Shown one piece after another: positions 1 through 64,000 of a DNA stretch of 64,000 nucleotides. The translations under genes and the position numbers were made by a program. Origin of the DNA: Spirosoma linguale DSM 74 (GTDB lineage Bacteria > Bacteroidota > Bacteroidia > Cytophagales > Spirosomataceae); assembly GCA_000024525.1 (NCBI GenBank), contig CP001769.1, positions 3,815,001 through 3,879,000 on the forward strand, given 5' to 3'. How positions within the stretch are numbered: the stretch's first letter is position 1; the number at the start of each line of letters is the position of its first letter. Under the pieces are notes generated by a model. The model made no database searches. It was not told the DNA's origin and saw only the letters and a program-made list of their open reading frames with translations.

Positions 1-102
1 GGGGCTCAACTTAATGAGAAAGGGTAAAAGCACCCAGCAGCTTACCAGGGCAATCAGGAAGCCAAGAATAAGGCTGTTCGTAGTAAGAAGATCTTGTATC
101 AT
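1..102 (-). CDS. N-terminus of a membrane protein, possibly a WecA/MraY-like sugar-phosphate transferase (partial)
   Basis: An open frame starts with ATG at 102 and runs off the left edge, giving 34 residues beginning MIQDLLTTNS. Residues 11-31 form one strongly hydrophobic segment. It lies 41 bp downstream of a glycosyltransferase on the same strand, so it is probably the next gene of a polysaccharide operon. The pattern of a first membrane helix followed by LLPFLIKLS resembles polyprenyl-phosphate GlcNAc-1-phosphate transferases, which start such pathways. Only the N-terminus is visible and no catalytic motif can be checked, so the family is a guess; a polymerase or flippase is equally possible. 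Confidence 0.45.
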   Translation of the reverse strand, partial: MIQDLLTTNSLILGFLIALVSCWVLLPFLIKLSP

Positions 103-143
103 GGTGTTTTTTATGTAGACTAAGTTCTATCAATACGTATAGT

Positions 144-1352
144 TTATTCGTAAAAGTAAGATGGTCTCTCTAAGTGAGCCAATTCCGACTCCAGCAGCCA
201 ATCGGAAGACAGGCGTGTACCGGCCAGGGAGTTCAGTTCTTTTTTGGTAGATACCTGCTGTACAAGGCGAATCAGGTAAGCGTATTTCTGGGCAATCACA
301 GTCCAGGTATACCGGCGATAAGCAATGGTCTTCATGATATCGGCCCGGTTCTTCAGTTCGCTGATCGAGGTGTTCTGAATATGCTTGGTCAATTCGGCCG
401 ATGTTCTAAAAAACAGAGCCTTGTTTTCCGTAGTCGACCGGTTGTAGGCTACATCGAACGCAATAACCGGTAAACCGAGGTACATGGCTTCTACCAGGGA
501 TGGGTTTGTTCCACCGGCACTGTGCCCATGAACATAAATCAGGCAATTGCTGCGCAGCAAATCAAGCTGACGCTGGTCATAAATAGGGTCGAGTAAATGA
601 ATATTCGTATCTTTTTTATGTTGTTCGCGCAGACTGGCTCCGTACTCACTGTTTGTCCAGTTTCCTACCATAACCAGCGTATGCTTCGGTAATTGGGCAA
701 AAGCCTCCAATATCAGATGAATGTTGTTTTCCGGCTCGATTCGGCAAACGGTAAACGCGTAGGGAGCAGCCAAAAATGGATACGTTTCGCGGTCGGCAGG
801 CGTTGGGCTAACCGCGATGGTGTGGTCGGCGCCATACTCAATAATATGGCTCAGCGTCTTGTAGCGAATGGCGGTGTAATTCTGAATCGACTCATTGTCC
901 GAAATATCCGCGTGTGAATAACGTACAGCTACCCATTCGGCCGCCCACAGATACCAGCGGGCAAGTTTGCTCCATTTGTTCCGTTTCCACTCAATACCGT
1001 CAATCGAGATGATAATTTTTTTCTTGGTAAACCACCGGACAAAGGGCACCATAAAGCCCCCGCTGACACCCAGAATGAGCATTACGTCGGCATAAAATAA
1101 TGCATGTAAAATACTGAAGCAGTCATAAATGATACTCTGAATACCGTTAGCGTCGAAAGGCAGGTATACCAACCGTGCCCCTTTATACGTCGCCGGCCGC
1201 TCAGACTGACCATACTTCTTGGTCGTACAGTAGACCGTTATGTTTGTTTCGTTACCCAGGTGATCCACCAGATGCTCGGCTAGGGTTTCGAAACCGCCAT
1301 ATTTGGCCGGGATACCTACAGTTCCAATAATTGCTACGTTGGTCTTACTCAT
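144..1352 (-). CDS. DUF1972-type glycosyltransferase (rhamnosyltransferase-like)
   Basis: 402-residue cytoplasmic GT-B glycosyltransferase. The N-terminal half (about 1-185) has the DUF1972 signature, with GTVGIPAKYGGFETLAEHL near residues 10-28. The C-terminal half has the donor-binding region of family 4 enzymes, with GGTNPSLVEAMYLGLPVIAF carrying the usual glutamates. Relatives of this architecture (WchF/Cps2T type) add rhamnose or another sugar to a lipid-linked capsule or exopolysaccharide intermediate; the sugar here is not determinable. It is followed by a membrane-protein start on the same strand and preceded by another glycosyltransferase 89 bp upstream, so it belongs to a surface-polysaccharide locus. 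Length is normal for the family. Confidence 0.85.
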   Translation of the reverse strand: MSKTNVAIIGTVGIPAKYGGFETLAEHLVDHLGNETNITVYCTTKKYGQSERPATYKGARLVYLPFDANGIQSIIYDCFSILHALFYADVMLILGVSGGFMVPFVRWFTKKKIIISIDGIEWKRNKWSKLARWYLWAAEWVAVRYSHADISDNESIQNYTAIRYKTLSHIIEYGADHTIAVSPTPADRETYPFLAAPYAFTVCRIEPENNIHLILEAFAQLPKHTLVMVGNWTNSEYGASLREQHKKDTNIHLLDPIYDQRQLDLLRSNCLIYVHGHSAGGTNPSLVEAMYLGLPVIAFDVAYNRSTTENKALFFRTSAELTKHIQNTSISELKNRADIMKTIAYRRYTWTVIAQKYAYLIRLVQQVSTKKELNSLAGTRLSSDWLLESELAHLERPSYFYE

Positions 1353-1441
1353 TCTTTTATTATTTATTAATTTTATATTATCCTAAGCCGTGCCAAACCT
1401 GGAGACGACTAAAAATCAATTACTTATATTTAAACTACCAC

Positions 1442-2590
1442 TTATTCATTCTCAATTCTGGACACTTTTTCCAGAGAATACACGGATCGACTACTGACCT
1501 GCTCCGGCAAAAAAACGCTGGTTATCTGCTCACGGAATCGGCGTGCTGAGAAGAATGCGGAGCGCCGACGAGCGGCCTGAGCCATTTTCAGATATAGGTT
1601 TATATCTGACGACAACAGTTGAAGCCGCTGAATAACCTCCTCTGTCTGGCGGGCATCAACGGTAAAGCCTTCTTTCGAGTCTTCTATCAACTCACATATC
1701 CCTCCTACCGGCGGAACAATAATCGGGCGTCCGCAGGCCATAGCTTCGAGCGCCGTCATGCCAAATGTTTCGACCCAGGCATCGGGCCGGGATAAGTTCA
1801 GCACTACGTGCGCCTGTTCGTAAAACGGAATTGTATCGGCCTGTGCGGGGTAAACCAGACAGTTGACCGGAGGGTTTACCTGTTCCGTAAACGCTGTAAC
1901 CTCTTCATTCTTTGCATTCAGGACGAGCATAAACCGAATATGCGATAACTGACGGGCACAGGCCACAAACTCATAAATACCTTTGTAAGCCTTGTTGGAG
2001 CAGAGCATCAGCGCCGTAAAGGGAAAAGCGGTGTTGGCTTCGGCGAGTTGGCTGGCCTGTTCTGTAAAGGAGTCCCGCAAGGCATTGTATACTTGTCGGC
2101 AAACGGGGCGTGTTAATCCGGTCTGCTGCTGGGTATATTTCGATACGAACAAGACCTCTTGAGCCGTAACGTTTGCAATAAGTCGCAGCCAGGCCTTTAA
2201 CAGCCACGGCTTTAAGCTAACTTCATGTACGTGATAAACCACCCGGCAACCGCGCAGCCAACCGGCCAGTGCCGCGCCAAAAGGAAGCAAGGTGTTAATA
2301 TACACCTCATCGGTCGACCGTAGAAAAAACAAAAGTCTGAAAAACAGCCGAAGCTGAATATTGAGATAATAATACAGAGTGACCAGCTTGGCCGGATGCC
2401 ACTTATAGGCAATAGCCTGGGTTGCCACTCTAGGTATGTCACTCAAAAAACCACTCCCATTAGGCGTAGCGGTAAACAAAACAACATCAAGATTTGCCTC
2501 TTCAAGTGCTTCCAGGGCCTGCCGAAAAACCAGAGGGCTACCACTGAAGTCATTAAGTAAATGAACGGCAATTATTCGCTTCGATTTCAT
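1442..2590 (-). CDS. Glycosyltransferase family 4 protein
   Basis: 382-residue GT-B glycosyltransferase. The N-terminal acceptor domain begins IIAVHLLNDFSGSPLVF. The C-terminal nucleotide-sugar domain contains PDAWVETFGMTALEAMACGR followed by PIIVPPVGGICELIED, the E-x7-E-type donor motif of family GT4. It probably transfers one sugar in assembly of the same polysaccharide as its downstream neighbour. The ATG at 2590 fits the start of the first beta strand. A 345-bp non-coding stretch lies upstream, so this may be the first gene of the transcription unit. Substrate is unknown. Confidence 0.85.
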   Translation of the reverse strand: MKSKRIIAVHLLNDFSGSPLVFRQALEALEEANLDVVLFTATPNGSGFLSDIPRVATQAIAYKWHPAKLVTLYYYLNIQLRLFFRLLFFLRSTDEVYINTLLPFGAALAGWLRGCRVVYHVHEVSLKPWLLKAWLRLIANVTAQEVLFVSKYTQQQTGLTRPVCRQVYNALRDSFTEQASQLAEANTAFPFTALMLCSNKAYKGIYEFVACARQLSHIRFMLVLNAKNEEVTAFTEQVNPPVNCLVYPAQADTIPFYEQAHVVLNLSRPDAWVETFGMTALEAMACGRPIIVPPVGGICELIEDSKEGFTVDARQTEEVIQRLQLLSSDINLYLKMAQAARRRSAFFSARRFREQITSVFLPEQVSSRSVYSLEKVSRIENE

Positions 2591-2935
2591 AGCTTTTGTG
2601 GGTTACCCCTACATGGCCTCTTTACCTATTTGTGGATATGTTTATGTTGACCAAGTCGGCCCATTGGGTATAAAATTGAGCCGACGCCCAATGAGCTGGT
2701 ATGGATACTGTTACAGATCGGGTAGCAAAACGACCCGTCATCTACGGAATGAATGATACGGTACTTAATACTGATAAGGTCAATATATCGGTTACGGCCT
2801 GCCTCATACAGCGTATGCGCTCAGAGTGGCTTTTACTGAGTTACTAAAACGAGTGCCCAGCCACAGAGCCTGTTTTAGTCTCACAAGGGTACTGTAAGCT
2901 AGTAGTAACAATTTGATGGTCCGGTTCTAGCCCGT
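2591..2935. other. 345-bp intergenic stretch without a gene
   Basis: No convincing ORF, RNA gene or -7/-33 promoter pair was seen. The only structure is a pair of interleaved inverted repeats, GTCGGC (2655-2660) with GCCGAC (2680-2685) and CATTGGG (2662-2668) with CCCAATG (2687-2693). Their order would allow a pseudoknot, but chance is not excluded. Both flanking genes are on the minus strand, so this stretch should contain the promoter of the glycosyltransferase that starts at 2590. Confidence 0.4.
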
Positions 2936-4540
2936 TCAGGCGATAAAATAGGTGAACGTACGCTTAACTGATTTAGGCGTTGAGTACCGTAGGCTCATGA
3001 GAATGGTGCCCAGCCAACTTCCGGATAACTTCCATACATTCAATTTGCCGGGCTTAACCCAATAATTCAAATCGATGTAAAGGCTTGAGTTATCCAAACA
3101 GCGAATACAGAGCTGATTGAGCCCTTTATGTGGCTTGGCGACTAATTCAGACAGCAGTGAATGATGTTGGAGATAATACGTCAATTGAAGAGCGGCTGAC
3201 TGAGACAAACACAACTTCACTGCATCGTTTACCAAACCAGAGTGACTTGTGGCACTCAAGTCTTTGTCAGGTTGTTGATGCAGCCAGAATGCCACGTCAT
3301 AAAACAGCAACTGGTGGTCTGAGATACTATCCTGCCGGTTCAGCCAATGTGTCAGGGCATCGTTCCAGGTCTTTAGCTGGCCGTTAATCGGCTCCGGCCA
3401 GTTCGTTTGTTGTGTATACTCCAGAAGCGTAGCGGTAACGGCCTGAATCAGGTATAATATTTCGGCCAAAGCCGTGTCCAGCTTATAGGTTTCCTGGAAC
3501 AGCTTCCATTCCGGGCGGTTCAGCGTATCGTCAATCAGGCGCCGGGTTGTACTATAATTCTGATCGCCAATACGTATTGTAGACTGGTATAGAAAATAAA
3601 AGAAATCATAGAGTCCCGGCAATTCGTCGGCGTAGTGTTCCCAATCCACGATACTTACCTGCCGATCCGTCAATAATACGGTCCAGGGAGTAAAATTACC
3701 ATGAGCAGCAGCAATCGGTACGGCGATCTGATCATTAAGCGACCGCATCAACAAGTCCAGTTTGTCGAGTAAACCAGTTGGTATCCGTGGATCGTTAGCC
3801 GCCTTTAGCGCTGCCAGGTTTTGGTGAGCCTGCTGCCAGAAACTAGTCTGATGTAACGGTTGCGTATGCCAGTTTCGGCTAAACAATTCCTGTACAACAC
3901 GTTCGGGTAACTGAGTCAGCGGGTTCGTTTGTGATGTACAGGTTATGCCCATATCCTCCTGAATCAGAAAACCGGTTGCAATAAACCGCAGCGAATACGC
4001 TGTTAGTTCGGGGGTGCTAATCTGCAAAAAAGGAGCCTGCTGAAGATGCCGTAGCGCCCGCGCTTCCTGTCGTAAGCTGGTTAGTGCAGCCGGTCCTACG
4101 GCAATTTTGGTTAGGTAGCGTTTTCCCGAACGCATACAATGCCAGATGACTATTTTCCGATTGGGCCCGGGCGCACCGGTCGATAAAGCCCAGCGTTTTA
4201 TATGACTTTTTCGTACCAGCTGATTTCCACTTTCGGATGTGTAGAGCGTCAACCGGTCGTGAGCCACCAGGCGGCCTAACCCTATACGAAACAACAGCCT
4301 GACTGTCCACACAAACAGTTTTGCCCGTCGGCTATCGACCTGATAAAACCGCAGAAAGTCCGGCTCTGTAGCATCTACCGGCCATAACCAGCGGATACTA
4401 CCATCAGAGTTTCGGTACAGGTAACTATCGATCGGATAGGTGAATTCTGGCGAAGATGCCGTAACCACCGGAATACCAATCGTATGCAAGCCTCGACGGA
4501 GTCGGTCTATATCAGTTGTATAAGCAGCGGGCAGATTCAT
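2936..4540 (-). CDS. Aminoglycoside-phosphotransferase-fold protein with degenerate catalytic loop
   Basis: 534 residues. The segment around 130-320 follows the APH/choline-kinase fold: KRYLTKIAVG (candidate Lys145), RQEARALRHL (candidate Glu159), then the catalytic loop AAHGNFTPWTVLL (279-290) and VDWEHYADELPGLYDFFYFL (from 298). Active relatives have HGDFTPWN, so the catalytic Asp is Asn282 here and the metal-binding Asn is Thr287. The second metal-binding Asp (299) is kept. This makes a pseudokinase or a protein of altered chemistry likely. The C-terminal 200 residues are unassigned and have no membrane helix. It lies upstream of the glycosyltransferases on the same strand and probably belongs to the polysaccharide locus. 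Confidence 0.7.
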   Translation of the reverse strand: MNLPAAYTTDIDRLRRGLHTIGIPVVTASSPEFTYPIDSYLYRNSDGSIRWLWPVDATEPDFLRFYQVDSRRAKLFVWTVRLLFRIGLGRLVAHDRLTLYTSESGNQLVRKSHIKRWALSTGAPGPNRKIVIWHCMRSGKRYLTKIAVGPAALTSLRQEARALRHLQQAPFLQISTPELTAYSLRFIATGFLIQEDMGITCTSQTNPLTQLPERVVQELFSRNWHTQPLHQTSFWQQAHQNLAALKAANDPRIPTGLLDKLDLLMRSLNDQIAVPIAAAHGNFTPWTVLLTDRQVSIVDWEHYADELPGLYDFFYFLYQSTIRIGDQNYSTTRRLIDDTLNRPEWKLFQETYKLDTALAEILYLIQAVTATLLEYTQQTNWPEPINGQLKTWNDALTHWLNRQDSISDHQLLFYDVAFWLHQQPDKDLSATSHSGLVNDAVKLCLSQSAALQLTYYLQHHSLLSELVAKPHKGLNQLCIRCLDNSSLYIDLNYWVKPGKLNVWKLSGSWLGTILMSLRYSTPKSVKRTFTYFIA

Positions 4541-4631
4541 ATAAAAATGCGTTAGCAGTGGTATACCAGCCTAAATCAACTCCATGGTTTGATACCAGTT
4601 GTGTAGTCTATAAATCAGGCTTAAGGTTTCT

Positions 4632-5084
4632 TTACTGCTTTGGCTCAATGCCGAGCATGTTCCGCAATTTTTTCCATTTTCCCTGCGGATGCTGCTTAAG
4701 AAGCTCTATCACCTCCTGAACTTTTCTCAATACCGAGCCTATACGCTCGAATTCATTGCGCCCTTTGATGATGTAATCGAAGGCACCATATTTCAGGGAA
4801 TTGACCGCTACCTGTACATCTTCCTGACTGGAAACAACAACCAGATAAATGTTTGGGTTGAAGCGCTTTATTTTCCGTAAAACATCAAGGCCGTTGAGGG
4901 GCTCCATGTGGTAATCCAGGAAAATAACGTCAGGTTGTTCAGTCAGACTGTTTAAGCATTCCTGCCCATCCATAAAGAATTTTACATTCGTAAAGCCCAG
5001 GTTACGGACGTGCTGTTCGTAAAGACTGCCACAAAATGGATCGTCGTCGAGAATAAAAATGGATAAGGATTTGTTATTTTCCAT
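4632..5084 (-). CDS. Single-domain response regulator (REC only)
   Basis: 150 residues holding one receiver domain and a short basic tail (WKKLRNMLGIEPKQ); no output domain. The acidic pocket is LDDDP (13-15), the phospho-acceptor is Asp57 in FLDYHMEPLNG, the switch Ser is Ser85 and the conserved Lys is Lys107 in DYIIKG, so it should be phosphorylatable. Such stand-alone receivers pass a phosphoryl group or bind a partner. A paralogue lies immediately upstream (5447-5875). Its 5' region has a sigma54-like promoter (5113-5127) and phased half-sites (5191-5215), placing the transcription start about 17 nt before this ATG. No kinase gene is adjacent. Confidence 0.88.
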   Translation of the reverse strand: MENNKSLSIFILDDDPFCGSLYEQHVRNLGFTNVKFFMDGQECLNSLTEQPDVIFLDYHMEPLNGLDVLRKIKRFNPNIYLVVVSSQEDVQVAVNSLKYGAFDYIIKGRNEFERIGSVLRKVQEVIELLKQHPQGKWKKLRNMLGIEPKQ

Positions 5085-5112
5085 GTGTATTTATTTTATA
5101 CTAACTAATTAA

Positions 5113-5127
5113 TCTAATACTATGCCA
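5113..5127 (-). promoter_or_regulatory. Sigma54-like -24/-12 promoter of the first response regulator
   Basis: On the minus strand the sequence is TGGCATAGTATTAGA. It has the -24 element TGGCA and G at the expected -13 position of TGGCAYRN4TTGCW; the -12 C is not kept. The predicted start near 5101 gives a 17-nt leader to the ATG at 5084. The paralogue has the same TGGCATAGT block at the equivalent place, and both have paired sites about 80-115 bp upstream, the usual arrangement for enhancer-dependent promoters. The assignment rests on pattern only. Confidence 0.5.
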
Positions 5128-5190
5128 GGGGCTAAACACCCTGATTATCAATTTTTTAACCAAAATAGTCTACTAGACCAGTCTATCATT

Positions 5191-5215
5191 TGGAATGATA
5201 TTCCACATTATGGAA
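5191..5215. promoter_or_regulatory. Phased TGGAA/TTCCA half-sites upstream of response regulator 1
   Basis: Half-sites TGGAA, TTCCA and TGGAA start at 5191, 5201 and 5211, exactly 10 bp apart on one helical face. The last two form the palindrome TTCCACATTATGGAA (5201-5215). The same 15-bp form occurs twice upstream of the paralogous gene. The position, about -90 to -114 from the predicted transcription start, suits an activator binding site. Which protein binds is unknown. Confidence 0.5.
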
Positions 5216-5371
5216 AGTTGCCTATTATTAACGCATGAGCTATTATGTGCAAATATAGTTTATAATGTTTTACAAAAGTAAATATAAGACTATGAGTATT
5301 CCAGCTTTTTTTTATAATTTTTCATGAATAAGATTAATTCACTATTATTTCTAGCTATTTAGTATGCAAAT

Positions 5372-5426
5372 ATGGCGTTTGTATGACAAAAGAGGGTATC
5401 GTCCTCTTTTGTCATACAAACGCCAT
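5372..5426 (-). terminator. 24-bp perfect hairpin after response regulator 2
   Basis: A perfect 24-bp inverted repeat (5372-5395 with 5403-5426) has a 7-base loop GTATCGT. It starts 20 bp after the stop codon of the upstream paralogue and lies before the regulatory sites of the downstream gene, so it probably ends that transcript and insulates the second promoter. No long U-tract follows. The surrounding 5085-5446 gap otherwise holds only the promoter and half-sites listed here and AT-rich sequence. Confidence 0.55.
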
Positions 5427-5446
5427 GTATAATTTAATGGTTGTAT

Positions 5447-5875
5447 TTATGACCTGTGGAGAGTGGTGCTGCCAGGTGGTCGCAATTCCAAAAGCGTCAT
5501 AACCTCCTCGATTTTTTTCAGCACAGTGTGTATTTTATTCAGGTCATCATGACCTCTGACTACATAATCAAACGCTCCGTATTTACGCGAGTGTACGGTA
5601 GCCTCCCTATTTTCCTGATCAGTAAAAACGACTATATAAATATCCGGGTTGATGCGACCAATTTTGCGAATAATATCCAGACCATCCGGGGATTTTGATG
5701 GGTAATCCAGGAAGATAATGTCCGGCCTCCTGCCAAGCTGGTTTAAACAGGTTTCTTCGTCTGTAAATAAGTCAACATCGGTATAGTCAAGATTACGAAT
5801 ATGTTGTTCGGTAATAGTTCCACAAAAGGGATTATCATCCAGAATAAATATTGACAAAGATCGTGTTGTTTCCAT
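5447..5875 (-). CDS. Single-domain response regulator, paralogue with Lys-to-Arg change
   Basis: 142 residues, clearly paralogous to the 4632-5084 protein (METTRSLSIFILDD against MENNKSLSIFILDD). Receiver domain only: acidic residues 13-14, phospho-acceptor Asp57 in FLDYPSKSPDG, Thr85, but the invariant Lys107 is Arg in DYVVRG. That Lys normally couples phosphorylation to the switch, so signalling may be weakened or altered. An in-frame ATG ten codons upstream (5905) is disfavoured because it falls inside the predicted promoter; the start at 5875 also matches the paralogue. The C-terminal tail differs from the paralogue. Confidence 0.85.
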   Translation of the reverse strand: METTRSLSIFILDDNPFCGTITEQHIRNLDYTDVDLFTDEETCLNQLGRRPDIIFLDYPSKSPDGLDIIRKIGRINPDIYIVVFTDQENREATVHSRKYGAFDYVVRGHDDLNKIHTVLKKIEEVMTLLELRPPGSTTLHRS

Positions 5876-5900
5876 AGATAATTCGTAAGAACACGCGAAA

Positions 5901-5915
5901 CCCAAAACTATGCCA
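5901..5915 (-). promoter_or_regulatory. Sigma54-like -24/-12 promoter of the second response regulator
   Basis: Minus-strand TGGCATAGTTTTGGG shares the first nine bases with the promoter block of the paralogue. The predicted start near 5889 leaves a 14-nt leader before the ATG at 5875. The element TTGATAATCA lies at the same 23-bp offset upstream in both genes (5142-5151 and 5930-5939). The -12 GC is not conserved, so this is a candidate only. Confidence 0.48.
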
Positions 5916-5968
5916 ATAAATATGTATGCTGATTATCAAGCAAAAATCATCATTTTGCTCCTTTTTGT

Positions 5969-6003
5969 TTCCATATAACGGAACACTTTTCCATAACATG
6001 GAA
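5969..6003. promoter_or_regulatory. Two TTCCA-N5-GGAA palindromes upstream of response regulator 2
   Basis: TTCCATATAACGGAA (5969-5983) and TTCCATAACATGGAA (5989-6003) start exactly 20 bp apart, so half-sites recur every 10 bp. They match TTCCACATTATGGAA in front of the paralogue. They lie about -80 to -114 from the predicted transcription start. This suggests one regulator acting on both genes. Confidence 0.5.
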
Positions 6004-6312
6004 ATCAAAGCTGTTCGCTTCGCCAAATCATGTAAACGAATAACACTTAAATTTATACTAGCCTATGTTTATATTCTCAAGTGAAATAAGCCACAAAGGT
6101 AAATCATTAAAGACTGCTTCAGGGTGTGTATTTATCGTAGGATACGGCCACGGATGAGTTTCCTGATTTTTATCAAATCTCTAGTTATCCCTAGTCATGA
6201 AGCGTTCGGTACATATCTGCTTATTTCGACCCATCGACCGGCCTAATTAGCAAAATAGTCCGACTCATTAGCCGGAACGATGCGTACACTTATTTCTCGT
6301 AATCAATTGGCT
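6004..6312. other. 309-bp intergenic stretch
   Basis: This separates the minus-strand response regulator from the plus-strand SDR gene. No ORF or RNA structure was recognised. A TACCTTTG string on the minus strand (6094-6101) resembles a -7 box but has no partner at the right distance. A plus-strand promoter for the SDR gene should lie here but was not identified. Confidence 0.3.
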
Positions 6313-7065
6313 ATGGATAAAGACTTACTCGGAAAAACAGCTCTGGTAACCGGAGCCGCTTCCGGCATTGGCAAAGCAGTGGCAGAGCTCTACGGGCTGC
6401 GCGGGGCAAATGTGATGATCTCTGACATTGATGAGCAACAGGGCCAGCGAGTAGCTGAGCAACTAACAACTGCCGGTGTAAATGCCCGTTTTTGTAAAAG
6501 CGATGTTGGCGACCCGCTTCAGTGTCAGAAACTGGTACAGGAAACGGTTACTGCCTTTGGCGCACTCGATATTGCCTGCAATAATGCCGGAATTGGGGGT
6601 GAGTTGAATATGACCGCCGACTACAGTCTCGACGGCTGGCACCGTATAATCAACGTGAACCTCAACAGCGTGTTCTTCTGCATGAAGTACGAGCTGGAGC
6701 AAATGCTGAAGCAAGGCAAAGGCACTATTGTGAATATGGCCTCTATACTGGGACAAGTGGGTACACCCGGTTCGCCGGGCTACGTAACCGCTAAACATGG
6801 CATGGTGGGCCTCACCAAAACGGCGGCCATTGAATACGCATCGCACGGCATTCGCATCAATGCCGTGGGGCCGGGTTATATTGATACTCCCCTGCTATCG
6901 GTGCTATCGGACGACATCAAACAGCAGTTAATTGGACTGCACCCCATTGGCCGTTTGGGTAAATCGGAGGAAGTGGCCGAGCTGGTTGTCTGGCTCAGTT
7001 CCGATAAAGCATCATTCGTCACGGGTTCCTACTATCCGGTCGATGGTGGGTATCTGGCTCGGTAA
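6313..7065 (+). CDS. SDR family oxidoreductase
   Basis: 250 residues from the ATG at 6313 (MDKDLLGKTALVTGAASGIG). A second ATG 33 bp upstream exists, but the extra residues are atypical for the fold. Classical short-chain dehydrogenase: cofactor motif TGAASGIG, DIDEQQG after beta2 suggesting NAD preference, CNNAGIGG, catalytic Ser in NMASILGQVG, and YVTAK with Tyr and Lys. The C-terminus, GSYYPVDGGYLAR, is standard. It probably oxidises or reduces an alcohol/ketone such as a 3-oxoacyl or sugar substrate; the sequence does not show which. It is transcribed alone and converges on the next gene across a hairpin terminator. Confidence 0.88.
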   Translation: MDKDLLGKTALVTGAASGIGKAVAELYGLRGANVMISDIDEQQGQRVAEQLTTAGVNARFCKSDVGDPLQCQKLVQETVTAFGALDIACNNAGIGGELNMTADYSLDGWHRIINVNLNSVFFCMKYELEQMLKQGKGTIVNMASILGQVGTPGSPGYVTAKHGMVGLTKTAAIEYASHGIRINAVGPGYIDTPLLSVLSDDIKQQLIGLHPIGRLGKSEEVAELVVWLSSDKASFVTGSYYPVDGGYLAR

Positions 7066-7072
7066 ACCAAAA

Positions 7073-7114
7073 TAACCCTCTGCATAGCCGAAAAGGTGGG
7101 AATGCAGAGGGTTA
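7073..7114. terminator. Bidirectional hairpin terminator
   Basis: A 13-bp stem, TAACCCTCTGCAT (7073-7085) pairing with ATGCAGAGGGTTA (7102-7114), encloses a 16-base loop. It lies between two convergent genes, 8 bp after one stop and about 40 bp before the other, as expected for a shared terminator. Confidence 0.6.
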
Positions 7115-7154
7115 GATTAGTAGTTAATGAAGAGGAAGAGTTAACAAAGGCTTC

Positions 7155-8777
7155 TTAACGAATGGTGCTAAACTTACGGAGATCCGTATTCAGTTCCTTT
7201 AAGGCCACTTCAACACCCCGTTTGGCTCCTTCCTGAAACACCGCCATAATTTCTTTGGCCTCAATTCGGTTGGGGTCGTCCAAATTGTTGCTGACGAACT
7301 TGTCCCGCAGGGTCAACAGTCCACCACCTAGCGCCATAGCCAGCAACGGGTTAAAGTCAACCCACGGAATGGGCGGGTTAGGCTCCTGTTTCCGATTGTT
7401 TAGCCACGGGTCAATCAGTTGGACAAATTCAGGTAAAATAGGGCGGACAATGTCAATCAACAGTATCAACCGTCGGCACTGGCTTGCTTTTTTACCCAGC
7501 ACATCGGTGGCATGAGTGCCAATGCTGTATAGTAGGGACGGCGTAATTCGCTCGAACCGCAGAGCCGGATTGTCCATAGTGGCCTCCAGAATACGGTGTT
7601 CAAATACCAACTGCCAAAGTAAGCGCGACCGGAAACAGGTGTGGTTAGTCGTTCGTGAAAGCCATACCGCCGTGTTAATGTAGTAGTGTTTGATCTGGGC
7701 CAGGTGTTGTTGTCCCGTGGCAGATGCCATAAAACCCAGCCCCTTTACATTTGTATCAGGTTCAGAGGATTCGCCAATTAGGTTAATGTTCACGAAGTGA
7801 TGCCAGGTCGAATCAGTCACTATCCGCCCGATGTTGGCTTTATGGCCGTCGTAAGCACAGATAGCCCCGAAGGTTTGCGCCTGCGTTGCCAGCTTAGTAC
7901 CTGCTGTATTACCGGCCAGTACTGTTGAATAGGCAATAATTTCGGGAGCTATCCCCATCGGAAACTCGGGGGTTCCATCTTTTTCGTAATTGCCGCTGAG
8001 GTCTGTCGGTTCTACGCATTGTCCTTCGTGAGGGTGGTCGGGCAGCACCTTGATACGGCCCAATGGGCTGCATAGAATAGGATGCGGGTAGGTTTCGCGT
8101 AAAAAACCGCCTAGTGAACTGGAGTACAAACGGGGCTGTATTTCCTGAGGAACGTCATCCGATTGGTCGTCAAACTGCGAACCCGCGTCGTGCCCAATTC
8201 GGTTCGTATCGTTTCGGTTGGGGTCCTGCATACCCACATTGCCACTAGCGTTGGTCCAGAGCCGCATCTTGCGCACCCGCGCAACAGACCCACACAGAGC
8301 TAGGCCCAATTCTCCGTGGTCGCCGGTGGCAAATACGCCCCCACCGTTATTCATAAATGTACTCAGAAGCACCAGTTCAGCATCGGAGAGGCCTACCGGC
8401 GATGCGTCGAAGCCGAACAGCCAGACCTGATCGTACATTGTGCCGGAGAAATGAGTACCGTCTGTAAAGCGAAAATTCGGGATACTTCGGAAAACCGGCA
8501 CCCCCGGGTTGCCAACAGCAAGGCCCCGGTGGGCAATCGTGATTTCGAAATCGACGTAACTGCGACCGTCATTGGCCAGAATAGAAACAAAAGTGGACAG
8601 ACCGAAATCACCCAGGCCAAAATTAAGAGTACCATCGGTAAGCAACAGAAGTTTCACCTTACAGGGTCGACGCCACCAGGGGTAAAGTTTTTCGGGCGAC
8701 AGCTTCAGAAGGTTAGCCCGTTCTTTGATCGCCTTACTTAAATGCTCATTCTCAGAAAAGAAGATTTGTGCAGACAT
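7155..8777 (-). CDS. Conserved hypothetical protein with ThuA/GATase-like N-terminal domain
   Basis: 540 residues from the ATG at 8777 (MSAQIFFSENEH); a 20-residue longer frame is possible but looks non-coding. I do not recognise a named family. Residues about 40-190 read as an alpha/beta domain: LLLLTDGTLNFGLGDFGLST, then MYDQVWLFGFDAS, LVLLSTFMNNGGGVFATGDH and a conserved stretch with SVARVRKMRLW. A strand followed by GGGVFATGDH resembles ThuA-like class I amidotransferase folds that lack the cysteine nucleophile. The rest is helical and rich in Asp and Trp. No signal peptide is seen, so it should be cytoplasmic. It is a single gene. Function unknown. Confidence 0.7.
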   Translation of the reverse strand: MSAQIFFSENEHLSKAIKERANLLKLSPEKLYPWWRRPCKVKLLLLTDGTLNFGLGDFGLSTFVSILANDGRSYVDFEITIAHRGLAVGNPGVPVFRSIPNFRFTDGTHFSGTMYDQVWLFGFDASPVGLSDAELVLLSTFMNNGGGVFATGDHGELGLALCGSVARVRKMRLWTNASGNVGMQDPNRNDTNRIGHDAGSQFDDQSDDVPQEIQPRLYSSSLGGFLRETYPHPILCSPLGRIKVLPDHPHEGQCVEPTDLSGNYEKDGTPEFPMGIAPEIIAYSTVLAGNTAGTKLATQAQTFGAICAYDGHKANIGRIVTDSTWHHFVNINLIGESSEPDTNVKGLGFMASATGQQHLAQIKHYYINTAVWLSRTTNHTCFRSRLLWQLVFEHRILEATMDNPALRFERITPSLLYSIGTHATDVLGKKASQCRRLILLIDIVRPILPEFVQLIDPWLNNRKQEPNPPIPWVDFNPLLAMALGGGLLTLRDKFVSNNLDDPNRIEAKEIMAVFQEGAKRGVEVALKELNTDLRKFSTIR

Positions 8778-8978
8778 GGCTTTGCAGTAGTTTAAATGGG
8801 GTTTACCAGTTAGTCGTAGAGCAGGCCGAACCCGCAAACAAAGCCTATTGCTTTATCTGTAGAACTACGTGTATACCCCCTCTCCGGGCTAATTCCTCCA
8901 CACTTCTTCAGGACTACCAACTTTTCTGCTCTATTTAAGTAGTAAGAGTATGTTCAACTACATCTCAACATCTCCGTT

Positions 8979-9398
8979 ATGAAAACCCTAGTCGCATTCA
9001 GCCTGATTTTTGTAAGTAACTGCACTTCTCAGGATAATACCAGCCCCTGTCGGTCTCCCCAAAAAATAAGTGTGGATCAACGCTGTTATAAAGGCAACGG
9101 TCTGGCACTGACGGCCAGTGAGTACGGTACTTCTCCCTCAAGTTTCGAGTGGAGCGTATATGCGCTTAAGGACACGGCGCAAAGCCTCGGTTTTACGCCC
9201 CAGGATTTAAAAATAAAAATAAACACCGCCAACGAGCTGATCATACCCGATAGTCTGGCGACTAACAACCAGCGACTAATCGTAACCGTAGCGACTAACT
9301 GCCAGGGCGAACTTAAACGCTCTATTTATTACGCATTCATTAAAACGCAATCGGCAACGGATAGCTGCACGGTTTGGCAACCGCAGCATGGACTGTAG
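8979..9398 (+). CDS. Small secreted or lipoprotein, unknown function
   Basis: 139 residues with an N-terminal hydrophobic segment (MKTLVAFSLIFVSNC). The Cys could be a lipid attachment site, but Asn at -1 is unusual for a lipobox. The mature part has further cysteines (PCRSP, QRCYKG, TNCQGE, DSCTVW) that may form disulfides in the periplasm. The order of short beta-like strands suggests an Ig-like or PKD-like domain (GLALTASEYGTSPSSFEWSV). No family is recognised. It stands alone and converges on the App1 gene. Confidence 0.55.
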   Translation: MKTLVAFSLIFVSNCTSQDNTSPCRSPQKISVDQRCYKGNGLALTASEYGTSPSSFEWSVYALKDTAQSLGFTPQDLKIKINTANELIIPDSLATNNQRLIVTVATNCQGELKRSIYYAFIKTQSATDSCTVWQPQHGL

Positions 9399-9419
9399 TA
9401 CAGGGCTGGCCGTATCTTT

Positions 9420-10493
9420 TCACTCAGGAATGAGGCCAATAGCTATTGAATGCTGTCGGGCGTCTGCACTGTGCGCGAAGTAACAACTGGCTACCCCATT
9501 GGCTTCTATACTGGCCATCAACTGTTCGGTGCGGGCTTTATGTTCGGCATGAATCTGCCGGATGTACACGCACCGAATCTGGCGGGGAAAGTGCCGGACA
9601 ACCGACTCATATATGATTGGGTCCTGCTGCGAATCGTCGCCGAGTAGGATAAACTGCTGATTCGGGTAGGTGTTGATGATCTGCTCGATCCGGTCGAATT
9701 TGGTATGGTGCTTTCCTTTCCCGGTTTTTAACACCTGCGACAGACGCTTGAGCTTACTCAGACGATATACACCATTGGGCAGGTCATTTTTTGTCGAGAA
9801 CTCCAGAATATAATCATACAAATTCCACTCGCTGCTCGACACGTAGAAAAACGGATTTGTCGCATTCAGCCCACTATTGGCTTCGGCAAGCAGTTTGTAA
9901 TGGGCAACAACGCCTTCAAACGGCATCCGGCTATGCGCGTTCTCGGTCAATAGAACCAGCAGGCGCTTGGCAATGGTGGCCGAGTGCGAAACCAGAAACG
10001 TATCGTCAATATCGGAGATACAAATGAATTGAGTCGGGTGCGGAATCAAGACCTTTCCTTCTCCTTCTGCCAGTACCTGTTCCGGGGTTATAGTTTGCGA
10101 AATGAGCTGTGCCTGAACCGGGTGCCAGCCCGGCGTCAACGGCTGCGTGATGGGAAGCTCGACCTGAAAACAGCCATCGTCGTCGGTCATGACAGTAACA
10201 AGCTGTTCGTTGAAGCGGATACGTACCATTGTTCGCGGATACGGCTTCACCAGAAATAAGCGAATGACTGCCAGCAGGTTAACCAGGTCAATATCGCGGT
10301 ATTTCTTACGGGGCAGCGGGCTCCTTCTGAACACGTGGCCGTAAATAGTCAGCTGTTTATCATTACCAAAACCACGGTAAATCTTCACTGTAGGCTGGTC
10401 GGTCAGCCGCAGTAATGTTAAGAAATAACGTTTTATCTTACCCTTCAGGGTTATTTTTTGTTTATCAGGGTGAGTGGATTGCACAGCTTTCAT
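9420..10493 (-). CDS. App1-family phosphatidate phosphatase
   Basis: 357 residues. The C-terminal half matches the App1 catalytic domain (DUF2183, HAD superfamily): CISDIDDTFLVSHSATIAKR has the DxDxT nucleophile motif (Asp161, Asp163), then FFYVSSSEWNLYDYI with the serines of motif II, GKGKHHTKFDRIEQI and LLGDDSQQDPIIYESVV as motifs III and IV. Yeast App1 removes phosphate from phosphatidate to give diacylglycerol; bacterial members are mostly uncharacterised. The N-terminal 150 residues form a beta-rich region typical of this family. It is divergent, across only 48 bp, from a diacylglycerol-kinase-like gene, which uses the reverse lipid pair. No signal peptide is apparent. Confidence 0.82.
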   Translation of the reverse strand: MKAVQSTHPDKQKITLKGKIKRYFLTLLRLTDQPTVKIYRGFGNDKQLTIYGHVFRRSPLPRKKYRDIDLVNLLAVIRLFLVKPYPRTMVRIRFNEQLVTVMTDDDGCFQVELPITQPLTPGWHPVQAQLISQTITPEQVLAEGEGKVLIPHPTQFICISDIDDTFLVSHSATIAKRLLVLLTENAHSRMPFEGVVAHYKLLAEANSGLNATNPFFYVSSSEWNLYDYILEFSTKNDLPNGVYRLSKLKRLSQVLKTGKGKHHTKFDRIEQIINTYPNQQFILLGDDSQQDPIIYESVVRHFPRQIRCVYIRQIHAEHKARTEQLMASIEANGVASCYFAHSADARQHSIAIGLIPE

Positions 10494-10541
10494 ACGTTCA
10501 GTCGGTACTCGCCATCTTATAACACATAATCTACGCAGAAG

Positions 10542-11417
10542 TTGACCTTTTTATTCGCCATTAACCCCGTTTCGGGCGGGGAAGAAAAAACTGCCTGGGA
10601 AGAAGGTATCCAGTCATACTTTGCCGATAAACCCCATACTGTTCACTTATTTCATCTCAATGGGAAAACCGATGATGAACAGATTAGGCAGCAACTCGAA
10701 GCGCACAAACCCGACCGCGTGGTAGCCGTGGGTGGCGATGGAACCATCAAGATTGTGGCAACGGCCCTGCTCGATAGTGGTATTCCCCTTGGTGTTCTGC
10801 CCGCCGGTTCCGCCAACGGCATGGCGCGTGAGCTGGGCATCCCACCCGATGTTGAGGGTAGTCTGGATGTGCTGATAAATGGAATCGAGAAAGCCACCGA
10901 CATCATAGCCGTCAACGACAACGACGTTTGTCTGCACCTGAGCGATATTGGTCTGAACGCGCAGTTGGTCCAGCACTACGAAAAAAACAACCTGCGGGGC
11001 AAACTTGGCTACCTCCGCAGTGTGGTCAATGTACTTCAAAAACGACGGTTACTCCGCGTAGCCGTTACCATTGGTGATGAATGCGTGCAGCGGGCTGCCT
11101 TCATGATTGTACTAGCCAATGCCCGCATGTACGGAACAGGTGCGGTTATTAACCCGGATGGTACCCCCTTCGACGGCCAGTTTGAAGTCGTCATCTTCCG
11201 TCGATTGACGTTCTGGGAAATAATCAAGCTTTTCTGGCGCTACCAGCCATTTAACCCCAAAAACATAGAAATTTATCCGGCTACATCGGTCACGATTGAG
11301 ACCCACCGGAAAGCGTATTTCCAGATCGACGGCGAATATCGGGGGCGAATCACGAGTCTCAACGCAACTATTAAACCGGGTGCCCTGACTATGCTTGTTC
11401 CGGCTCCGACGCCGTAA
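10542..11417 (+). CDS. Diacylglycerol kinase family lipid kinase (YegS/BmrU type)
   Basis: 291 residues from a TTG codon; a stop codon 15 bp upstream in frame leaves no ATG option. Motifs: NPVSGG (residues 8-13), VAVGGDGTIKIVATALL with the GGDGT nucleotide motif (64-68), LPAGSANGMARELGI, and the C-terminal QIDGEYRG metal-site region. It should phosphorylate diacylglycerol or a related lipid using ATP at the inner membrane. Divergently transcribed with the App1 phosphatase, so the two may set the phosphatidate/diacylglycerol balance together. The rare start codon suggests modest expression. Confidence 0.88.
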   Translation: MTFLFAINPVSGGEEKTAWEEGIQSYFADKPHTVHLFHLNGKTDDEQIRQQLEAHKPDRVVAVGGDGTIKIVATALLDSGIPLGVLPAGSANGMARELGIPPDVEGSLDVLINGIEKATDIIAVNDNDVCLHLSDIGLNAQLVQHYEKNNLRGKLGYLRSVVNVLQKRRLLRVAVTIGDECVQRAAFMIVLANARMYGTGAVINPDGTPFDGQFEVVIFRRLTFWEIIKLFWRYQPFNPKNIEIYPATSVTIETHRKAYFQIDGEYRGRITSLNATIKPGALTMLVPAPTP

Positions 11418-11445
11418 ATAATTTGCCTTTAAAAGGCAGATTCCA

Positions 11446-12291
11446 TCAGACCAACTGATTCACCCGCACTCGTTTGGGTTCGCTGTAAATATTGAAGCGG
11501 TTATCACGGACAAAGCCCGCCATTGTCATGTGGGCTTCTTTCGCCATCTGAACGGCAAGGCTTGACGGAGCGCCTACGGCAGCCAGCAGGGGCACACCAG
11601 CCAGCCAACTTTTCTGAACCAGTTCGACTCCAATACGGCCACTCAGAAAAACGGCGTGTTGAGCCAGGGGAAGCCAGTTTTGCCAGAAAGCCGCTCCGAT
11701 AAGTTTATCCAACGCATTATGACGACCAATATCCTCCCGGACGAGCAGCAGCTTACCGTCCGCATCGAACAGGGCAGCGGCATGAATACCGCCGGTATAG
11801 GCGAACGCCCGTTGTATTTGGCGTACCCGATCCGGTAACGCATGAAGAATGGCTGGCTCGACCGAGAAATCGCTCAACAGCGGACCCGGTGTGAGTGCCA
11901 TAACCGCTTCGATAGTGGCTTTTCCACACAACCCGCAACTGGACGAGGTGAAGGTGTTTCGCTCCAGCCGTGCCCAGTCGACAACAACATCGGGGTGCAG
12001 TTCTACCCTGAGCACATTGCCTTCCTTCTCGGCATCCTGAACGCAATGTCGGCAGGAGACAATATCGGCCGGACGTTGAACGATGCCTTCAGTAAATAAG
12101 AAACCCATCGCCAGTTCTTCATCGTGGCCGGGTGTTCGCATGGTGACCGATACGGAGCGTTGCTCCCGATTGGTAGCAGGGCCAAAGCCAAGGCGTATTT
12201 CCAGCGGCTCTTCAACAGCGAGCAAATCGGGAGCTTCCGTAAGACTTTCACCCGAAATTTTATGAACAGTAACCGGCGCAACAAGAGACAT
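11446..12291 (-). CDS. fdhD: FdhD, sulfurtransferase for formate dehydrogenase maturation
   Basis: 281 residues of the expected length. The CxxC loop that carries sulfur is SSCGLCGK (Cys119, Cys122), and the N-terminus has the conserved EEPLEIRL and TMRTPGHDEELAMGFLFTEG stretches. A second pair, SCRHC (80-83), is also present. FdhD passes sulfur from a cysteine desulfurase to the Mo-bis-MGD cofactor of formate dehydrogenase and related enzymes in the cytoplasm. No such dehydrogenase is encoded in the window, so its client lies elsewhere. It converges with the lipid kinase gene across 28 bp. Confidence 0.93.
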   Translation of the reverse strand: MSLVAPVTVHKISGESLTEAPDLLAVEEPLEIRLGFGPATNREQRSVSVTMRTPGHDEELAMGFLFTEGIVQRPADIVSCRHCVQDAEKEGNVLRVELHPDVVVDWARLERNTFTSSSCGLCGKATIEAVMALTPGPLLSDFSVEPAILHALPDRVRQIQRAFAYTGGIHAAALFDADGKLLLVREDIGRHNALDKLIGAAFWQNWLPLAQHAVFLSGRIGVELVQKSWLAGVPLLAAVGAPSSLAVQMAKEAHMTMAGFVRDNRFNIYSEPKRVRVNQLV

Positions 12292-12353
12292 TTCCAGCCA
12301 ATTTAGTTTGTTTATACTAACCAGCTACGCCCATAAATGATTACGCAGGCGGG

Positions 12354-14981
12354 TTAAAAACTAATTGAAGCGGACGCTTTTAAGGCAAAGGAGTTCAGCG
12401 GTAAGCCATTGGGACTATCATTCAGGTAATTGAGCCGATGTATAGCCTGGATTCGGATAATCTTGAAAATATTATCGATGCCATACCCCACTTCCATATA
12501 AGGTTTGTTTCCATCGAGGCTTCCGAAGTAAATCGGTCTTGTGCCACCGGGTAGTAGCTTAAACGACTCAACATCCCGATTCGCCTTTCGCTGCCCCCCC
12601 CAGAGTGCATCGACGTTGGCAATTAAGCGCCAGTTCAATTTACGAATCCCGGGAATTCGGTTGAAGAGCAGTCCTTCAAAGCGGTGCTGGATGTGTACCG
12701 CAACGAAACGGTCACTTACAAATTCGTAAAACTGCATCCGGTTAAAGGTATTGGTCGTCAGCAGGGGCGTTGGATTACCAATGTGTGGAAACAACATCGG
12801 AGCAGGCAGCGTTGAGGGCGTAAAACCCGCCGATAGCAGGTACGTCGTCCGACCGAGGGGGCCGAGCCGAAACGTTTGCTGTGCTCGTAAGTTAAACCGA
12901 TCATAATTGTACTGACCACCCAATGCCTGAGAGCCGTGCGTATAGCGAATGGTGAGCACCGGAGCCCGTTTTGTGCCCAAGGTAATTCGTTCATTGCCAT
13001 CCATCAGGTACTTCTCTTTCCGGGCCAGCCGAGCTTCTATTGACCAGTAAGCATCGAATATATCCGACTGCAAAGGTGACTGTTCGCCCAGTTCGGGTTG
13101 AAGGCGGTAGTGAAATGGAAACACTGGGTCGAACGTTCGGGTCCCTAGCGTAGCCGTTAGCAGAATACCTTTAACAGGTTCTGTTTTAAAGTAAACTTCT
13201 TTCTGCTGGCTGTGATAGCCTCCCCGGTAACGACCAAATCGGCTGAGAGCATAAAAAATCCGGTTACCACCAATCAATTCGGGCGTCAGTCCAAGCCGCT
13301 CCAGATCATCAGCCATCCGCACGCCTGCTATGGTCCAATGCTGCCGCGAAAACAGGTAGTTTATTTCACCACTGTACTTGAACCGATTATCCAGCGTTCC
13401 GTAAGCCAGATACCCTCTCAAAATCCAGTTTCGGCTAAATTGCTCATTGGTCCGGAAGCCGATTCGTGTTCGTAAGCCTTCCACACTATTAACGGCAAAC
13501 AAATACGGGTATGGGCCAAGGTCGAAACCACCCACTTTATAAAATCCGGTAACGGCAACCTGCCCAACGGCTTCGGCCATTTTCACTGCCGGAACGGCCC
13601 GCAGCTTTTCAATGACCTGTCGGGTCTTCTGATCGTCTTTATTCAATGAATCGGCCCCGGCGAGCGTACGCTGAACCGTATGCCAATAGGCCTCGTTGCT
13701 TATGGCTACAGTGTCGCTTGGCTCAATTGGCTGCTCATAAAACAGCGTTGGGCGGGGCTTGTTCACTACAATATTACTATTGCGGAGAATAACCTTCGCC
13801 CGCAGACCGAGGGATTGCTTACCCACACCCGTCAGGTCGGCATTGAGGTGAATACTCACCGGCAGCCAGCCAGCCGTGGCCGATGCGCCGGCCGATGAAT
13901 CGATGGTACTCTCTAACTCCTGTTCAATAGTTAGGCCACTAACATAGTTCAGGTTAGCTCCTTTGCCGATCCGGGTTTCGATCTGGCACAGGGCAAATGA
14001 GGTTGTGTCGATCCAGGCTTTACCCGTAAAAGCCAGATCTTCGGGCCGTTTGGGATCGAACTGGATTTCGTAGCAGATGTGATCGCCAATCTGAGTGGTG
14101 TCGGCCAGGAAAAACTCGTACCAGTTTTTCCAGTTGTCGCCTACAGGGGAGGCAAAATCTTTACCCAGAATCGGGATGTAGTTATCGTAGAAATTTTGAC
14201 TGACCAGGTTCGTACCGCCCAGCAGCTGCGAGCTTAGCCCGGCATCGTCCACGGCTACCCCTTTGATGCGGGTTTTGCGAATATCTTCGCGTTTGCGTTC
14301 GGGATTGGCTTTATAATAGTATCGGGACACGGATTCCGAAGCCAGCAGTGGCAGTACCCGGTGGCCCTCTTTATCGACAATGGAGTCGTGCTTGCTCATC
14401 GCTTCGTTAATCCGTTTGATGAGCGGATTCTTTCGCATGCGATCAGTGACGTGGCTCAGCGCAATCTCGGTCTTCACATAACTGTCGTATTCGTAGGCAG
14501 CCAGCCGTTTACGGTCGTTTATCGAGCGGTTTTTCCGAAGCTGCCGCAACACGCGCCAGGCCGGGTTTTCGCCTGCTTTCACCGTTACTTCCTGAAGGGA
14601 ATTGCCACCTGATTCGAGTTTGAAATCGACCGCCTGCGATACACGTTCCGGATCAATGGCCCGACGCAGGGGTTTGTAACCCATCGAACTCACAGCCAGC
14701 GAATCGGACAGAATCTTTACGACCAGCGAGAAACGACCTTTTTCGTCGGTAAGGGTTCCACTCCGCCGTCCTACCAGTGCTACACTGGCAAAGGGGATTG
14801 GGTCTCCTGTATGGGCATCGGTAACCAGACCAGTAACGGTATATACTGTCTGGGCTTTAGTTTGAGTAGTGAGCCCACTAAGTAATAGTAGCAGAAGAAA
14901 TAATAGAGAATGTAAAGGTGTCTTCAAGCGTTCTGCAGTCTTTGTTGTCCTATTTGCCAAGCGAAGATAACACAAATACAA
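12354..14981 (-). CDS. DUF5686 outer-membrane protein with carboxypeptidase-regulatory-like domain
   Basis: 875 residues from ATG 14981; a TTG at 14927 giving MKTPLHSLLFLL may be the true start, because the signal peptide begins there and ends at TKAQ. After it come a CarboxypepD_reg-like beta sandwich (YTVTGLVTDAHTGDPIPFAS to about residue 135), a middle domain (AWRVLRQLRKNRSINDRKRL, EYDSYVKTE) and a long C-terminal beta-barrel region ending in alternating residues and ASISF, as in the DUF5686 family of Bacteroidota. Members are outer-membrane proteins of unknown transport or assembly role. It is transcribed alone or with fdhD 62 bp downstream. Confidence 0.82.
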   Translation of the reverse strand: MYLCYLRLANRTTKTAERLKTPLHSLLFLLLLLLSGLTTQTKAQTVYTVTGLVTDAHTGDPIPFASVALVGRRSGTLTDEKGRFSLVVKILSDSLAVSSMGYKPLRRAIDPERVSQAVDFKLESGGNSLQEVTVKAGENPAWRVLRQLRKNRSINDRKRLAAYEYDSYVKTEIALSHVTDRMRKNPLIKRINEAMSKHDSIVDKEGHRVLPLLASESVSRYYYKANPERKREDIRKTRIKGVAVDDAGLSSQLLGGTNLVSQNFYDNYIPILGKDFASPVGDNWKNWYEFFLADTTQIGDHICYEIQFDPKRPEDLAFTGKAWIDTTSFALCQIETRIGKGANLNYVSGLTIEQELESTIDSSAGASATAGWLPVSIHLNADLTGVGKQSLGLRAKVILRNSNIVVNKPRPTLFYEQPIEPSDTVAISNEAYWHTVQRTLAGADSLNKDDQKTRQVIEKLRAVPAVKMAEAVGQVAVTGFYKVGGFDLGPYPYLFAVNSVEGLRTRIGFRTNEQFSRNWILRGYLAYGTLDNRFKYSGEINYLFSRQHWTIAGVRMADDLERLGLTPELIGGNRIFYALSRFGRYRGGYHSQQKEVYFKTEPVKGILLTATLGTRTFDPVFPFHYRLQPELGEQSPLQSDIFDAYWSIEARLARKEKYLMDGNERITLGTKRAPVLTIRYTHGSQALGGQYNYDRFNLRAQQTFRLGPLGRTTYLLSAGFTPSTLPAPMLFPHIGNPTPLLTTNTFNRMQFYEFVSDRFVAVHIQHRFEGLLFNRIPGIRKLNWRLIANVDALWGGQRKANRDVESFKLLPGGTRPIYFGSLDGNKPYMEVGYGIDNIFKIIRIQAIHRLNYLNDSPNGLPLNSFALKASASISF

Positions 14982-15134
14982 ACGTCTATGTGTAGTGCTC
15001 TTAGCCCAACTGTTACAAAAAGGTGCCAGAGTGTCAAATATCCTGTATCAACCGTTACAAAAAGTTGATTTATTTATTATTCGTCATGTGTAAGTAATTT
15101 TACTCACTCTTCTTTTGTCTATCAAACAACCGAA

Positions 15135-15674
15135 TTAACCTACTAACCAGATACGATCGGCCTCAGCTCCCTGCTCAGTCCATTCGACCAAAACCTGCTG
15201 CGACTCCAGCGTATTTACCCGTTTGCCGGTATAATCGGGCTTGATGGGCAGGTCGCGGTTATACCGACGATCAATTAGCACCAGGAGTTCTACTTTACGG
15301 GGTCGGCCAAAGGCGGTCATCGCGTCGAGGGCGGCCCGCACCATTCGGCCGGTTGCCAGCACGTCGTCGATAAGAATAACGCGTTTGTTCTCGATAATAA
15401 AAGGCACGTTGGTGGTATTGGCCCGTAAGGGTGTATCACGCCGTCGGAAATCATCCCGGTAAAATGTCGCGTCCAGATACCCAAGCGGAACATCATACCC
15501 GAGTATGCGATTCAGTTCGCGGGCTACGCGTTCGGCAAAATAAATCCCCCTCGGCTGCATACCGAGAATAACGGTATCCGCGAAATCCTGGTAATTCTCA
15601 ATGAGTTGCTGCGCCAGTCGGCTCACAACAATTTCGAGTAGTGGACTGGACAGTATTAGACGCTGTTGATTCAT
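15135..15674 (-). CDS. pyrR: PyrR, pyrimidine regulator / uracil phosphoribosyltransferase
   Basis: 179 residues, normal for PyrR. The PRPP loop is VILIDDVLATGRMVRAA (99-115), and the N-terminal QPRGIYFAERVAREL and later ELLVLIDRRYNRDLPIKPDY match PyrR proteins. The enzyme converts uracil and PRPP to UMP. In Gram-positive bacteria it also binds pyr mRNA to cause attenuation; whether it regulates in this organism is unknown. No pyr biosynthesis gene or pyr-like leader was seen beside it. It is divergent from pth across 217 bp. Confidence 0.9.
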   Translation of the reverse strand: MNQQRLILSSPLLEIVVSRLAQQLIENYQDFADTVILGMQPRGIYFAERVARELNRILGYDVPLGYLDATFYRDDFRRRDTPLRANTTNVPFIIENKRVILIDDVLATGRMVRAALDAMTAFGRPRKVELLVLIDRRYNRDLPIKPDYTGKRVNTLESQQVLVEWTEQGAEADRIWLVG

Positions 15675-15863
15675 GCGGTAAAAATAGCAGTAAGTCGATC
15701 ATTTAGCGGTTTACCTGCGCATAAATGTGGCAGGGCGGTTTGTGCAGACGTTTAATGAAGCAGCCGTACCGCTCGGTGCTCAAACAGTGAACTGAGTTTC
15801 TTGATTTGACAATAATGTCCTGTATAGTTTACGGCCGCTGAATGCAGTCCTGTATAAACGTAC

Positions 15864-15871
15864 TAATTTTG
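15864..15871 (+). promoter_or_regulatory. Candidate Bacteroidota -7 box for pth
   Basis: TAATTTTG matches TAnnTTTG and lies 20 bp before the ATG at 15892. No good -33 TTTG was found 17-23 bp upstream. The repeated string CCTGTATA (15820 and 15849 regions) also lies just upstream. Confidence 0.35.
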
Positions 15872-15891
15872 CCCCTTTACATTCGTTGTCT

Positions 15892-16452
15892 ATGAAATTC
15901 TTACTCGTTGGTCTGGGCAATATCGGCCCTGAATATGCACTGACCCGCCACAATGCGGGCTTTATGGTTCTCGACCGTCTGGCTGCCCAGAATGACTTCA
16001 GCTTTTCCATGACTCGCCTGGCTTACACGGCCAAATGGCAGCATAAAGGCAAGCAGTTGTTTTTTGTAAAGCCAACCACCTACATGAATTTGAGCGGCAA
16101 GGCAGTTTCCTACTACATGAAGCAGGAAAATATCCCCATCGAGAATATCCTGATTATCACCGACGATAAAGATTTACCCTTTGGCAAACTACGGTTAAAG
16201 CCGAAAGGATCGCCTGGCGGGCATAATGGCTTGAAGAATATCGACGACATTTTAGGGACGCAGGAATACGCCCGGCTTCGGGTTGGTATTGGCAACAATT
16301 TCTCGAAAGGACGGCAGGTCGATTTTGTGCTGGGGCAGTTTCCGGAGGACGAACTGATCCAATTACCGGACTATTTGGACCGGGCAGGTGGCGCAGCCCT
16401 CAGTTTTTGTACTATGGGCATACAAATGGCCATGAATAATTACAACCAATGA
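15892..16452 (+). CDS. pth: Peptidyl-tRNA hydrolase
   Basis: 186 residues from ATG 15892 (MKFLLVGLGNIGPEYALTRH); a TTG two codons earlier is possible but not needed. Catalytic residues are in place: His20 in TRHNAGFMVLD, Asn66 in TTYMNLSGKAV, Asp91/92 in IITDDKDLPFGKLRLK, and the GSPGGHNGLKNI loop with Asn112. The enzyme frees tRNA from prematurely released peptidyl-tRNA in the cytoplasm and is essential in most bacteria. Length is typical. The gene is monocistronic, followed by 240 bp of AT-rich DNA. Confidence 0.95.
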   Translation: MKFLLVGLGNIGPEYALTRHNAGFMVLDRLAAQNDFSFSMTRLAYTAKWQHKGKQLFFVKPTTYMNLSGKAVSYYMKQENIPIENILIITDDKDLPFGKLRLKPKGSPGGHNGLKNIDDILGTQEYARLRVGIGNNFSKGRQVDFVLGQFPEDELIQLPDYLDRAGGAALSFCTMGIQMAMNNYNQ

Positions 16453-16548
16453 TATAACTTTTTAAAGAAAATTGCACTTTTCCGGAAAAATATAAACTAA
16501 TAGGAACTAACGTTAATATTAAAATAATATTTCCTAAAAATTAAAATT

Positions 16549-16608
16549 ATGTTTCTTTTTTGGCATTTTACCTTCTTTGGCGGCATTATATTCGGAATAA
16601 AATTTTGA
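16549..16608 (+). CDS. Possible tiny membrane peptide ORF
   Basis: A 19-residue frame, MFLFWHFTFFGGIIFGIKF, is wholly hydrophobic with a single Lys near the end. It lies in the AT-rich space between pth and a secreted-protein gene. No ribosome-binding site or conservation can be shown, and a frame of this length arises easily by chance. Confidence 0.15.
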   Translation: MFLFWHFTFFGGIIFGIKF

Positions 16609-16692
16609 ACCGGGCTTAATGGGTGTTTGCCATTTAAAACTTTCTATAGACATTTGTGCGTTATCTGATTGAAAACAAAATAGAACAAAACA

Positions 16693-17133
16693 ATGAAAAC
16701 GCGTGTTATCTTTGCATCACTCATTCTTGGATTAGGATTAGTGAGTACTCAGGCAGACGCGGCTACCACCACCAACACTGATGATAGCCCGGCAGCCACC
16801 AAGCCGGCAAGTGCTATGCTTGTCAACGGTTCGCAAAAGCAGTTTGCTGCTTACATCGGACAAAACGTTGCCAAGTTTGCGCAGACTACCAATTGGCAAA
16901 ACTTTATGAGTGTTGTCTCGTTGTATAACCAAAGTCCTTCAGCTGTGCTGGCTCTCAGCCCTGCCGAACGTACCAAATTCAACGAAGCAGCTACTCAGGT
17001 ACAGAATACGCTGGCCAAGCATAAAAATGCAAACGCCAGCCACTGGATGAATCAGGCTGATTATACTACCCGGATGATTAATTATCTCTGGAACGTGAAT
17101 CAAGCCACTGCCGAAACAGCTGACATTCAGTAA
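16693..17133 (+). CDS. Secreted protein of unknown function
   Basis: 146 residues with a clear signal peptide (MKTRVIFASLILGLGLVSTQADA). The mature chain starts with a Thr/Asp/Pro-rich linker (ATTTNTDDSPAATKPA) and continues as an amphipathic helical region rich in Gln, Asn and Ala (AKFAQTTNWQNFMSVVSLYN, EAATQVQNTLAKHKNA). There is no Cys after the signal, so it is probably periplasmic or exported and soluble. No family is recognised. It has its own terminator at 17231-17271 and is likely monocistronic. Confidence 0.6.
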   Translation: MKTRVIFASLILGLGLVSTQADAATTTNTDDSPAATKPASAMLVNGSQKQFAAYIGQNVAKFAQTTNWQNFMSVVSLYNQSPSAVLALSPAERTKFNEAATQVQNTLAKHKNANASHWMNQADYTTRMINYLWNVNQATAETADIQ

Positions 17134-17230
17134 GCTATCTCAAATCCTGAATTAATTAGGGATTTGGAACAGAAAAGAGTAAAAGTTAGTTTTTCATGTA
17201 GAAAAGGTTAAGGGTTTAGGAATAGTCAGT

Positions 17231-17271
17231 ATAAGGTTCTCCGCTACAGATCGGGGAACCTTATCTTTTTT
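17231..17271 (+). terminator. Intrinsic terminator with U-tract
   Basis: A 13-bp stem (17231-17243 with 17252-17264, one G-U pair) has an 8-base loop and is followed by CTTTTTTT. It lies about 100 bp after the secreted-protein gene and before the next start. Confidence 0.7.
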
Positions 17272-17310
17272 TAAGGGTTACCGAATTTTAGACCCTTACT
17301 TTCCGACACC

Positions 17311-18381
17311 ATGACCATTCAGGACCTACGCGACAACCAGTTAATACTATTCGAGTGCATTAGTGGTAGCCGGGCGTATGGAACAGATTTACCTACCTCC
17401 GATACCGACATCCGGGGTGTTTTTATTCTGCCACAAGCCGATCTTTATGGGCTCCACTATGTAGAGCAGGTGAACGACGCTAAAAACGACGTTATTTTCT
17501 ACGAACTGCGCCGGTTTGTCGAGCTGCTCGCCAAAAACAATCCAAATATTCTGGAATTGCTCTGCGCACCCGCCGACTGTATTCTTCAGAAACACCCCTT
17601 ATTTGATCGGCTGCAGGTGAGTGACTTTCTGTCGAAGCGTTGCCGGGATACCTTTGCCGGTTACGCAGCCAGTCAGATCAAGAAAGCGCGGGGGCTGAAC
17701 AAAAAGATCGTGAACCCGCTCCCCAGAGAGCGCAAATCATTACTTCATTTTTGCTATGTCGTGACCGGGCAAAAGTCCGTTCCTGTACTGGACTGGCTGT
17801 TGGCTCATAACCGGAAAACCGAACAGTGCGGCCTGGTCAGTGTTCCCCACGCCCGCGATATGTATGCGTTGTACTACGACGAAACCACTTCGCTGGGCTT
17901 TCAGGGTCTGATTTCTCACGAAGAGTCAACCGCTGTTTCGCTCAGCAGCATTCCGACAGGCCATGCCCCTGTTGCGCATCTGTACGTTAATCAGGACGGC
18001 TATTCGAGTTACTGCAAAGACTACCGAGAGTACTGGAACTGGGTCGAAAAACGCAATGCAGCACGGTACGAGAATACGGTTGAGCACGGCAAAAATTACG
18101 ATGCCAAGAATATGATGCACACGTTTCGGCTGCTGGATATGGCACTCGAAATCCTGCAAACGGGTCAGGTTATGGTGCGTCGGCCAAATCGAGAGGAGTT
18201 GCTGTCTATTCGCTCCGGTGCCTTCGACTACGATGAGTTGCTGGCGCAAGCCGAAGAAAAGTTAAACCAGATTGATGCCGCTGCTCAGACAAGCCTTCTG
18301 CCTGAGCACCCGGACCTTGCTGCAATTGAGCATATTCTGGTCGGCCTGAGAACGGAATTATACGCAACACGGGCCTATTAG
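17311..18381 (+). CDS. RlaP-type nucleotidyltransferase domain protein
   Basis: 356 residues. The N-terminal polymerase-beta-like nucleotidyltransferase signature is FECISGSRAYGTDLPTSDTD (about residues 14-33), with GSRAYG and paired Asp residues of the metal site followed by IRGVFILP. Later stretches (FLSKRCRDTFAGYAASQIKKA, NMMHTFRLLDMALEILQTGQ) match the family called RNA-ligase-associated nucleotidyltransferase (PF10127, often annotated YcgL-like). Its substrate is unknown; transfer of a nucleotide to RNA or protein is the usual proposal. No RNA ligase is beside it. Cytoplasmic, and transcribed alone. Confidence 0.78.
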   Translation: MTIQDLRDNQLILFECISGSRAYGTDLPTSDTDIRGVFILPQADLYGLHYVEQVNDAKNDVIFYELRRFVELLAKNNPNILELLCAPADCILQKHPLFDRLQVSDFLSKRCRDTFAGYAASQIKKARGLNKKIVNPLPRERKSLLHFCYVVTGQKSVPVLDWLLAHNRKTEQCGLVSVPHARDMYALYYDETTSLGFQGLISHEESTAVSLSSIPTGHAPVAHLYVNQDGYSSYCKDYREYWNWVEKRNAARYENTVEHGKNYDAKNMMHTFRLLDMALEILQTGQVMVRRPNREELLSIRSGAFDYDELLAQAEEKLNQIDAAAQTSLLPEHPDLAAIEHILVGLRTELYATRAY

Positions 18382-18487
18382 CGGGTATATCGACATCAAT
18401 CTGTACTTACTTCACACTACTCACGTGCAGCATTGGGCTCTCTTTGGCAGTTGATGCTTACTTACCTTTTCCCGGCAGATAAGAACA

Positions 18488-20092
18488 ATGAATTACAGAT
18501 TATTCTCCCTATTGGTACTCGGTCTACTTTTTTCAAAATCACTCATTGCGCAGGAGGTTGAGCAATGGGGACGTTTTGAAAAAACATTCACGGCCAAAGC
18601 GACGGGAAACCCGTTTACCGAGGTGACCTTAACGGCTGAATTGTCAAATGGATACACAACCTATTCTGTAGCGGGATTTTATGATGGAAAGGATACATTC
18701 AAAATTCGGTTCATGCCGCCGAAGACGGGCAAATGGCGCTATAAAACCAGTAGTAATGTTGCCGGGCTAACTAATAAAAAGGGAGAATTTACATGCGTAG
18801 CTGCCGCCAGAGGCAATTCTGGACCGGTTCGGGTCAGTGACATGTATGCCTTTAAATACGCCGACGGGACAAACTATTACCCGTTTGGAACAACCGCCTA
18901 TGCCTGGACACACATGGGCGAGGAAACGCAGGAGATTACGCTCAACACCTTAAAAAATTCAGGATTTAACAAACTCCGCATGTGTGTTTTTCCGAAGAAC
19001 TATGAGTTAGTCAAAGAAGCGCCCGACCTGTTTCCCTTTGAGATAAAGGAACAGAAAAAAGATGCGGACGGAAAACCATACACCGTCTGGAATTTCGACA
19101 AGTTCAACCCTGCTTTTTTTCAGCACCTTGAGAAGCGAATTGACGACTTGAACAAGCTGGGTATCGAAGCCGATCTGATTCTCTTTCATCCGTATGACAA
19201 AGGACGCTGGGGCTTCGACGCTATGCCGAACGAGGTGAACATTCGCTACCTGAAGTACCTGCTGGCCCGACTCTCATCTTACAAAAACGTCTGGTGGTCG
19301 CTGGCGAATGAGTGGGATTATGTGAAAAGCAAAACCGTAAGTGACTGGGACCTGCTGGCCAAAACCGTCGCACAAAACGACCCGTATAAGCACCTCTGCT
19401 CCATACACGGCGCTACGGCCACGTACTATGACTACCGGAAGCCCGAGTTCACACACGTAAGCATACAGGACGAAACGCCGGTTCAGTCTCCCAACGCGGC
19501 CGCCATGCTGAGGCATATTTACCACAAGCCCGTAATTGCTGACGAGGTGGGTTACGAAGGCAATCTGAAATCCCGCTGGGGCCGATACAGTCCCGAAGAA
19601 ATGACCTATCTCGTCTGGAACGGGGTGCTTGGCGGCACGTACGTTACCCACGGCGAGTGTTATATGGCGGCTCCGACAGACACAATTTTCTGGGCCAAAG
19701 GCGGAATGTTCAAAGGGACGAGCTGGAAGCGGATTGCCTTTCTCCGACAAATCGTTGAAGCGTTCCCTAACCCTCTGAGCCTTTCGGACGTTAGCCGGGA
19801 CAATGTAACGGCTACCGCCGGAGATGGCCAGTATCTGGTTTACTTTGGAAAACAAACGAACGATAGCTGGCTATTCAACCTGCCGGCCAAAAACAGCTCC
19901 TTTCAGAAATTAACGGCGGGCCAGCGGTTTAAGGTCGAGGTGATCGACACCTGGGACATGACCATCCAGCCAGACCCGCAGATTTTTGAAACAGCCAGCG
20001 AAAACGACTACCGACTTTATGACAAAACGCTTAAAAAAGTCCGCCTTCCGCTAAAACCTTATGTAGCGCTCCGCATAACCGAAATCAAGTAA
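18488..20092 (+). CDS. Secreted DUF5060 glycoside hydrolase (TIM-barrel)
   Basis: 534 residues with a signal peptide ending at LIAQ. Residues about 22-110 are a DUF5060 beta-sandwich (VEQWGRFEKTFTAKA), followed by a glycosidase TIM barrel: YYPFGTTAYAWTHM, SGFNKLRMCVFPKNY, then WWSLANEWDYV with the acid/base Glu near 274 and VIADEVGYEG with the nucleophile Glu near 351. A C-terminal DUF5605-like beta domain ends KPYVALRITEIK. Such apiosidase-like (DUF4038-related) enzymes cut plant or bacterial polysaccharides in the periplasm or outside the cell. The substrate cannot be named. The gene precedes the RiPP unit by 152 bp, with no functional link evident. Confidence 0.8.
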   Translation: MNYRLFSLLVLGLLFSKSLIAQEVEQWGRFEKTFTAKATGNPFTEVTLTAELSNGYTTYSVAGFYDGKDTFKIRFMPPKTGKWRYKTSSNVAGLTNKKGEFTCVAAARGNSGPVRVSDMYAFKYADGTNYYPFGTTAYAWTHMGEETQEITLNTLKNSGFNKLRMCVFPKNYELVKEAPDLFPFEIKEQKKDADGKPYTVWNFDKFNPAFFQHLEKRIDDLNKLGIEADLILFHPYDKGRWGFDAMPNEVNIRYLKYLLARLSSYKNVWWSLANEWDYVKSKTVSDWDLLAKTVAQNDPYKHLCSIHGATATYYDYRKPEFTHVSIQDETPVQSPNAAAMLRHIYHKPVIADEVGYEGNLKSRWGRYSPEEMTYLVWNGVLGGTYVTHGECYMAAPTDTIFWAKGGMFKGTSWKRIAFLRQIVEAFPNPLSLSDVSRDNVTATAGDGQYLVYFGKQTNDSWLFNLPAKNSSFQKLTAGQRFKVEVIDTWDMTIQPDPQIFETASENDYRLYDKTLKKVRLPLKPYVALRITEIK

Positions 20093-20244
20093 GACTGGCT
20101 GTTTTTATTAGTGAATCGTGCTGAGGTTCAAATCCACAAAAAAATAGAATTCGGGTTCCAACCTTCTACTCATGAAATAGGTCTACCCAATCGACAAATG
20201 GATCAGATTCCGTATCATCCGACTTATCAACTAATAACAGCGCC

Positions 20245-20400
20245 ATGAAACTTTCTAAATCCCTTCTTCAGGCCATAGCCGTTGCGGTAACGGTTACCAC
20301 CATCAGCTCCTGCGCTAAAGACAAAGTGATTGATCCAAAAGCGCCAAATGGCGAGCAACAGAAAGTCCCGTACAACTGTCCTGGCTGCGGCATGGGTTGA
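20245..20400 (+). CDS. Chryseobasin-like RiPP precursor peptide (MNIO substrate)
   Basis: 51 residues: MKLSKSLLQAIAVAVTVTTI then SSCAKDKVIDPKAPNGEQQK and VPYNCPGCGMG. The hydrophobic N-terminus with SSC at 21-23 resembles a lipoprotein signal. The short charged linker leads to a C-terminal Cys45-x2-Cys48-Gly-Met-Gly core. This layout, immediately before a DUF692 gene (37-bp gap), is what I know for chryseobasin-related MNIO-class precursors in Bacteroidota, whose Cys-containing core is oxidatively rearranged. The core Cys residues are the likely modified sites. It is too short for automated calling and overlaps only shadow frames. Secretion or membrane tethering is possible through the leader. 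Confidence 0.8.
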   Translation: MKLSKSLLQAIAVAVTVTTISSCAKDKVIDPKAPNGEQQKVPYNCPGCGMG

Positions 20401-20437
20401 TACTCCGGTCAACGTTTCGACCTAACGGGCTTCCATC

Positions 20438-21574
20438 ATGTCCAGACTATACTCATCCCTTGCCTGCAATCTGGATACCAACAGCTTACAGGCATCGCTT
20501 CCTCTTTTTGAAGCTGAAAAAGTTCAGGCCATTGAGTGGTCGTTCGATACACTGTTTGCCCTTGGCGAAATGCCCGACTGGTTTGCGGAATTGCTCCGCG
20601 CTTACAGTCAGGAAGGTCGATTGATTGGGCACGGCGTTTTCTTTTCTCTCTTCTCCGGCAAATGGACGCCAGACCAGCAGCAGTGGCTGAAGCAGCTCAA
20701 GGCATTGTCGGCCGACTTTACTTTCGATCACCTCACTGAACATGTCGGTTTTATGACCGGTGAGGATTTTCATAAGGGTGCCCCCATCAGCATTCCTTTT
20801 ACGACCTCAACGCTGGCGATAGGCCGCGACCGGCTGCTACGGCTCCAGGATGCGGGTAACTGCCCGGTTGGTCTGGAGAACCTGGCAGTCGCTTACTCGC
20901 TCGACGATGTAAAACGGCAGGGTGACTTTCTGGCTCAACTGCTCGAAGCAGTCAATGGATTCATTCTTTTAGACTTACATAATCTGTATTGCCAAAGTCA
21001 GAACTTCGACCTAGGCATTGCTGATATACAAGCGCTGTACCCCCTCGACCGTGTCCGCGAAATTCATATATCGGGTGGAAGCTGGGTGCCATCCACCGTC
21101 AATCCGACAAAACAGATCCGGCGGGACACGCACGATGAGTCAGTACCAGCAGCGGTTTTCCACGCGCTGCAACAAGTTATCGGCCAATGCCCTAACCTGA
21201 AATATGTAGTGCTTGAGCAACTGGGCACTGGCCTCACGACAGATGTAAGTCGTCAGCATTTTCGGGAGGACTTCTATACGATGGATGCCCTTATTGAAGC
21301 TACCAACCAGCTAAACAGTCATTCGCCGATCAACTCTTTCCTGCCTTTATCTGAAACAAGCATTCCCGAAACGCCAATGGAGAATCCATTGCTTAACCAA
21401 CAACAGACTGAACTATCGGCCATACTGGAAACCGCTACGGATTATGGTCAGGCTCAGTTGTTTCTGAACGCATCAAGTCTGGCGAATTCAGATTGGAATA
21501 TCGAGAACTGGCAACCGGAAATGCTCGAAACAGCCCTTGCCATCGCTCAGAAATGGAAAGATGGGTTGGTGTAG
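20438..21574 (+). CDS. DUF692 multinuclear iron oxygenase (MNIO), RiPP-modifying
   Basis: 378 residues. The TIM-barrel DUF692 domain spans about 1-290 with candidate metal ligands in their usual order: His65 (IGHGVFF), His98 and Glu101/His102 (DHLTEHVGF), Glu147 (VGLENLA), Asp179/His181/Asn182 (LLDLHNLYC), His210 (REIHISGG), Asp230/His232 (RDTHDE) and Glu260 (VVLEQLG). It should bind two or three irons and use O2 to rearrange cysteine residues of the peptide encoded just upstream. Residues about 300-378 are an added helical tail; separate partner proteins do precursor binding in other systems, and this tail might substitute, which is inference. No partner gene follows. Confidence 0.88.
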   Translation: MSRLYSSLACNLDTNSLQASLPLFEAEKVQAIEWSFDTLFALGEMPDWFAELLRAYSQEGRLIGHGVFFSLFSGKWTPDQQQWLKQLKALSADFTFDHLTEHVGFMTGEDFHKGAPISIPFTTSTLAIGRDRLLRLQDAGNCPVGLENLAVAYSLDDVKRQGDFLAQLLEAVNGFILLDLHNLYCQSQNFDLGIADIQALYPLDRVREIHISGGSWVPSTVNPTKQIRRDTHDESVPAAVFHALQQVIGQCPNLKYVVLEQLGTGLTTDVSRQHFREDFYTMDALIEATNQLNSHSPINSFLPLSETSIPETPMENPLLNQQQTELSAILETATDYGQAQLFLNASSLANSDWNIENWQPEMLETALAIAQKWKDGLV

Positions 21575-21607
21575 GCTCTCTGTTGTTAGAGATAACTAAA
21601 CCACCAA

Positions 21608-22828
21608 CTATCGCTCTACCGACTCAACGAATTCTCTGGGCGACTGACCGCTTAGTTTCTTGAAGGCACGATTGAACGTAGCTTTCGAATTAAAGCCACT
21701 TTCGAGCGCAATACCCAATAAACTCAGATGACCATTAGCAGGATCGAGAGCCTGTTGTTTAAAATCATCTACCCGGTACTGGTTTACAAAATCGTTGAAA
21801 TTTTTGCCAGTTCCGGCATTGATGACCTGCGATAATACGGACGCATTGGTCTTAAGTCGGCGGGCCAGATCGGTCAGAGACAAATCGGGGTCCAGGTACG
21901 GGCGTTCGTTTTCCATATACGTCAATAAGGTGTCACGCCAAGGCATTAAATCCGTTGTCAGACCCGTAGACGTTTTTACCAGTTGATTATCTACGGTTTG
22001 ATTCACCAGCACCGGCTCCCGTTGCATGACATGGTCACTGTCAGGCAACAATTCAGTCAGCGCAGAGGGCTCTTCTGCCGACACCGGATAAAACGTTAAC
22101 CGCCGACCGGGCTGTGCCTGCGCGTAACCGTGAATACTCACGTAATAAATCAGGACGACACCCGCCAGTTTGTCCCACCAGTTCTGCCAGAAATCGAGAT
22201 TGAACGTCGCACTAATCAGCGTCATGAACAGACTGAACAACATCGCGGCCGTGAGGGCGACTAAGAAGTTTCGGAACCAGCGGAAACTAATGGTTTCGGT
22301 TTCTGAAAACTGCGTTTTTATCCAGGCCCGGTAGTGCCGGTACAGGCGCAGGGACAAAATCAGGTAGTATACATCCAGGCCAACACCCACAAAAAACTCA
22401 ACATCCTCCAGGTGATAGGGGTAGTGTACCGTTGTTTTCCACTGCTCGACAAAATCATGGCCCTTCGAAAAAACGATGAGGTGATAGGTAACCTGAACCA
22501 GAAACGGAACGGCATGCCAGATGTCGCGCCGGGAGAATCGAAAATCGGCATTAACCTGACTTTTGAGGTAGAAATAGCATAGAACCGGAAACAGATAGCC
22601 GAGCGAACGGGGGAAAAACTCCAGTTCGCGCCAGAGAATCTCAATACCGCCAAATCCGAGCATATACTCCCATATATTGAAGCTCTGCCCCACCAGCACC
22701 CAGCCCAGCAACCAGTCCGACAGCCGTTCTTCACGACGAGCCCTCACCCACAATAAGATAGCGTAAATCCAGCCCTGCACAAAGCCAAATAACAGGGGCG
22801 ACGAATACGTGTTGAAGTCAAACGTCAT
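21608..22828 (-). CDS. Membrane-bound AraC-family transcriptional regulator
   Basis: 406 residues. About 1-235 contain six to seven hydrophobic helices (LLFGFVQGWIYAILLWV, YLFPVLCYFYL, LTAAMLFSLFMTLI, LAGVVLIYYVSIHGYA). The C-terminal 100 residues are an AraC helix-turn-helix pair: SLTDLARRLKTNASVLSQVI and LGIALESGFNSKATFNRAFKKL. It is therefore a one-component regulator sensing from the inner membrane, common in Bacteroidota. On the minus strand, TATCTTTC just before the start resembles a -7 box. It is convergent with the MNIO gene, so a regulatory link to it is not implied. Ligand unknown. Confidence 0.85.
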   Translation of the reverse strand: MTFDFNTYSSPLLFGFVQGWIYAILLWVRARREERLSDWLLGWVLVGQSFNIWEYMLGFGGIEILWRELEFFPRSLGYLFPVLCYFYLKSQVNADFRFSRRDIWHAVPFLVQVTYHLIVFSKGHDFVEQWKTTVHYPYHLEDVEFFVGVGLDVYYLILSLRLYRHYRAWIKTQFSETETISFRWFRNFLVALTAAMLFSLFMTLISATFNLDFWQNWWDKLAGVVLIYYVSIHGYAQAQPGRRLTFYPVSAEEPSALTELLPDSDHVMQREPVLVNQTVDNQLVKTSTGLTTDLMPWRDTLLTYMENERPYLDPDLSLTDLARRLKTNASVLSQVINAGTGKNFNDFVNQYRVDDFKQQALDPANGHLSLLGIALESGFNSKATFNRAFKKLSGQSPREFVESVER

Positions 22829-22866
22829 CTAAAAAACTATTTATGGGAAAGATACAGCCTGTTTTG

Positions 22867-23484
22867 TTACCGAAAAATATTGAATGTTTTGCCGTTACTT
22901 TCTTTCCGAACGGTTAAAAAGGGCATGTCTTCGTCAATTCGTTTGCCGCTCATGACGATGTCTACCTGTTCACTATCAGCAAAATACACTTTTGTACCAA
23001 CAGGAAATGTCTGGGTGGTGCTACTGTAAGGCAAGAGCATAATACCTTGTGTGCCATTGCCTGCTTCATCGGGTTTATAGGTAATGAGCATGACTTTATG
23101 AGGAATCAGACTGTTGTTCCGGAAACGAACAGTCACAGTAGCTCCCGTGGCATGGGTCGTTGCTTTGGGAGCCGTCAGGAGTGTTTTACCGGCATCAGCG
23201 GCTGTCACGGTAAAAATCAATCCCTCCGTAGTTTCTCCATCTATACTAAAATAAAGCTTACCGCCCACCGGCCAGTTCTTGGGCGTCGATTCATTGCGGT
23301 TCATGGTGAACCCGTACGCCATGCCCGGCCCTTCAGCCCGAAACATACGATGATAGCCCAGGTTGTTACGGAGGGTGAACGCCACACGGGCAACCGGCTC
23401 GCCCGGTGCTGGGTTTTGCGCTGAACTGATCGGGATAACGCTCGAAACGAGCAAGACTATACTGAGAAATGTAGTTGCTTTCAT
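22867..23484 (-). CDS. Secreted protein with two repeated beta-domains, unknown function
   Basis: 205 residues with a signal peptide (MKATTFLSIVLLVSSVIPISSAQ). The mature chain seems duplicated. VAFTLRNNLGYHRMF with WPVGGKLYFSIDGETTEG and FTVTAADAGKTLL is echoed by VTVRFRNNSLIPHKV with FPVGTKVYFADSEQ and FLTVRKESNGKTFNIF, about 85 residues later. Each unit could be a small beta-sandwich. No named family is recognised. It lies 38 bp upstream of the membrane AraC gene on the same strand, so the two may be cotranscribed. Confidence 0.6.
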   Translation of the reverse strand: MKATTFLSIVLLVSSVIPISSAQNPAPGEPVARVAFTLRNNLGYHRMFRAEGPGMAYGFTMNRNESTPKNWPVGGKLYFSIDGETTEGLIFTVTAADAGKTLLTAPKATTHATGATVTVRFRNNSLIPHKVMLITYKPDEAGNGTQGIMLLPYSSTTQTFPVGTKVYFADSEQVDIVMSGKRIDEDMPFLTVRKESNGKTFNIFR

Positions 23485-23539
23485 TTGATTAGTGGGTGTT
23501 AAACGGTTTGCTCTGTCGCCTGTTGGCGGTACGAATGGA

Positions 23540-25981
23540 CTATGGATTCCCTTTTACTTTAATTCGACCGGCATCGCTGTTAGTCTCTCGTTCGCGGGCG
23601 GCTTTGATGTCTTTGCTGCCAAACTGATAGCTGAACCGGATAGTGACCCGGCGGCTCTCCCATTTACGATCAATGGCAAACTGCTGGGTCTGAAAATCAG
23701 CTGACTGTCTCCAGCGCATGGTGTTCAACACATCATCCACACCGAATGTGACCTTACCCCGCTCCTGCATGACTTTCTTCTGCACACTCAGGTTCAACGC
23801 CCCAAGCCCACCAATGCGGTAAATCGTCTGCTGCGTAGGGGCACTCCAAAAGCCCGACGCCTGTGCCGACCAGATTTTCGAGATCGTAAAGGAGTGTTGC
23901 ATATAGCCTTCGAAAGCAAACGTCCGCTGGTCGAAACGCTCCGCTGGCGAAAGGCTTCCCCGAAACCGGTTCCAGGTGGCCCCGGCATAGGTATAGGTAC
24001 TCCACCATTTCGTAAACTGATACGGTGTACTGACCGACAGGTTCAGCGCGTCGACCTGACCCACATTGGCAACCGTCTGGTAAGCGGTCAGTCCCTCCTG
24101 CCGAATCACATCCGTCGTAAAATCATTGGTATGACTGTAGGCCAGCTTTACCGTCGACGCCCACTTGTACGTATAACTGGCTTCAAGGGTGTGGGTGTAG
24201 GTGGGACGTAAATAGGGATTCCCGCGCTGGCTCGTATAGGGGTCGATCTGGTAAATAAAAGGGTTCATGTCCTGATAACTGGGTCGCCCGATCCGCCGTC
24301 CGTAATTGACACCCAACTGGCTGTTGTCGGTAGCGCGGTACTGCACAAACGCCGTCGGAAATAGGTTCAGGTAGGTCGTATCCGGTCGCTGAATCGTTCG
24401 CTCAAACAGATCGGTCGACCGACCGTTCACGTTGGAATGCTCGACTCGCAGGCCACCCTGCACCGACCATTTGCCCGCTGAATGATTCAGCGAAGCATAA
24501 GCGGCATTCACAATTTCCCGGTAGGTAAACCGATTGGTCCGGTTCACATCCGGCTGTTCGGGCGCTGATCCCGTAAATGCCAGCAAATCATTATCAGTCG
24601 AGACATCTGTATGTTTCAGCCCTGTTTCGAGTTTAAGATGAAGCGCTTTCCACTCCTTTACTAAATCAGTCTTCAACGTACCAATTTTGATGTTTGTACT
24701 GGCATCGAACCGGCGCTGAGGTCGGAAAAGGGATTGGCCGTCGGCGTTATAGTAATCGCTTGTGATCAGGTTGGGCGATGTGTTCTGGAAGTAGGTCAGA
24801 TCGGCATCGAGGTTCAGTTCCAGTCCCAGCGTATCGGCATAGCGGTAATTCAGAGACGCGTTGGTTCGGTTGTTATGGGCAGGTTGAGCCGACGTTCCGT
24901 TCGTTGCCCGGTTCACAATACTCGAATCCAGCCTATTCCGGCTATTGATCAGTTGGGTAGTGGTGAATGTGCCGAACCGATTATCCGACGTATTTCCCGA
25001 CACGATCAGCCCAATCGTTTGCCTTGGCGCGGTCTGGTGGCTATCGATGGTGAAGTCGACACCGGCTTTATAAACAACGGCTCTTGTGCCGTCGGTGTCG
25101 TAGCCACGCTGGAGAAATTGCCCACTTCCCGTTTGCCGGTCGAGCCGGACATTGGTAATCTGATAATTATCGCTTACTGCTACATTACTAAACAGGTTCA
25201 GCTGCCGGGTGCGGTAGTTCAGGTCGACGGCAGCATTGGCCCGATGGTGATCGCTTTGGCCGTATCCGGCAGAGACATTTCCATTCAGCCCAAGGCTTTT
25301 GTCGCGCCGGAACCGGATGTTAATGATACCGGCGCCCCCCTGGGCATCGAATCGGGCGGAGGGGTTGGTAATCAACTCTATCTTATCAATGCTCGACGCG
25401 GGTGTTGCCCGGAGCAGATTGGCGAGATCGTTGGCGGACAGGTTTGTCGGTTTACCATCGATAAATACGTTGACACCCTGCTTGCCCGCCATTCGTATGT
25501 TATCATTCGGATCAATAACGACGCTGGGTGCCTGCTGGAGCAGTTCATAGGCCGTCTTGCCTTGTGCCGTAGCATCTGCCGCAACATTCAGCACCGTCTT
25601 ATCAACCTGTTGCTCAACAAGAGCTCGCTTGGCACGCACCACAACACTGCTCAGCGTTTGCTCAACGGCTACAAGTAGCAGTGGGGCCACATTAACTGGC
25701 CTCCCGGCTGTAACAGCTACCATCGCACTCGTAGCGCTTGCCATTCCCACCCCCGATGCCTGTACATAGTAGTTCCCATCGATGACATCCGTAAATGAAT
25801 ACTGCCCCATTTCGCTCGTGATCGTTCCCTTCACAAGTGTAGAATCAGTAGCTCTCAGCAGTTTAACCACAGCGAAAGGAGCGGGTTGGCGGGAAGCGTC
25901 AAGTACTGCGCCAGACAACGATTGTCCGGTGATTATTCGGCCTGCGAGTAACAGAAAAATGAGTATACAGTAGCGTACCAT
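23540..25981 (-). CDS. Outer-membrane beta-barrel protein of the TonB-receptor-like family
   Basis: 813 residues from ATG 25981, where the signal peptide MVRYCILIFLLLAGRIITGQ begins; a longer frame to 26068 adds untypical residues. Order: carboxypeptidase-regulatory-like beta domain (SGAVLDASRQPAPFAVVKLL to about 110), plug region (VDKTVLNVAADATAQGKTAYELLQQAPSVV, NVFIDGKPTNLSANDLANLL, IELITNPSARFDAQGGAGIINI), then a barrel of the OMP_b-brl_3 type ending in SYQFGSKD. These act in the outer membrane in TonB-linked uptake or as unknown barrels; no SusD partner is present. A paralogue lies upstream (26248-28731). Its start region shares a promoter-like string with the gene at 31538. Confidence 0.85.
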   Translation of the reverse strand: MVRYCILIFLLLAGRIITGQSLSGAVLDASRQPAPFAVVKLLRATDSTLVKGTITSEMGQYSFTDVIDGNYYVQASGVGMASATSAMVAVTAGRPVNVAPLLLVAVEQTLSSVVVRAKRALVEQQVDKTVLNVAADATAQGKTAYELLQQAPSVVIDPNDNIRMAGKQGVNVFIDGKPTNLSANDLANLLRATPASSIDKIELITNPSARFDAQGGAGIINIRFRRDKSLGLNGNVSAGYGQSDHHRANAAVDLNYRTRQLNLFSNVAVSDNYQITNVRLDRQTGSGQFLQRGYDTDGTRAVVYKAGVDFTIDSHQTAPRQTIGLIVSGNTSDNRFGTFTTTQLINSRNRLDSSIVNRATNGTSAQPAHNNRTNASLNYRYADTLGLELNLDADLTYFQNTSPNLITSDYYNADGQSLFRPQRRFDASTNIKIGTLKTDLVKEWKALHLKLETGLKHTDVSTDNDLLAFTGSAPEQPDVNRTNRFTYREIVNAAYASLNHSAGKWSVQGGLRVEHSNVNGRSTDLFERTIQRPDTTYLNLFPTAFVQYRATDNSQLGVNYGRRIGRPSYQDMNPFIYQIDPYTSQRGNPYLRPTYTHTLEASYTYKWASTVKLAYSHTNDFTTDVIRQEGLTAYQTVANVGQVDALNLSVSTPYQFTKWWSTYTYAGATWNRFRGSLSPAERFDQRTFAFEGYMQHSFTISKIWSAQASGFWSAPTQQTIYRIGGLGALNLSVQKKVMQERGKVTFGVDDVLNTMRWRQSADFQTQQFAIDRKWESRRVTIRFSYQFGSKDIKAARERETNSDAGRIKVKGNP

Positions 25982-26000
25982 TGGGCTGAGTCGTTTTGTG

Positions 26001-26018
26001 ATTGATGACTCAAAGGTG
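26001..26018 (-). promoter_or_regulatory. Promoter-like string shared with the 31538 gene
   Basis: The plus-strand string ATTGATGACTCAAAGGTG, read on the minus strand, gives CACCTTTGA, close to the -7 box TAnnTTTG, 30 bp before the start at 25981. A nearly identical string (31562-31579) lies 24 bp before another minus-strand secreted-protein gene. Confidence 0.35.
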
Positions 26019-26121
26019 ACCGATTGGTACCCCCTGCTTCGCCCCAAAAAAGATTTGAGCCGTCTCAAATGATGAATTGAGTCTTTTCGGCCGGTGAAAT
26101 GAATTAAAAAAGTCAGAACAC

Positions 26122-26155
26122 AAAAAAGCCGCTCCTCAAGTACGAGAGCGGCTTT
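26122..26155 (-). terminator. Intrinsic terminator of the 26248-28731 gene
   Basis: A 10-bp stem, AAAGCCGCTC (26125-26134) with GAGCGGCTTT (26146-26155), is followed on the minus strand by a run of T. It lies about 95 bp after the stop codon of the upstream barrel gene, so the two barrel genes are probably separate transcripts. Confidence 0.7.
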
Positions 26156-26196
26156 CCCATTTTCTTAACCTAAACTAAGTCCGTTACTATGTATGG

Positions 26197-26241
26197 TGTA
26201 TGATATAGGATGTATTGTGTTTGTGTCAGCTATATCATACA
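26197..26241. repeat. Small palindromic extragenic repeat (GTATGATATA type)
   Basis: TGTATGATATAG (26197-26208) pairs with CTATATCATACA (26230-26241), a 12-bp stem with a 21-base loop, ending just before the stop codon of the upstream gene. The words GATGTATGA and GGATGTA recur in the hairpin between mrdA and rodA at the other end of the window. Confidence 0.45.
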
Positions 26242-26247
26242 TCTTTT

Positions 26248-28731
26248 CTAGTTTCCTGCTTTTACCCGGTTTTGCTCGGCCGATGTGGCTGAATTCCGGT
26301 CGCGGGCTCCTTTTACGTTCTGGTTACCAAAGCGGTAGGTGAACGTAAGTCTGATCTGGCGGCTCTCCCAGCGCGATCCAACCCGGAAATCGATATCCTG
26401 AACCATTGCCCGTCCCCGGAACTGATTCAGCCAGAAAGGGTCGTTAACGTTCAGCTTGATATTTCCTTTGCCTTCCATTACTTTTTTCTGCACCCCAATA
26501 CTAAACCCGCCCATTGGCTGAGCCCGGTAGAAACCGTACTGCGATGCTGAATTAAACCAGCCCGATACTTCGGCCGACAGGGTTTTGCTCAGGGTAAAGT
26601 TGTTTGATGTGTACAGATTGAAGGCCACCAGCTTCACCTGATACGGTGTCCCGGAATAAAAAGTCTGGTAGTTCTGATAATACGTGTTCACGTTGTTCTG
26701 CATCCGCCACCATTTGGCAACCGACACGGGGAAACTGACATTCAAATTCAGGTTGTCCAGATGACCCAGGTTTTCGGGTGTTACGTAGGTGATGTTCTGA
26801 GCGGCAATCTGGCGGGGCGTTTCCTGGTTGATGAAATCCGTAGTGCGGCTGAAACCGAGTGTCGTTGAAATCGCACCTTTATATACGTGCGTCAGCTCAA
26901 CCGAATTGGTGTACTGTGGCCGCAGGAACGGATTACCCTGCTGATAGGTGTAGGGGTCCAGATAAAACACGAACGGATTCAGGTTCTGGTAGTCAGGACG
27001 GTCGATCCGGCGGCTGTACGACATATTCAGCACGTTATTCGTATCCAGTTGACGAGATAGGAATACCGTTGGGAACAGGTTGAGGTAGTTGCGATCCACC
27101 GTCTGGTTAAGCGTGACCGACGTGCCCGTTGAGTGCGTATGCTCCGCACGAAGCCCCGTCTGTACTTTTAGCTTCCCGAATTTACCGGCATAATTAACGT
27201 AAGCCGCGTTTATATTCTCGTTGTATTTGAACTGATTGGACCGACTGGCATCGAACAGCCACTGTTTTGTTTCCTGCTGTAGTGTATCGTAGATGGTATT
27301 ATTGTCTGCATCGACAAAGCTGCTTTTCAACCCGGCTTCTACTTTGCCGCCATTTTTCAGCGGGTGTACATAATCCGTCTTGAACGCCATGATGTTGATC
27401 TCAGATGGCATATTATTACGTACATCCTGGTTGGGGCGGGTCAGCGAATTATCCGCGTTGTAGTAAACCGTGCTTAGGTTGTTATTATTTTTTCCACCGT
27501 AATGAACGTAGTCGGCATCGACGGTCCACTCGCGGCCTTTGCCATCAAAATCGTACTTATAGTTGACGTTGCCGGTTACGTTCGACATAAACTGACGAGC
27601 ATCTGTCTTGGTCGTGGGTCGGCTGGTTAACCGGCGATTTTCATCGCTGATAAGCGTATTATTCTGCCCACCCGACCGCCAGTCGTTCGAGAAACCGTTG
27701 AGCAACACACCCACAGTACTTTTCTTGTTGATATAATAGTCCAGCCCGGCTTTGTACGAATGACCCGTAAACTGATTTGGCCGGAAGGAATACTGATCGA
27801 AATACGTGATCTTACCGTTGTACGGAATAGCCCGGTTGATTTCGTTGGTTTGGGCACTTTCCCGGTTCACGTAGCTGTAGTTGCCAAATACATTCAATTT
27901 ACCCTCGCGGTGATTGAGGTTCAGGGAGGTGTTGAATTTCGGCAGATCGTCGCGGGCTCCCTGCAAATTGTTCACCCAGCCGTAGCCCGTACCGACGATA
28001 AACGTACCGTTGGTACCGAAATTCTTATTCTTCTTCATCTTGATGTTGATGATCCCCGAATTACCCGCAGCGTCGTACTTAGAGCCAGGATTGGTAATAA
28101 TTTCAATTGACGCAATGTTGTCGCTGGGTGTATTTTTCAACAGGTTCGATACTTCCTGCTGCGAGAGATAGGTCTGTTTGCCGTCGATGTAAACGATCAC
28201 CCCGGCTTTACCCTTCAGCTGAATCTGGTCGTTCTGCCGGTCGATGGTGACACCGGGGGCTTTTTCGAGAACCTCCAGCGCCGTGTTGCCGCTGGCGACA
28301 ATGCTGTTCTCTACATTCATGACGGTTCGGTCGACCTGCTGCTCGATGAATGGCTTTTGGGCAATGACTTTCACTTCGGTCAGGCTTTTCGTTTCATCGG
28401 CCATAGCCAGGGCTGGCAGTTCGGCGGCTGGATTTGCTTCATTTATGGAGAACGGTGCGCTATACGTTTTGCTATAACCGATCTGCTGGGCAGCCACCCG
28501 GTAGTTTCCGGCACCTACATTTTCAAAGGCGTATTTTCCTTCGGCATCACTGATGGCCCCTTTTACCAGTGTAGAATCTTTTGCTTTCAGGAGCATCATG
28601 GTGGTAAACTCAAGTGGCTTACCTGCTACAGTACCCACTTGCCCGGTTACTGTTCCCCGTGTTAATACTTGCCCAAATGATGTTGATAGAGCAAATAGGC
28701 TTAAAAAGAGTATTGGTAAAATCGTTTTCAT
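26248..28731 (-). CDS. Outer-membrane beta-barrel protein, TonB-receptor-like, paralogue
   Basis: 827 residues from ATG 28731 (MKTILPILFLSLFALSTSFG, a signal peptide). Same order as the downstream paralogue: regulatory beta domain (GTVTGQVGTVAGKPLEFTTM), plug (VDRTVMNVENSIVASGNTAL, VIVYIDGKQTYLSQQEVSNL, IEIITNPGSKYDAAGNSGII) and a C-terminal barrel ending FTYRFGNQNVKGARD. The ATG is preferred over one 18 codons earlier because the signal peptide starts there. It probably sits in the outer membrane; the ligand is unknown. A TACCTTTG -7 box lies about 55 bp upstream, and its own terminator follows at 26122-26155. Confidence 0.85.
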   Translation of the reverse strand: MKTILPILFLSLFALSTSFGQVLTRGTVTGQVGTVAGKPLEFTTMMLLKAKDSTLVKGAISDAEGKYAFENVGAGNYRVAAQQIGYSKTYSAPFSINEANPAAELPALAMADETKSLTEVKVIAQKPFIEQQVDRTVMNVENSIVASGNTALEVLEKAPGVTIDRQNDQIQLKGKAGVIVYIDGKQTYLSQQEVSNLLKNTPSDNIASIEIITNPGSKYDAAGNSGIINIKMKKNKNFGTNGTFIVGTGYGWVNNLQGARDDLPKFNTSLNLNHREGKLNVFGNYSYVNRESAQTNEINRAIPYNGKITYFDQYSFRPNQFTGHSYKAGLDYYINKKSTVGVLLNGFSNDWRSGGQNNTLISDENRRLTSRPTTKTDARQFMSNVTGNVNYKYDFDGKGREWTVDADYVHYGGKNNNNLSTVYYNADNSLTRPNQDVRNNMPSEINIMAFKTDYVHPLKNGGKVEAGLKSSFVDADNNTIYDTLQQETKQWLFDASRSNQFKYNENINAAYVNYAGKFGKLKVQTGLRAEHTHSTGTSVTLNQTVDRNYLNLFPTVFLSRQLDTNNVLNMSYSRRIDRPDYQNLNPFVFYLDPYTYQQGNPFLRPQYTNSVELTHVYKGAISTTLGFSRTTDFINQETPRQIAAQNITYVTPENLGHLDNLNLNVSFPVSVAKWWRMQNNVNTYYQNYQTFYSGTPYQVKLVAFNLYTSNNFTLSKTLSAEVSGWFNSASQYGFYRAQPMGGFSIGVQKKVMEGKGNIKLNVNDPFWLNQFRGRAMVQDIDFRVGSRWESRQIRLTFTYRFGNQNVKGARDRNSATSAEQNRVKAGN

Positions 28732-28782
28732 GATCTTGGACTTTTTTCGGAAGGTTGCTTTATTTCGTTCAGAAGTACATTG

Positions 28783-28790
28783 CAAAGGTA
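28783..28790 (-). promoter_or_regulatory. Candidate -7 box of the 26248-28731 gene
   Basis: Minus-strand TACCTTTG is a perfect TAnnTTTG match 52 bp before the start at 28731. The nearest TTTG upstream leaves a spacer of only 14 bp, shorter than the usual 17-23, so the -33 element is uncertain. Confidence 0.4.
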
Positions 28791-28972
28791 GGTAGTATGC
28801 ATCGCAAAGTACCTGTTCTTACACAAGCGGTCTGAACGGCAGGATAAGCGGATTTTAATGGGGAGGGTGTATTATCAGAGGGGAATTCGCAGGAAAGACA
28901 CAGTCAAAAGCGGAATGTTGCATCCATGCTTAACTTTTTTATCTACTTTTAACCTCGCTCATTCCTTCTTCT

Positions 28973-29509
28973 ATGGCGGCTTTCACAATTGGCTGGGGGT
29001 TACTAAACCTGGGCCTGGCGATCACGGTGTTTGTCATTTCATGGCGTAACTTCCGTATCTATTCGGAACGTTATGGGAGTGTAGCAACCGGTATCCTTCT
29101 TTTATTGACGGCGAGCATGTGCCAGTCTCTGGGAACAAAGCAGCCTGCCGGGGCAAATCCGGCTGCTTTCCAAACGACCGTATCCGGTTCACTCATTCCG
29201 GACGACGGACCCCATTCGTACTATGTTCAACTGGCCGACTTTGGTTTCTCTAAACTGACCCAGGGCATCATCCTGAACCGAGCCTCTGATTCGACAACGG
29301 CTCAGCTTAGCAGTTATGTCAATCTAACGGGCTTTATGTCTGGCATTCACTGGACATCAATCTACACCTCCGTTACTGTGGGGGCTAACCGGCATCTTCA
29401 GTACAATTCGTCCGGCACCCTACAATGGCTGTTGCTTGGTATACCGATTTACACCCAGGTGAAGTACTTTACCGGCGACGTACCTGCTGATCGCCTGAAA
29501 GCAATATGA
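28973..29509 (+). CDS. Small membrane protein, unknown function
   Basis: 178 residues. Two N-terminal hydrophobic stretches (IGWGLLNLGLAITVFVISW and SVATGILLLLTASMCQSL) are separated by RNFRIYSERYG. They are followed by a roughly 120-residue hydrophilic part rich in Ser, Thr and Tyr (TVSGSLIPDDGPHSYYVQLA), probably periplasmic, and a last hydrophobic turn LQWLLLGIPIYTQV. No family is recognised. It is the only plus-strand gene between two minus-strand neighbours. Confidence 0.55.
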   Translation: MAAFTIGWGLLNLGLAITVFVISWRNFRIYSERYGSVATGILLLLTASMCQSLGTKQPAGANPAAFQTTVSGSLIPDDGPHSYYVQLADFGFSKLTQGIILNRASDSTTAQLSSYVNLTGFMSGIHWTSIYTSVTVGANRHLQYNSSGTLQWLLLGIPIYTQVKYFTGDVPADRLKAI

Positions 29510-29546
29510 GTCAGGCTACCGGCCCGACTCACACTGCCGCGAAGAT

Positions 29547-30272
29547 TTACAATTTCAGACCGACGGCCCAAACGCTGGCATCGGGTCCCTGTCCGGTTTT
29601 GAAAGGGCTATTGGGCTCGTAGCGGAAGAACATCTTGGCACTGCCCCGGAAACCCAGCTCCGATGTCAGACCCCAGCGAATGGTATTCAGATTGTAGGAG
29701 CCATGATCCCGAACGCTTGAGCCGCCAACAGGCTTCACTTTCGTGTAACTATCCAGGCGAATACCGGCGTAAGCACCCAACCCCAGCGTCAGCCCCGACC
29801 GGAACGACAGGTTGAACATAACGGGCAAATTGAGTTGAGCAATGACCAGTTTCGACTTACGCAGATCAACATCCGACTGCTCGATGCTTAATTGATTGTT
29901 TCGTTCCACGAGGATGTTTCTGCCCGCATCGGCCGACCGCTCGAACATGAAGTTGTTCCAGGCTACTTCGGGACCAGTCACGAGCCGGAGTTTAGTAGCA
30001 CCTTTCACGGAAAGCGGAATCCGTTTTTGCCAGGCCAGCGCTACAAAACGCGAACCGAGAGGCCGAAAATCATAGCCCGTTGGCATCGACCCGCCGAAGT
30101 TGTTAAGCCCAATGTACATGCTAAAATCGGAGGTGACACGATTTACCGATTTGTGGTAGCGGGTTGTCGAAACGCTGGAATCAGTCTTGATGATAACGGT
30201 CGTATTTTGAGCCAATACAGCGGTCGATGCAGCGATTAAAGTGGTTGTGAGGAGGTGTTTGAACGTTTTCAT
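29547..30272 (-). CDS. Outer-membrane beta-barrel (porin-like) protein
   Basis: 241 residues from ATG 30272 (MKTFKHLLTTTLIAASTAVL, cleaved after AQ); an ATG four codons upstream is also in frame. The mature chain alternates hydrophobic and polar residues in short strands (FSMYIGLNNFGGSMPTGYDF, RFVALAWQKRIPLSV, LTLGLGAYAGIRLDSYTKV) and ends in a barrel-like WAVGLKL. This fits the small outer-membrane beta-barrel group of Bacteroidota. Function unknown. Monocistronic as far as can be seen. Confidence 0.7.
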   Translation of the reverse strand: MKTFKHLLTTTLIAASTAVLAQNTTVIIKTDSSVSTTRYHKSVNRVTSDFSMYIGLNNFGGSMPTGYDFRPLGSRFVALAWQKRIPLSVKGATKLRLVTGPEVAWNNFMFERSADAGRNILVERNNQLSIEQSDVDLRKSKLVIAQLNLPVMFNLSFRSGLTLGLGAYAGIRLDSYTKVKPVGGSSVRDHGSYNLNTIRWGLTSELGFRGSAKMFFRYEPNSPFKTGQGPDASVWAVGLKL

Positions 30273-30461
30273 GGTTGTAGTCAAGATTAAAGGTTTAGGA
30301 AAATTTGGGGTTATCTTTTTCAGGTTGTATCCTTTCCGGTATTTGACAGGAAGATGTAAGAACCCCCAACGCAGGTTGCACGATAGGTTGAAAATAATTC
30401 ACCAACTGATCAGCCTGGCAAACAAACTACTGACATTCAAACCCTTATCCTGTAAAAAAAA

Positions 30462-31538
30462 TTATTGACCATACTCATTCAAGGTGTACACGGTCACGCC
30501 GGGCATTGCCTTCAATATGTCTACCATCAGCTCCCGGTGCGAGGCCCCTACCCCAACGACAACCCGTTTCGCGCCCGCTTTCCGAGCCCGGCTTACCAGA
30601 TTCTGACACATCCCTTCATTGCGTAGCGTCCAGTACGTAAGCATGTCTCGTACTTCATTCTCCGGAAACCCTTTCAGCCCGAACAAATAGTGGTTACCGT
30701 AGAAATTGCCAATATCGGTCAGCTTGTCCCATTCGGACGTATTGAAAAACGCGGTTCCTTTGCCTGCTCTGACAGCCGTATTCATCCGTTGCTGCAACAC
30801 GTTGCTCTCTTTCTGCAAGGCGGCATAGGTCCGATAGTCGGCGGAGTTGGTGTCGGCCTCAACAGCGGTTTCGAATAGTTTATACAGCGAGTCTGTTTTC
30901 TCCCAGGCCTTGCTCCAGGGTGTATTGAATTTCTGACAATCCATCGGCATGATTTTCTCGATATGCAGTGCCTGTGCAATGGGATGAAAGATATTGTAGT
31001 ATTCGTTCGTGCGACGGAACCCCAGATTTTTCAGCGAATCGACCGGACCGAGTAGTTGCGTGAAGGCGGTAATTTCTTCTTTGCCGAAAGCAGGGCGCAT
31101 TTTATCGAGCCGGTAAAACTGGTAGGAGGCATTGCCAAAATCGTGCGTCAGGAATAAGGCATGGGCCAGTTTCATCCGCTCCTGGTGGAAGTTAGGATGC
31201 TTATGAAGCAGTTTATATTGACGAGCAATGAATGCTTTCGGATTTTTAGGCAGCTTATGCCCTATTTGCGTGAGGTAAGCCAGTCGCTTGTCAATGGCCT
31301 CTTTGTTCCAGTGCCGGTCCAGCGCATCATAGTCTTCGGGCGAGAGATTTTCACCGAATACGGCATCGGGTTTGAACGCAAGCGCTTTATTTATTGGATA
31401 CGAGAAGTCTTCCACGCTTTTCGAGCCGTAGTCATGAGAAGCAGCAATGAACAGAATTTCAATGGGTTGGTTGGCCGTCGACTGGGCTTTAGCCAGAAAC
31501 GAAACGGAGAACAGCAAGAGCGTAATAAGGAATTTCAT
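30462..31538 (-). CDS. DUF5694-like secreted protein (TraB/GumN-related fold proposed)
   Basis: 358 residues from ATG 31538, which starts the signal peptide MKFLITLLLFSVSFLAKAQ; a longer frame to 31574 has no signal. EILFIAASHDYGSKSVEDFS near the start and RVVVGVGASHRELMVDILKA near the end bracket a helical centre. The pairing of an early strand-His motif with a late GASH motif is reminiscent of TraB/Tiki/GumN-like proteins, some of which are metal-dependent proteases. I believe it belongs to DUF5694, with no proven activity. It is exported. A CACCTTTG promoter-like string precedes it. Confidence 0.6.
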   Translation of the reverse strand: MKFLITLLLFSVSFLAKAQSTANQPIEILFIAASHDYGSKSVEDFSYPINKALAFKPDAVFGENLSPEDYDALDRHWNKEAIDKRLAYLTQIGHKLPKNPKAFIARQYKLLHKHPNFHQERMKLAHALFLTHDFGNASYQFYRLDKMRPAFGKEEITAFTQLLGPVDSLKNLGFRRTNEYYNIFHPIAQALHIEKIMPMDCQKFNTPWSKAWEKTDSLYKLFETAVEADTNSADYRTYAALQKESNVLQQRMNTAVRAGKGTAFFNTSEWDKLTDIGNFYGNHYLFGLKGFPENEVRDMLTYWTLRNEGMCQNLVSRARKAGAKRVVVGVGASHRELMVDILKAMPGVTVYTLNEYGQ

Positions 31539-31561
31539 GATCGTTATGATTGCGTTTGTGA

Positions 31562-31579
31562 ATTGATGGGTCAAAGGTG
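31562..31579 (-). promoter_or_regulatory. Promoter-like string shared with the 25981 gene
   Basis: ATTGATGGGTCAAAGGTG on the plus strand matches 26001-26018 at 16 of 18 positions. Flanking GTTTGTG is also shared. On the minus strand it presents CACCTTTG, 34 bp before the start codon. Confidence 0.35.
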
Positions 31580-31772
31580 TGGGCTGTTCAGCAGCCTCTT
31601 CACCTGTTTTCGACCAACCCCACGATCACATCGGCAACCAGCATCCTAAATCGACCAACGCCTTTTGTGCACCCCATCGGCGTTGATCGGTTAAAAACGG
31701 GCGTTTGTCGATCCCATTTGCGGCAACGTACCCGACTGACTTATTTCGTACTCCTGTAAAACTCCTGGTCTT

Positions 31773-32818
31773 ATGGCTCTCCGCGTACCCGCTTTTCTGA
31801 ACAATCGTACCCGCGTTCGTAACCTGCTTTACCTACTGCTGTGGGGTACAATGATCCTGATGAACGCCTACGAGCCTAAAAAAATGCGTATGTGTTCGAA
31901 CCGCTGGAAATATCAATCAGCGTTACGTTCTGGCTAACAGTCTGGTTCGAGCACGCCATCGTGTTGACCCGCTTCCTGAATCGCAAAAAAATAGGGTGGG
32001 CACTGGGCGGTTCTATAGTGGCACTGGGCGTTTTTATTATTACGCGCTATCTGCTGGAAGAAGTATTTTTCTGGCACGTATTCGGCTTCACCAATTACGA
32101 TCCCGATACGAGCCTGCTCTATTATGCAGAAGATAATCTTTACTTTGCCTTTCCGGCCATTGGTTTGGGACTGGCCTTTAAAATCATCGAAGACTGGCTT
32201 GTGCACCAGCAGGAACGCTCGGAACTCTTAGGCGAACGCAATATGGCTGAGCTGGCTTTTCTGAAATCACAGGTAAACCCGCACTTCCTGTTTAATACGC
32301 TGAACAATATTTACTCGCTGGCCTACACCAAGTCCGATGCCGCACCGGGGGCGATTTTAAAACTATCAGAACTGATGCGCTACATGCTTTACGACAGCAA
32401 TAGCCGCACTACAGAAAATGGTCGGGTGGTGCTGTCGAACGAGATCAATTACCTTAAAAACTACGTCGAACTCGAAAAGCTACGCGTTGCCGATGCCAAC
32501 GTACAGTTTACCATCGAAGGCCATACAGATCTATATCGCATTGAGCCTCTGCTGCTGGTATCGTTTGTTGAAAATGCCTTTAAACACGGTGATCTGGGCG
32601 ATCCTAACCATCCGCTGGTCCTGGATTTAAGCGTTCAGAACGGTAGATTACGGTTTGATACACTCAATAAAAAGGCGAATCGCCAAACGGATGCAGCGGG
32701 GGGTATTGGCCTGATCAATGTAAAACGACGGCTGGAGTTGCTCTACCCCAACGAACATACGTTGCATATTACGGACGAGGCCGATAGCTACGCCTGTTCG
32801 CTGGAATTAAGTTTATAA
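31773..32818 (+). CDS. LytS-family sensor histidine kinase, frameshifted at an A7 run
   Basis: The frame opened by ATG 31773 (MALRVPAFLNNRTRVRNLLY) contains the first membrane helix (LLYLLLWGTMILMNAYEP) but stops early at 31935. The kinase body continues in another frame from about 31880; its first possible start there is a GTG at 31892. One added A in the seven-A run at 31878-31884 joins them as EPKKNAYVFEPLEIS, giving about 348 residues with four membrane helices, normal for the family. The body has the phospho-acceptor block QVNPHFLFNTLNNIY and ATP motif GGIGLINVKRRLELL. It pairs with the LytTR regulator 21 bp downstream. Either a sequencing error, a mutation, slippage decoding, or use of the GTG start (308 residues, three helices) is possible. 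Confidence 0.8.
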
Positions 32819-32839
32819 TGTAGTTTTTAACCATCTTTT

Positions 32840-33592
32840 ATGCGCTGCCTGATTGTTGACGATGAGCCCCTCGCCCACGCTATTCTGAGCGACTACATTC
32901 GCAAAGTACCTTTTCTCGAACTGGTAGGCGCAACAACCAGCCCCATCGATGCCCTTACGCAAGTGCAACGGGGCGAAGTTGACATGGTTTTTCTGGATAT
33001 TCAGATGCCGGAGCTTACGGGTATGCAGTTTCTGAAACTGGTGGAGCGGGCAGTCGGTGAAAGCAAGTGCCGGGTAATTCTGACAACGGCTTACTCGACT
33101 TATGCGCTGGAAGGCTACGAGCATAATGTTGTCGACTACCTGCTCAAACCCATTTCTTTCGAGCGGTTCTACAAGGCCGTCCAAAAAGTATTTCCACCAA
33201 TTAAGGCGGAGAAGCCTGACATACCCCCGACAATTGCTCTACCTGCAAACACCCTTACCACAGCACAAGCTGAACCCGCTGCGAAAGATTTCATTTTCGT
33301 CAAGACCGAATATCGATTGCAACGTGTCGACCTGAACGAGATTCTGTATTGCGAGGGGCTGAAAGATTACGTATCCATTTATACGCCAACGGATCGGATT
33401 CTGACCCTGCAAACAATGAAGAGTCTGGACGAAAAACTCCCCGCCAATCAATTTACCCGCGTCCACAAATCATACATCGTTGCCCTCAACCGCATCGAAT
33501 CCATTGAACGAAACCGCATTTTCATTAAAAAGGCAGTCATACCCATCGGCGACACCTACCGGGATGGTTTTTATAAATTGATTGACGGGTAA
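32840..33592 (+). CDS. LytTR-family response regulator
   Basis: 250 residues. The receiver domain (1-120) has Asp7/Asp8, phospho-acceptor Asp53 in FLDIQMPELTG, Thr in LTTAYSTYAL and Lys in YLLKPI. After a Pro/Thr linker (about 125-148) comes a LytTR DNA-binding domain (150-248): DFIFVKTEYRLQRVDLNEIL, YCEGLKDYVSIYT, FTRVHKSYIVALNRIESIER. It should be phosphorylated by the adjacent LytS-like kinase and bind direct-repeat promoter sites. Target genes are not evident. Confidence 0.93.
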   Translation: MRCLIVDDEPLAHAILSDYIRKVPFLELVGATTSPIDALTQVQRGEVDMVFLDIQMPELTGMQFLKLVERAVGESKCRVILTTAYSTYALEGYEHNVVDYLLKPISFERFYKAVQKVFPPIKAEKPDIPPTIALPANTLTTAQAEPAAKDFIFVKTEYRLQRVDLNEILYCEGLKDYVSIYTPTDRILTLQTMKSLDEKLPANQFTRVHKSYIVALNRIESIERNRIFIKKAVIPIGDTYRDGFYKLIDG

Positions 33593-33598
33593 CCCAAA

Positions 33599-33757
33599 GC
33601 CAAATTCTCATACCCGTTGGGCATAGTCTGTGACTATGTCCGAGTGTTATCCGGTCTCTGACCGGTCGGCTGGTCAGGTCTAATACGCCGGTCAGAGACC
33701 GGATAACGCCACGACGTAGTCTATGACTACGCCGAACTACCCAACGCCAAATTCTCA
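33599..33757. repeat. Nested palindromic element flanked by 12-bp direct repeats
   Basis: GCCAAATTCTCA occurs at 33599-33610 and 33746-33757. Between them are CGTTGGG (33615-33621) and its complement (33740-33746), two small hairpins CATAGTC/GACTATG (33622-33638) and CGTAGTC/GACTACG (33715-33731), and a central perfect 20-bp inverted repeat (33646-33665 with 33688-33707). No ORF is inside. The element lies between convergent genes. The organisation resembles a non-autonomous palindromic repeat or MITE. Confidence 0.6.
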
Positions 33758-33763
33758 CACCTT

Positions 33764-33791
33764 TGGGGTCAGTTTCTCAAAACTGACCCCA
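33764..33791. terminator. 12-bp hairpin terminator between convergent genes
   Basis: TGGGGTCAGTTT (33764-33775) pairs perfectly with AAACTGACCCCA (33780-33791) across a 4-base loop. It ends 8 bp before the stop codon of the minus-strand efflux adaptor gene and follows the LytTR gene, so it can serve both strands. Confidence 0.6.
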
Positions 33792-33799
33792 CAAAACGG

Positions 33800-35035
33800 C
33801 TATTCCTCTTCACTGTTATTCAGCTTAGCCAATAGTCCATAGCCGCCTTTGATAACGATGGGTGTTTTTGCCGGATCTAGATCGACAGGCAGCGTAACGG
33901 CGATATAGCCGTTTTCCCGTACCCCCGTTTTAATTTCCACTTGCCTGAAATGATACAAAGCGGCTTTGGCATCCTTCCGATCAAGCACATAGACGTATGA
34001 TTTCCCACCAAAACCGATAACCGCCGTTTCGGGCAGAGCGGGCAAAGGCTGGGTTTTCACATCGACTTGCGCCGTAATATATCCGCCCGGAATATAGTGA
34101 CTGGCATCGCCTTCTGGGTGAGCCAGTACCGAAATGGTACGATCAGCCGCAATAGATTTACCGATCAGAAAAATCGTCCCCTGGTGTTCCAGCGTGGCAT
34201 CGCCACCCATACCGAAACGAACCATTTGACCCGAATGAATACGGCTGATATCTTTCTCGAAAATACTCAGGCGAACATGCAGGTGATCTACGTTCGTGAT
34301 CTGCACCAGCACGTCGGACGGATTCACGAACCGGCCATTGTTTGTGGGCACATCCGTAACATAACCCGACACAGGAGCGGGTACGCTGATAGTGCGGGTC
34401 ATTCGTTCGGGAGTAAGCGTAGCGGGATTTATGCGAAGGATGGTTAACCGCTGCGCCATGCCCGCCAACTGCGCCTGTAAACTCTGCCGATTAGCCCGCA
34501 CCTGCTGGAAAACTTTCAATGCGTTGACATTATCCCGGCTCAGCTCCTGCTGACGGGCAAACTCCAGATCGGCGTATTCCAGTTTGGCTTTTGTATCGAG
34601 ATAATCCTGCTGAAGCTGAACGAATTCAGGATTTTCGAGTACCACGAGCGTCTGCCCTTTTCGGATACGCATACCCGGTTCAAGCTGAATCTGGCGAATG
34701 TACCCACCCACCGGCACAGATACCGACACAAGGTTTTGGGCAGGTACATCGAGCGATCCATTTACTTTCAGAGTGGTACTCAATGGCCGGAGAGCTGGTT
34801 GCCCCAACTGGATAGCCGCCATGTCGTACTGAGCCTGGCTCAATTCCACCATCACCGGCCCGCCGGGGGCTTCTTTTTCGCTTGTGTCTTTGGCAGACGC
34901 CTGTTCGTTGAGATTAGGCGTGGATTTGTTTTCTTCCGACGAACTACCGGACTGGCAGCCAACAGCCCCAACCAGAACACTGGTTGCTAAAACGGCCACA
35001 CGGAGGGAATAACGTAAGTTTATAGACGAATGCAT
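33800..35035 (-). CDS. RND efflux periplasmic adaptor lipoprotein (CusB/CzcB-like)
   Basis: 411 residues from ATG 35035, giving a lipoprotein signal ending VLVGAVGC; a longer frame would overlap the pump gene. Motifs follow membrane-fusion proteins: LRPLSTTLKVNGSLDVPAQN, barrel-sandwich half GGYIRQIQLEPGMRIRKGQT, helical hairpin (QLQQDYLDTKAKLEYADLEF), second half VSGYVTDVPTNNGRFVNPSD, and beta-barrel segments. It links the inner-membrane pump to the outer-membrane channel. It is the last gene of the operon, 25 bp after the RND-TolC fusion. Metal specificity cannot be read; there is no His/Met-rich N-terminus. Confidence 0.9.
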   Translation of the reverse strand: MHSSINLRYSLRVAVLATSVLVGAVGCQSGSSSEENKSTPNLNEQASAKDTSEKEAPGGPVMVELSQAQYDMAAIQLGQPALRPLSTTLKVNGSLDVPAQNLVSVSVPVGGYIRQIQLEPGMRIRKGQTLVVLENPEFVQLQQDYLDTKAKLEYADLEFARQQELSRDNVNALKVFQQVRANRQSLQAQLAGMAQRLTILRINPATLTPERMTRTISVPAPVSGYVTDVPTNNGRFVNPSDVLVQITNVDHLHVRLSIFEKDISRIHSGQMVRFGMGGDATLEHQGTIFLIGKSIAADRTISVLAHPEGDASHYIPGGYITAQVDVKTQPLPALPETAVIGFGGKSYVYVLDRKDAKAALYHFRQVEIKTGVRENGYIAVTLPVDLDPAKTPIVIKGGYGLLAKLNNSEEE

Positions 35036-35060
35036 AGAGGTCTTGTGAAGAACGGTGGGG

Positions 35061-38000
35061 CTAGGGATTACCCAGTACATAATTGATGTAAAGAACCGAT
35101 TGGTTATAGTCGTTAAGCAGGTCGACATAATTGGAACGGATGGTTAGGGCCTGCTGAAGTGCCAGCGAGAATTCGACATAGCCAATGTCGCCACTGCTAA
35201 AGGCTCGCCGGGCATTGGTTTGAATGAGGGTTGCCTGTGCCAGTCCATTCTGCTCATAATAGGTTAGTGCGTCGCGGTATTGCTCAAACTGCCGCACGGC
35301 CTGCGTCATCTGCTGACTCAGCGCAAACTGCTGCTGCTGCAACTCCGTCTGCGCCAGTTGCTCACCAATGCGGGCGGCATTGATCCGGGCTTTTTGTGCT
35401 TGCCCCAGCAGCGGCACCGAAATGCCGAGCTGCCCGCCGTTGAAGCGGTAACCCGGTCCAAAATACAACTCCTGCCCGTTAATCAACTGATTACCAATGA
35501 GGGTCTGTGAAAATAGCCCCACCAGAAAATCAGGCTTGAGCCGGGCTTGCTCCACAAGTCGGGCTTGCTGGGCCACGCGAATCTGCTGGCTCAACTGTCG
35601 AAGCAGCGGATTCCGGTTCAGACTAGCCGTGTCGGTGGGAATGAGCAAAGGCAGTTTGGTTAACGCCTGTTCGGGCACATCGACGGGCGCGGAACTGTAG
35701 AGTAGCGTTTGCAAGCGCGTCCGTACGCCAATCCGACTGGCTTCATTCTGAGCCAGCCTTACGCGCTGGTCGGCCAGTTGGCTTTCGGCGGTTGCCTTTT
35801 CCAGGCTACCCGTCTCCCCCGTTTTGAACCGCAGATTAGCGGCCTGAACAAACTCGGTCAGCAACGTATCCTGCTGCCGGAACAGTCGACTTTTCTGCTG
35901 CAAATACACCAGGTCATAATAGGCCGACTTCACCTGATACTGAACGTCATTCCGGGTTACCAACACGCCAACCTCCCGACTGGCGACGGTCTCATCGTTC
36001 AGCGTTGCTAGTCGGCGCATGAGCGTTGGATTGGGGATCGTTTGCGTAACGGTCAGGTTGTTGTCGAACCGGCGGCTGTTGTACTGACCCAGCATGGCCG
36101 TAGCCGACAGTCGCCCGGCATCATAGGCCGTTCGCCGGAGTGCTTGCTGCTGACTAACCCCCAGCCCGGCAATCTGTAGCTGGGCGTTGCGTGTGCCCGC
36201 CTGCTGAAGGGCCTGGTCCAGCGTAACAACCTGCATTTGAGTGCCCTGCGCCTGTACGTTACCACCCATAGCCAGGAGTGTAAGCAGGAGTATAGTAGCC
36301 ACCGTAGCCGACTTTCGGGCCGCGTTCGCTTCGTTTTCAACAGCTTTCTTTTCCATAAGCGAATAGAGTATGGGTAATACAATGAGTGTTAACAGCGTTG
36401 CGGTGAGCAGTCCCCCAATCACAACAGTGGCTAGTGGTTTCTGCACTTCTGCTCCTGCCGAATTGGAAATAGCCATCGGAATAAAGCCGAATGACGCAAC
36501 CAGGGCGGTCATGATGACGGGGCGCAGCCGCACTTCGGTTCCCTGCCGAATAATTTCGACCATGTCTGTCAACCCATCCTCATGCCGGAGTCGGTTGAAC
36601 TCGGCAATCAGTACAATGCCGTTTAGCACCGATACCCCAAACAGCGCAATGAACCCCACCCCTGCCGAAATACTGAACGGCATGTCGCGGAGCAACAGGG
36701 CGAAAACTCCGCCGATAGCCGCCATTGGGATGGCCATGAAAATGAGCAAGCTCTGCCGAACGGAGTTGAACGTAAAAAAGAGCAGGGCAAAAATCAGCCC
36801 TAGTGCTAAGGGAACAGCGATCGTCAGTCGTTTCTTGGCATCGACCAGATTCTGAAACTGCCCGCCGTAGGTTATGTAATAGCCCGGCGGAAACTTGATT
36901 TGCTGCCCTACTTTCTGCTGTAGTTCAGCCACAATACTTTCCACATCGCGCCCCCGTACGTTGAAACCCAGCGTAATACGCCGATGGGTGTTATCGCGCT
37001 GAATCTGGTTAGGGGCCTGCTCCATCGTGACCGAAGCCACCTGGCTCAACGGAATCTGCCCGCCCGTAGGTACGGAAATGTACATATTCTGAATATCCTC
37101 AATGCTCTGCCGCTTCTCGGCAGCCAGTCGAACCACCAGGTCGAATCGTTTCTCCCCTTCAAAAACCAACCCCGCCGACTGACCGGCAAAGGCGGTGTTG
37201 ATAACCCGGTTCACATCCGACACGTTCAGACCAAATTTGGCGATCTGCGCCCGGTCGAGCTTGATAAGTATCTGGGATAGACCGCCCACCTGTTCGACGT
37301 ACAAATCCTGCGCCCCATCGATCGTCCGGATGATACGCCCTACATTCTCGGCCTGTTTGGCGAGTTGATTCAGGTCATCGCCGTAAATTTTCAGGGCCAC
37401 ATCCTGGCGCGCACCGGTCATCAACTCATTGAATCGCATCTGTACCGGCTGCTGAAACCCGAAGGTTACACCGGGAATAACGGATAATGCTTCCGACATT
37501 TTGGTGGCGAGTTCATCGCGGGTCCTGGCCGATGTCCATTCGTCTTTTGGTTTAAGAATAACCATCTGGTCGGCGGCTTCGATTGCCATCGGGTCGGTCG
37601 GGATTTCGCCGGACCCGATCTTGGCCACCACCTGCTCTACTTCCGGAAACTGTTTGAGCAGAATCCGTTCGGCTTTCAGCGTGGCGTCTACGGTTTCGGA
37701 AAGGGAGCTACCCGTCAGCGTTCGGGTATCGACAGCAAAGTCGCCCTCGTCCAGTTGCGGGATAAACTCACCGCCCATCCGGCCAAACAGAAACACGGTA
37801 ACCACCAGCAACGAGACAGCACCGGCCAGAATGAGGAACCGATGTTTCAGGGCAGTTAGCAGGGCCGGTTCGTAAACGCGGTAAATCCGTTTCATGAGCC
37901 GATCCGACAGCGTCTCTTTATGCACGATCTTCTTGCTCAGCATCAGGGCCGAGATCATGGGTACGTAGGTGATCGACAGAATAAATGCCCCCAGAATAGC

Positions 38001-39449
38001 GAAGGCTACGGTTAGGGCCATGGGCCGGAACATCTTCCCCTCAATGCCCGACAGAGCCAGAATAGGCAGGTAAACGATCAAAATAATGATTTCACCAAAA
38101 GCCGCCGATGAACGAATCCGGGCTGCCGACAGAAACACCTCTTCATCCATTTCGCTCTGCGTCAGCGTTTTGTCGCGGTTACGCAACATGATGTGATGGA
38201 GAGTAGCCTCAACGATAATGACGGCTCCATCTACGATAAGGCCGAAATCAATGGCCCCCAGGCTCATCAGGTTACCCGACACGCCAAACAGGTTCATCAT
38301 GGCAATGGCAAACAGCAGGGCTAACGGAATGACCGATGCCACCACAAAGCCCGCCCGGAAATTACCCAGCAGCAGAACCAGCACAAAAATGACGATGGCG
38401 GCTCCTTCCAGCAGGTTTCGTTCAACGGTACCAATGGCGCTGTTCACCATTTTGGTACGGTCCAGAAACGGTACGATCTGAACGCCTTCGGGAAGCGTTT
38501 TCTGAATTTCGGCAATTTTTGTCTTAACCCGCTTGATAACCGCTGACGAGTTCTCGCCTTTGATCATCATCACGATGGCTCCCACCGTTTCGCCTTCACC
38601 ATTGCGGGTTACGGCCCCGTAGCGTACCGCCGAACCCATAGTCACCTGCGCCACATCGCGCACCCGAACGGGTAATCCCTGGTCGTTCAGGTGGATTACA
38701 ATGTCGGCAATGTCATCTGTGGAGTTAATCAGGCCGTCGGAGCGAATGAAGAACGCATTTGGTTTTTTGTCGATGTAAGCGCCCCCGGTATTCTGATTAT
38801 TTTGCTGAAGGGCGGTAAAAATTTCGGTGATGGTGATGCCCATGCTACGAAGCCGGTCGGGGTCAACGGCAATTTCGTACTGCTTCATCAGCCCCCCGAA
38901 TCCACTGACATCGGCCACGCCGGGCGTTCCTAATAACCCACGCCGGATGGTCCAGTCCTGTATGGTGCGCAGTTCGGTTAGTGAGTATTTCGACTCGTAA
39001 CCTTTCTTCGGAACAACCGTGTATTGGAAAATCTCGCCCAGCCCCGTCGTTACAGGAGCCATAACGGGCGTGCCTACCCCCGGCGGAATCTGGCCAATTA
39101 CGTTTTGCAGCCGCTCGGCAATTTGTTGCCGGGCCCAGTAAACATCGGTCGCATCGCTGAAAACAACGGTGACGATAGACAGGCCAAATCGTGAAAACGA
39201 GCGAATTTCGACCAGATCCGGAATGTTGGACAAACTTACTTCAACCGGAAACGTAACGAGACGCTCGATGTCTTCGGCCGCCAGCGACGGGCTACTGGTA
39301 ATGACCTGTACCTGATTATTGGTGATGTCAGGAACGGCATCAATTGGCAACTGCGTGGCCGACCAGCCGCCCCAGAGCACTAAGGCGAAGGTAAAAAGGC
39401 CGATAATCAGCTTGTTGCGAATGGAGAATTGGATGATTGCGTTTAACAT
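35061..39449 (-). CDS. CusA/CzcA-type heavy-metal RND pump fused to a TolC-like channel
   Basis: 1462 residues. Residues 1 to about 1040 are a complete HME-family RND transporter: N-terminal FSIRNKLIIGLFTFALVLWG, the proton-relay signature GAIDFGLIVDGAVIIVEA, and porter domains (ESIVAELQQKVGQQIKFPPG). A linker MEKKAVENEANAARKSATVA and a hydrophobic segment with a signal-like end (LLLTLLAMGGNVQAQ, near 1055-1070) lead to a TolC-family region to the C-terminus with two repeated helical halves (TLDQALQQAGTRNAQLQ; FALSQQMTQAVRQFEQYRDA). Pump and channel are normally separate. Similar fusions are common in Bacteroidota. Substrate is probably a divalent or monovalent metal ion. Confidence 0.9.
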   Translation of the reverse strand: MLNAIIQFSIRNKLIIGLFTFALVLWGGWSATQLPIDAVPDITNNQVQVITSSPSLAAEDIERLVTFPVEVSLSNIPDLVEIRSFSRFGLSIVTVVFSDATDVYWARQQIAERLQNVIGQIPPGVGTPVMAPVTTGLGEIFQYTVVPKKGYESKYSLTELRTIQDWTIRRGLLGTPGVADVSGFGGLMKQYEIAVDPDRLRSMGITITEIFTALQQNNQNTGGAYIDKKPNAFFIRSDGLINSTDDIADIVIHLNDQGLPVRVRDVAQVTMGSAVRYGAVTRNGEGETVGAIVMMIKGENSSAVIKRVKTKIAEIQKTLPEGVQIVPFLDRTKMVNSAIGTVERNLLEGAAIVIFVLVLLLGNFRAGFVVASVIPLALLFAIAMMNLFGVSGNLMSLGAIDFGLIVDGAVIIVEATLHHIMLRNRDKTLTQSEMDEEVFLSAARIRSSAAFGEIIILIVYLPILALSGIEGKMFRPMALTVAFAILGAFILSITYVPMISALMLSKKIVHKETLSDRLMKRIYRVYEPALLTALKHRFLILAGAVSLLVVTVFLFGRMGGEFIPQLDEGDFAVDTRTLTGSSLSETVDATLKAERILLKQFPEVEQVVAKIGSGEIPTDPMAIEAADQMVILKPKDEWTSARTRDELATKMSEALSVIPGVTFGFQQPVQMRFNELMTGARQDVALKIYGDDLNQLAKQAENVGRIIRTIDGAQDLYVEQVGGLSQILIKLDRAQIAKFGLNVSDVNRVINTAFAGQSAGLVFEGEKRFDLVVRLAAEKRQSIEDIQNMYISVPTGGQIPLSQVASVTMEQAPNQIQRDNTHRRITLGFNVRGRDVESIVAELQQKVGQQIKFPPGYYITYGGQFQNLVDAKKRLTIAVPLALGLIFALLFFTFNSVRQSLLIFMAIPMAAIGGVFALLLRDMPFSISAGVGFIALFGVSVLNGIVLIAEFNRLRHEDGLTDMVEIIRQGTEVRLRPVIMTALVASFGFIPMAISNSAGAEVQKPLATVVIGGLLTATLLTLIVLPILYSLMEKKAVENEANAARKSATVATILLLTLLAMGGNVQAQGTQMQVVTLDQALQQAGTRNAQLQIAGLGVSQQQALRRTAYDAGRLSATAMLGQYNSRRFDNNLTVTQTIPNPTLMRRLATLNDETVASREVGVLVTRNDVQYQVKSAYYDLVYLQQKSRLFRQQDTLLTEFVQAANLRFKTGETGSLEKATAESQLADQRVRLAQNEASRIGVRTRLQTLLYSSAPVDVPEQALTKLPLLIPTDTASLNRNPLLRQLSQQIRVAQQARLVEQARLKPDFLVGLFSQTLIGNQLINGQELYFGPGYRFNGGQLGISVPLLGQAQKARINAARIGEQLAQTELQQQQFALSQQMTQAVRQFEQYRDALTYYEQNGLAQATLIQTNARRAFSSGDIGYVEFSLALQQALTIRSNYVDLLNDYNQSVLYINYVLGNP

Positions 39450-39620
39450 GGGAGAGCAGCAGAATCAACGGACAACTGTAGCTGTATGCCGGACAGCTAC
39501 GACCAGGCGGTCTATTAACCACCAAAACCAACTGACGATAAAAAAGACAGGAAAGAAGAACCCCAGCAAGGGTAGATTATGCACTTAAACGGGCACAATG
39601 AGGCTTACAACCGCTTAACC

Positions 39621-40007
39621 CTACGCTCGGGGCGGGTTGATCAGCGAAAAAACGGCCAGGAAAGAATATAGGTCGGCCTTACTGAAAAAGTCGGCTTTAT
39701 TGGAAAGAATAGCCCCTACAACCGACGAAAAATGCAGCCGAATGGCGGTCGAGGAAAAAGCGGGAACGGCGTGCCCCACCGTGGGCAGGTTATGATGGCT
39801 GTGGTTCGGATGTTTCTGGTGTTCTGAATTAGCCCCGTAATGCATCTCCAGAAAGTCCATGAAACCCAGTTGAGTGTCCGTTTCCCGGTGGTGCTCATAA
39901 TGCTGCAACAACTCGACCCACTTGGCCGACTGGTCAATACCAAAGCCGGGCAGCAAACTGCTCCCCAACATCAGACCGGCCAAAAGTAGTGCAACAATTG
40001 ATTTCAT
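39621..40007 (-). CDS. His-rich secreted protein of the metal-efflux operon
   Basis: 128 residues with a signal peptide (MKSIVALLLAGLMLGSSLLPGFG). The mature part has clustered histidines (LLQHYEHHRETD, MHYGANSEHQKHPNHSHHNL) suited to metal binding in the periplasm, then a hydrophobic C-terminal region (SKADLYSFLAVFSLINPPRA). It lies 171 bp upstream of the RND pump on the same strand and is probably the operon's first gene, acting as a metal sensor or chaperone. I recognise no named family. Confidence 0.65.
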   Translation of the reverse strand: MKSIVALLLAGLMLGSSLLPGFGIDQSAKWVELLQHYEHHRETDTQLGFMDFLEMHYGANSEHQKHPNHSHHNLPTVGHAVPAFSSTAIRLHFSSVVGAILSNKADFFSKADLYSFLAVFSLINPPRA

Positions 40008-40118
40008 AAGACACTCGTGTCAATCCATTAACGGCAAGTAAATACGAAAGTTGCTAAAGCCAAACACCCACCGCTAATTTAGAACAAATCCAATGGGTTC
40101 GTGCAATACCGAATTTAG

Positions 40119-40211
40119 TACCGTAACGACGGCCCGGCGACCGGCCCGGTCGGGCATAAAACAGATGGCATCGCCCCCGACCGGGACGGTCGCCGGGCCG
40201 TCGTTACGGTA
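40119..40211. repeat. Long GC-rich palindrome
   Basis: A perfect 25-bp inverted repeat (40119-40143 with 40187-40211) continues inward, after one mismatch, through CCCGGTCGGG (40145-40154) with CCCGACCGGG (40176-40185), giving a nearly 36-bp stem around a 21-base loop. The outer word TACCGTAACGAC recurs nearby as TCGTTACGGTA (40201-40211) and again at 40218-40228. It lies between the His-rich protein gene start and the VOC gene end, both minus strand, and could act as a strong terminator for neither obvious unit. More likely a mobile palindromic repeat. Confidence 0.6.
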
Positions 40212-40228
40212 TTACAGTCGTTACGGTA

Positions 40229-40585
40229 CTACGCTGAAAACTGAAGCAACTCAATCCGATTGTCGAACGGATCGCGGAAGAAGAACCGCTGACGACCGTC
40301 TATCTCGGACGAGTATTCGATATCAATGCCCTGAGCGGCCAGTGCTTCCCGGGCTTCGTCCAGATTAGCGACTTCAAAGGCCGGGTGCCGTTTGGAATAA
40401 CTGCTGCCAGATTCCTCCCGAAGGTGTAGCTGAATATCAGCAACTTGAAACCAGATTGCTCCGGCCGGATGGTTGCCCGGTATTTCGGTAAGACCTAAAA
40501 CGTTACTATAAAACTCCCGGGCGCTGGCCGTTGCTCCTTCTGGAATGCAGAGTAGGACATGGTCCAGACGTTTGAATTGTATCAT
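40229..40585 (-). CDS. VOC/glyoxalase-fold protein
   Basis: 118 residues from ATG 40585 (MIQFKRLDHVLLCIPEG); the longer frame upstream crosses a hairpin and is not coding. One complete vicinal-oxygen-chelate module: LDHVLLCIPEG, AREFYSNVLGLTEIPG, WFQVADIQLHLREESG, HPAFEVANLDEAREAL, FFRDPFDNRIELLQF. His8 and Glu near the end are candidate metal ligands. Members include glyoxalases, dioxygenases and resistance proteins; the reaction here is unknown. Separated from the upstream aldo/keto reductase by a terminator hairpin. Confidence 0.85.
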   Translation of the reverse strand: MIQFKRLDHVLLCIPEGATASAREFYSNVLGLTEIPGNHPAGAIWFQVADIQLHLREESGSSYSKRHPAFEVANLDEAREALAAQGIDIEYSSEIDGRQRFFFRDPFDNRIELLQFSA

Positions 40586-40603
40586 GAGAAAGGTGGCAGG
40601 TAG

Positions 40604-40654
40604 ATTATGTTTTTTTGTAGCCGGAGCAATATTCCGGCTACAAAAAAACATAAT
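40604..40654. terminator. 22-bp perfect terminator hairpin
   Basis: A perfect 22-bp inverted repeat (40604-40625 with 40633-40654) has a 7-base loop and a run of seven T or A in the stem. It directly precedes the stop of the aldo/keto reductase on the minus strand and should end that transcript. Confidence 0.7.
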
Positions 40655-40656
40655 TC

Positions 40657-41694
40657 TTAATAAAACTTCGGCAGGGGGTTCAGTGTCAGGTTTTGCCGCT
40701 GATGCCAATAGGGATAGATAGTTGGCACTTCACTGGCTGCATCCAGTCGTTTTACCTGCTCAGTGGTGAGGCTCCAGCCAACGGCCCCGAGGTTTTGTTT
40801 CAGCTGCTCCTCGTTCCGTGCGCCGATCACAAGGGTCGAAACGGTTGGGCGCTGCAACAGCCAGTTGAGGGAAATCTGAGCCACCGTTTTGCCGGTTTCT
40901 TCAGCCAGCTCGTCCAGCACATCAATGATGTTGTAAAATAATTCGTCGGGAATGACAAAGGCGGGTACGGGACTTCCTCCCTGCGCCACGCGGCTATCGG
41001 GCGGAATGGGCTGGTTTCGGCGATATTTGCCACCCAGTCGGCCAGCTGCCAGCGGACTCCAGATAATGCCGCCCACTTTCTGGTCGATACCCAGCGGCAT
41101 CAGTTCCCACTCATACTCCCGGTTCACCAGCGAATAATAAACCTGATGCCCGACATAGCGATTCCAACCCTGTTTTTCGGAAACGGCCAGCGATTTCATC
41201 AAATGCCAGCCCGAAAAATTAGAGCAGGCAATGTACCGTACTTTACCGCTCTGAACCAGATCATCGAGGGTGCGTAAGGTTTCTTCGACTGGCGTTACGC
41301 CATCAAACCCGTGCATGTGATAGATGTCGATGTAATCGGTTTTCAGCCGTTTGAGACTGCTTTCGCACTGCCGTATCAGGTGAAAACGCGATGAGCCCTG
41401 GTTGTTAGGCCCTTCGCCAAAGGTAAAGGTAGCTTTGGTCGAAATCAGTACTTTGTCCCGCAATCCCTGCAAAGCTTTACCCAGAATCTCTTCCGATAGC
41501 CCGTCCGAATAAACATCGGCGGTATCGAACAGGTTGACTCCAGCATCCAGGCAAAGATTAACTAAACGGGCCGCTTCGTCGGTCTGCGTACTTCCCCAGG
41601 CTTTAAAAAAATCATTCCCACCACCGAAGGTGGCGGTGCCAAAACTCAGCACCGGAACATGTAATCCCGATGCACCTAATTGCCGATAATCCAT
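40657..41694 (-). CDS. Aldo/keto reductase
   Basis: 345 residues, a standard AKR TIM barrel. Catalytic tetrad: Asp and Tyr in FDTADVYSDGLSEEILG, Lys in LISTKATFTFGEG, His in IYHMHGFDG. NADPH-binding loops near the C-terminus include VSTLVIGARNEEQLKQNL. Probably reduces aldehydes or sugar ketones in the cytoplasm; substrate not evident. It stands alone on the minus strand, with an AT-rich upstream region containing an 11-bp palindrome. Confidence 0.93.
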   Translation of the reverse strand: MDYRQLGASGLHVPVLSFGTATFGGGNDFFKAWGSTQTDEAARLVNLCLDAGVNLFDTADVYSDGLSEEILGKALQGLRDKVLISTKATFTFGEGPNNQGSSRFHLIRQCESSLKRLKTDYIDIYHMHGFDGVTPVEETLRTLDDLVQSGKVRYIACSNFSGWHLMKSLAVSEKQGWNRYVGHQVYYSLVNREYEWELMPLGIDQKVGGIIWSPLAAGRLGGKYRRNQPIPPDSRVAQGGSPVPAFVIPDELFYNIIDVLDELAEETGKTVAQISLNWLLQRPTVSTLVIGARNEEQLKQNLGAVGWSLTTEQVKRLDAASEVPTIYPYWHQRQNLTLNPLPKFY

Positions 41695-41850
41695 GTGTTA
41701 CGTGTCTACTTTTTCCTTGAACACAAACCGCTATCAGAAGTTTGCCGGTACTAGCATATACCGACACATTTGTCAGCGACTGTCTACGACTCTACACAAA
41801 CTATAGGCCTTAAAGACATAGCAAAACTACCCATATGTTTATCAATAAAT

Positions 41851-41879
41851 TTTAATGTAAATTTTATGTTTACATTAAA
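41851..41879. promoter_or_regulatory. TTTAATGTAAA palindrome in a 300-bp intergenic region
   Basis: TTTAATGTAAA (41851-41861) and TTTACATTAAA (41869-41879) form a perfect 11-bp dyad with a 7-base spacer. The 41695-41994 gap lies between divergent genes, so the dyad could be an operator for either. No consensus promoter was identified elsewhere in the gap. Confidence 0.4.
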
Positions 41880-41994
41880 TTAAAAACATAGATTTGTTTA
41901 ACTTTCCACTAAGTCGATATACTTATACTTACCTATTGGTAGAAGTTAAAGTCCTTTATTAAATAGTACCCTCCGTAACTTAATCTTAAATTGT

Positions 41995-42309
41995 ATGAAT
42001 CGGTATTCCGTAGTCTACATGCTTAAAAAGCAGTACTACCACATTTCTTGTCGAACAAATTCAGAAGCAGTCTCCGTCCTTGATCATTTATCTTCGTTGG
42101 ATGAGCACTCACCCATTGGCATCTACGACGCTAAAACGGAGCTTTTTCATTGGGAGCCCCAACGCCAATACGAATACAATCGGGCTCAAATAGATGAGCA
42201 GGGGAAACTGGCTGACCAGATCATACAAACAGCGCAGGCATTGCGTCTGGCTAATCAAACGATAACCTATCAGCTAACACCGGACACCCAGTCCAGACTT
42301 ATGGCGTAG
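41995..42309 (+). CDS. Small cytoplasmic protein, unknown function
   Basis: 104 residues with no signal or membrane segment. The first half (VVYMLKKQYYHISCRTNSEA, SPIGIYDAKTELFHWEPQRQ) looks like mixed alpha/beta. The second half is a helix (DEQGKLADQIIQTAQALRLA). No family recognised. It has its own terminator 7 bp downstream, and the ATG is the first available. Confidence 0.55.
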   Translation: MNRYSVVYMLKKQYYHISCRTNSEAVSVLDHLSSLDEHSPIGIYDAKTELFHWEPQRQYEYNRAQIDEQGKLADQIIQTAQALRLANQTITYQLTPDTQSRLMA

Positions 42310-42315
42310 AATAAT

Positions 42316-42349
42316 AAAAACGGTATCGAGACACCCCGATACCGTTTTT
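42316..42349 (+). terminator. Intrinsic terminator, bidirectional
   Basis: AAAAACGGTATCG (42316-42328) pairs with CGATACCGTTTTT (42337-42349) around an 8-base loop, giving a T-run on both strands. It lies between convergent genes. Confidence 0.8.
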
Positions 42350-42414
42350 CAGTACAACCAGCCCGTTTTCGCCAGCCGGTATTACTCATCATTTATCATA
42401 GGTTTTACCTTTAC

Positions 42415-43935
42415 CTAAAGTCCCCCCTGCACGGCAGATGCCATTTTTGTGTAGGTCAGACTGGAAATTGAAATACCGGTAGTCGACTTGATCGACAGTT
42501 TACTCATCGGCTTATCCGGGAAGAATATGTCGGTCATTACGGGAAGCCCGTTATCGGCAAATAGCTCGACAGAAGCCACATCGATCAGCAAACTGAGCGA
42601 AATCTTACCATCCACCGCCAATCGGGGGGCCGTATGCCGCTTACCAAATCCTTTCTCGAAATCTACTTTACCCGAACGGCTGCGATCTATATAATAGGTA
42701 TTAGCCGCTTTGTCGTACCCAATCACCAGCTCATTGCCCTGTTCATTGGCCAGTACGATAGAAAAATCGGTTGCGTTTTGGGTAGTCAAGTCAAGCTTGA
42801 ATAAGCCAGTCTCGTTTTTCGTTTTAGGCGTCAGGTCATACTCCCCTTTTACGGTCAGGTTTTTCATCGGAACCGTTTCGCCCTTCAGGATATCAAGCTC
42901 TTTTACAGGCACCGAAGTCAGGAACAACTCCTTGTTCACTTCTCTTAAGCCCAGTGTACGGGGAACGGTGTTGGCACTGCGCCAGGGGTCGGTGGGTACG
43001 ACGTTGGCATATTGCCAGTTGCTCATCCAACCCATCAGTATTGTCCGGTTGCCCGTGTTGGCGAAGGTCACCCCGGCGTAATTATCGGTGCCGTAATCCA
43101 TCCATTTCGTGGCTTTGGAATAGGGCGTGAAGGTTTTTCCGTTAAAATCGCCCACGAAATACTGGGTGGCCGAACCACCGTTAGGACCGCCGGGATTGAT
43201 ACTGACCAGCAATACCCAGGCTTTTTTACCATTGTAATCCAACGGAAACAAATCCGGGCACTCCCAAACGCCCCCGTGTGCGCCGAGATCATGGCCAAAC
43301 TCACTCTCCTTTGTCCAGTTTTTAAGATTCGGCGAGGAGTAGAATGTAATCCGATCTTTGGTAGCCAGGGTCATGATCCACTTTTTAGCCTGTTCATTCC
43401 ACCGTACTTTCGGATCGCGAAAATCAACAATGCCAGGGTTTGGCAGCACTGGATTACCGGCATACTTGGTCCATGTTTTGCCTTCGTCGAGACTATAGGC
43501 CAGACTCTGGTATTGAAATTTATCCGATTTCTGCTTCTCCATTTTCGAATTATGGTGCGTAAAAATCGCAACCATAGGCGTTTGCCCATCCTTGCCGAAA
43601 CCACTGGTATTGTTGACATCAACAACCGCACTGCCCGAAAATATCCAGCCCAGACTATCCGGATACAAAGCAATGGGCTGTTCCTGCCAGCGAACCATGT
43701 CTTTACTGGTGGCGTGCCCCCAGTGCATGGGCCCCCAGGTAGTGCCATCGGGGTAGTACTGAAAAAACAAATGATACGTACCCTTCCAGTAAACCATCCC
43801 ATTGGGATCGTTCATCCAGTGGGCTTTGGGCGAGAAATGGTACTGAGGGCGGTACGTTTCGGGTTTGGTTACCTGCCCGAAGGAGCCATGCGTTAGTAAA
43901 GCCAGTAAGGCAGTGGTTAGGAGTAGTTTAGTCAT
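42415..43935 (-). CDS. GH32 fructan hydrolase (levanase/inulinase-like), secreted
   Basis: 506 residues with a signal peptide (MTKLLLTTALLALLTHGSFG). The five-bladed propeller has HWMNDPNGMVYW with nucleophile Asp43, FQYYPDG, FRDPKVRW with the RDP motif at 173-175, and WECPDLFPL with acid/base Glu225. A C-terminal beta-sandwich covers about 355-500 (LSLLIDVASVELFADNG). Exo-acting fructanases and levanases release fructose or sucrose from fructan in the periplasm. It is the last gene of an operon with a fructokinase and sugar porter. No SusC/D pair is present. Confidence 0.92.
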   Translation of the reverse strand: MTKLLLTTALLALLTHGSFGQVTKPETYRPQYHFSPKAHWMNDPNGMVYWKGTYHLFFQYYPDGTTWGPMHWGHATSKDMVRWQEQPIALYPDSLGWIFSGSAVVDVNNTSGFGKDGQTPMVAIFTHHNSKMEKQKSDKFQYQSLAYSLDEGKTWTKYAGNPVLPNPGIVDFRDPKVRWNEQAKKWIMTLATKDRITFYSSPNLKNWTKESEFGHDLGAHGGVWECPDLFPLDYNGKKAWVLLVSINPGGPNGGSATQYFVGDFNGKTFTPYSKATKWMDYGTDNYAGVTFANTGNRTILMGWMSNWQYANVVPTDPWRSANTVPRTLGLREVNKELFLTSVPVKELDILKGETVPMKNLTVKGEYDLTPKTKNETGLFKLDLTTQNATDFSIVLANEQGNELVIGYDKAANTYYIDRSRSGKVDFEKGFGKRHTAPRLAVDGKISLSLLIDVASVELFADNGLPVMTDIFFPDKPMSKLSIKSTTGISISSLTYTKMASAVQGGL

Positions 43936-44156
43936 CAGGAATAGATGAGATGAGTGAAGGTAAGAAAGATATAGAGGGGAGTCTACTCTGGTAAGAGCCG
44001 CCCCCCTCCATAAACTGCACTACCAACCTAATATAAAGGCTAGTTATCGGGCCTTTATGTACAAAATTTTACTTGAAAATGGCGCTTAGCCCTTTATTGA
44101 AACAGGTAGCTTCTGACACGACGGGCAAAGTCCGGTACGCAACGGCAGACAGCCAG

Positions 44157-45050
44157 TCAAACGGTAGTCGAAACCAGGTACTGATTTACAATAGTTTCCT
44201 CCGTAAACGAAGGCGTCGCTCCGCGCTGTCCAGCGACGTACGCACCGGTAGCGCAGGCAAACTCAAGGGTTTTCCGGGGCGTTTCGTCCTGTAATGTTTT
44301 GTACAGAAAAGCGGCCAGAAAAGCATCTCCGCTGCCAATTGTATCGGCTACTTCAACCGGGAACCCGACCTGACTGTGCAGACCGGCTCTGTCCAGCAGT
44401 ACAGCTCCGTGTTCGCCCAGAGTGACAATGAGCTTATCGAGCTTGTACTGACTCCGGAGCTGGTACATGGCCCGATGCAGGTCGTTCTCCTCACCGTACC
44501 AACTCGACAGTTCGACCAGCTCGTGTTCATTGAGCTTGACAATGTCGGCTTTCGCCAGTAGTTCTTCTACAATATCACGGGTATAGTGCGGGGCTCGCAG
44601 GTTAACGTCGAACGCTTTCCGGGGAGCTACTTCCAGCAAGGCCAGCAAGGTTTGGTACGTTTGCGGACTACGGGCGGCCAGACTACCATACACGAACAAA
44701 TCACTATTTCGAACGGCCTCAACCAGATTGGGCTCCAGTTGGATGTAATCCCAGGCCACCGGCTGGACAATCTTATAAGTCACCTCGTTCAAGTCCGAGA
44801 TATTGGCTTTGGCTACGCCTGTCAGGTGCGTTTGGCCCACCTGAACCAAATCGAGCGGAAGCCCTTTCTGCCGCAAAAAATCAAGAAGTTCGCTACCCAG
44901 CTCATCGCTTCCAACGCGACTGATCAGTTGGGAATTCACACCAAAATTTCGCAGGTCAGCGGCCACATTCATGGGTGCTCCACCGGGTTGTTTACTGGTG
45001 GGTAATACATCCCAAAGAATTTCGCCGAAACAGGTTATTGTTGGATTCAT
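44157..45050 (-). CDS. PfkB-family fructokinase
   Basis: 297 residues. Ribokinase-fold motifs: CFGEILWDVLPTSKQPGGAP at the N-terminus (substrate Asp and GG), NVAADLRNFG, and the C-terminal catalytic VADTIGSGDAFLAAFLY with the GxGD base. FGEILWD at the N-terminus is typical of fructokinases. It should phosphorylate fructose with ATP in the cytoplasm. Eleven bp separate it from the sugar porter upstream, so they are cotranscribed, with the GH32 gene about 220 bp downstream. Confidence 0.9.
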   Translation of the reverse strand: MNPTITCFGEILWDVLPTSKQPGGAPMNVAADLRNFGVNSQLISRVGSDELGSELLDFLRQKGLPLDLVQVGQTHLTGVAKANISDLNEVTYKIVQPVAWDYIQLEPNLVEAVRNSDLFVYGSLAARSPQTYQTLLALLEVAPRKAFDVNLRAPHYTRDIVEELLAKADIVKLNEHELVELSSWYGEENDLHRAMYQLRSQYKLDKLIVTLGEHGAVLLDRAGLHSQVGFPVEVADTIGSGDAFLAAFLYKTLQDETPRKTLEFACATGAYVAGQRGATPSFTEETIVNQYLVSTTV

Positions 45051-45061
45051 GATGAGTAGGA

Positions 45062-46387
45062 TTAATGGACAACGAATGTTTTTTCGATTTTTTCAAGACT
45101 GGTTCCTTTCGTTTCGGGCATGAGCCGTACCACGAACAGAAGCTGCAACACCATCATGATGGTGAAGAACAGAAAAGTGTTTCCACCGCCAAAATGTTCA
45201 GCCAGATACGGAAATGAGAAGGTAATTATAGCGGCCATGAACCAGTGGGTAAAACTACCCAGCGCCTGCCCGCCCGAGCGCACCTCATTCGGAAATATTT
45301 CCGAAATAAAGACCCATATGACCGCCCCCTGCGAAAAGCCAAAGAAAGCAATGTAGCCGAACAGCAGCAGTGGCACCGTCATACCACTGAAATCCTCCAC
45401 GTAAAAAGCGCGCGCCACCAAAGCCAGCGTGACAATAAGCCCTACCGAGCCAATCTTCATGAGCGTGCGTCGGCCAAAGCGGTCAATGAGGTTCATGGAA
45501 ATCATGGTGAAAATCAGGTTTACCAGACCAATTCCCGCCGACGACAACAGGGCCGAACTCTTACCCAAGCCGGTCATTTCAAAGATACGGGGGGCGTAAT
45601 AAATGATGGCGTTAATACCAGATACCTGATTGAATACGGCAAACAGCACTGCCAGCATAACGGGTGTGTTGTACTGACCGGAAAACAACCGGGCATTTTT
45701 ATTCTGATGCTCTGCGTTATCCTGTAGGGCCAGTAAAGTCTCGTCGGCCGTTTCCGGGTCGATCATGTTCAGTACCTCGCGGGCTTCTGCTACCCGGCCT
45801 TTTGCCAGTAACAGCCAGCGGGGGCTTTCCGGAATGTTGAGTACGGCAATTAGAAAAATCAGCGAAGGCAGCGCCTGTACGCCCAGCATCCAGCGCCACG
45901 AATCGTCGCCCAAACTTTGCAAAAGGAAATTGGAGAGGTAGGCAATCAGGATACCCAATACCACATTGAACTGAAACATACCCACCAGCTTACCGCGCGA
46001 CTTAGCAGGCGAAATCTCCGTAATGTACATGGGTGCCGCCACCGACGAAGCGCCGACGCCCAGGCCACCCAGAAACCGGAAGACGAGAAAAACGGGCCAG
46101 CTGGTAGCCATCGCCGTACCAATGGAGGCTACTAAATAAAGAACCGCAATCCAGAACAACGTTTTTTTACGGCCCAGTTGCTGCGTTGGAATCCCCCCCA
46201 GCATGGAGCCCACTACGGTACCGATGAGGGCAATGGACACTGTTAATCCATGCTCCCAAACGTTCAGATGCCATAACGTTTGCAGTGACTGCTCGACGCC
46301 GGAAATAACGGCTGTATCGAAACCGAACAGAAAGCCACCCAGGGCGGCTGTGATGGACCAGAAAAAGATGCGTTGCTTTTGACTCAT
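45062..46387 (-). CDS. MFS sugar porter (fructose/sugar:H+ symporter-like)
   Basis: 441 residues with twelve predicted membrane helices. Sugar-porter signatures: GGFLFGFDTAVISGVEQSL in helix 1, IPTQQLGRKKTLFW, FRFLGGLGVGASSVAAPMYI, PESPRWLLLAKGR after helix 6, NQVSGINAIIYYAPRIFEM in helix 7 and MPETKGTSLEKIEK at the end. It should import a monosaccharide, probably fructose given the neighbours. It is the first gene of the fructan operon and is divergent from the polyketide operon across 286 bp. Confidence 0.92.
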   Translation of the reverse strand: MSQKQRIFFWSITAALGGFLFGFDTAVISGVEQSLQTLWHLNVWEHGLTVSIALIGTVVGSMLGGIPTQQLGRKKTLFWIAVLYLVASIGTAMATSWPVFLVFRFLGGLGVGASSVAAPMYITEISPAKSRGKLVGMFQFNVVLGILIAYLSNFLLQSLGDDSWRWMLGVQALPSLIFLIAVLNIPESPRWLLLAKGRVAEAREVLNMIDPETADETLLALQDNAEHQNKNARLFSGQYNTPVMLAVLFAVFNQVSGINAIIYYAPRIFEMTGLGKSSALLSSAGIGLVNLIFTMISMNLIDRFGRRTLMKIGSVGLIVTLALVARAFYVEDFSGMTVPLLLFGYIAFFGFSQGAVIWVFISEIFPNEVRSGGQALGSFTHWFMAAIITFSFPYLAEHFGGGNTFLFFTIMMVLQLLFVVRLMPETKGTSLEKIEKTFVVH

Positions 46388-46551
46388 GCCGGATACAAAG
46401 CGGGCGATTTAGAAATTGCTTCATATCAAATTTAAGGGACTGCCCGCGAGCCGACTTTCGGTAATTGTTCAAATACTTACAAATAAACAACAAGCCATTT
46501 TTGCTATGATTATCAGTAGATTACACGAAACAGATTAAGCATCAATGTCAG

Positions 46552-46594
46552 TTTTGATACACTGAATTATGATTTTGATTCATGTACTTTTGAT
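46552..46594 (+). promoter_or_regulatory. TTTTGAT direct repeats and -7 box before the polyketide operon
   Basis: TTTTGAT occurs at 46552-46558, 46573-46579 and 46588-46594. The last overlaps TACTTTTG (46585-46592), a TAnnTTTG -7 box about 82 bp before the first gene. Spacing of the first two is 21 bp, two helical turns. They may be operator copies; no -33 element fits exactly. Confidence 0.4.
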
Positions 46595-46673
46595 AAAAAA
46601 GTAGCTACATTAGCCGACGCAGCCAGGGTACTAAATAGATAACTTATTCCCGGAATCGCCCGTTCTATCACTC

Positions 46674-47816
46674 ATGAACTCAACCCGAATGCGATGTGAT
46701 GCCGATGTGATTATCATTGGGGGCGGTCTGGCCGGGTTGACCGCCAGCATTCATTTGACCCGCGCGGACGTACAAGTCTTACTGCTAGAGAAACAAGATT
46801 ACCCCCAGCATAAAGTCTGCGGGGAGTACATTTCTAATGAAGTACTGCCCTATCTGCAACACCTTGGTGTTGACATCGACGAGTTGAACCCCTCCCGAAT
46901 TAGCCGCTTCCTGCTGAGTACAGCGGCCGGAAAAACCGTCGAAAGTACATTACCGCTGGGCGGCTTTGGCGTGAGTCGCTACACCCTCGATCAGTTTCTG
47001 GCCGATAAAGCCAAATCAGCAGGCGTAGACCTTCGGCAAGCCGATGTTACGGATATTCAATTTGCGAACAATGTCTTTACGGTAACCACGGCGACAGAAC
47101 AAACATACACGGCTAAAATAGTTCTGGGTGCGTATGGCAAGCGATCTCAGCTGGACAAGCGGCTCAACAGACCGTTTGCCAGCCGGGAGTCGGGTTGGCT
47201 GGGCGTAAAAGCACACTACCAGGCCGATTTCCCGGACGACCTGGTGGCTCTGCATAATTTCGATGGTGGGTATTGCGGGTTATCTCAAGTTGAGAACGGG
47301 ATTGTGAACGCTTGCTATCTGGTTAATTACCGTAGTTTCAAAGCAGTTAAAAACATAGATTCCTTCCAGCAGCACGTACTGAGAAAGAACCCTTTCCTGA
47401 ATGAGTTTTTCGCCACGGCCACCCCTCTTTTTGCCAGGCCACTAACGATTAGTCAGATTTCGTTCGACAAAAAAAGTCCCGTCGAAAACCATATACTGAT
47501 GTGCGGAGACACGGCGGGCCTCATCCATCCCCTTTGTGGAAACGGCATGGCGATGGCCATTCACAGCGCCAAACTGGTATCGGAATTGGTCATTCAGTTT
47601 TTTAATGGTAAACTAGCGAACCGGGCCGCTTTAGAGAAACAATACACCAGCGGATGGTCGGCCGAATTTAGAACCCGGCTGTTGACCGGCCGCATCGCCC
47701 AAACAGTATTGTTATATCCGGCTATTACGAATGTTATACTAAAAAGCCTGCAACGAACGCCCGGTATACTGCCCATACTCATTAAGCAAACGCACGGCAA
47801 ACCCTTGTTGGTCTAA
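46674..47816 (+). CDS. FAD-dependent oxidoreductase (geranylgeranyl-reductase/hydroxylase family)
   Basis: 380 residues. Rossmann FAD-binding start DVIIIGGGLAGLTASIHL followed by VLLLEKQDYPQHKVCGEYIS, and the second FAD motif CGDTAGLIHPLCGNGMAMAI. This places it with the GGR-like/PHBH-like flavoprotein group, which hydroxylates aromatic rings or reduces double bonds. It is the first gene of the eight-gene polyketide operon, with 12 bp to the methyltransferase. Flavoprotein hydroxylase plus methyltransferase plus type III PKS is the logic of the srs phenolic-lipid operon of Streptomyces, so ring hydroxylation is a reasonable guess. Confidence 0.82.
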   Translation: MNSTRMRCDADVIIIGGGLAGLTASIHLTRADVQVLLLEKQDYPQHKVCGEYISNEVLPYLQHLGVDIDELNPSRISRFLLSTAAGKTVESTLPLGGFGVSRYTLDQFLADKAKSAGVDLRQADVTDIQFANNVFTVTTATEQTYTAKIVLGAYGKRSQLDKRLNRPFASRESGWLGVKAHYQADFPDDLVALHNFDGGYCGLSQVENGIVNACYLVNYRSFKAVKNIDSFQQHVLRKNPFLNEFFATATPLFARPLTISQISFDKKSPVENHILMCGDTAGLIHPLCGNGMAMAIHSAKLVSELVIQFFNGKLANRAALEKQYTSGWSAEFRTRLLTGRIAQTVLLYPAITNVILKSLQRTPGILPILIKQTHGKPLLV

Positions 47817-47828
47817 TTCGTTTATAGT

Positions 47829-48584
47829 ATGTCTGTCGTACCGGCAATGAATCCCCCTAAAGCGAACCTGATGTTTTTAAGTACTACGCAGCGTACCACC
47901 AAAGAAGAATACCTGGATGATTTCTCGTTAGAAGGCGACGAGCTGCGTGATGCCTTGGACAAAATTGCCATTATCAACCAATGGCTGGGCGGAAACCGGG
48001 TCACAATCGACGGTATTAAGGCATTACTTAAAAATCAGCCTAAAGACCGAATTTTCTCCATCATCGATATTGGGTGTGGCAATGGCGATATGTGTCGGGA
48101 AGTCGTTGATTTTGCCAAACAGGAAGGCATTCGGGTGGATGTGCTCGGAATCGACGCCAACGCATACACCGTCAATCATGCCAAAGCCAGTTCAACAGCT
48201 TATCCAACCATCCACTACGATACCCAAAACATCTTCGACGAGCGTTTTGCATCGGTCGAGTACGACATTGCGTTATGTACCCTGACGCTGCATCACTTTA
48301 CCGATCAGGAAATCCTGTATTTGATGGGTTTATTAGCCCAAAAAGCGAAAGTTGGCGTCGTTATCAATGACTTACAACGCTCGGCGCTGGCCTATCGGCT
48401 TTTTCAACTCATCTGCTTTGTCTTCCGGCTCAACAAACTATCGCGTGAAGATGGTCTGACGTCCATTTTGCGCGGGTTTAAAAAGCAGGAATTAGTCGCA
48501 TTTTCGAAACAATTACGGTTCACAGCCTATCGTATCAACTGGCGTTGGGCTTTTCGCTACCAATGGATCATTGAAACCCTATGA
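47829..48584 (+). CDS. Class I SAM-dependent methyltransferase
   Basis: 251 residues. SAM-binding motif I is IIDIGCGNGDMCREV, followed by VLGIDANAYTVNHA (acidic end of beta2) and ALCTLTLHHFTDQE (motif IV region). The C-terminal part (SRLRFTAYRINWRWAF-like) resembles lipid/quinone methyltransferases. It probably O- or C-methylates the phenolic product of the neighbouring type III PKS. Its stop overlaps the next start (ATGA), indicating translational coupling. Confidence 0.85.
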   Translation: MSVVPAMNPPKANLMFLSTTQRTTKEEYLDDFSLEGDELRDALDKIAIINQWLGGNRVTIDGIKALLKNQPKDRIFSIIDIGCGNGDMCREVVDFAKQEGIRVDVLGIDANAYTVNHAKASSTAYPTIHYDTQNIFDERFASVEYDIALCTLTLHHFTDQEILYLMGLLAQKAKVGVVINDLQRSALAYRLFQLICFVFRLNKLSREDGLTSILRGFKKQELVAFSKQLRFTAYRINWRWAFRYQWIIETL

Positions 48585-49633
48585 GTGTAAAAATTGCGGC
48601 AGTTGCAAAATCCTTACCTGAAAACTGGCGGGATACGAACGACATTTTACCATTTCTGGATACCTGGCTTGATGGTCAGGAAAGCCGTTTTCAACGAAAA
48701 GTAAAGAAGATTTTTGAGAATGCTGCCGTCGACCGGCGCTACTCCGTCATGAGCCCAACGGAGGTGTTTTCAATGACCTCGTTCGAAGACAAGAATGCCA
48801 TTTATAGCCGGGAATGCATTAAACTCGGCGAAGATGTACTCACCAAAGCGCTGGCTAAAGTCAACTGGCAAACCACTGACATCGACTACCTGATTACAGT
48901 AAGCTGTACGGGTATTATGATTCCGTCGCTGGACGCTTACCTGATCAACAGCATGCAGATGAAGCAGGACGTTGTTCGGTTGCCCGTAACGGAAATGGGC
49001 TGTGTGGCGGGCGTTTCGGGCATTATCTACGCCAAAAATTTTCTGAAGGCAAACCCCGGCAAACGCGCGGCACTACTGGCCGTCGAATCGCCAACGGCCA
49101 CGTTTCAGCTGAACGATTTCTCGATGGCCAACATCGTGAGCGCGGCCATTTTCGGGGATGGGGCCGCCTGCGTCCTGCTCTCGTCGCACGAGGATGATGA
49201 GGGACCGGAGGTAGTGTCGGAGGAGATGTACCATTTTTACGACGCCACCCACATGATGGGCTTCAACCTGACCAACAGCGGCCTGCAAATGGTGCTTGAC
49301 AAAGCCGTTACAGACAACATTGCCGAACACTTTCCAGCCATCATTCACCCGTTTCTGAAGAAAAACGGGCTGGTCATTGACGATATTTCGCACCTGATTT
49401 TCCACCCCGGCGGACGCAAGATCGTGGAGGTGGTACAGGAACTGTTCGGGAAACTGGGCAAGAATATTGACGACACCAAAGAAGTGCTGCGACTGTATGG
49501 CAACATGTCGAGCGCCACCGTACTTTACGTGCTGGAACGGTTCATGGACAGGCCGCTCAACAAAGGCGATTATGGCCTCATGTTAAGTTTCGGTCCCGGT
49601 TTTACGGCACAACGCGTTTTATTACAGTGGTAA
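48581..49633 (+). CDS. Type III polyketide synthase (chalcone-synthase fold)
   Basis: 350 residues, normal for the family. The catalytic triad is intact: Cys141 in TEMGCVAGVSG, His275 in LIFHPGGRK and Asn308 in LYGNMSSATV. Further marks are DYLITVSCTGIMIPSLDAYL and the C-terminal LMLSFGPGFTAQRVLLQW. The enzyme condenses malonyl-CoA units onto an acyl starter and cyclises the chain to an alkylresorcinol, alkylpyrone or acylphloroglucinol. The starter is probably a fatty acyl-ACP made by the downstream genes. It overlaps both neighbours, so it is cotranslated. Confidence 0.93.
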   Translation: MSVKIAAVAKSLPENWRDTNDILPFLDTWLDGQESRFQRKVKKIFENAAVDRRYSVMSPTEVFSMTSFEDKNAIYSRECIKLGEDVLTKALAKVNWQTTDIDYLITVSCTGIMIPSLDAYLINSMQMKQDVVRLPVTEMGCVAGVSGIIYAKNFLKANPGKRAALLAVESPTATFQLNDFSMANIVSAAIFGDGAACVLLSSHEDDEGPEVVSEEMYHFYDATHMMGFNLTNSGLQMVLDKAVTDNIAEHFPAIIHPFLKKNGLVIDDISHLIFHPGGRKIVEVVQELFGKLGKNIDDTKEVLRLYGNMSSATVLYVLERFMDRPLNKGDYGLMLSFGPGFTAQRVLLQW

Positions 49634-50424
49634 ACGAATTCTCAGGTACAAATTATTGGGCGGTTATTCTGGGTGGAAGTTCAGGACTGGGGTTGGCCAC
49701 GGCAAGAAAGCTGGCGAAACACGGCCTGAATCTGTGCATTCTCCACCGCACCCGAAAAATTGATCTGCCCAATGTTGACCGGGAGTTTGCTCAACTGGAA
49801 GCCGAAGGCGTTTTACTGAAGCAATTTAACGTCGATGCAACCAATCCGGAAAAGCGGGCGGAAGTTATTCTGAACTTAACCGAAGCCCTGGGCGCTACGG
49901 GCAAAGTCCGGACGCTTGTGCACAGCATTGCCAAAGGGAATTTAAAACCGATGGTTGCCGACGGCCAGCGTCCACTTCAGCACGACGATTTCCAGCTAAC
50001 CATCGACGCCATGGCCATTAGTTTGTACGACTGGACAAAAGCGTTGTTTGACGCGGGCTTGTTTGCCGCCGATACCCGCGTCATTAGCTTTACCAGCGAG
50101 GGAAGCCAGAAGGCCTGGCGAAATTATGCCGCCGTTTCGGCTGCCAAAGCCGCACTGGAAGCCATTTCCCGAAATATTGCGCTGGAAATGGCCCCGTTTG
50201 GTATCCGCGCCAACTGCATCATGGCGGGCGTTACGGATACGGCCTCGTTTCGCCTGATTCCGGGAGCCAATGTCCTGCGGAGTCACAGTCTGGAACGCAA
50301 CCCCTACTCGCGGCTGACAACCCCCGAAGACGTGGCTAACGTGGTTTATTTACTTTGCAAAGACGAAGCGGCCTGGATCAATGGGGCCGTTATTCCGGTC
50401 AATGGTGGCGAACATCTTCAATAA
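49627..50424 (+). CDS. SDR with FabI-like active site (putative enoyl-ACP reductase)
   Basis: 265 residues from a GTG that overlaps the PKS stop by 7 bp. The cofactor loop is GGSSGLG (16-22), as in classical SDRs. LVHSIAKGN and Tyr167-x6-Lys174 (NYAAVSAAKAALEAISR) follow the enoyl-ACP reductase pattern rather than YxxxK. The C-terminus, GAVIPVNGGEHL, is usual. It may reduce the enoyl-ACP made by the dehydratase, or act as ketoreductase, the one activity otherwise missing from the operon. Confidence 0.8.
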   Translation: MVNEFSGTNYWAVILGGSSGLGLATARKLAKHGLNLCILHRTRKIDLPNVDREFAQLEAEGVLLKQFNVDATNPEKRAEVILNLTEALGATGKVRTLVHSIAKGNLKPMVADGQRPLQHDDFQLTIDAMAISLYDWTKALFDAGLFAADTRVISFTSEGSQKAWRNYAAVSAAKAALEAISRNIALEMAPFGIRANCIMAGVTDTASFRLIPGANVLRSHSLERNPYSRLTTPEDVANVVYLLCKDEAAWINGAVIPVNGGEHLQ

Positions 50425-50433
50425 CTGATACGC

Positions 50434-50880
50434 TTGCAGCAGTTTACATCCATACTCGAAAAGCTCCCGTACAGCAAACCCTTTCTGTTTGTCGACACGC
50501 TGCATCATATTGACGAAAATGGCGTGGAAGGCAGCTACACTTTTCCCAAAGATTCATTCTTTTATACCGGTCATTTTAAACAGGCACCCGTAACACCGGG
50601 GGTTATCCTGACGGAAGTGATGGCCCAGATTGGCGTGGTTTGCCTCGGTATTTTCCTGCTGGCCGACGCCCTGACCGACGATCTGTCCATTGCAATGACG
50701 AGCACACAGATCGACTTTTACAAACCGGTTTTTCCCGGAGAAACCATTATAGTTCGATCAACAAAAGAGTATTTTCGATTTCATAAGTTAAGATGTAAGG
50801 TCGAGATGCTGAACAGCCGGGGCGAACTGGTTTGCCGGGGCAGTATTTCGGGCATGATGAAACCCACTACGTATGCGTAA
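50434..50880 (+). CDS. FabA/FabZ-like 3-hydroxyacyl-ACP dehydratase
   Basis: 148 residues, start codon TTG at 50434, 9 bp after the previous stop. Hotdog fold with the FabZ motif GHFKQAPVTPGVILTEVMAQ (His47, Pro55-Gly56, Glu61). It should remove water from a 3-hydroxyacyl chain held on the operon's acyl carrier protein. It overlaps the next gene by 8 bp. Because FabZ normally serves membrane lipid synthesis, a second copy here points to a dedicated acyl pathway. Confidence 0.87.
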   Translation: MQQFTSILEKLPYSKPFLFVDTLHHIDENGVEGSYTFPKDSFFYTGHFKQAPVTPGVILTEVMAQIGVVCLGIFLLADALTDDLSIAMTSTQIDFYKPVFPGETIIVRSTKEYFRFHKLRCKVEMLNSRGELVCRGSISGMMKPTTYA

Positions 50881-52144
50881 CCGAGTTGTTATTACGGGTC
50901 TGGGTGTTGCGGCACCCAATGCGGTGGGCATCCCGTCGTTTCTGGACGCGATTCAGGCGGGGAAAAGCGGCATTGTGTTTCAGCCCGATCTGGCGGAGCT
51001 GAAATTCTCGTGCCAGATTGGCGGTATTCCGCCAGTTAACGAAGCCATTAGAAATCAGTATTTCAGCGAACTGCAACTCCGTCAACTCAACAGCAGTGGC
51101 ATCATCTATGGCGTGATCGCGGGCATGGAAGCCTGGCAAAATGCCGGATTACCCGTTGCCACCGATGAGCCGGATTGGGATAGCGGTATCGTTTTCGGCA
51201 CGGGTATGCTGGGCGTCGATAAATTCCGGGAGTCCATTTACAAAGTCGATGAGGGTCAGGTCAGGCGGTTGGGCAGCACGGTTGTTATCCAGACGATGAC
51301 CAGTGGTGTAAGTGCCTTTCTCGGTGGTATGATTGGCTGCGGCAATCAACTGTCGGCCAATTCATCGGCTTGTGCTACGGGTACGGAAGCCCTGTTGCTG
51401 GGATACGAACGCATTGCCAACGGACAGGCAAAACGGGTACTGGCGGGTAGTTGCAGTGACCACGGCCCGTACATTTGGGGTGGGTTCGACGCCATGCGCG
51501 TGATGCCGTATCAGTTCAACAACGACCCCGAACGGGCGTCGAGGCCCCTGAGCGCCACGGCCAGCGGATTCGTGCCGGGCAGCGGTGCTGGTGCGCTGGT
51601 GCTGGAATCGCTGGAGTCGGCGCTGGAGCGGAAGGCCACCATTTACGCCGAGGTGCTGGGCGGACATCAGAATTCGGGCGGGCAGCGGGGCGGTGGTTCC
51701 ATGACGGCCCCCAACGCGCAGGCCGTAAAGCGATGCATTCAGCAAGCCATTCAACAGGCAGGGGTTCAGCCCGACGATATTGACATTATTGATGGGCATT
51801 TGACGGCCACCATTAAAGACGCAGCCGAAGTAACGGCCTGGTGCGAAGCCCTCGGTCGGCGGGGGGACGATTTTCCGTATATTAACTCGCTGAAGTCGAT
51901 GGTGGGGCATTGCTTAAGTGCCGCCGGGAGCATCGAGTGTGTGGCATCCGTGCTGGAATTGCACCACGGATTCGTTTACCCGTCCATCAACTGCGAAGAC
52001 CTTCATCCGGAAATTTCGGCCCTGATCGCGCCGGAACGAATCCCGCAACAGGTAATTAAACAAAATAGTACCGTACTTGCGAAGGCCAACTTCGGGTTCG
52101 GCGATGTCAATGCCTGTGTTATCTTAAAGACGTTTTATCAGTAA
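50873..52144 (+). CDS. Beta-ketoacyl-ACP synthase (KAS II/FabF-like)
   Basis: 423 residues. Catalytic triad intact: Cys167 in NSSACATGTEALL, His309 in IIDGHLTATIKDAAE and His346 in SMVGHCLSAAGS, with Lys341 nearby. The usual NAHGTGT loop reads DGHLTAT, a divergence from housekeeping FabF. It elongates an acyl-ACP chain with malonyl-ACP. It overlaps the dehydratase by 8 bp and lies 8 bp before the acyl carrier protein. Confidence 0.9.
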   Translation: MRNRVVITGLGVAAPNAVGIPSFLDAIQAGKSGIVFQPDLAELKFSCQIGGIPPVNEAIRNQYFSELQLRQLNSSGIIYGVIAGMEAWQNAGLPVATDEPDWDSGIVFGTGMLGVDKFRESIYKVDEGQVRRLGSTVVIQTMTSGVSAFLGGMIGCGNQLSANSSACATGTEALLLGYERIANGQAKRVLAGSCSDHGPYIWGGFDAMRVMPYQFNNDPERASRPLSATASGFVPGSGAGALVLESLESALERKATIYAEVLGGHQNSGGQRGGGSMTAPNAQAVKRCIQQAIQQAGVQPDDIDIIDGHLTATIKDAAEVTAWCEALGRRGDDFPYINSLKSMVGHCLSAAGSIECVASVLELHHGFVYPSINCEDLHPEISALIAPERIPQQVIKQNSTVLAKANFGFGDVNACVILKTFYQ

Positions 52145-52152
52145 ACAGCCGT

Positions 52153-52413
52153 ATGCAAACCAAAGACGAGTTAATTACCACGCTTAAAGAAATCGTAAAA
52201 CCGTACGTTCAGGACGAACAGGCGTTCGAGCACGTTACCGAGCGTACGGATTTCATCAATGACCTAAAAATCAACTCGGCTAATCTGGTCGATATTGCCC
52301 TGGATGTTGAGGAAGAATTCGATATTGTGATTGATAACGAAGCCATGGAACAGATGCTGACGGTAGGTTCATCCATGGATGTCATCACCCGGAAACTGGC
52401 CGAAAAAGCATGA
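52153..52413 (+). CDS. Acyl carrier protein
   Basis: 86 acidic residues. The phosphopantetheine Ser is Ser42 in NDLKINSANLVDIALDVEEE, where the common DSLD is replaced by NSAN. The rest keeps the four-helix ACP pattern (EFDIVIDNEAMEQMLTVGSS). It should carry the acyl chain between the KAS, dehydratase and reductase, then deliver it to the type III PKS. Its stop overlaps the phosphopantetheinyl transferase start by 4 bp. Confidence 0.9.
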   Translation: MQTKDELITTLKEIVKPYVQDEQAFEHVTERTDFINDLKINSANLVDIALDVEEEFDIVIDNEAMEQMLTVGSSMDVITRKLAEKA

Positions 52414-53024
52414 TTGGGAACGATATTGTCGATTTAGCCCAGGCAAAACGCGAGAGTAACTGGCGCCGAAGGGGCTATCTCGACAAAATCTTTACTCCCG
52501 ACGAGCAACAACTAATTCAGGCAGCCATCGACCCCGACCAGATGGTCTGGCTGCTATGGAGCATGAAAGAAAGCGCCTATAAACGGGCTGTTCGGCGCAC
52601 ACACAACCGCGCTTTTGCTCCTTCAAAAATCGCGTGTCACCTTACGGCATCGACGGCCGATGCTGCGGAAGGCGTCGTGTTTTACCAGGGAACCCATCAA
52701 ACAAAATCAATTAGTACGTCCCGGTATATCAGCACCGTGGCGTTTGCTACCAATGCGATGCCTGGCTACACGCAGGTCATCGTTCCCTTTGAGACGACCC
52801 ATTTTCAGACGCATCAGTACCAGATTCGGGAGCAGATCAGGCAGCACAGCGCCCGGTTATTCAATACTCCTGAACAGAAGATTCTTATTTCGAAAGACAG
52901 TATCGGGGCTCCCCTATTAACGGTTGGCGATTCTGTTCCGGTACTGCTTTCAATAAGCCATCATGGGTTGTATGGGTCGTTTGTTATTGGGGCAGCCGTT
53001 GGTTTACCTGTTGCCGTCCTATAA
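52410..53024 (+). CDS. 4'-phosphopantetheinyl transferase
   Basis: 204 residues. Motifs MIGNDIVDLAQAK (Asp5, Asp8) and LLWSMKESAYKRA (Lys53, Glu54, Lys58) are the magnesium and CoA-binding core of the Sfp/AcpS superfamily; the length suggests a Sfp-like pseudodimer of reduced size. It should load the operon's own acyl carrier protein with phosphopantetheine from CoA. It is the last gene, ended by a hairpin at 53087-53130. Confidence 0.9.
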   Translation: MIGNDIVDLAQAKRESNWRRRGYLDKIFTPDEQQLIQAAIDPDQMVWLLWSMKESAYKRAVRRTHNRAFAPSKIACHLTASTADAAEGVVFYQGTHQTKSISTSRYISTVAFATNAMPGYTQVIVPFETTHFQTHQYQIREQIRQHSARLFNTPEQKILISKDSIGAPLLTVGDSVPVLLSISHHGLYGSFVIGAAVGLPVAVL

Positions 53025-53086
53025 AAATTCATTCCCTGCTTGTGGTGTTTTGAAATGACCCAAGCAATTAGTCAGACCGGTATCGA

Positions 53087-53130
53087 AAAAAAGTACAACT
53101 GCTCATGGTAGAGCAAGTTTGTACTTTTAA
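53087..53130 (+). terminator. Terminator of the polyketide operon
   Basis: AAAAGTACAA (53089-53098) pairs with TTGTACTTTT (53119-53128), with an inner GCTC/GAGC, about 65 bp after the last stop codon. Confidence 0.6.
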
Positions 53131-53544
53131 GGATGCGTCGCATAACTACAATTATTGTGTAAGGTTATTTAGTGAATGTTCGATTATACTAGCGTTAAAA
53201 CAATCTAATAAAATTACAATTTATGAAAATCAGTATATAAAACATCAATTACTTGGCCAAGATAGATAAAACCATACATAAATTTTCCAAAAAAGAAGGT
53301 TGCAAAGTTCATATATGAGCTCAAAAAGTTCTGGTTCATCTTCTTAGCTTGTGGCATATTTGGGAAAAGATAAAGTAACATCTGTGCCATGTAATGAAGT
53401 ATAACCATTCCGAAACTTAAATTTAAAATGTCGTAAAAACTTTCAGAAGGCATCAAATACTCACTCCACAAAGAGCTTATATGCAGTGAAAGCAGTAAGA
53501 CAATAAAGATTACAGAAGGAAATAGTATGTATTTATGCAATCTA

Positions 53545-54609
53545 TTGATCCGTGAGTAAGTTTGTAATGTGATTGCCTTTTGCTTTTGATGGCAAACTAC
53601 AAACAATCTGATTACGAAGCCCTTCGCCGACGCTGTATTGAACTCAGTCAGGTAGGATGGAAACAAGCAGCTATTGCTCAGGTGTTTGGCCTAACTCAGC
53701 CTTGGGTGAGTCGGACACTTAAGAAGTACAACCAGCAAGGTTTGACCGCCTTGCAAGAAGGGAAGCGAACCGGAGCACCACCCCGTTTGTCGGCTCAGCA
53801 ACTGGATCTACTCGTGATTGAACTCAACAAAGGGGCGGAACATCATGGATTTAGTGGAGCCATCTGGACCCGTCCCCGAGTTAATGAAGTCATTAAGAAG
53901 CTCTTTGGTGTCAGCTATGACCCTTCTCAGGTAGGCCGTATCCTCAAGAAAGTAGGCTGGAGCCGACAGTTGCCGCAACGTAAAGCCAGTCAACAGGACG
54001 CTCAGGCAGTTACTCAGTGGCGCAGCGAACGCTTACCCGAACTTAAAAAAAGCTAAAGCCGAGGGGCGCGTTATCTTATATATTGATGAATCAGCGTGTT
54101 ATCTATTGCCTTTTGTGGCCCACACTTGGGCACCTTGCGGACAGACACCGGTCTTAATGGAGCAAGCGGGGCGGACTCATTTGAGCTTAATTGCGGCCAT
54201 TGCTGCGAACGGTCAAATTTATGTGGCAGGTCAAAACCAGGCATTCACTAGTGAAGATATAGTATGGTTTTTAAAACTACTCTGTGGGCGTTATCGCAAA
54301 CGGAACCTGCTGATTATTTGGGATGGCGCAGCAATCCATCGTAGCAACGTCGTTAAAGAGTTACTTCGTGAACGCCTTGGCCGAATGCATCTGGAACGCT
54401 TACCCGCTTATAGTCCGGAGCTAAATCCAGTTGAACTGCTATGGAGTCAATTGAAAAGAAACTTAAAAAACAAAGCGTTCACAAGCTTGGACGAACTGAC
54501 TGTAGCTGTTCTTGAGCAAACCAAGCGACTAGAGAAGGACCCTAAATCAGTAAAAGCCTTCTTCAATAAAAAGGAAATAGCGTTTATTACAGACTAATTC
54601 ACGAATCAA
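53545..54609 (+). mobile_element. IS630-family insertion sequence (1065 bp) with TA target duplication
   Basis: The ends are imperfect inverted repeats: TTGATCCGTGAGTAAGTTTG at 53545 and TTGATTCGTGAATTAGTCTG read inward from 54609, matching at 20 of 24 positions over 24 bp. Both are flanked by TA (53543-53544 and 54610-54611), the target of the IS630/Tc1 group. It carries one transposase spread over two frames and interrupts a minus-strand membrane-protein gene. Confidence 0.85.
53589..54597 (+). CDS. IS630 transposase, two frames joined at an A7 run
   Basis: The first frame (53589-54056, MANYKQSDYEALRRR) holds the helix-turn-helix (WKQAAIAQVFGLTQPWVSRT) and a second DNA-binding part. The second frame, from 54052 to 54597, holds the DDE catalytic core: VILYIDESACYLL (first Asp), LLIIWDGAAIHRSN (second Asp), LPAYSPELNPVELLWSQLK (Glu). 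The join lies at seven A (54045-54051), where reading six A, a net +1, gives LPELKKAKAEGRVIL. Slippage at such runs is known for bacterial IS transposases, but a plain mutation is also possible. Confidence 0.8.
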
Positions 54610-54812
54610 TAAATGATCGAGTGATTAGCCATATTAGAATGAGATCTAGCATGCCGAAAAATACGATGTAGAGAAGTTTCATTTTTGTTGTATAAGTGCC
54701 GTAGCCGTTGGAAAAGTCTAAAAGCAGGTCAAAGAAAGGAGTTTGCCAGCTATTTTCAAACCAATGAGGGACTAAAAACGGCAGTTAACATGGGCCTTTC
54801 AAACAAGGTATT

Positions 54813-54830
54813 AACTTTTGCAACAGCCAC
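54813..54830. repeat. Lone inverted-repeat end related to the 56727 MITE
   Basis: AACTTTTGCAACAGCCAC matches the terminal repeats of the element at 56727-56856 (17 of 18 against the complement of its left end). No clear partner was found, although GTAGCCGTTGGAAAAGTC at 54701 is a weak match exactly 130 bp away. It may be a remnant of another copy or of the parent IS. Confidence 0.4.
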
Positions 54831-54871
54831 ATTAGTTATAGAATAGGTCTGGATAAAGTCTAATTTTCTAA

Positions 54872-55141
54872 ATGAAACAGGCACCTAACAAATTCGGAAA
54901 ATACCAATGTCCTTGTTGTGGCTATTATACTTTTCAAGAGCCAGTTGATAATCACTTTGATATCTGTCCTGTGTGTTATTGGGAGGACGATGGCGTCCAA
55001 CTTCATAACCCTACGTATGAGGGAGGAGCTAACCAAGTAAGCTTATTAGAAGCTCGTAATAACTATAAAAAATATGGAGTAATAGAGCCTGGTTTTAGAA
55101 GTCATAATCGTACTCCATTCCCTGATGAATTACCGGATTGA
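54872..55141 (+). CDS. CPCC-family cysteine-rich protein
   Basis: 89 residues. YQCPCCGYYTFQEPVDNHFD and ICPVCYWEDDGVQLHNPTYE match the Cys-rich CPCC family (PF14206), with Cys13, Cys15, Cys16, Cys32 and Cys35 probably binding zinc. ANQVSLLEARNNYKKYGVIE is also typical. Function is unknown; relatives are small cytoplasmic proteins, often in accessory regions, as here between the IS and MITE. Confidence 0.82.
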   Translation: MKQAPNKFGKYQCPCCGYYTFQEPVDNHFDICPVCYWEDDGVQLHNPTYEGGANQVSLLEARNNYKKYGVIEPGFRSHNRTPFPDELPD

Positions 55142-55294
55142 TACAATTTTCAATGTCAAGGTTTTTGACAATTTAATCGAACAAATTGTAGGCCTTTTGT
55201 ATAGCTAATTTTATGTTAGTCGATTTCACTAAGAACTCGTTAATCAAAACTGTCGGTACGCAATAAGAAATCTTATATAATCATAAAGATTTGC

Positions 55295-55777
55295 TTATTC
55301 CAGATTCTTTGTGATCTCCTTAAGTATCCGTTGCTCGAATTGGTGTTTTTGCAATCGGTTTTCATTCGAGTCTAAATCTTTATTGATTAGTCTCCATTTC
55401 CCTAAACCAGTTCCCTGACTAACAGCCGTAAATGCAAAAGTAGAGTGAGTTTTGTCGGAAGCGCGAATCCAAGTGGTCAATAATTGATCTTCCTTTGGAT
55501 AATAAAAGTAAACATGATACCAATAATCATCTGGAGAAGCGGATCGCCCATCTACTAATCCAATTGAATCAGCAGGGACTATATCAGGGTGCTTTGCTTT
55601 AAACTTATTGGTTGCTTGAATGAGGCTTTTTTCACTAGCTTTAATTTCATAGCGCTCTGCATACGGGTAACTACCAGGAGCGAACTTCCCTGCGATTTTA
55701 TAAAAGGTAAACATCAAAATGCTGACGGTCAAGACGACAGTTATAACGATGATCTTATTGCCTCTAGAGGGTCTCAA
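55295..55777 (-). CDS. Single-pass membrane-anchored protein, unknown function
   Basis: 160 residues with an N-terminal membrane anchor (IIVITVVLTVSILMFTFYKI). The remainder is predicted to be periplasmic and mixed alpha/beta (YEIKASEKSLIQATNKFKAK, YWYHVYFYYPKEDQLLTTWI). It ends in an amphipathic helix. No family is recognised. It lies in the AT-rich accessory segment. Confidence 0.5.
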   Translation of the reverse strand: MRPSRGNKIIVITVVLTVSILMFTFYKIAGKFAPGSYPYAERYEIKASEKSLIQATNKFKAKHPDIVPADSIGLVDGRSASPDDYWYHVYFYYPKEDQLLTTWIRASDKTHSTFAFTAVSQGTGLGKWRLINKDLDSNENRLQKHQFEQRILKEITKNLE

Positions 55778-55881
55778 ATCCGTTGTATAAGTGAACGCTA
55801 TGTTAACCTACTGAAAATTTCGTAAAAAAACTTCCTTATTCTAACTCTATGGCGCTAGTTTCTACGGCAACGCATTGCAAG

Positions 55882-56457
55882 CTACTTCTTTAACTGATTG
55901 ATTGGAGGGCCTACTCGTTTAAATCCGTGAGCCTCTCGAAACTTGTCCTGTTCTGCTTCGCTCATCGTTTTGAGCGCCCCTTCGCTTACCTTTTGGAAAA
56001 ACTCTTCCATTTTACCCGCTGGCTGGAAAGTCATTAACAACCGGCCATCACCAGAGCCAACTTTGGCAAAACAATGTGGTACGTTTCGCGGGCCAAACAC
56101 AGTATCACCAGCTTTCGCCTGATGGATTACATCACCAACTTTAATTAAAAATTCCCCTTCCAGCACATACCACATCTCATCCTGATCAAAGTGGGTGTGA
56201 AGAGCGGGACCGCCTTCTTTAACACGACTGGATTCATAAACGTACAGATCCCCATTGGTGTCTTTAGTAGATACCTTCGTCATAAAGGTATCTCCATCAA
56301 AAAGGGAAATGGCATGATTAAATCGATCCTTCCCTGCATCGACTTTAAACCCTTTATCAACCCGGCGGTTTTTAAGGGTTTCTGCCGCCCATAAGAAAGG
56401 GGAAGCTAGAAAAGCAGTTGCTGCCAAACCGGCTTTCAGAAAGTTGTTTCGTTGCAT
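55882..56457 (-). CDS. Exported cupin-domain protein
   Basis: 191 residues. The N-terminus MQRNNFLKAGLAATAFLASP is a signal peptide ending near WAAE. A cupin_2 barrel follows: PALHTHFDQDEMWYVLEGEF (metal His residues and Glu) and GDTVFGPRNVPHCFAKVGSG (second motif with His). Such proteins are often periplasmic metal-dependent sugar or oxalate enzymes, or ligand sensors. The C-terminal tail is charged and helical. Substrate unknown. Transcribed alone. Confidence 0.8.
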   Translation of the reverse strand: MQRNNFLKAGLAATAFLASPFLWAAETLKNRRVDKGFKVDAGKDRFNHAISLFDGDTFMTKVSTKDTNGDLYVYESSRVKEGGPALHTHFDQDEMWYVLEGEFLIKVGDVIHQAKAGDTVFGPRNVPHCFAKVGSGDGRLLMTFQPAGKMEEFFQKVSEGALKTMSEAEQDKFREAHGFKRVGPPINQLKK

Positions 56458-56726
56458 ATCCGTTCAAGTTTATCATCAACATTGCGTCATTTTTACGAAT
56501 GAACCGGTATTTACAACATCGCTGGTGAATTCTTTAGCCAGTGGTCAATACTACGCGGTATAAGTGTATTTCTATCAACCAGAGGGCGATCTATTAAAGT
56601 TTTTCAGCTTCTACTGCCAGCACTAAATCACCCAGGTATTTCAATAAATGTAATATATCTAGAAGAGCACAAGTGCTCGTAAAAGGGCAAGAATAGTACT
56701 ATTCCCAAAACCATTTTATAATTAGG

Positions 56727-56856
56727 GTGGCTGTTGCAAAAGTCTGAAATGGGCGTGATAGTCTTGAATTCATAGCCAATTCTACCCCATTTATAAAGCT
56801 AAAATTTCGTACTTAGAAGTGGGCATCATCATCCTGTTGACTTTTGAAACAGCCAC
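56727..56856. mobile_element. 130-bp MITE-like element with TAGG duplication
   Basis: GTGGCTGTTGCAAAAGTC (56727-56744) and the complement of GACTTTTGAAACAGCCAC (56839-56856) match at 17 of 18 positions. Both ends are flanked by TAGG (56723-56726 and 56857-56860). The interior has no ORF. GGCTGTTGCAAAAGT ends are common in several IS families, so it is probably mobilised by a transposase elsewhere. The rest of the 56458-57142 gap holds no recognised feature. Confidence 0.7.
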
Positions 56857-57142
56857 TAGGATTATGTTATGAGGATAAAAACTACGAATAGAGGACAGTT
56901 TTCCGTTATAGTTTTCCCGCAAAAGTGATAGTTGCTGAACCGTACATCTCCTCACTCACTACCGTTTGTCAAGAACAAGATGGGGTAGTTCTAACAAAAG
57001 ATACTATGGTGACCACTTACCTTTTGTTCTTTGTTCCTATTCACCAGCAAAAGGAATATAAGTAGTGTAAAAAGTATAATTGCGCTTATTATATTCCTTT
57101 CATATCAAAATAGCGGTTCCCTTCCTTTTAAACACATCTCCA

Positions 57143-57961
57143 ATGAAACTCAACCTCATTAACTGGATTAGCATATGTGCGCTATCTCTGTTGTTTACTG
57201 CTTGTCAAGACCATAGCCAACCCTTCTCACCCAAGTTTCGTATCAGTAAAATGACTGTACAGGGGGGCAACCAAGAAAACTCAACAACTGTCTATAATTA
57301 CAACATTAAAGGACAACTGGAACGTATTTATAAAGCATATACACAGCGGGCCAAAGGGAACAACCTGGATATCTACTATAATAGCCTATTAACATATAAT
57401 ACTCAGGGACAATTAGTTAACTTCGAGCAACAGCCAGATTATTCGGCACCGGGCACAGTAAACCCCTCCCGCTACACGTATGAGTACGACGATAAAGGGA
57501 ACGTTATTACTATAAAATATGCGTTGTATTTGTCGCCTAATGTCATCAATGCGAATGCTTCGCGAACGATCCGTGTAGTTTACGCGAGTAATTCTCGATT
57601 CCCCAGCAGAATAACATTTTTTAATGATGTTTTTGGGGAAGACTACACCTATGAATACACTTACGCTGGTGGTAACGTAGTAGCAATAAAAAAATCGTCT
57701 GTTCAGACGACACTGCCTGATTTTAATTATATCCGGACTTATCAGTTTGACAACAAGCCTAATCCCTTTTATGGCCTCTACTCCGGGGTTCCAGAGCCAG
57801 ATTTATTCAATTCGGCAAAACAGAATACGTTTTATGAAAATAATATCTTAAATCAGAATAATATAATTCAGCCGGGCTATACCTATGAGTATGATTCCTA
57901 CGGTAACTTAATAAAATCAACGGGTACATACACTGCAACGTATGAATATGAGCAGTACTAG
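57143..57961 (+). CDS. Lipoprotein with YD-like repeats
   Basis: 272 residues from ATG 57143 (MKLNLINWISICALSLLFTA with the lipid Cys in TACQ); the longer frame lacks a signal. The mature part repeats a Tyr-rich unit about every 30-50 residues: YNYNIKGQLERIY, LTYNTQGQLVNFE, YEYDDKGNVITIK, YEYDSYGNLIKST. These resemble YD/RHS-type strands and the DUF4595-like group of Bacteroidota surface lipoproteins. Probably anchored to the outer membrane. Function unknown. Confidence 0.72.
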   Translation: MKLNLINWISICALSLLFTACQDHSQPFSPKFRISKMTVQGGNQENSTTVYNYNIKGQLERIYKAYTQRAKGNNLDIYYNSLLTYNTQGQLVNFEQQPDYSAPGTVNPSRYTYEYDDKGNVITIKYALYLSPNVINANASRTIRVVYASNSRFPSRITFFNDVFGEDYTYEYTYAGGNVVAIKKSSVQTTLPDFNYIRTYQFDNKPNPFYGLYSGVPEPDLFNSAKQNTFYENNILNQNNIIQPGYTYEYDSYGNLIKSTGTYTATYEYEQY

Positions 57962-58043
57962 CCATACGCATACTGTTGCATTTATCGCTGGCCTACTAAT
58001 CTTGCACACCCCATTTAAAACTCCATCATTGCAGGGCTAATCC

Positions 58044-60866
58044 TCACGCGCTTGCCGGTGATTTTCGGTATTCCGAAGGGGTCTTTTGCGTGTGCTGCTT
58101 AAAAAAAGTCGTGAAGTAGGCTGGTGAGCTGAAGCCGGTTTCGTAAGCGATTTCGGCCATTGTTTTGGTACTTTCAGTCAGCAGACGCCGGGCCTTTTTC
58201 AGGCGTATTTCGGCTACGTAATCAATCACGTTCATATCCAGCAGGGCCTGCACCTTTCGGTAAAGTTGCACCCGCGACAGGCCCATATCGCGGCTCAGCT
58301 TCTCGACGCCAAAGTCGGGGTCGGTGAGATTTTGCTCGATTAGTCCGGTTAACTCATTCAGGAACTTCTTGTCCTGCCGATTACCCGCACCTGCCTGCGA
58401 CAGAAAGTCGGATGCGTACCGTCGTTGCCACTTCTCCCGATTGGCGAGCGTGGTACGCAGCACTTCGAGTAGGTACGTGGTGTTGAACGGCTTGGTGATG
58501 TAAGCGTCGGCTCCGGCGCGGGTGCCTTCAATGCGTTGCTCCATTTGCCCTTTGGCCGTTAGCAGCACCACCGGAATGTGTGACGTACGCAGATCAGCCT
58601 TTACGCGCTGGGTCAGCTGCATACCATCCATACCCGGCAGCATGATATCACTGATGATCAGATCGGGTATCACGTCAATGGCCCGTTCCCAGCCTTTTTC
58701 GCCGGTACCCTCGGCAATAATCTCAAACTCATGACCCAATCGGGTGGTTAGAAACGTCCGGATGTCGTCGTTATCTTCAACGACCAGCAGGGTCCCCGAC
58801 CGTTTTTGTGTGAGATCCGCAGGGAGCGTACTCTCCTCCTCTTCCACATCAACCAGCAGGCGCGGAGAAACGAACGCCCCTTCTCTTAATGTATTTCGAG
58901 GCCCCGACTGATCCATTTCCTCCTCGGCCAGATGGTCCTTGCCCAGAGGCAGCAGAATGGTAAACGTTGTTCCTTTATCCTTTTCGGACTTCACACTGAT
59001 ATCACCCTGATGCAATTGAATAAACTCCATCGACAGCGCCAGCCCCAATCCTTTCGAGAGGTTGAACGGTCGGGTACCGCTGAAGAACAAGTCGAAGGCA
59101 TGTGCCTGTTCATCGGGCGTCATACCCTCGCCATTATCTTCTACCTGAATGCATACCCGATTATCCAGCACATCCAGCCGAACATGAATCAGCCCACCCT
59201 TCGGCGTATACTTGAACGCGTTAGACAACAGATTGACGATGACTTTATCGAGCTTCTCTTCGTCGAACCAAACCGGCAGGCTGGCTTTCGACGGCATAAA
59301 CCGAAGGTCGATCCGCTGCTTTTCCGCTTTGCGTTTGAAATCCTGAACGATATCCTGAATGAAGGCAACCAGGTCCTGTTCAACCGTACGAAGGCGTTGT
59401 TTACCGGCATCTGTTTTGCGGAGGTCCAGCATCTGATCGATCAGCCGCAGCAGCCGATAGGCGTTTTTCTGGATGAGGGCCAGGTTACTTTTCAGGTCGT
59501 GGGAACTGACGGTCTTCTTGGTCAGCAGATCCTCCGTCGGCGTTAGAATCAGGCTTAAGGGCGTATTGAATTCGTGAGAGATATAAGAATAAAACCGAAG
59601 TTTTTCTTCCGTTGCCAGCCGTGCCTGCTGCGACACCGCTTCTATTTTATCTTTCTGTTCCCGTATTTCTTCGTTTTGGCGTTCAAGCGTCCGGTAAGCT
59701 GTTTGCTTCGACCGGAAGAGGTACAACGCCCAGCCCCCCAGCAGCATAACGACGATCAGGCTGGCCAGCGTGATGTATAAGGTGTTTTTCTGGGACGCGT
59801 AGGTTTGTGTTAGGGCGTCAATGCGCTGGCTTTGCTTTTCAATGTCGACTTGCTGGGCCAACAGCTTATCGCTTTGTGCTTTTAGTGCCCTGACATTCGA
59901 CCCATCTATCTGAATGGAGTTGAGCACCTGTTCCCGTTTTACCGATTTTCCGGCCAGAATCCGCGTAGCTGTCTCAATGGCTTCTTCTCCACCCGTTGGG
60001 TACAAAAAGCTGGCTTTCAGAATTCCGTCTGTAATTGCCTGCATACCCGCGTTGGGACCCGGTAGAGCGTCGATTCCAACGAAATCAAGTTTTTTTTCGA
60101 TACCCTTCTGCTTACAGACGGCATACGCGCCAAGGGCCATTACATCATTGTGGGCAAATACCAGATCGACATCCTTCAGGGTGTTCAATTCCGCAGCCAC
60201 TACCCGACCTACAGTATCGCGCTCCCACTGTCCATTCAGTTCTTTAACCACCTGAATGCCGGGGTATTTCCTTAACTCCTCCAGAAGTCCCCGGTGCCGT
60301 TCCTGAGCCGGTGATGAACTGGGCAACCCCCAAATTTCAACGATCCGTCCTTTCCCTTTTAGGTGATTGCCAATAAAAACACCCGCTAACCGGCCAATTT
60401 CGACGTTATCGCCACCGATATAAGCGTTGTAGGACTCTGTTTCGATTTTACGATCGAGCAGAATGACCGGGATACCTCGCTTAAAAACGTCTTCGATAAC
60501 TTTGGCAAATGGAGCCACTTCATTGGGTGAAACGATCAGCAGATCGATGCCCTGATCGATCAGTGCCTGGATCTGGCTAATCTGGCGGGTCGTGCTGTTT
60601 TCGGCATCTTCGTAGAGGAGGGTGTAATTGGGATGAAACGTCAACTCCCGTTTCATATCATGCAGCATCGTCTTTCGCCATTCGTCGCCCCCTGTGCATT
60701 GCGAGAAGCCAATCCGGTATGTTTTGGTCTTTGTTGCCGACTGACAGCCTGCCATCAGCAGCAGCAGCGTTACCGAGAGCAGAAAGCCAAAGGTTCCCTT
60801 ACTCAATCGCGATTTAATTGATCGAAGCCTATAGACAGCTACAAAGCCACGAAGGGTGTAACTCAT
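58044..60866 (-). CDS. PBP-sensor hybrid histidine kinase/response regulator with AraC output
   Basis: 940 residues from ATG 60866; an ATG 24 bp earlier lies at the predicted transcription start and is less likely. Order: lipoprotein-like signal (LLLLMAGC), periplasmic sugar-binding domain (YRIGFSQCTGGDEWRKTMLH, PVILLDRKIETESYNAYIGG; about 45-330), membrane helix (LYITLASLIVVMLLGGWALY), HisKA (FYSYISHEFNTPLSLILTPT), HATPase (NLLSNAFKYTPKGG, DNGEGM, GLGLALS), receiver (LLVVEDNDDIRTFLT, LIISDIMLPGMDG) and C-terminal AraC helix-turn-helix (LSRDMGLSRVQLYRKVQALL). One protein thus senses a sugar and binds DNA. It is divergent from a LamG protein. Confidence 0.9.
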   Translation of the reverse strand: MSYTLRGFVAVYRLRSIKSRLSKGTFGFLLSVTLLLLMAGCQSATKTKTYRIGFSQCTGGDEWRKTMLHDMKRELTFHPNYTLLYEDAENSTTRQISQIQALIDQGIDLLIVSPNEVAPFAKVIEDVFKRGIPVILLDRKIETESYNAYIGGDNVEIGRLAGVFIGNHLKGKGRIVEIWGLPSSSPAQERHRGLLEELRKYPGIQVVKELNGQWERDTVGRVVAAELNTLKDVDLVFAHNDVMALGAYAVCKQKGIEKKLDFVGIDALPGPNAGMQAITDGILKASFLYPTGGEEAIETATRILAGKSVKREQVLNSIQIDGSNVRALKAQSDKLLAQQVDIEKQSQRIDALTQTYASQKNTLYITLASLIVVMLLGGWALYLFRSKQTAYRTLERQNEEIREQKDKIEAVSQQARLATEEKLRFYSYISHEFNTPLSLILTPTEDLLTKKTVSSHDLKSNLALIQKNAYRLLRLIDQMLDLRKTDAGKQRLRTVEQDLVAFIQDIVQDFKRKAEKQRIDLRFMPSKASLPVWFDEEKLDKVIVNLLSNAFKYTPKGGLIHVRLDVLDNRVCIQVEDNGEGMTPDEQAHAFDLFFSGTRPFNLSKGLGLALSMEFIQLHQGDISVKSEKDKGTTFTILLPLGKDHLAEEEMDQSGPRNTLREGAFVSPRLLVDVEEEESTLPADLTQKRSGTLLVVEDNDDIRTFLTTRLGHEFEIIAEGTGEKGWERAIDVIPDLIISDIMLPGMDGMQLTQRVKADLRTSHIPVVLLTAKGQMEQRIEGTRAGADAYITKPFNTTYLLEVLRTTLANREKWQRRYASDFLSQAGAGNRQDKKFLNELTGLIEQNLTDPDFGVEKLSRDMGLSRVQLYRKVQALLDMNVIDYVAEIRLKKARRLLTESTKTMAEIAYETGFSSPAYFTTFFKQHTQKTPSEYRKSPASA

Positions 60867-60894
60867 GAAAGAGGGACAGGTTTTCGGCACTGTT

Positions 60895-60925
60895 CAAAGA
60901 TAATGTATAAAGAATTGACGGCAAA
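60895..60925 (-). promoter_or_regulatory. Bacteroidota promoter of the hybrid kinase gene
   Basis: On the minus strand TTTG (60922-60925) and TATCTTTG (60895-60902) are separated by 19 bp, matching TTTG-N19-TAnnTTTG. The predicted start near 60888 leaves about 21 nt before the ATG at 60866. No other feature was seen in the rest of the 60867-61168 gap, apart from a TATCTTTC string (61093-61100) that may be the -7 box of the LamG gene. Confidence 0.6.
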
Positions 60926-61168
60926 GTGCATAAAACGACAAGAGCAAGCTAATGGTATTTCATTTAAAGACGGCTAATCTGTGTCAATTATCAAAGCTGG
61001 ACAAATTACATGTAAAACATGATCTATGGTATACAAACACTACATGCATCTTCTTTATAAAAAGCTGATTAGTACACGGGAGAATAAAAATTTATCTTTC
61101 GAGCGAATCAATTCCAGTTACTGAGCCTATTTAAAAGTTTCAACAGGCTTGTTAAAAACACAGTTAAA

Positions 61169-62092
61169 ATGATCCGTTTATCCATAGTTCTTTTATCACT
61201 ACTAACAACATTAAGCTTTGCTCAGGCACCTTTAACCGGTTTGATTGCTTACTATCCGTTTACCAATAACGCCAATGATGCAAGTGGTACAAATAATAAT
61301 GGAGTTGTTTATGGCGCCACGCCAGTAGATGGCCAGAATGGACTGGCAAATAGTGCCTATCGTTTTGCGGATGGTAATAAGATTATTGTTGCCAATAACA
61401 CTTCATTGAAGATCACGAATGAATTCTCGTTTAGTGCATGGGTTCGATTAAGGTCTTTCGCCGGACGCAATAACACCGATGGGTCATTATCATCGTACGG
61501 AACCCACGCCATTTTCGCTAAAGATTGCGATCAGGGTTGGTTTTCCTGTACGTTAATAACAGATAGTAAGACGCCAAACACGGTAATTCTTTCCAGTGGC
61601 AACTGGCTGGGTGGATGGCAGTATTATTACTTTACGTATACGGTCGGAAACTGGGTACACGTGGCCATTGTGAACAAGAACAATAGGCTGGAGCAGTATA
61701 TAAATGGCAAAATGGTGAGTGCTTCTTTTTCGAACATCGACTTTACACAGGTCAACTCGGCTAATCTTTATATTGGTGGTATGGCATGCTGGCCCTATTT
61801 TTTCAATGGCGACCTGGATGAAATGCGTTTTTATAACCGTGGAATAACCGAGTCGGAAGTGGCAGCTATGTACGAGTTTGAGAAAAAGCCCATCTTCTCC
61901 ATAAACCATGGCAACTGGAATGACACCAGTGTCTGGTCATGCAACTGTGTTCCCACATCTACAGACGTCGTTCAGGTGAGTCATTCCATTTCGGTTCCCG
62001 CCAAAACGGCAGCCTATGCCTGGAACGTTCAATATAATTTAAATGGTCAGGTGGCACTTGAATCTGACGCCCGCCTTATACTGAGCAAGTAA
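61169..62092 (+). CDS. Secreted LamG (concanavalin-like) protein
   Basis: 307 residues with a signal peptide ending near SFAQ. Residues about 22-235 form a LamG/pentraxin-like lectin domain: LIAYYPFTNNANDASGTNNN, FSFSAWVRLRSFAG, NWVHVAIVNKNNRLEQYING, LYIGGMACWPYFFNGDLDEM and RFYNRGITESEVAAMYE. The C-terminal 65 residues (INHGNWNDTSVWSCNCVPTS) are a beta module common at the ends of exported Bacteroidota proteins. It probably binds a glycan at the surface. It may be regulated by the divergent sugar-sensing hybrid kinase. Confidence 0.82.
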   Translation: MIRLSIVLLSLLTTLSFAQAPLTGLIAYYPFTNNANDASGTNNNGVVYGATPVDGQNGLANSAYRFADGNKIIVANNTSLKITNEFSFSAWVRLRSFAGRNNTDGSLSSYGTHAIFAKDCDQGWFSCTLITDSKTPNTVILSSGNWLGGWQYYYFTYTVGNWVHVAIVNKNNRLEQYINGKMVSASFSNIDFTQVNSANLYIGGMACWPYFFNGDLDEMRFYNRGITESEVAAMYEFEKKPIFSINHGNWNDTSVWSCNCVPTSTDVVQVSHSISVPAKTAAYAWNVQYNLNGQVALESDARLILSK

Positions 62093-62257
62093 AACCGAGT
62101 TGTCATTTTGTCAATCTATCATAAACCGAAATGCCCGGAATAACCATGCTTTTCCGTAACTACATCTGCACTATGATACGCTAAGCCAGATTGACACCTT
62201 AGATTTCGGGGCTCTCGCCCAGTTACCCCAATACCGCTCGTCCAAAACGCAGAATCT

Positions 62258-62344
62258 GGTTATTGGATATTGGTTATTAGTTATTGGGTAATTGGTCAAC
62301 CAATAACCATTAACTCAATAACTACTAACCAACCACCAATTACC
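62258..62344. repeat. Imperfect palindrome of GTTATTGG/CCAATAAC words
   Basis: Several copies of GTTATTGG-like words on the left are mirrored on the right as CCAATAAC-like words, centred on ATTGGT-ca-ACCAAT (62291-62304). The palindrome touches the stop codon of rodA. It probably acts as a terminator or is one of the extragenic repeats of the genome. Confidence 0.45.
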
Positions 62345-63620
62345 GTCTCGTCAGTGCCGTTCTGCGGGAGTCAAGTTTCAGAAAAATAAATAATAGAATA
62401 GAAAACGACCAGAGCGAAGAGCCTCCGTAACTGAAAAATGGAAGGGGAATGCCGATTACAGGCATCAAGCCAATCGTCATTCCGATATTTACCATGACAT
62501 GAAAGAATATGATCCCGGCGACACAGTAGCCGTACACCCTGGCAAACTTTGTTCGTTGTTTTTCGGCCAGAATAACGATCCGTGACACCAACCCAACGAA
62601 TAGAGCAATAACGACAAGACCGCCAATAAAGCCGTGCTCTTCGCCGATCGTGCAAAAGATAAAATCGGTGCTTTGCTCAGGCACGAAGTCAAACTTGGTT
62701 TGTGTACCTTCCAGGAAACCCTTGCCCTGAAGTCGACCGGAACCGATGGCAATTTTGGCCTGCGTTACGTTCCAGCCTACGCCAAGCGGATCGACTTTTG
62801 GGTCGACAAGCACTTTTATCCGGTTGCGCTGGTGCTTTTGCAGAACGTTATTGACAAAGAAATCGACCCCGGTAACATAGCCAATCATCACAACTCCTAC
62901 CAGCCCGATTGCCAGTAAATTGGCCATTGTGCGGTTATAACGGGGCATCAACATAATAATCAGTCCCAACAAGGCACCGATACCAATAAAAATATACAGC
63001 TTGGGGAAAATCAGGGCCAGCACAAACAGTGCAGCCGCCGTTATACCCACTGCCGGAATCCAGCTTGGCAGCCCCTCCCGGTACAGCATGATTGTAAACG
63101 ACGCAAAGACAAGCGTTGAACCGGTTTCGTTGGAGGCTAGAATTAACAGACAGGGAAGAACAATAATGCCCCCAATATACATCAGGTCCTTTTGCCTGGT
63201 CAGGTTAGTTCCGGGCACATCCAGGTATTTAGCCAGCGCCAGTGCGGTGGCGACCTTTGCGAATTCGGCGGGTTGAATCTGAAATGCTCCAAATCTAAAC
63301 CACGACCTCGACCCGTTGATGTTCGTTCCGGCGAATAGAACCAGAATCAACACCAGGATCATAAAGCCATAAAAGACAAAGGCAAAGGTGTCGAAAAACG
63401 TGTGGTTGACAACCAGAATACAGATAATCAGAATTACCGTTGTGCCAATCCACATCATCTGCTTCCCGGCATTGGTCGACATATCGAACAGGCTGGTATG
63501 ATCTTCGGGACTATAAACGGCGGCATAGACATTGAGCCAGCCCATTGTTACACAGCCCAGGTAGAGCAGGAGCGTGAGCCAGTCAATGTTTTGTGAAAAT
63601 GGGTCGTTGTTACGGGCCAA
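62340..63620 (-). CDS. rodA: RodA, rod-shape peptidoglycan glycosyltransferase
   Basis: 426 residues from a TTG at 63620 (LARNNDPFSQNIDWLTLLLY); an ATG at 63710 exists, but the 30 residues before the TTG come from a repeat and are not conserved-looking. SEDS family with about ten membrane helices. Key regions: WFRFGAFQIQPAEFAKVATA with the catalytic-region Arg/Gln/Glu, KLYIFIGIGALLGLIIML, and the C-terminal GIPLPFFSYGGSSLWSFSIL. RodA polymerises lipid II glycan strands with PBP2 for cell elongation. It follows mrdA, the usual arrangement. Confidence 0.92.
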   Translation of the reverse strand: MARNNDPFSQNIDWLTLLLYLGCVTMGWLNVYAAVYSPEDHTSLFDMSTNAGKQMMWIGTTVILIICILVVNHTFFDTFAFVFYGFMILVLILVLFAGTNINGSRSWFRFGAFQIQPAEFAKVATALALAKYLDVPGTNLTRQKDLMYIGGIIVLPCLLILASNETGSTLVFASFTIMLYREGLPSWIPAVGITAAALFVLALIFPKLYIFIGIGALLGLIIMLMPRYNRTMANLLAIGLVGVVMIGYVTGVDFFVNNVLQKHQRNRIKVLVDPKVDPLGVGWNVTQAKIAIGSGRLQGKGFLEGTQTKFDFVPEQSTDFIFCTIGEEHGFIGGLVVIALFVGLVSRIVILAEKQRTKFARVYGYCVAGIIFFHVMVNIGMTIGLMPVIGIPLPFFSYGGSSLWSFSILLFIFLKLDSRRTALTRR

Positions 63621-63651
63621 AGCAATGTTAAGATATAAGATATAAGATGTA

Positions 63652-63726
63652 GGATGTAGGATATAAGATGTGTAACGATACCGGATTGCAATGCAACCTA
63701 TGTCATACATCTTATATCCTACATCC
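63652..63726. repeat. 20-bp perfect inverted repeat between mrdA and rodA
   Basis: The 20-bp arms 63652-63671 and 63707-63726 are perfectly complementary around a 35-base loop. GGATGTA and GATATAAGATGT words repeat within and just before the left arm. The element fills the mrdA-rodA gap and extends the rodA reading frame spuriously. It may modulate rodA expression within the operon. Confidence 0.55.
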
Positions 63727-63727
63727 T

Positions 63728-64000
63728 TTAGTTTCCGCGTAGAACAGCAGCTACGACCGGCTTCGCTTTTGTGTCGGTCATCAGGGGTTTAGGCACTGGA
63801 GCTGGCTTGTGTTGGGTAGTATCCTTTTTCGGGGATACGGGTGCTGGTTTTTTAGACACGGGCAGTCCACTGATGGGTGGCATATAGTTGGATGCCATAA
63901 CCTGCTCTTCGAGTTTTTTGGCTTCTGTCTTCCGCTTCAGGTAGCGTTCGGCTACCAGAGCGGCTACCGAAGCGGCTGCCTTACCGCCCCAGCCTGCATT
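63728..64000 (-). CDS. mrdA: C-terminus of penicillin-binding protein 2 (partial)
   Basis: 90 residues plus stop, running off the right edge. NAGWGGKAAASVAALVAERY is the characteristic end of the PBP2 transpeptidase domain, where NAGWGG and the following helix are conserved. A Lys/Pro-rich tail (SKKPAPVSPKKDTTQHKPAP) follows. PBP2 is the periplasmic DD-transpeptidase partner of RodA, encoded next on the same strand. The tail is cytosol-distant and low complexity. Only the 3' end is present. Confidence 0.82.
   Translation of the reverse strand, partial: NAGWGGKAAASVAALVAERYLKRKTEAKKLEEQVMASNYMPPISGLPVSKKPAPVSPKKDTTQHKPAPVPKPLMTDTKAKPVVAAVLRGN

Follow-up and report, generated by a model that had tools for sequence, protein, structure and literature searches.

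Compact operons that combine a type III polyketide synthase (PKS) with a methyltransferase (MT) and an oxidoreductase have been linked to alkylresorcinols or quinones in the available text of three reports (PMC10896814, PMC8086630, PMC9927152). The hierridin operon hidABC and its planctomycetal counterparts are tight operons of a type III PKS, one MT and one oxidoreductase; as far as the available text describes them, the PKSs start from C14 acyl-ACP or from acyl groups of C16-C18, and alkylresorcinols have been shown for the planctomycetal PKSs and hierridins for hid (PMC8086630, PMC10896814). The actinomycete pkqABC and S. griseus operons consist of three genes encoding a PKS, a methyltransferase and an oxidoreductase or hydroxylase, and make alkyl benzoquinones (PMC9927152, available text). 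Acyl-ACP transfer to a type III PKS also has precedent, from ArsA to ArsB and ArsC and in GCS, according to the accessible part of PMC6274091. In the Azotobacter ars system, the dedicated fatty acid synthase ArsA gives an ACP-bound chain to the type III PKSs (PMC6274091 and PMC3098273, in part), and in the CylB/CylI route to cylindrocyclophane the early chain is attached to a free-standing ACP before the type III PKS closes the resorcinol (PMC8086630, in part).

The window analysed here is a 64,000-nt stretch of Spirosoma linguale DSM 74, in which eight intact and tightly packed genes lie on the plus strand at positions 46674-53024 (ORF coordinates). From 5' to 3', they encode an FAD enzyme, an MT, a type III PKS, an SDR, a FabZ-like dehydratase (DH), a β-ketoacyl-ACP synthase (KAS), an acyl carrier protein (ACP) and a phosphopantetheinyl transferase (PPTase). 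The operon resembles the hid, planctomycetal, pkqABC and S. griseus operons in its PKS, MT and oxidoreductase; however, the hid order is MT-oxidoreductase-PKS (PMC10896814, available text), whereas that of the window is FAD-MT-PKS. Moreover, unlike the window operon, the hid and planctomycetal operons come with no mention of a private KAS, DH, ACP or PPTase in the available text (PMC8086630, PMC10896814), nor do pkqABC and the S. griseus operon with a mention of an acyl cassette (PMC9927152, likewise). The putative hand-over of an ACP-bound chain recalls the ars and Cyl systems, but the Cyl route also involves type I PKSs, a halogenase and CylK (PMC8086630, in part). The ars synthase is a type I FAS, in contrast to the discrete type II-like proteins of the window, which form an incomplete set with an optional enoyl reductase.

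Searches of open-access literature found neither a characterised cluster matching the operon nor a report of its product; the sequence-only reading had known of no product for this combination. We regard the operon as a variant of the known phenolic-lipid operon kind, with hid, pkq, the S. griseus phenolic-lipid operon that we take to be srs, and the ArsA-to-ArsB transfer as the closest precedents.

The eight genes and their products

Family scans (Pfam, NCBIfam) confirmed the enzyme class of each of the eight plus-strand ORFs, in agreement with the eight-gene operon first proposed. Adjacent ORFs are separated by gaps of 12 bp (FAD-MT, ORF coordinates), 9 bp (SDR-DH) and 8 bp (KAS-ACP), or overlap by 4 bp (ATGA, at both MT/PKS and ACP/PPTase), 7 bp (PKS/SDR) and 8 bp (DH/KAS). 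Promoter-like sites (8 versus 7.6 expected) and terminator-like sites (11 versus 8.2 expected) gave no usable signal. As the gene order and strand recur across Bacteroidota, the operon is more than a chance arrangement.

The FAD-dependent oxidoreductase (46674..47816, 380 aa) belongs to the FAD_binding_3/geranylgeranyl-reductase superfamily (PF01494, 55.1 bits), and its AF2 model has a pLDDT of 88.3. The nearest folds in a fold search include PltA, ChlB4, 3-hydroxybenzoate 6-hydroxylase and a geranylgeranyl-reductase-like protein; because halogenases, a hydroxylase and a reductase-like protein all occur among them, the flavoprotein is not pinned to one function and is here a putative ring hydroxylase. 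Halogenase folds are near, yet WxWxI, the motif of FAD-dependent halogenases, is present in 0 of 81 proteins. A geranylgeranyl reductase was also rejected, with a score of 114.6 bits against TIGR02032 (cut-off 158.8) and the family motif YxWxFP in 0 of 81 proteins. The planctomycetal MT and FAD pair in C. glutamicum yielded methylated products and, in the product table of the partly available source, no hydroxylated one, which gives no support for a hydroxylase role of the FAD enzyme (PMC10896814).

The second gene encodes a class I SAM methyltransferase (PF13649, 40.4 bits; 133.4 bits against PRK06202, under the cut-off of 243). Its longest ORF begins at 47829; the gene probably starts at 47871 (M15) and would span 47871..48584, since this is the first position of the consensus in an alignment of 32 proteins. 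The AF2 model has a pLDDT of 91.4, and the fold search, whose rows include CysG(N-16), Coq5, NovO and CouO, does not separate O- from C-methyltransferases. The srs methyltransferase is of the ICMT type, and the MT type of the pkq and srs operons probably differs from that of the window; the srs-type likeness proposed earlier therefore stands for the gene classes and probably not for the MT family.

The type III PKS (48581..49633, 350 aa; PF00195/PF02797) possesses the triad C141/H275/N308, conserved in 81 of 81 proteins (window included; best 80 of 532 candidate loci). The top NCBIfam model is DpgA (NF042429), a 3,5-dihydroxyphenylacetyl-CoA synthase that uses malonyl-CoA alone; at 188.8 bits, far under the curated cut-off of 425, the PKS was rejected as a DpgA. 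By sequence, the best-scoring solved relatives are the α-pyrone synthase Pks11 (174.6 bits) and CylI (146 bits), a user of acyl chains. In the available text of PMC6274091, the residue considered for a resorcinol versus pyrone outcome is W281 in ArsB and G284 in ArsC.

The following SDR (49627..50424) carries Y167-x6-K174, which is kept in 36 of 36 proteins (window included; best 80 of 532 candidate loci). This Y-x6-K is the catalytic spacing of the enoyl-ACP reductases FabL and FabI; the top NCBIfam model is FabL (135 bits, under the equivalog cut-off of 328) and the best solved relative is the enoyl-ACP reductase 3oic, which bears out the earlier description of the SDR as enoyl-reductase-like.

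The remaining four genes encode the FabZ-like 3-hydroxyacyl-ACP dehydratase (50434..50880; PF07977, 48.2 bits; 57.6 and 63.9 bits against FabZ models, under their cut-offs), the FabF-like KAS (50873..52144; PF00109/PF02801; 263.6 bits against the fabF model, under the cut-off of 493.75), the ACP (52153..52413) and the 4'-phosphopantetheinyl transferase (52410..53024; PF01648, 46.8 bits, over the cut-off of 25). The ACP has no Pfam match at E<=0.001 and matches NCBIfam ACP models at up to 42.6 bits, all under their cut-offs. Among the proteins of the best 80 of 532 candidate loci, with the window included, H47/E61 of the DH is conserved in 80 of 80, C167 of the KAS in 77 of 78 (one gap), its H309, K341 and H346 in 76 of 78 (two gaps), and the phosphopantetheine serine S42 of the ACP (INSAN) in 74 of 74. 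The claim of intact catalytic residues thus holds in the PKS, SDR, DH, KAS and ACP alignments.

Neither a dedicated ketoreductase nor a malonyl transacylase was recognised among the eight proteins (Pfam, NCBIfam), and therefore the operon set is not self-sufficient. Nor did the scans recognise a FabH-like starter enzyme apart from the PKS (Pfam, NCBIfam), or an acyltransferase, ligase or enoyl-CoA-hydratase-like gene (Pfam). Elsewhere, the window genome has one other FabF-like KAS frame of 418 aa, a ketosynthase-containing frame of 2275 aa, three weak matches, and a single other DH homologue, at 32%. Hence, the operon enzymes are separate copies.

Genetic coupling of the acyl cassette to the PKS in Bacteroidota

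The operon is not unique to S. linguale DSM 74, but recurs in many Flavobacterium-type bacteria, and is present in 18 of 36 Spirosoma genomes. Across Bacteroidota it forms a discrete unit with 532 candidate loci; gene order was examined in the best 80, a choice that favours close relatives. In all 80, the MT and FAD oxidoreductase adjoin the PKS on the same strand. A phylum sample of 395 genomes contains 33 with a PKS of the window clade, and in every one of them a KAS lies downstream of the PKS, on the same strand and within 3 kb. KAS proteins of at least 60% identity are confined to these 33 genomes and always adjacent, so that the genetic coupling of KAS and PKS is strict in the sampled phylum. 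The acyl genes accordingly belong with the PKS, as the sequence-only reading had it; that reading is supported in part. At eight loci of distant type III PKSs (32-37%; L118-L125, hand-picked from the list of relatives and not strictly the next eight), none of the ORFs kept is homologous to any of the other seven proteins at E<=1e-4.

Gene content was counted in those 74 of the best 80 loci whose sequence reaches at least 6 kb beyond the PKS start (six have less), by BLAST at E<=1e-5, dropping minus-strand matches, matches lying at least 7.5 kb away from the PKS and SDR matches under 40% identity. FAD, MT and PKS are found in 74 of 74 loci, DH and KAS in 73 each, the ACP in 71 (not found in 3) and the PPTase in 63 (not found in 11), although PPTase or ACP genes that have diverged may escape detection at this threshold. 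One locus, L051, has the PKS, FAD and MT without the cassette. The genes flanking the operon vary between loci. Inserts that look unrelated by eye lie between operon genes in L007, L026, L055, L069, L072, L078, L084, L105 and L111.

The SDR is the optional member. It occurs in 31 of the 74 loci and is missing from 43; the private enoyl reductase proposed as an operon member is thus present in the window, but not in most of the loci counted. At least six gains or losses are forced on the operon tree, a quick tree with several long branches from which L051, having no DH and KAS, was left out; among the loci on this tree, all those from Pedobacter and 23 of the 24 from Flavobacterium are SDR-minus. 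Retention of the SDR elsewhere in SDR-less strains was ruled out in 20 of 20 operon genomes tested, none of which has an SDR relative at E<=1e-30.

Type III PKS clusters account for 10.74% of the biosynthetic gene clusters counted in Flavobacteriaceae, about one in ten, in the available text of PMC10734526; the operon is probably one of these common uncharacterised clusters.

Proposed pathway and alternative explanations

We propose, with a probability of about 0.6, that the operon supplies its own starter chain for the synthesis of a phenolic lipid of the alkylresorcinol type. The PPTase would charge the operon ACP, and the KAS would condense malonyl-ACP with the growing acyl-ACP; a ketoreductase and a malonyl transacylase would be borrowed from primary metabolism, the DH would catalyse dehydration, and the SDR, where present, would reduce the enoyl group. 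The acyl-ACP might then be handed to Cys141 of the PKS, which would add malonyl units and cyclise the chain to a resorcinol (or pyrone), followed by putative oxidation of the ring by the FAD enzyme and methylation by the MT to a methoxy-hydroquinone or quinone-like lipid; chain length and product are likewise predicted from the gene set. If the operon is as it seems, it would offer a small set of genes with which a custom starter chain could be supplied to a type III PKS on an ACP. Against this reading stand the DpgA model as the top PKS match, though far below its cut-off, the lack of a recognised ketoreductase in the operon, the loci in which the cassette (L051), the ACP (3) or the PPTase (11) was not found, and the related cassettes of five genomes without a window-type PKS.

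The same lack of a ketoreductase, together with that of a FabH-like starter enzyme apart from the PKS, would suit a cassette that does not start from scratch: an acyl-ACP from housekeeping metabolism would undergo one or two special rounds, ending for instance as a 2-enoyl or polyenyl chain, and then be handed over, with the SDR deciding whether the double bonds are kept. The SDR alone is gained and lost, with six changes forced on the tree, and its relatives are missing from all 20 SDR-less genomes; however, the operon ACP could also be served by housekeeping enoyl reductases, in which case double bonds would not necessarily persist where the SDR is missing, and we consider such special rounds unlikely. 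The DpgA match would instead fit a reverse order, in which a small ring is first formed from malonyl-CoA by the PKS, in a DpgA- or phloroglucinol-like manner, and then extended or acylated by the KAS cassette. Phloroglucinol synthesis by a Zobellia type III PKS is reportedly claimed in a patent, a claim not found in the open-access literature. According to the available text of PMC6139392, a type III PKS from Aequorivita shares 69% identity with that of Zobellia; four Aequorivita PKSs among the fetched loci fall in the window clade, and the PKS of that paper would belong there as well. The top solved relatives of the window PKS, Pks11 and the acyl-chain-using CylI, and the lack of a recognised acyltransferase, ligase or enoyl-CoA-hydratase-like gene argue against the reverse order, which we judge quite improbable.

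The two halves of the operon might also be independent, the cassette producing an unusual fatty acid that serves some other purpose and having only its transcription in common with the phenolic-lipid genes. A KAS at E<=1e-100 occurs in 38 of the 395 genomes, and 5 of the 38 carry a related cassette without a window-type PKS: two of these cassettes adjoin DarB, and three adjoin proteins resembling a GNAT acetyltransferase (of which one was scanned) and a GT2-type glycosyltransferase (of which two were). The cassette therefore looks portable, and co-location is no proof of an ACP hand-over; however, the KAS is adjacent in 33 of 33 PKS genomes while the flanking genes vary, which makes independence very improbable.

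Returning to the starter-chain pathway, we tentatively suggest, as an idea with the odds against it, that gain or loss of the SDR is a switch setting the saturation of the custom chain. SDR-plus operons, such as that of the window, would give saturated or partly reduced alkyl rings, and SDR-minus operons resorcinols or quinones with a conjugated polyenyl chain; the latter would form an overlooked Bacteroidota class of pigments or redox lipids parallel to the flexirubins and made by a related cassette. If the operon is as it seems, the natural SDR-plus and SDR-minus pairs, which occur even within one genus (Winogradskyella wandonensis, L055, and W. pacifica, L094), would offer a direct test of one reductase setting chain saturation. 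The window itself was rejected as a flexirubin locus, since DarB is missing from its genome at E<=1e-90, and, unlike the window, the cassette-bearing DarB loci have no type III PKS of the window clade. DarB occurs in 31 genomes at this threshold, and the related SDR-DH-KAS-ACP-PPTase cassette lies beside it in 2 of these 31 DarB-bearing genomes; a general role of the cassette in flexirubin/dialkylresorcinol loci was therefore rejected.

Organization and enzyme assignments of the operon

Eight open reading frames (ORFs), all on the same strand, occupy 46674-53024 (+) of the window, in agreement with the sequence-only reading of an eight-gene, tightly packed type III polyketide synthase (PKS) operon. 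According to Pfam and NCBIfam, they encode, in order, an FAD-binding oxidoreductase, a class I SAM methyltransferase (MT), a type III PKS, a FabL-like short-chain reductase (SDR), a FabZ-like dehydratase (DH), a FabF-like ketosynthase (KAS), an acyl carrier protein (ACP) and a phosphopantetheinyl transferase (PPTase). By ORF coordinates, adjacent genes overlap by 4-8 bp at four of the seven junctions, and gaps of 8-12 bp separate them at the remaining three; with an MT start at 47871, the gap between the FAD and MT genes widens to 54 bp. The operon proteins do not reach curated NCBIfam cut-offs among the matches listed, and such scores fit a specialised set rather than housekeeping enzymes. 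By eye, sugar-transporter-like and fructokinase-like ORFs lie upstream on the opposite strand, and two ORFs directly 3' of the operon (53580-54597) resemble an IS630-type transposase in two pieces.

Among solved structures, the PKS scores best against Pks11 (174.6 bits), which is involved in α-pyrone synthesis, and CylI (146 bits); among NCBIfam models, DpgA ranks first for it, with 188.8 bits against the 425 required. The catalytic residues, read earlier as intact, are indeed retained, with the PKS triad unchanged in 81/81 proteins and the enoyl-reductase spacing Y-x6-K present in all 36 SDR copies. The structural model of the FAD protein (pLDDT 88.3) has among its best fold matches the halogenases PltA, ChlB4, Mpy16, Bmp2 and RadH, in addition to a Cytophaga flavoprotein, 3-hydroxybenzoate 6-hydroxylase and a geranylgeranyl-reductase-like protein. 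Despite these matches, the signature motifs of halogenases and of geranylgeranyl reductases are both absent from 81/81 FAD proteins; together with the fold neighbours, this makes ring hydroxylation a plausible activity of the modelled enzyme. The MT model (pLDDT 91.4) resembles both C- and O-methyltransferases.

Distribution and coupling of the acyl genes to the PKS

The PKS clade (65-100% identity) is present in 33 of 395 sampled Bacteroidota genomes, below which identity drops to 37%; within Spirosoma, it occurs in 18/36 genomes, including that of the window (E<=1e-100). A pattern scan of 84,980 species genomes yielded 532 stretches encoding a relative, the best 80 of which were fetched as loci and include Spirosoma, Siphonobacter, Flavobacterium, Pedobacter, Winogradskyella, Polaribacter, Aequorivita, Dokdonia, Chitinophaga, Kaistella and other genera. 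Among the 74 loci reaching further than 6 kb from the start of the PKS, the FAD enzyme, MT and PKS are found in all, DH and KAS in 73 each, ACP in 71, PPTase in 63 and SDR in 31. No flanking-gene family is common to more than 27 of the 80 loci, and thus the operon is a discrete unit. Around eight distant type III PKSs (32-37% identity), our own choice from the 395-genome list, the other seven proteins are absent among the ORFs kept (E<=1e-4); in one locus (L118), the ORF filter missed the PKS too.

A KAS search of the same 395 genomes (E<=1e-100) gave 38 matches. KAS proteins of at least 60% identity occur in 33 genomes, exactly those having the PKS clade, and in 33/33 the KAS gene lies 3' of the PKS, no more than 3 kb away and on the same contig and strand; the remaining five carry a KAS of 49-54% and no PKS of the operon clade. 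The proposal that the acyl genes build a starter chain for the PKS therefore stands in part: this adjacency ties them to the PKS, but Pfam and NCBIfam revealed neither a ketoreductase nor a malonyl transacylase among the operon proteins, and both would need to be borrowed from outside it.

The acyl genes also have other neighbours. In two comparison loci (L113:8155-16544 and L114:8276-18066), homologues of SDR, DH, KAS, ACP and PPTase, 28-54% identical to the operon proteins among the matches listed, adjoin a locus of DarB, the flexirubin/dialkylresorcinol ketosynthase. L113 was scanned (DarB 614.7 bits, cut-off 550; DarH 443.1 bits, cut-off 300), and a DarB search placed a 74% DarB in L114. 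This arrangement, seen in only two of the 31 genomes that encode DarB at E<=1e-90, suggests that flexirubin-type genes captured the cassette in one sub-lineage. In three further loci (L115:8597-13746, L116:7325-11689 and L117:7606-11856), a DH-KAS-ACP set, with an additional SDR in L115, adjoins a protein of 378-416 aa that is weakly GNAT-like in L115, the one scanned for it (25.6 bits, cut-off 20.7), and a GT2-type glycosyltransferase (L115 and L116 scanned), a lipid-like locus. From these neighbourhoods beside PKS, DarB or GNAT-like/GT2 genes, the cassette looks like a portable acyl-ACP builder adopted by differing consumers.

Relation to described systems

Fifty-eight planctomycetal operons combine an MT, an FAD oxidoreductase and a type III PKS; pentadecyl- and heptadecylresorcinols were produced in C. 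glutamicum, and addition of the MT and FAD genes from G. maris led to a single methylation, with no hydroxylated compound in the product table (PMC10896814). Related reports cover hidABC and the Cyl route (PMC8086630), polyketide quinones from PKS-MT-oxidoreductase operons (PMC9927152), the Azotobacter cluster (PMC3098273), and the ACP domain of ArsA, which passes chains to ArsB/ArsC, alongside acceptance of hexanoyl-ACP by GCS and SCO7671 (PMC6274091). Type III PKSs make up 10.74% of Flavobacteriaceae BGCs (PMC10734526) and 9% in a smaller set (PMC7440613), and occur in 8/8 Leeuwenhoekiella species without a MIBiG match (PMC9859067); an Aequorivita enzyme is 69% identical to a Zobellia one (PMC6139392). 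The available portions of these papers, and of PMC12565237, PMC8307928 and PMC9248904, do not describe the eight-gene unit or its product. Consistent with the earlier statement that no characterised product is known for this combination, none was found in searches of an open-access library, subscription papers and patents lying outside that scope. The operon is a Bacteroidota variant of phenolic-lipid operons, widespread and apparently orphan, with a type II-like chain cassette built in and an enoyl reductase as an optional part.

Separate gene copies and the optional SDR

The window lies in a genome of 8.49 Mb, and the named operons closest to its own come from Spirosoma (PKS identity 98-99%). 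By the ketosynthase model, this genome has another FabF-like KAS frame of 418 aa, three weaker matches, and a ketosynthase domain within an open frame of 2275 aa on a different contig (C3:77041-77787), probably a type I polyketide synthase. It has one other DH homologue (467-aa frame, 32%) and no second SDR above 33% identity; the operon KAS, DH and SDR are thus distinct copies rather than the enzymes of bulk fatty-acid synthesis. The genome also has another, distant type III PKS of 404 aa, 26% identical to that of the window, at C1:3053430-3054056 (L126:5410-6624 in the fetched locus), with a chalcone/stilbene-synthase-like entry and PKS18 as its best-scoring solved relatives; 3' of it are a UbiA-type prenyltransferase-like protein (by eye) and a gene matching the MT of the window at 30% over 245 residues.

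In all 36 SDR copies, Ser stands where FabI would have its second Tyr. A tree of 74 operons, comprising the window and 73 loci and built on 1551 columns from five joined proteins (SDR excluded), has 32 tips with the SDR and 42 without it; this pattern requires six changes, all six forced by well-supported branches alone. At E<=1e-30, an SDR relative was found in none of twenty genomes with SDR-less operons but in both SDR-containing controls. Lack of the SDR may leave double bonds in the product, although housekeeping enoyl reductases might stand in for it. By eye, REP-associated-transposase-like ORFs sit inside two operons before DH (L069:11082-11666 and L084:11988-12554), and in L069, from Polaribacter, the SDR is missing exactly where this ORF sits.
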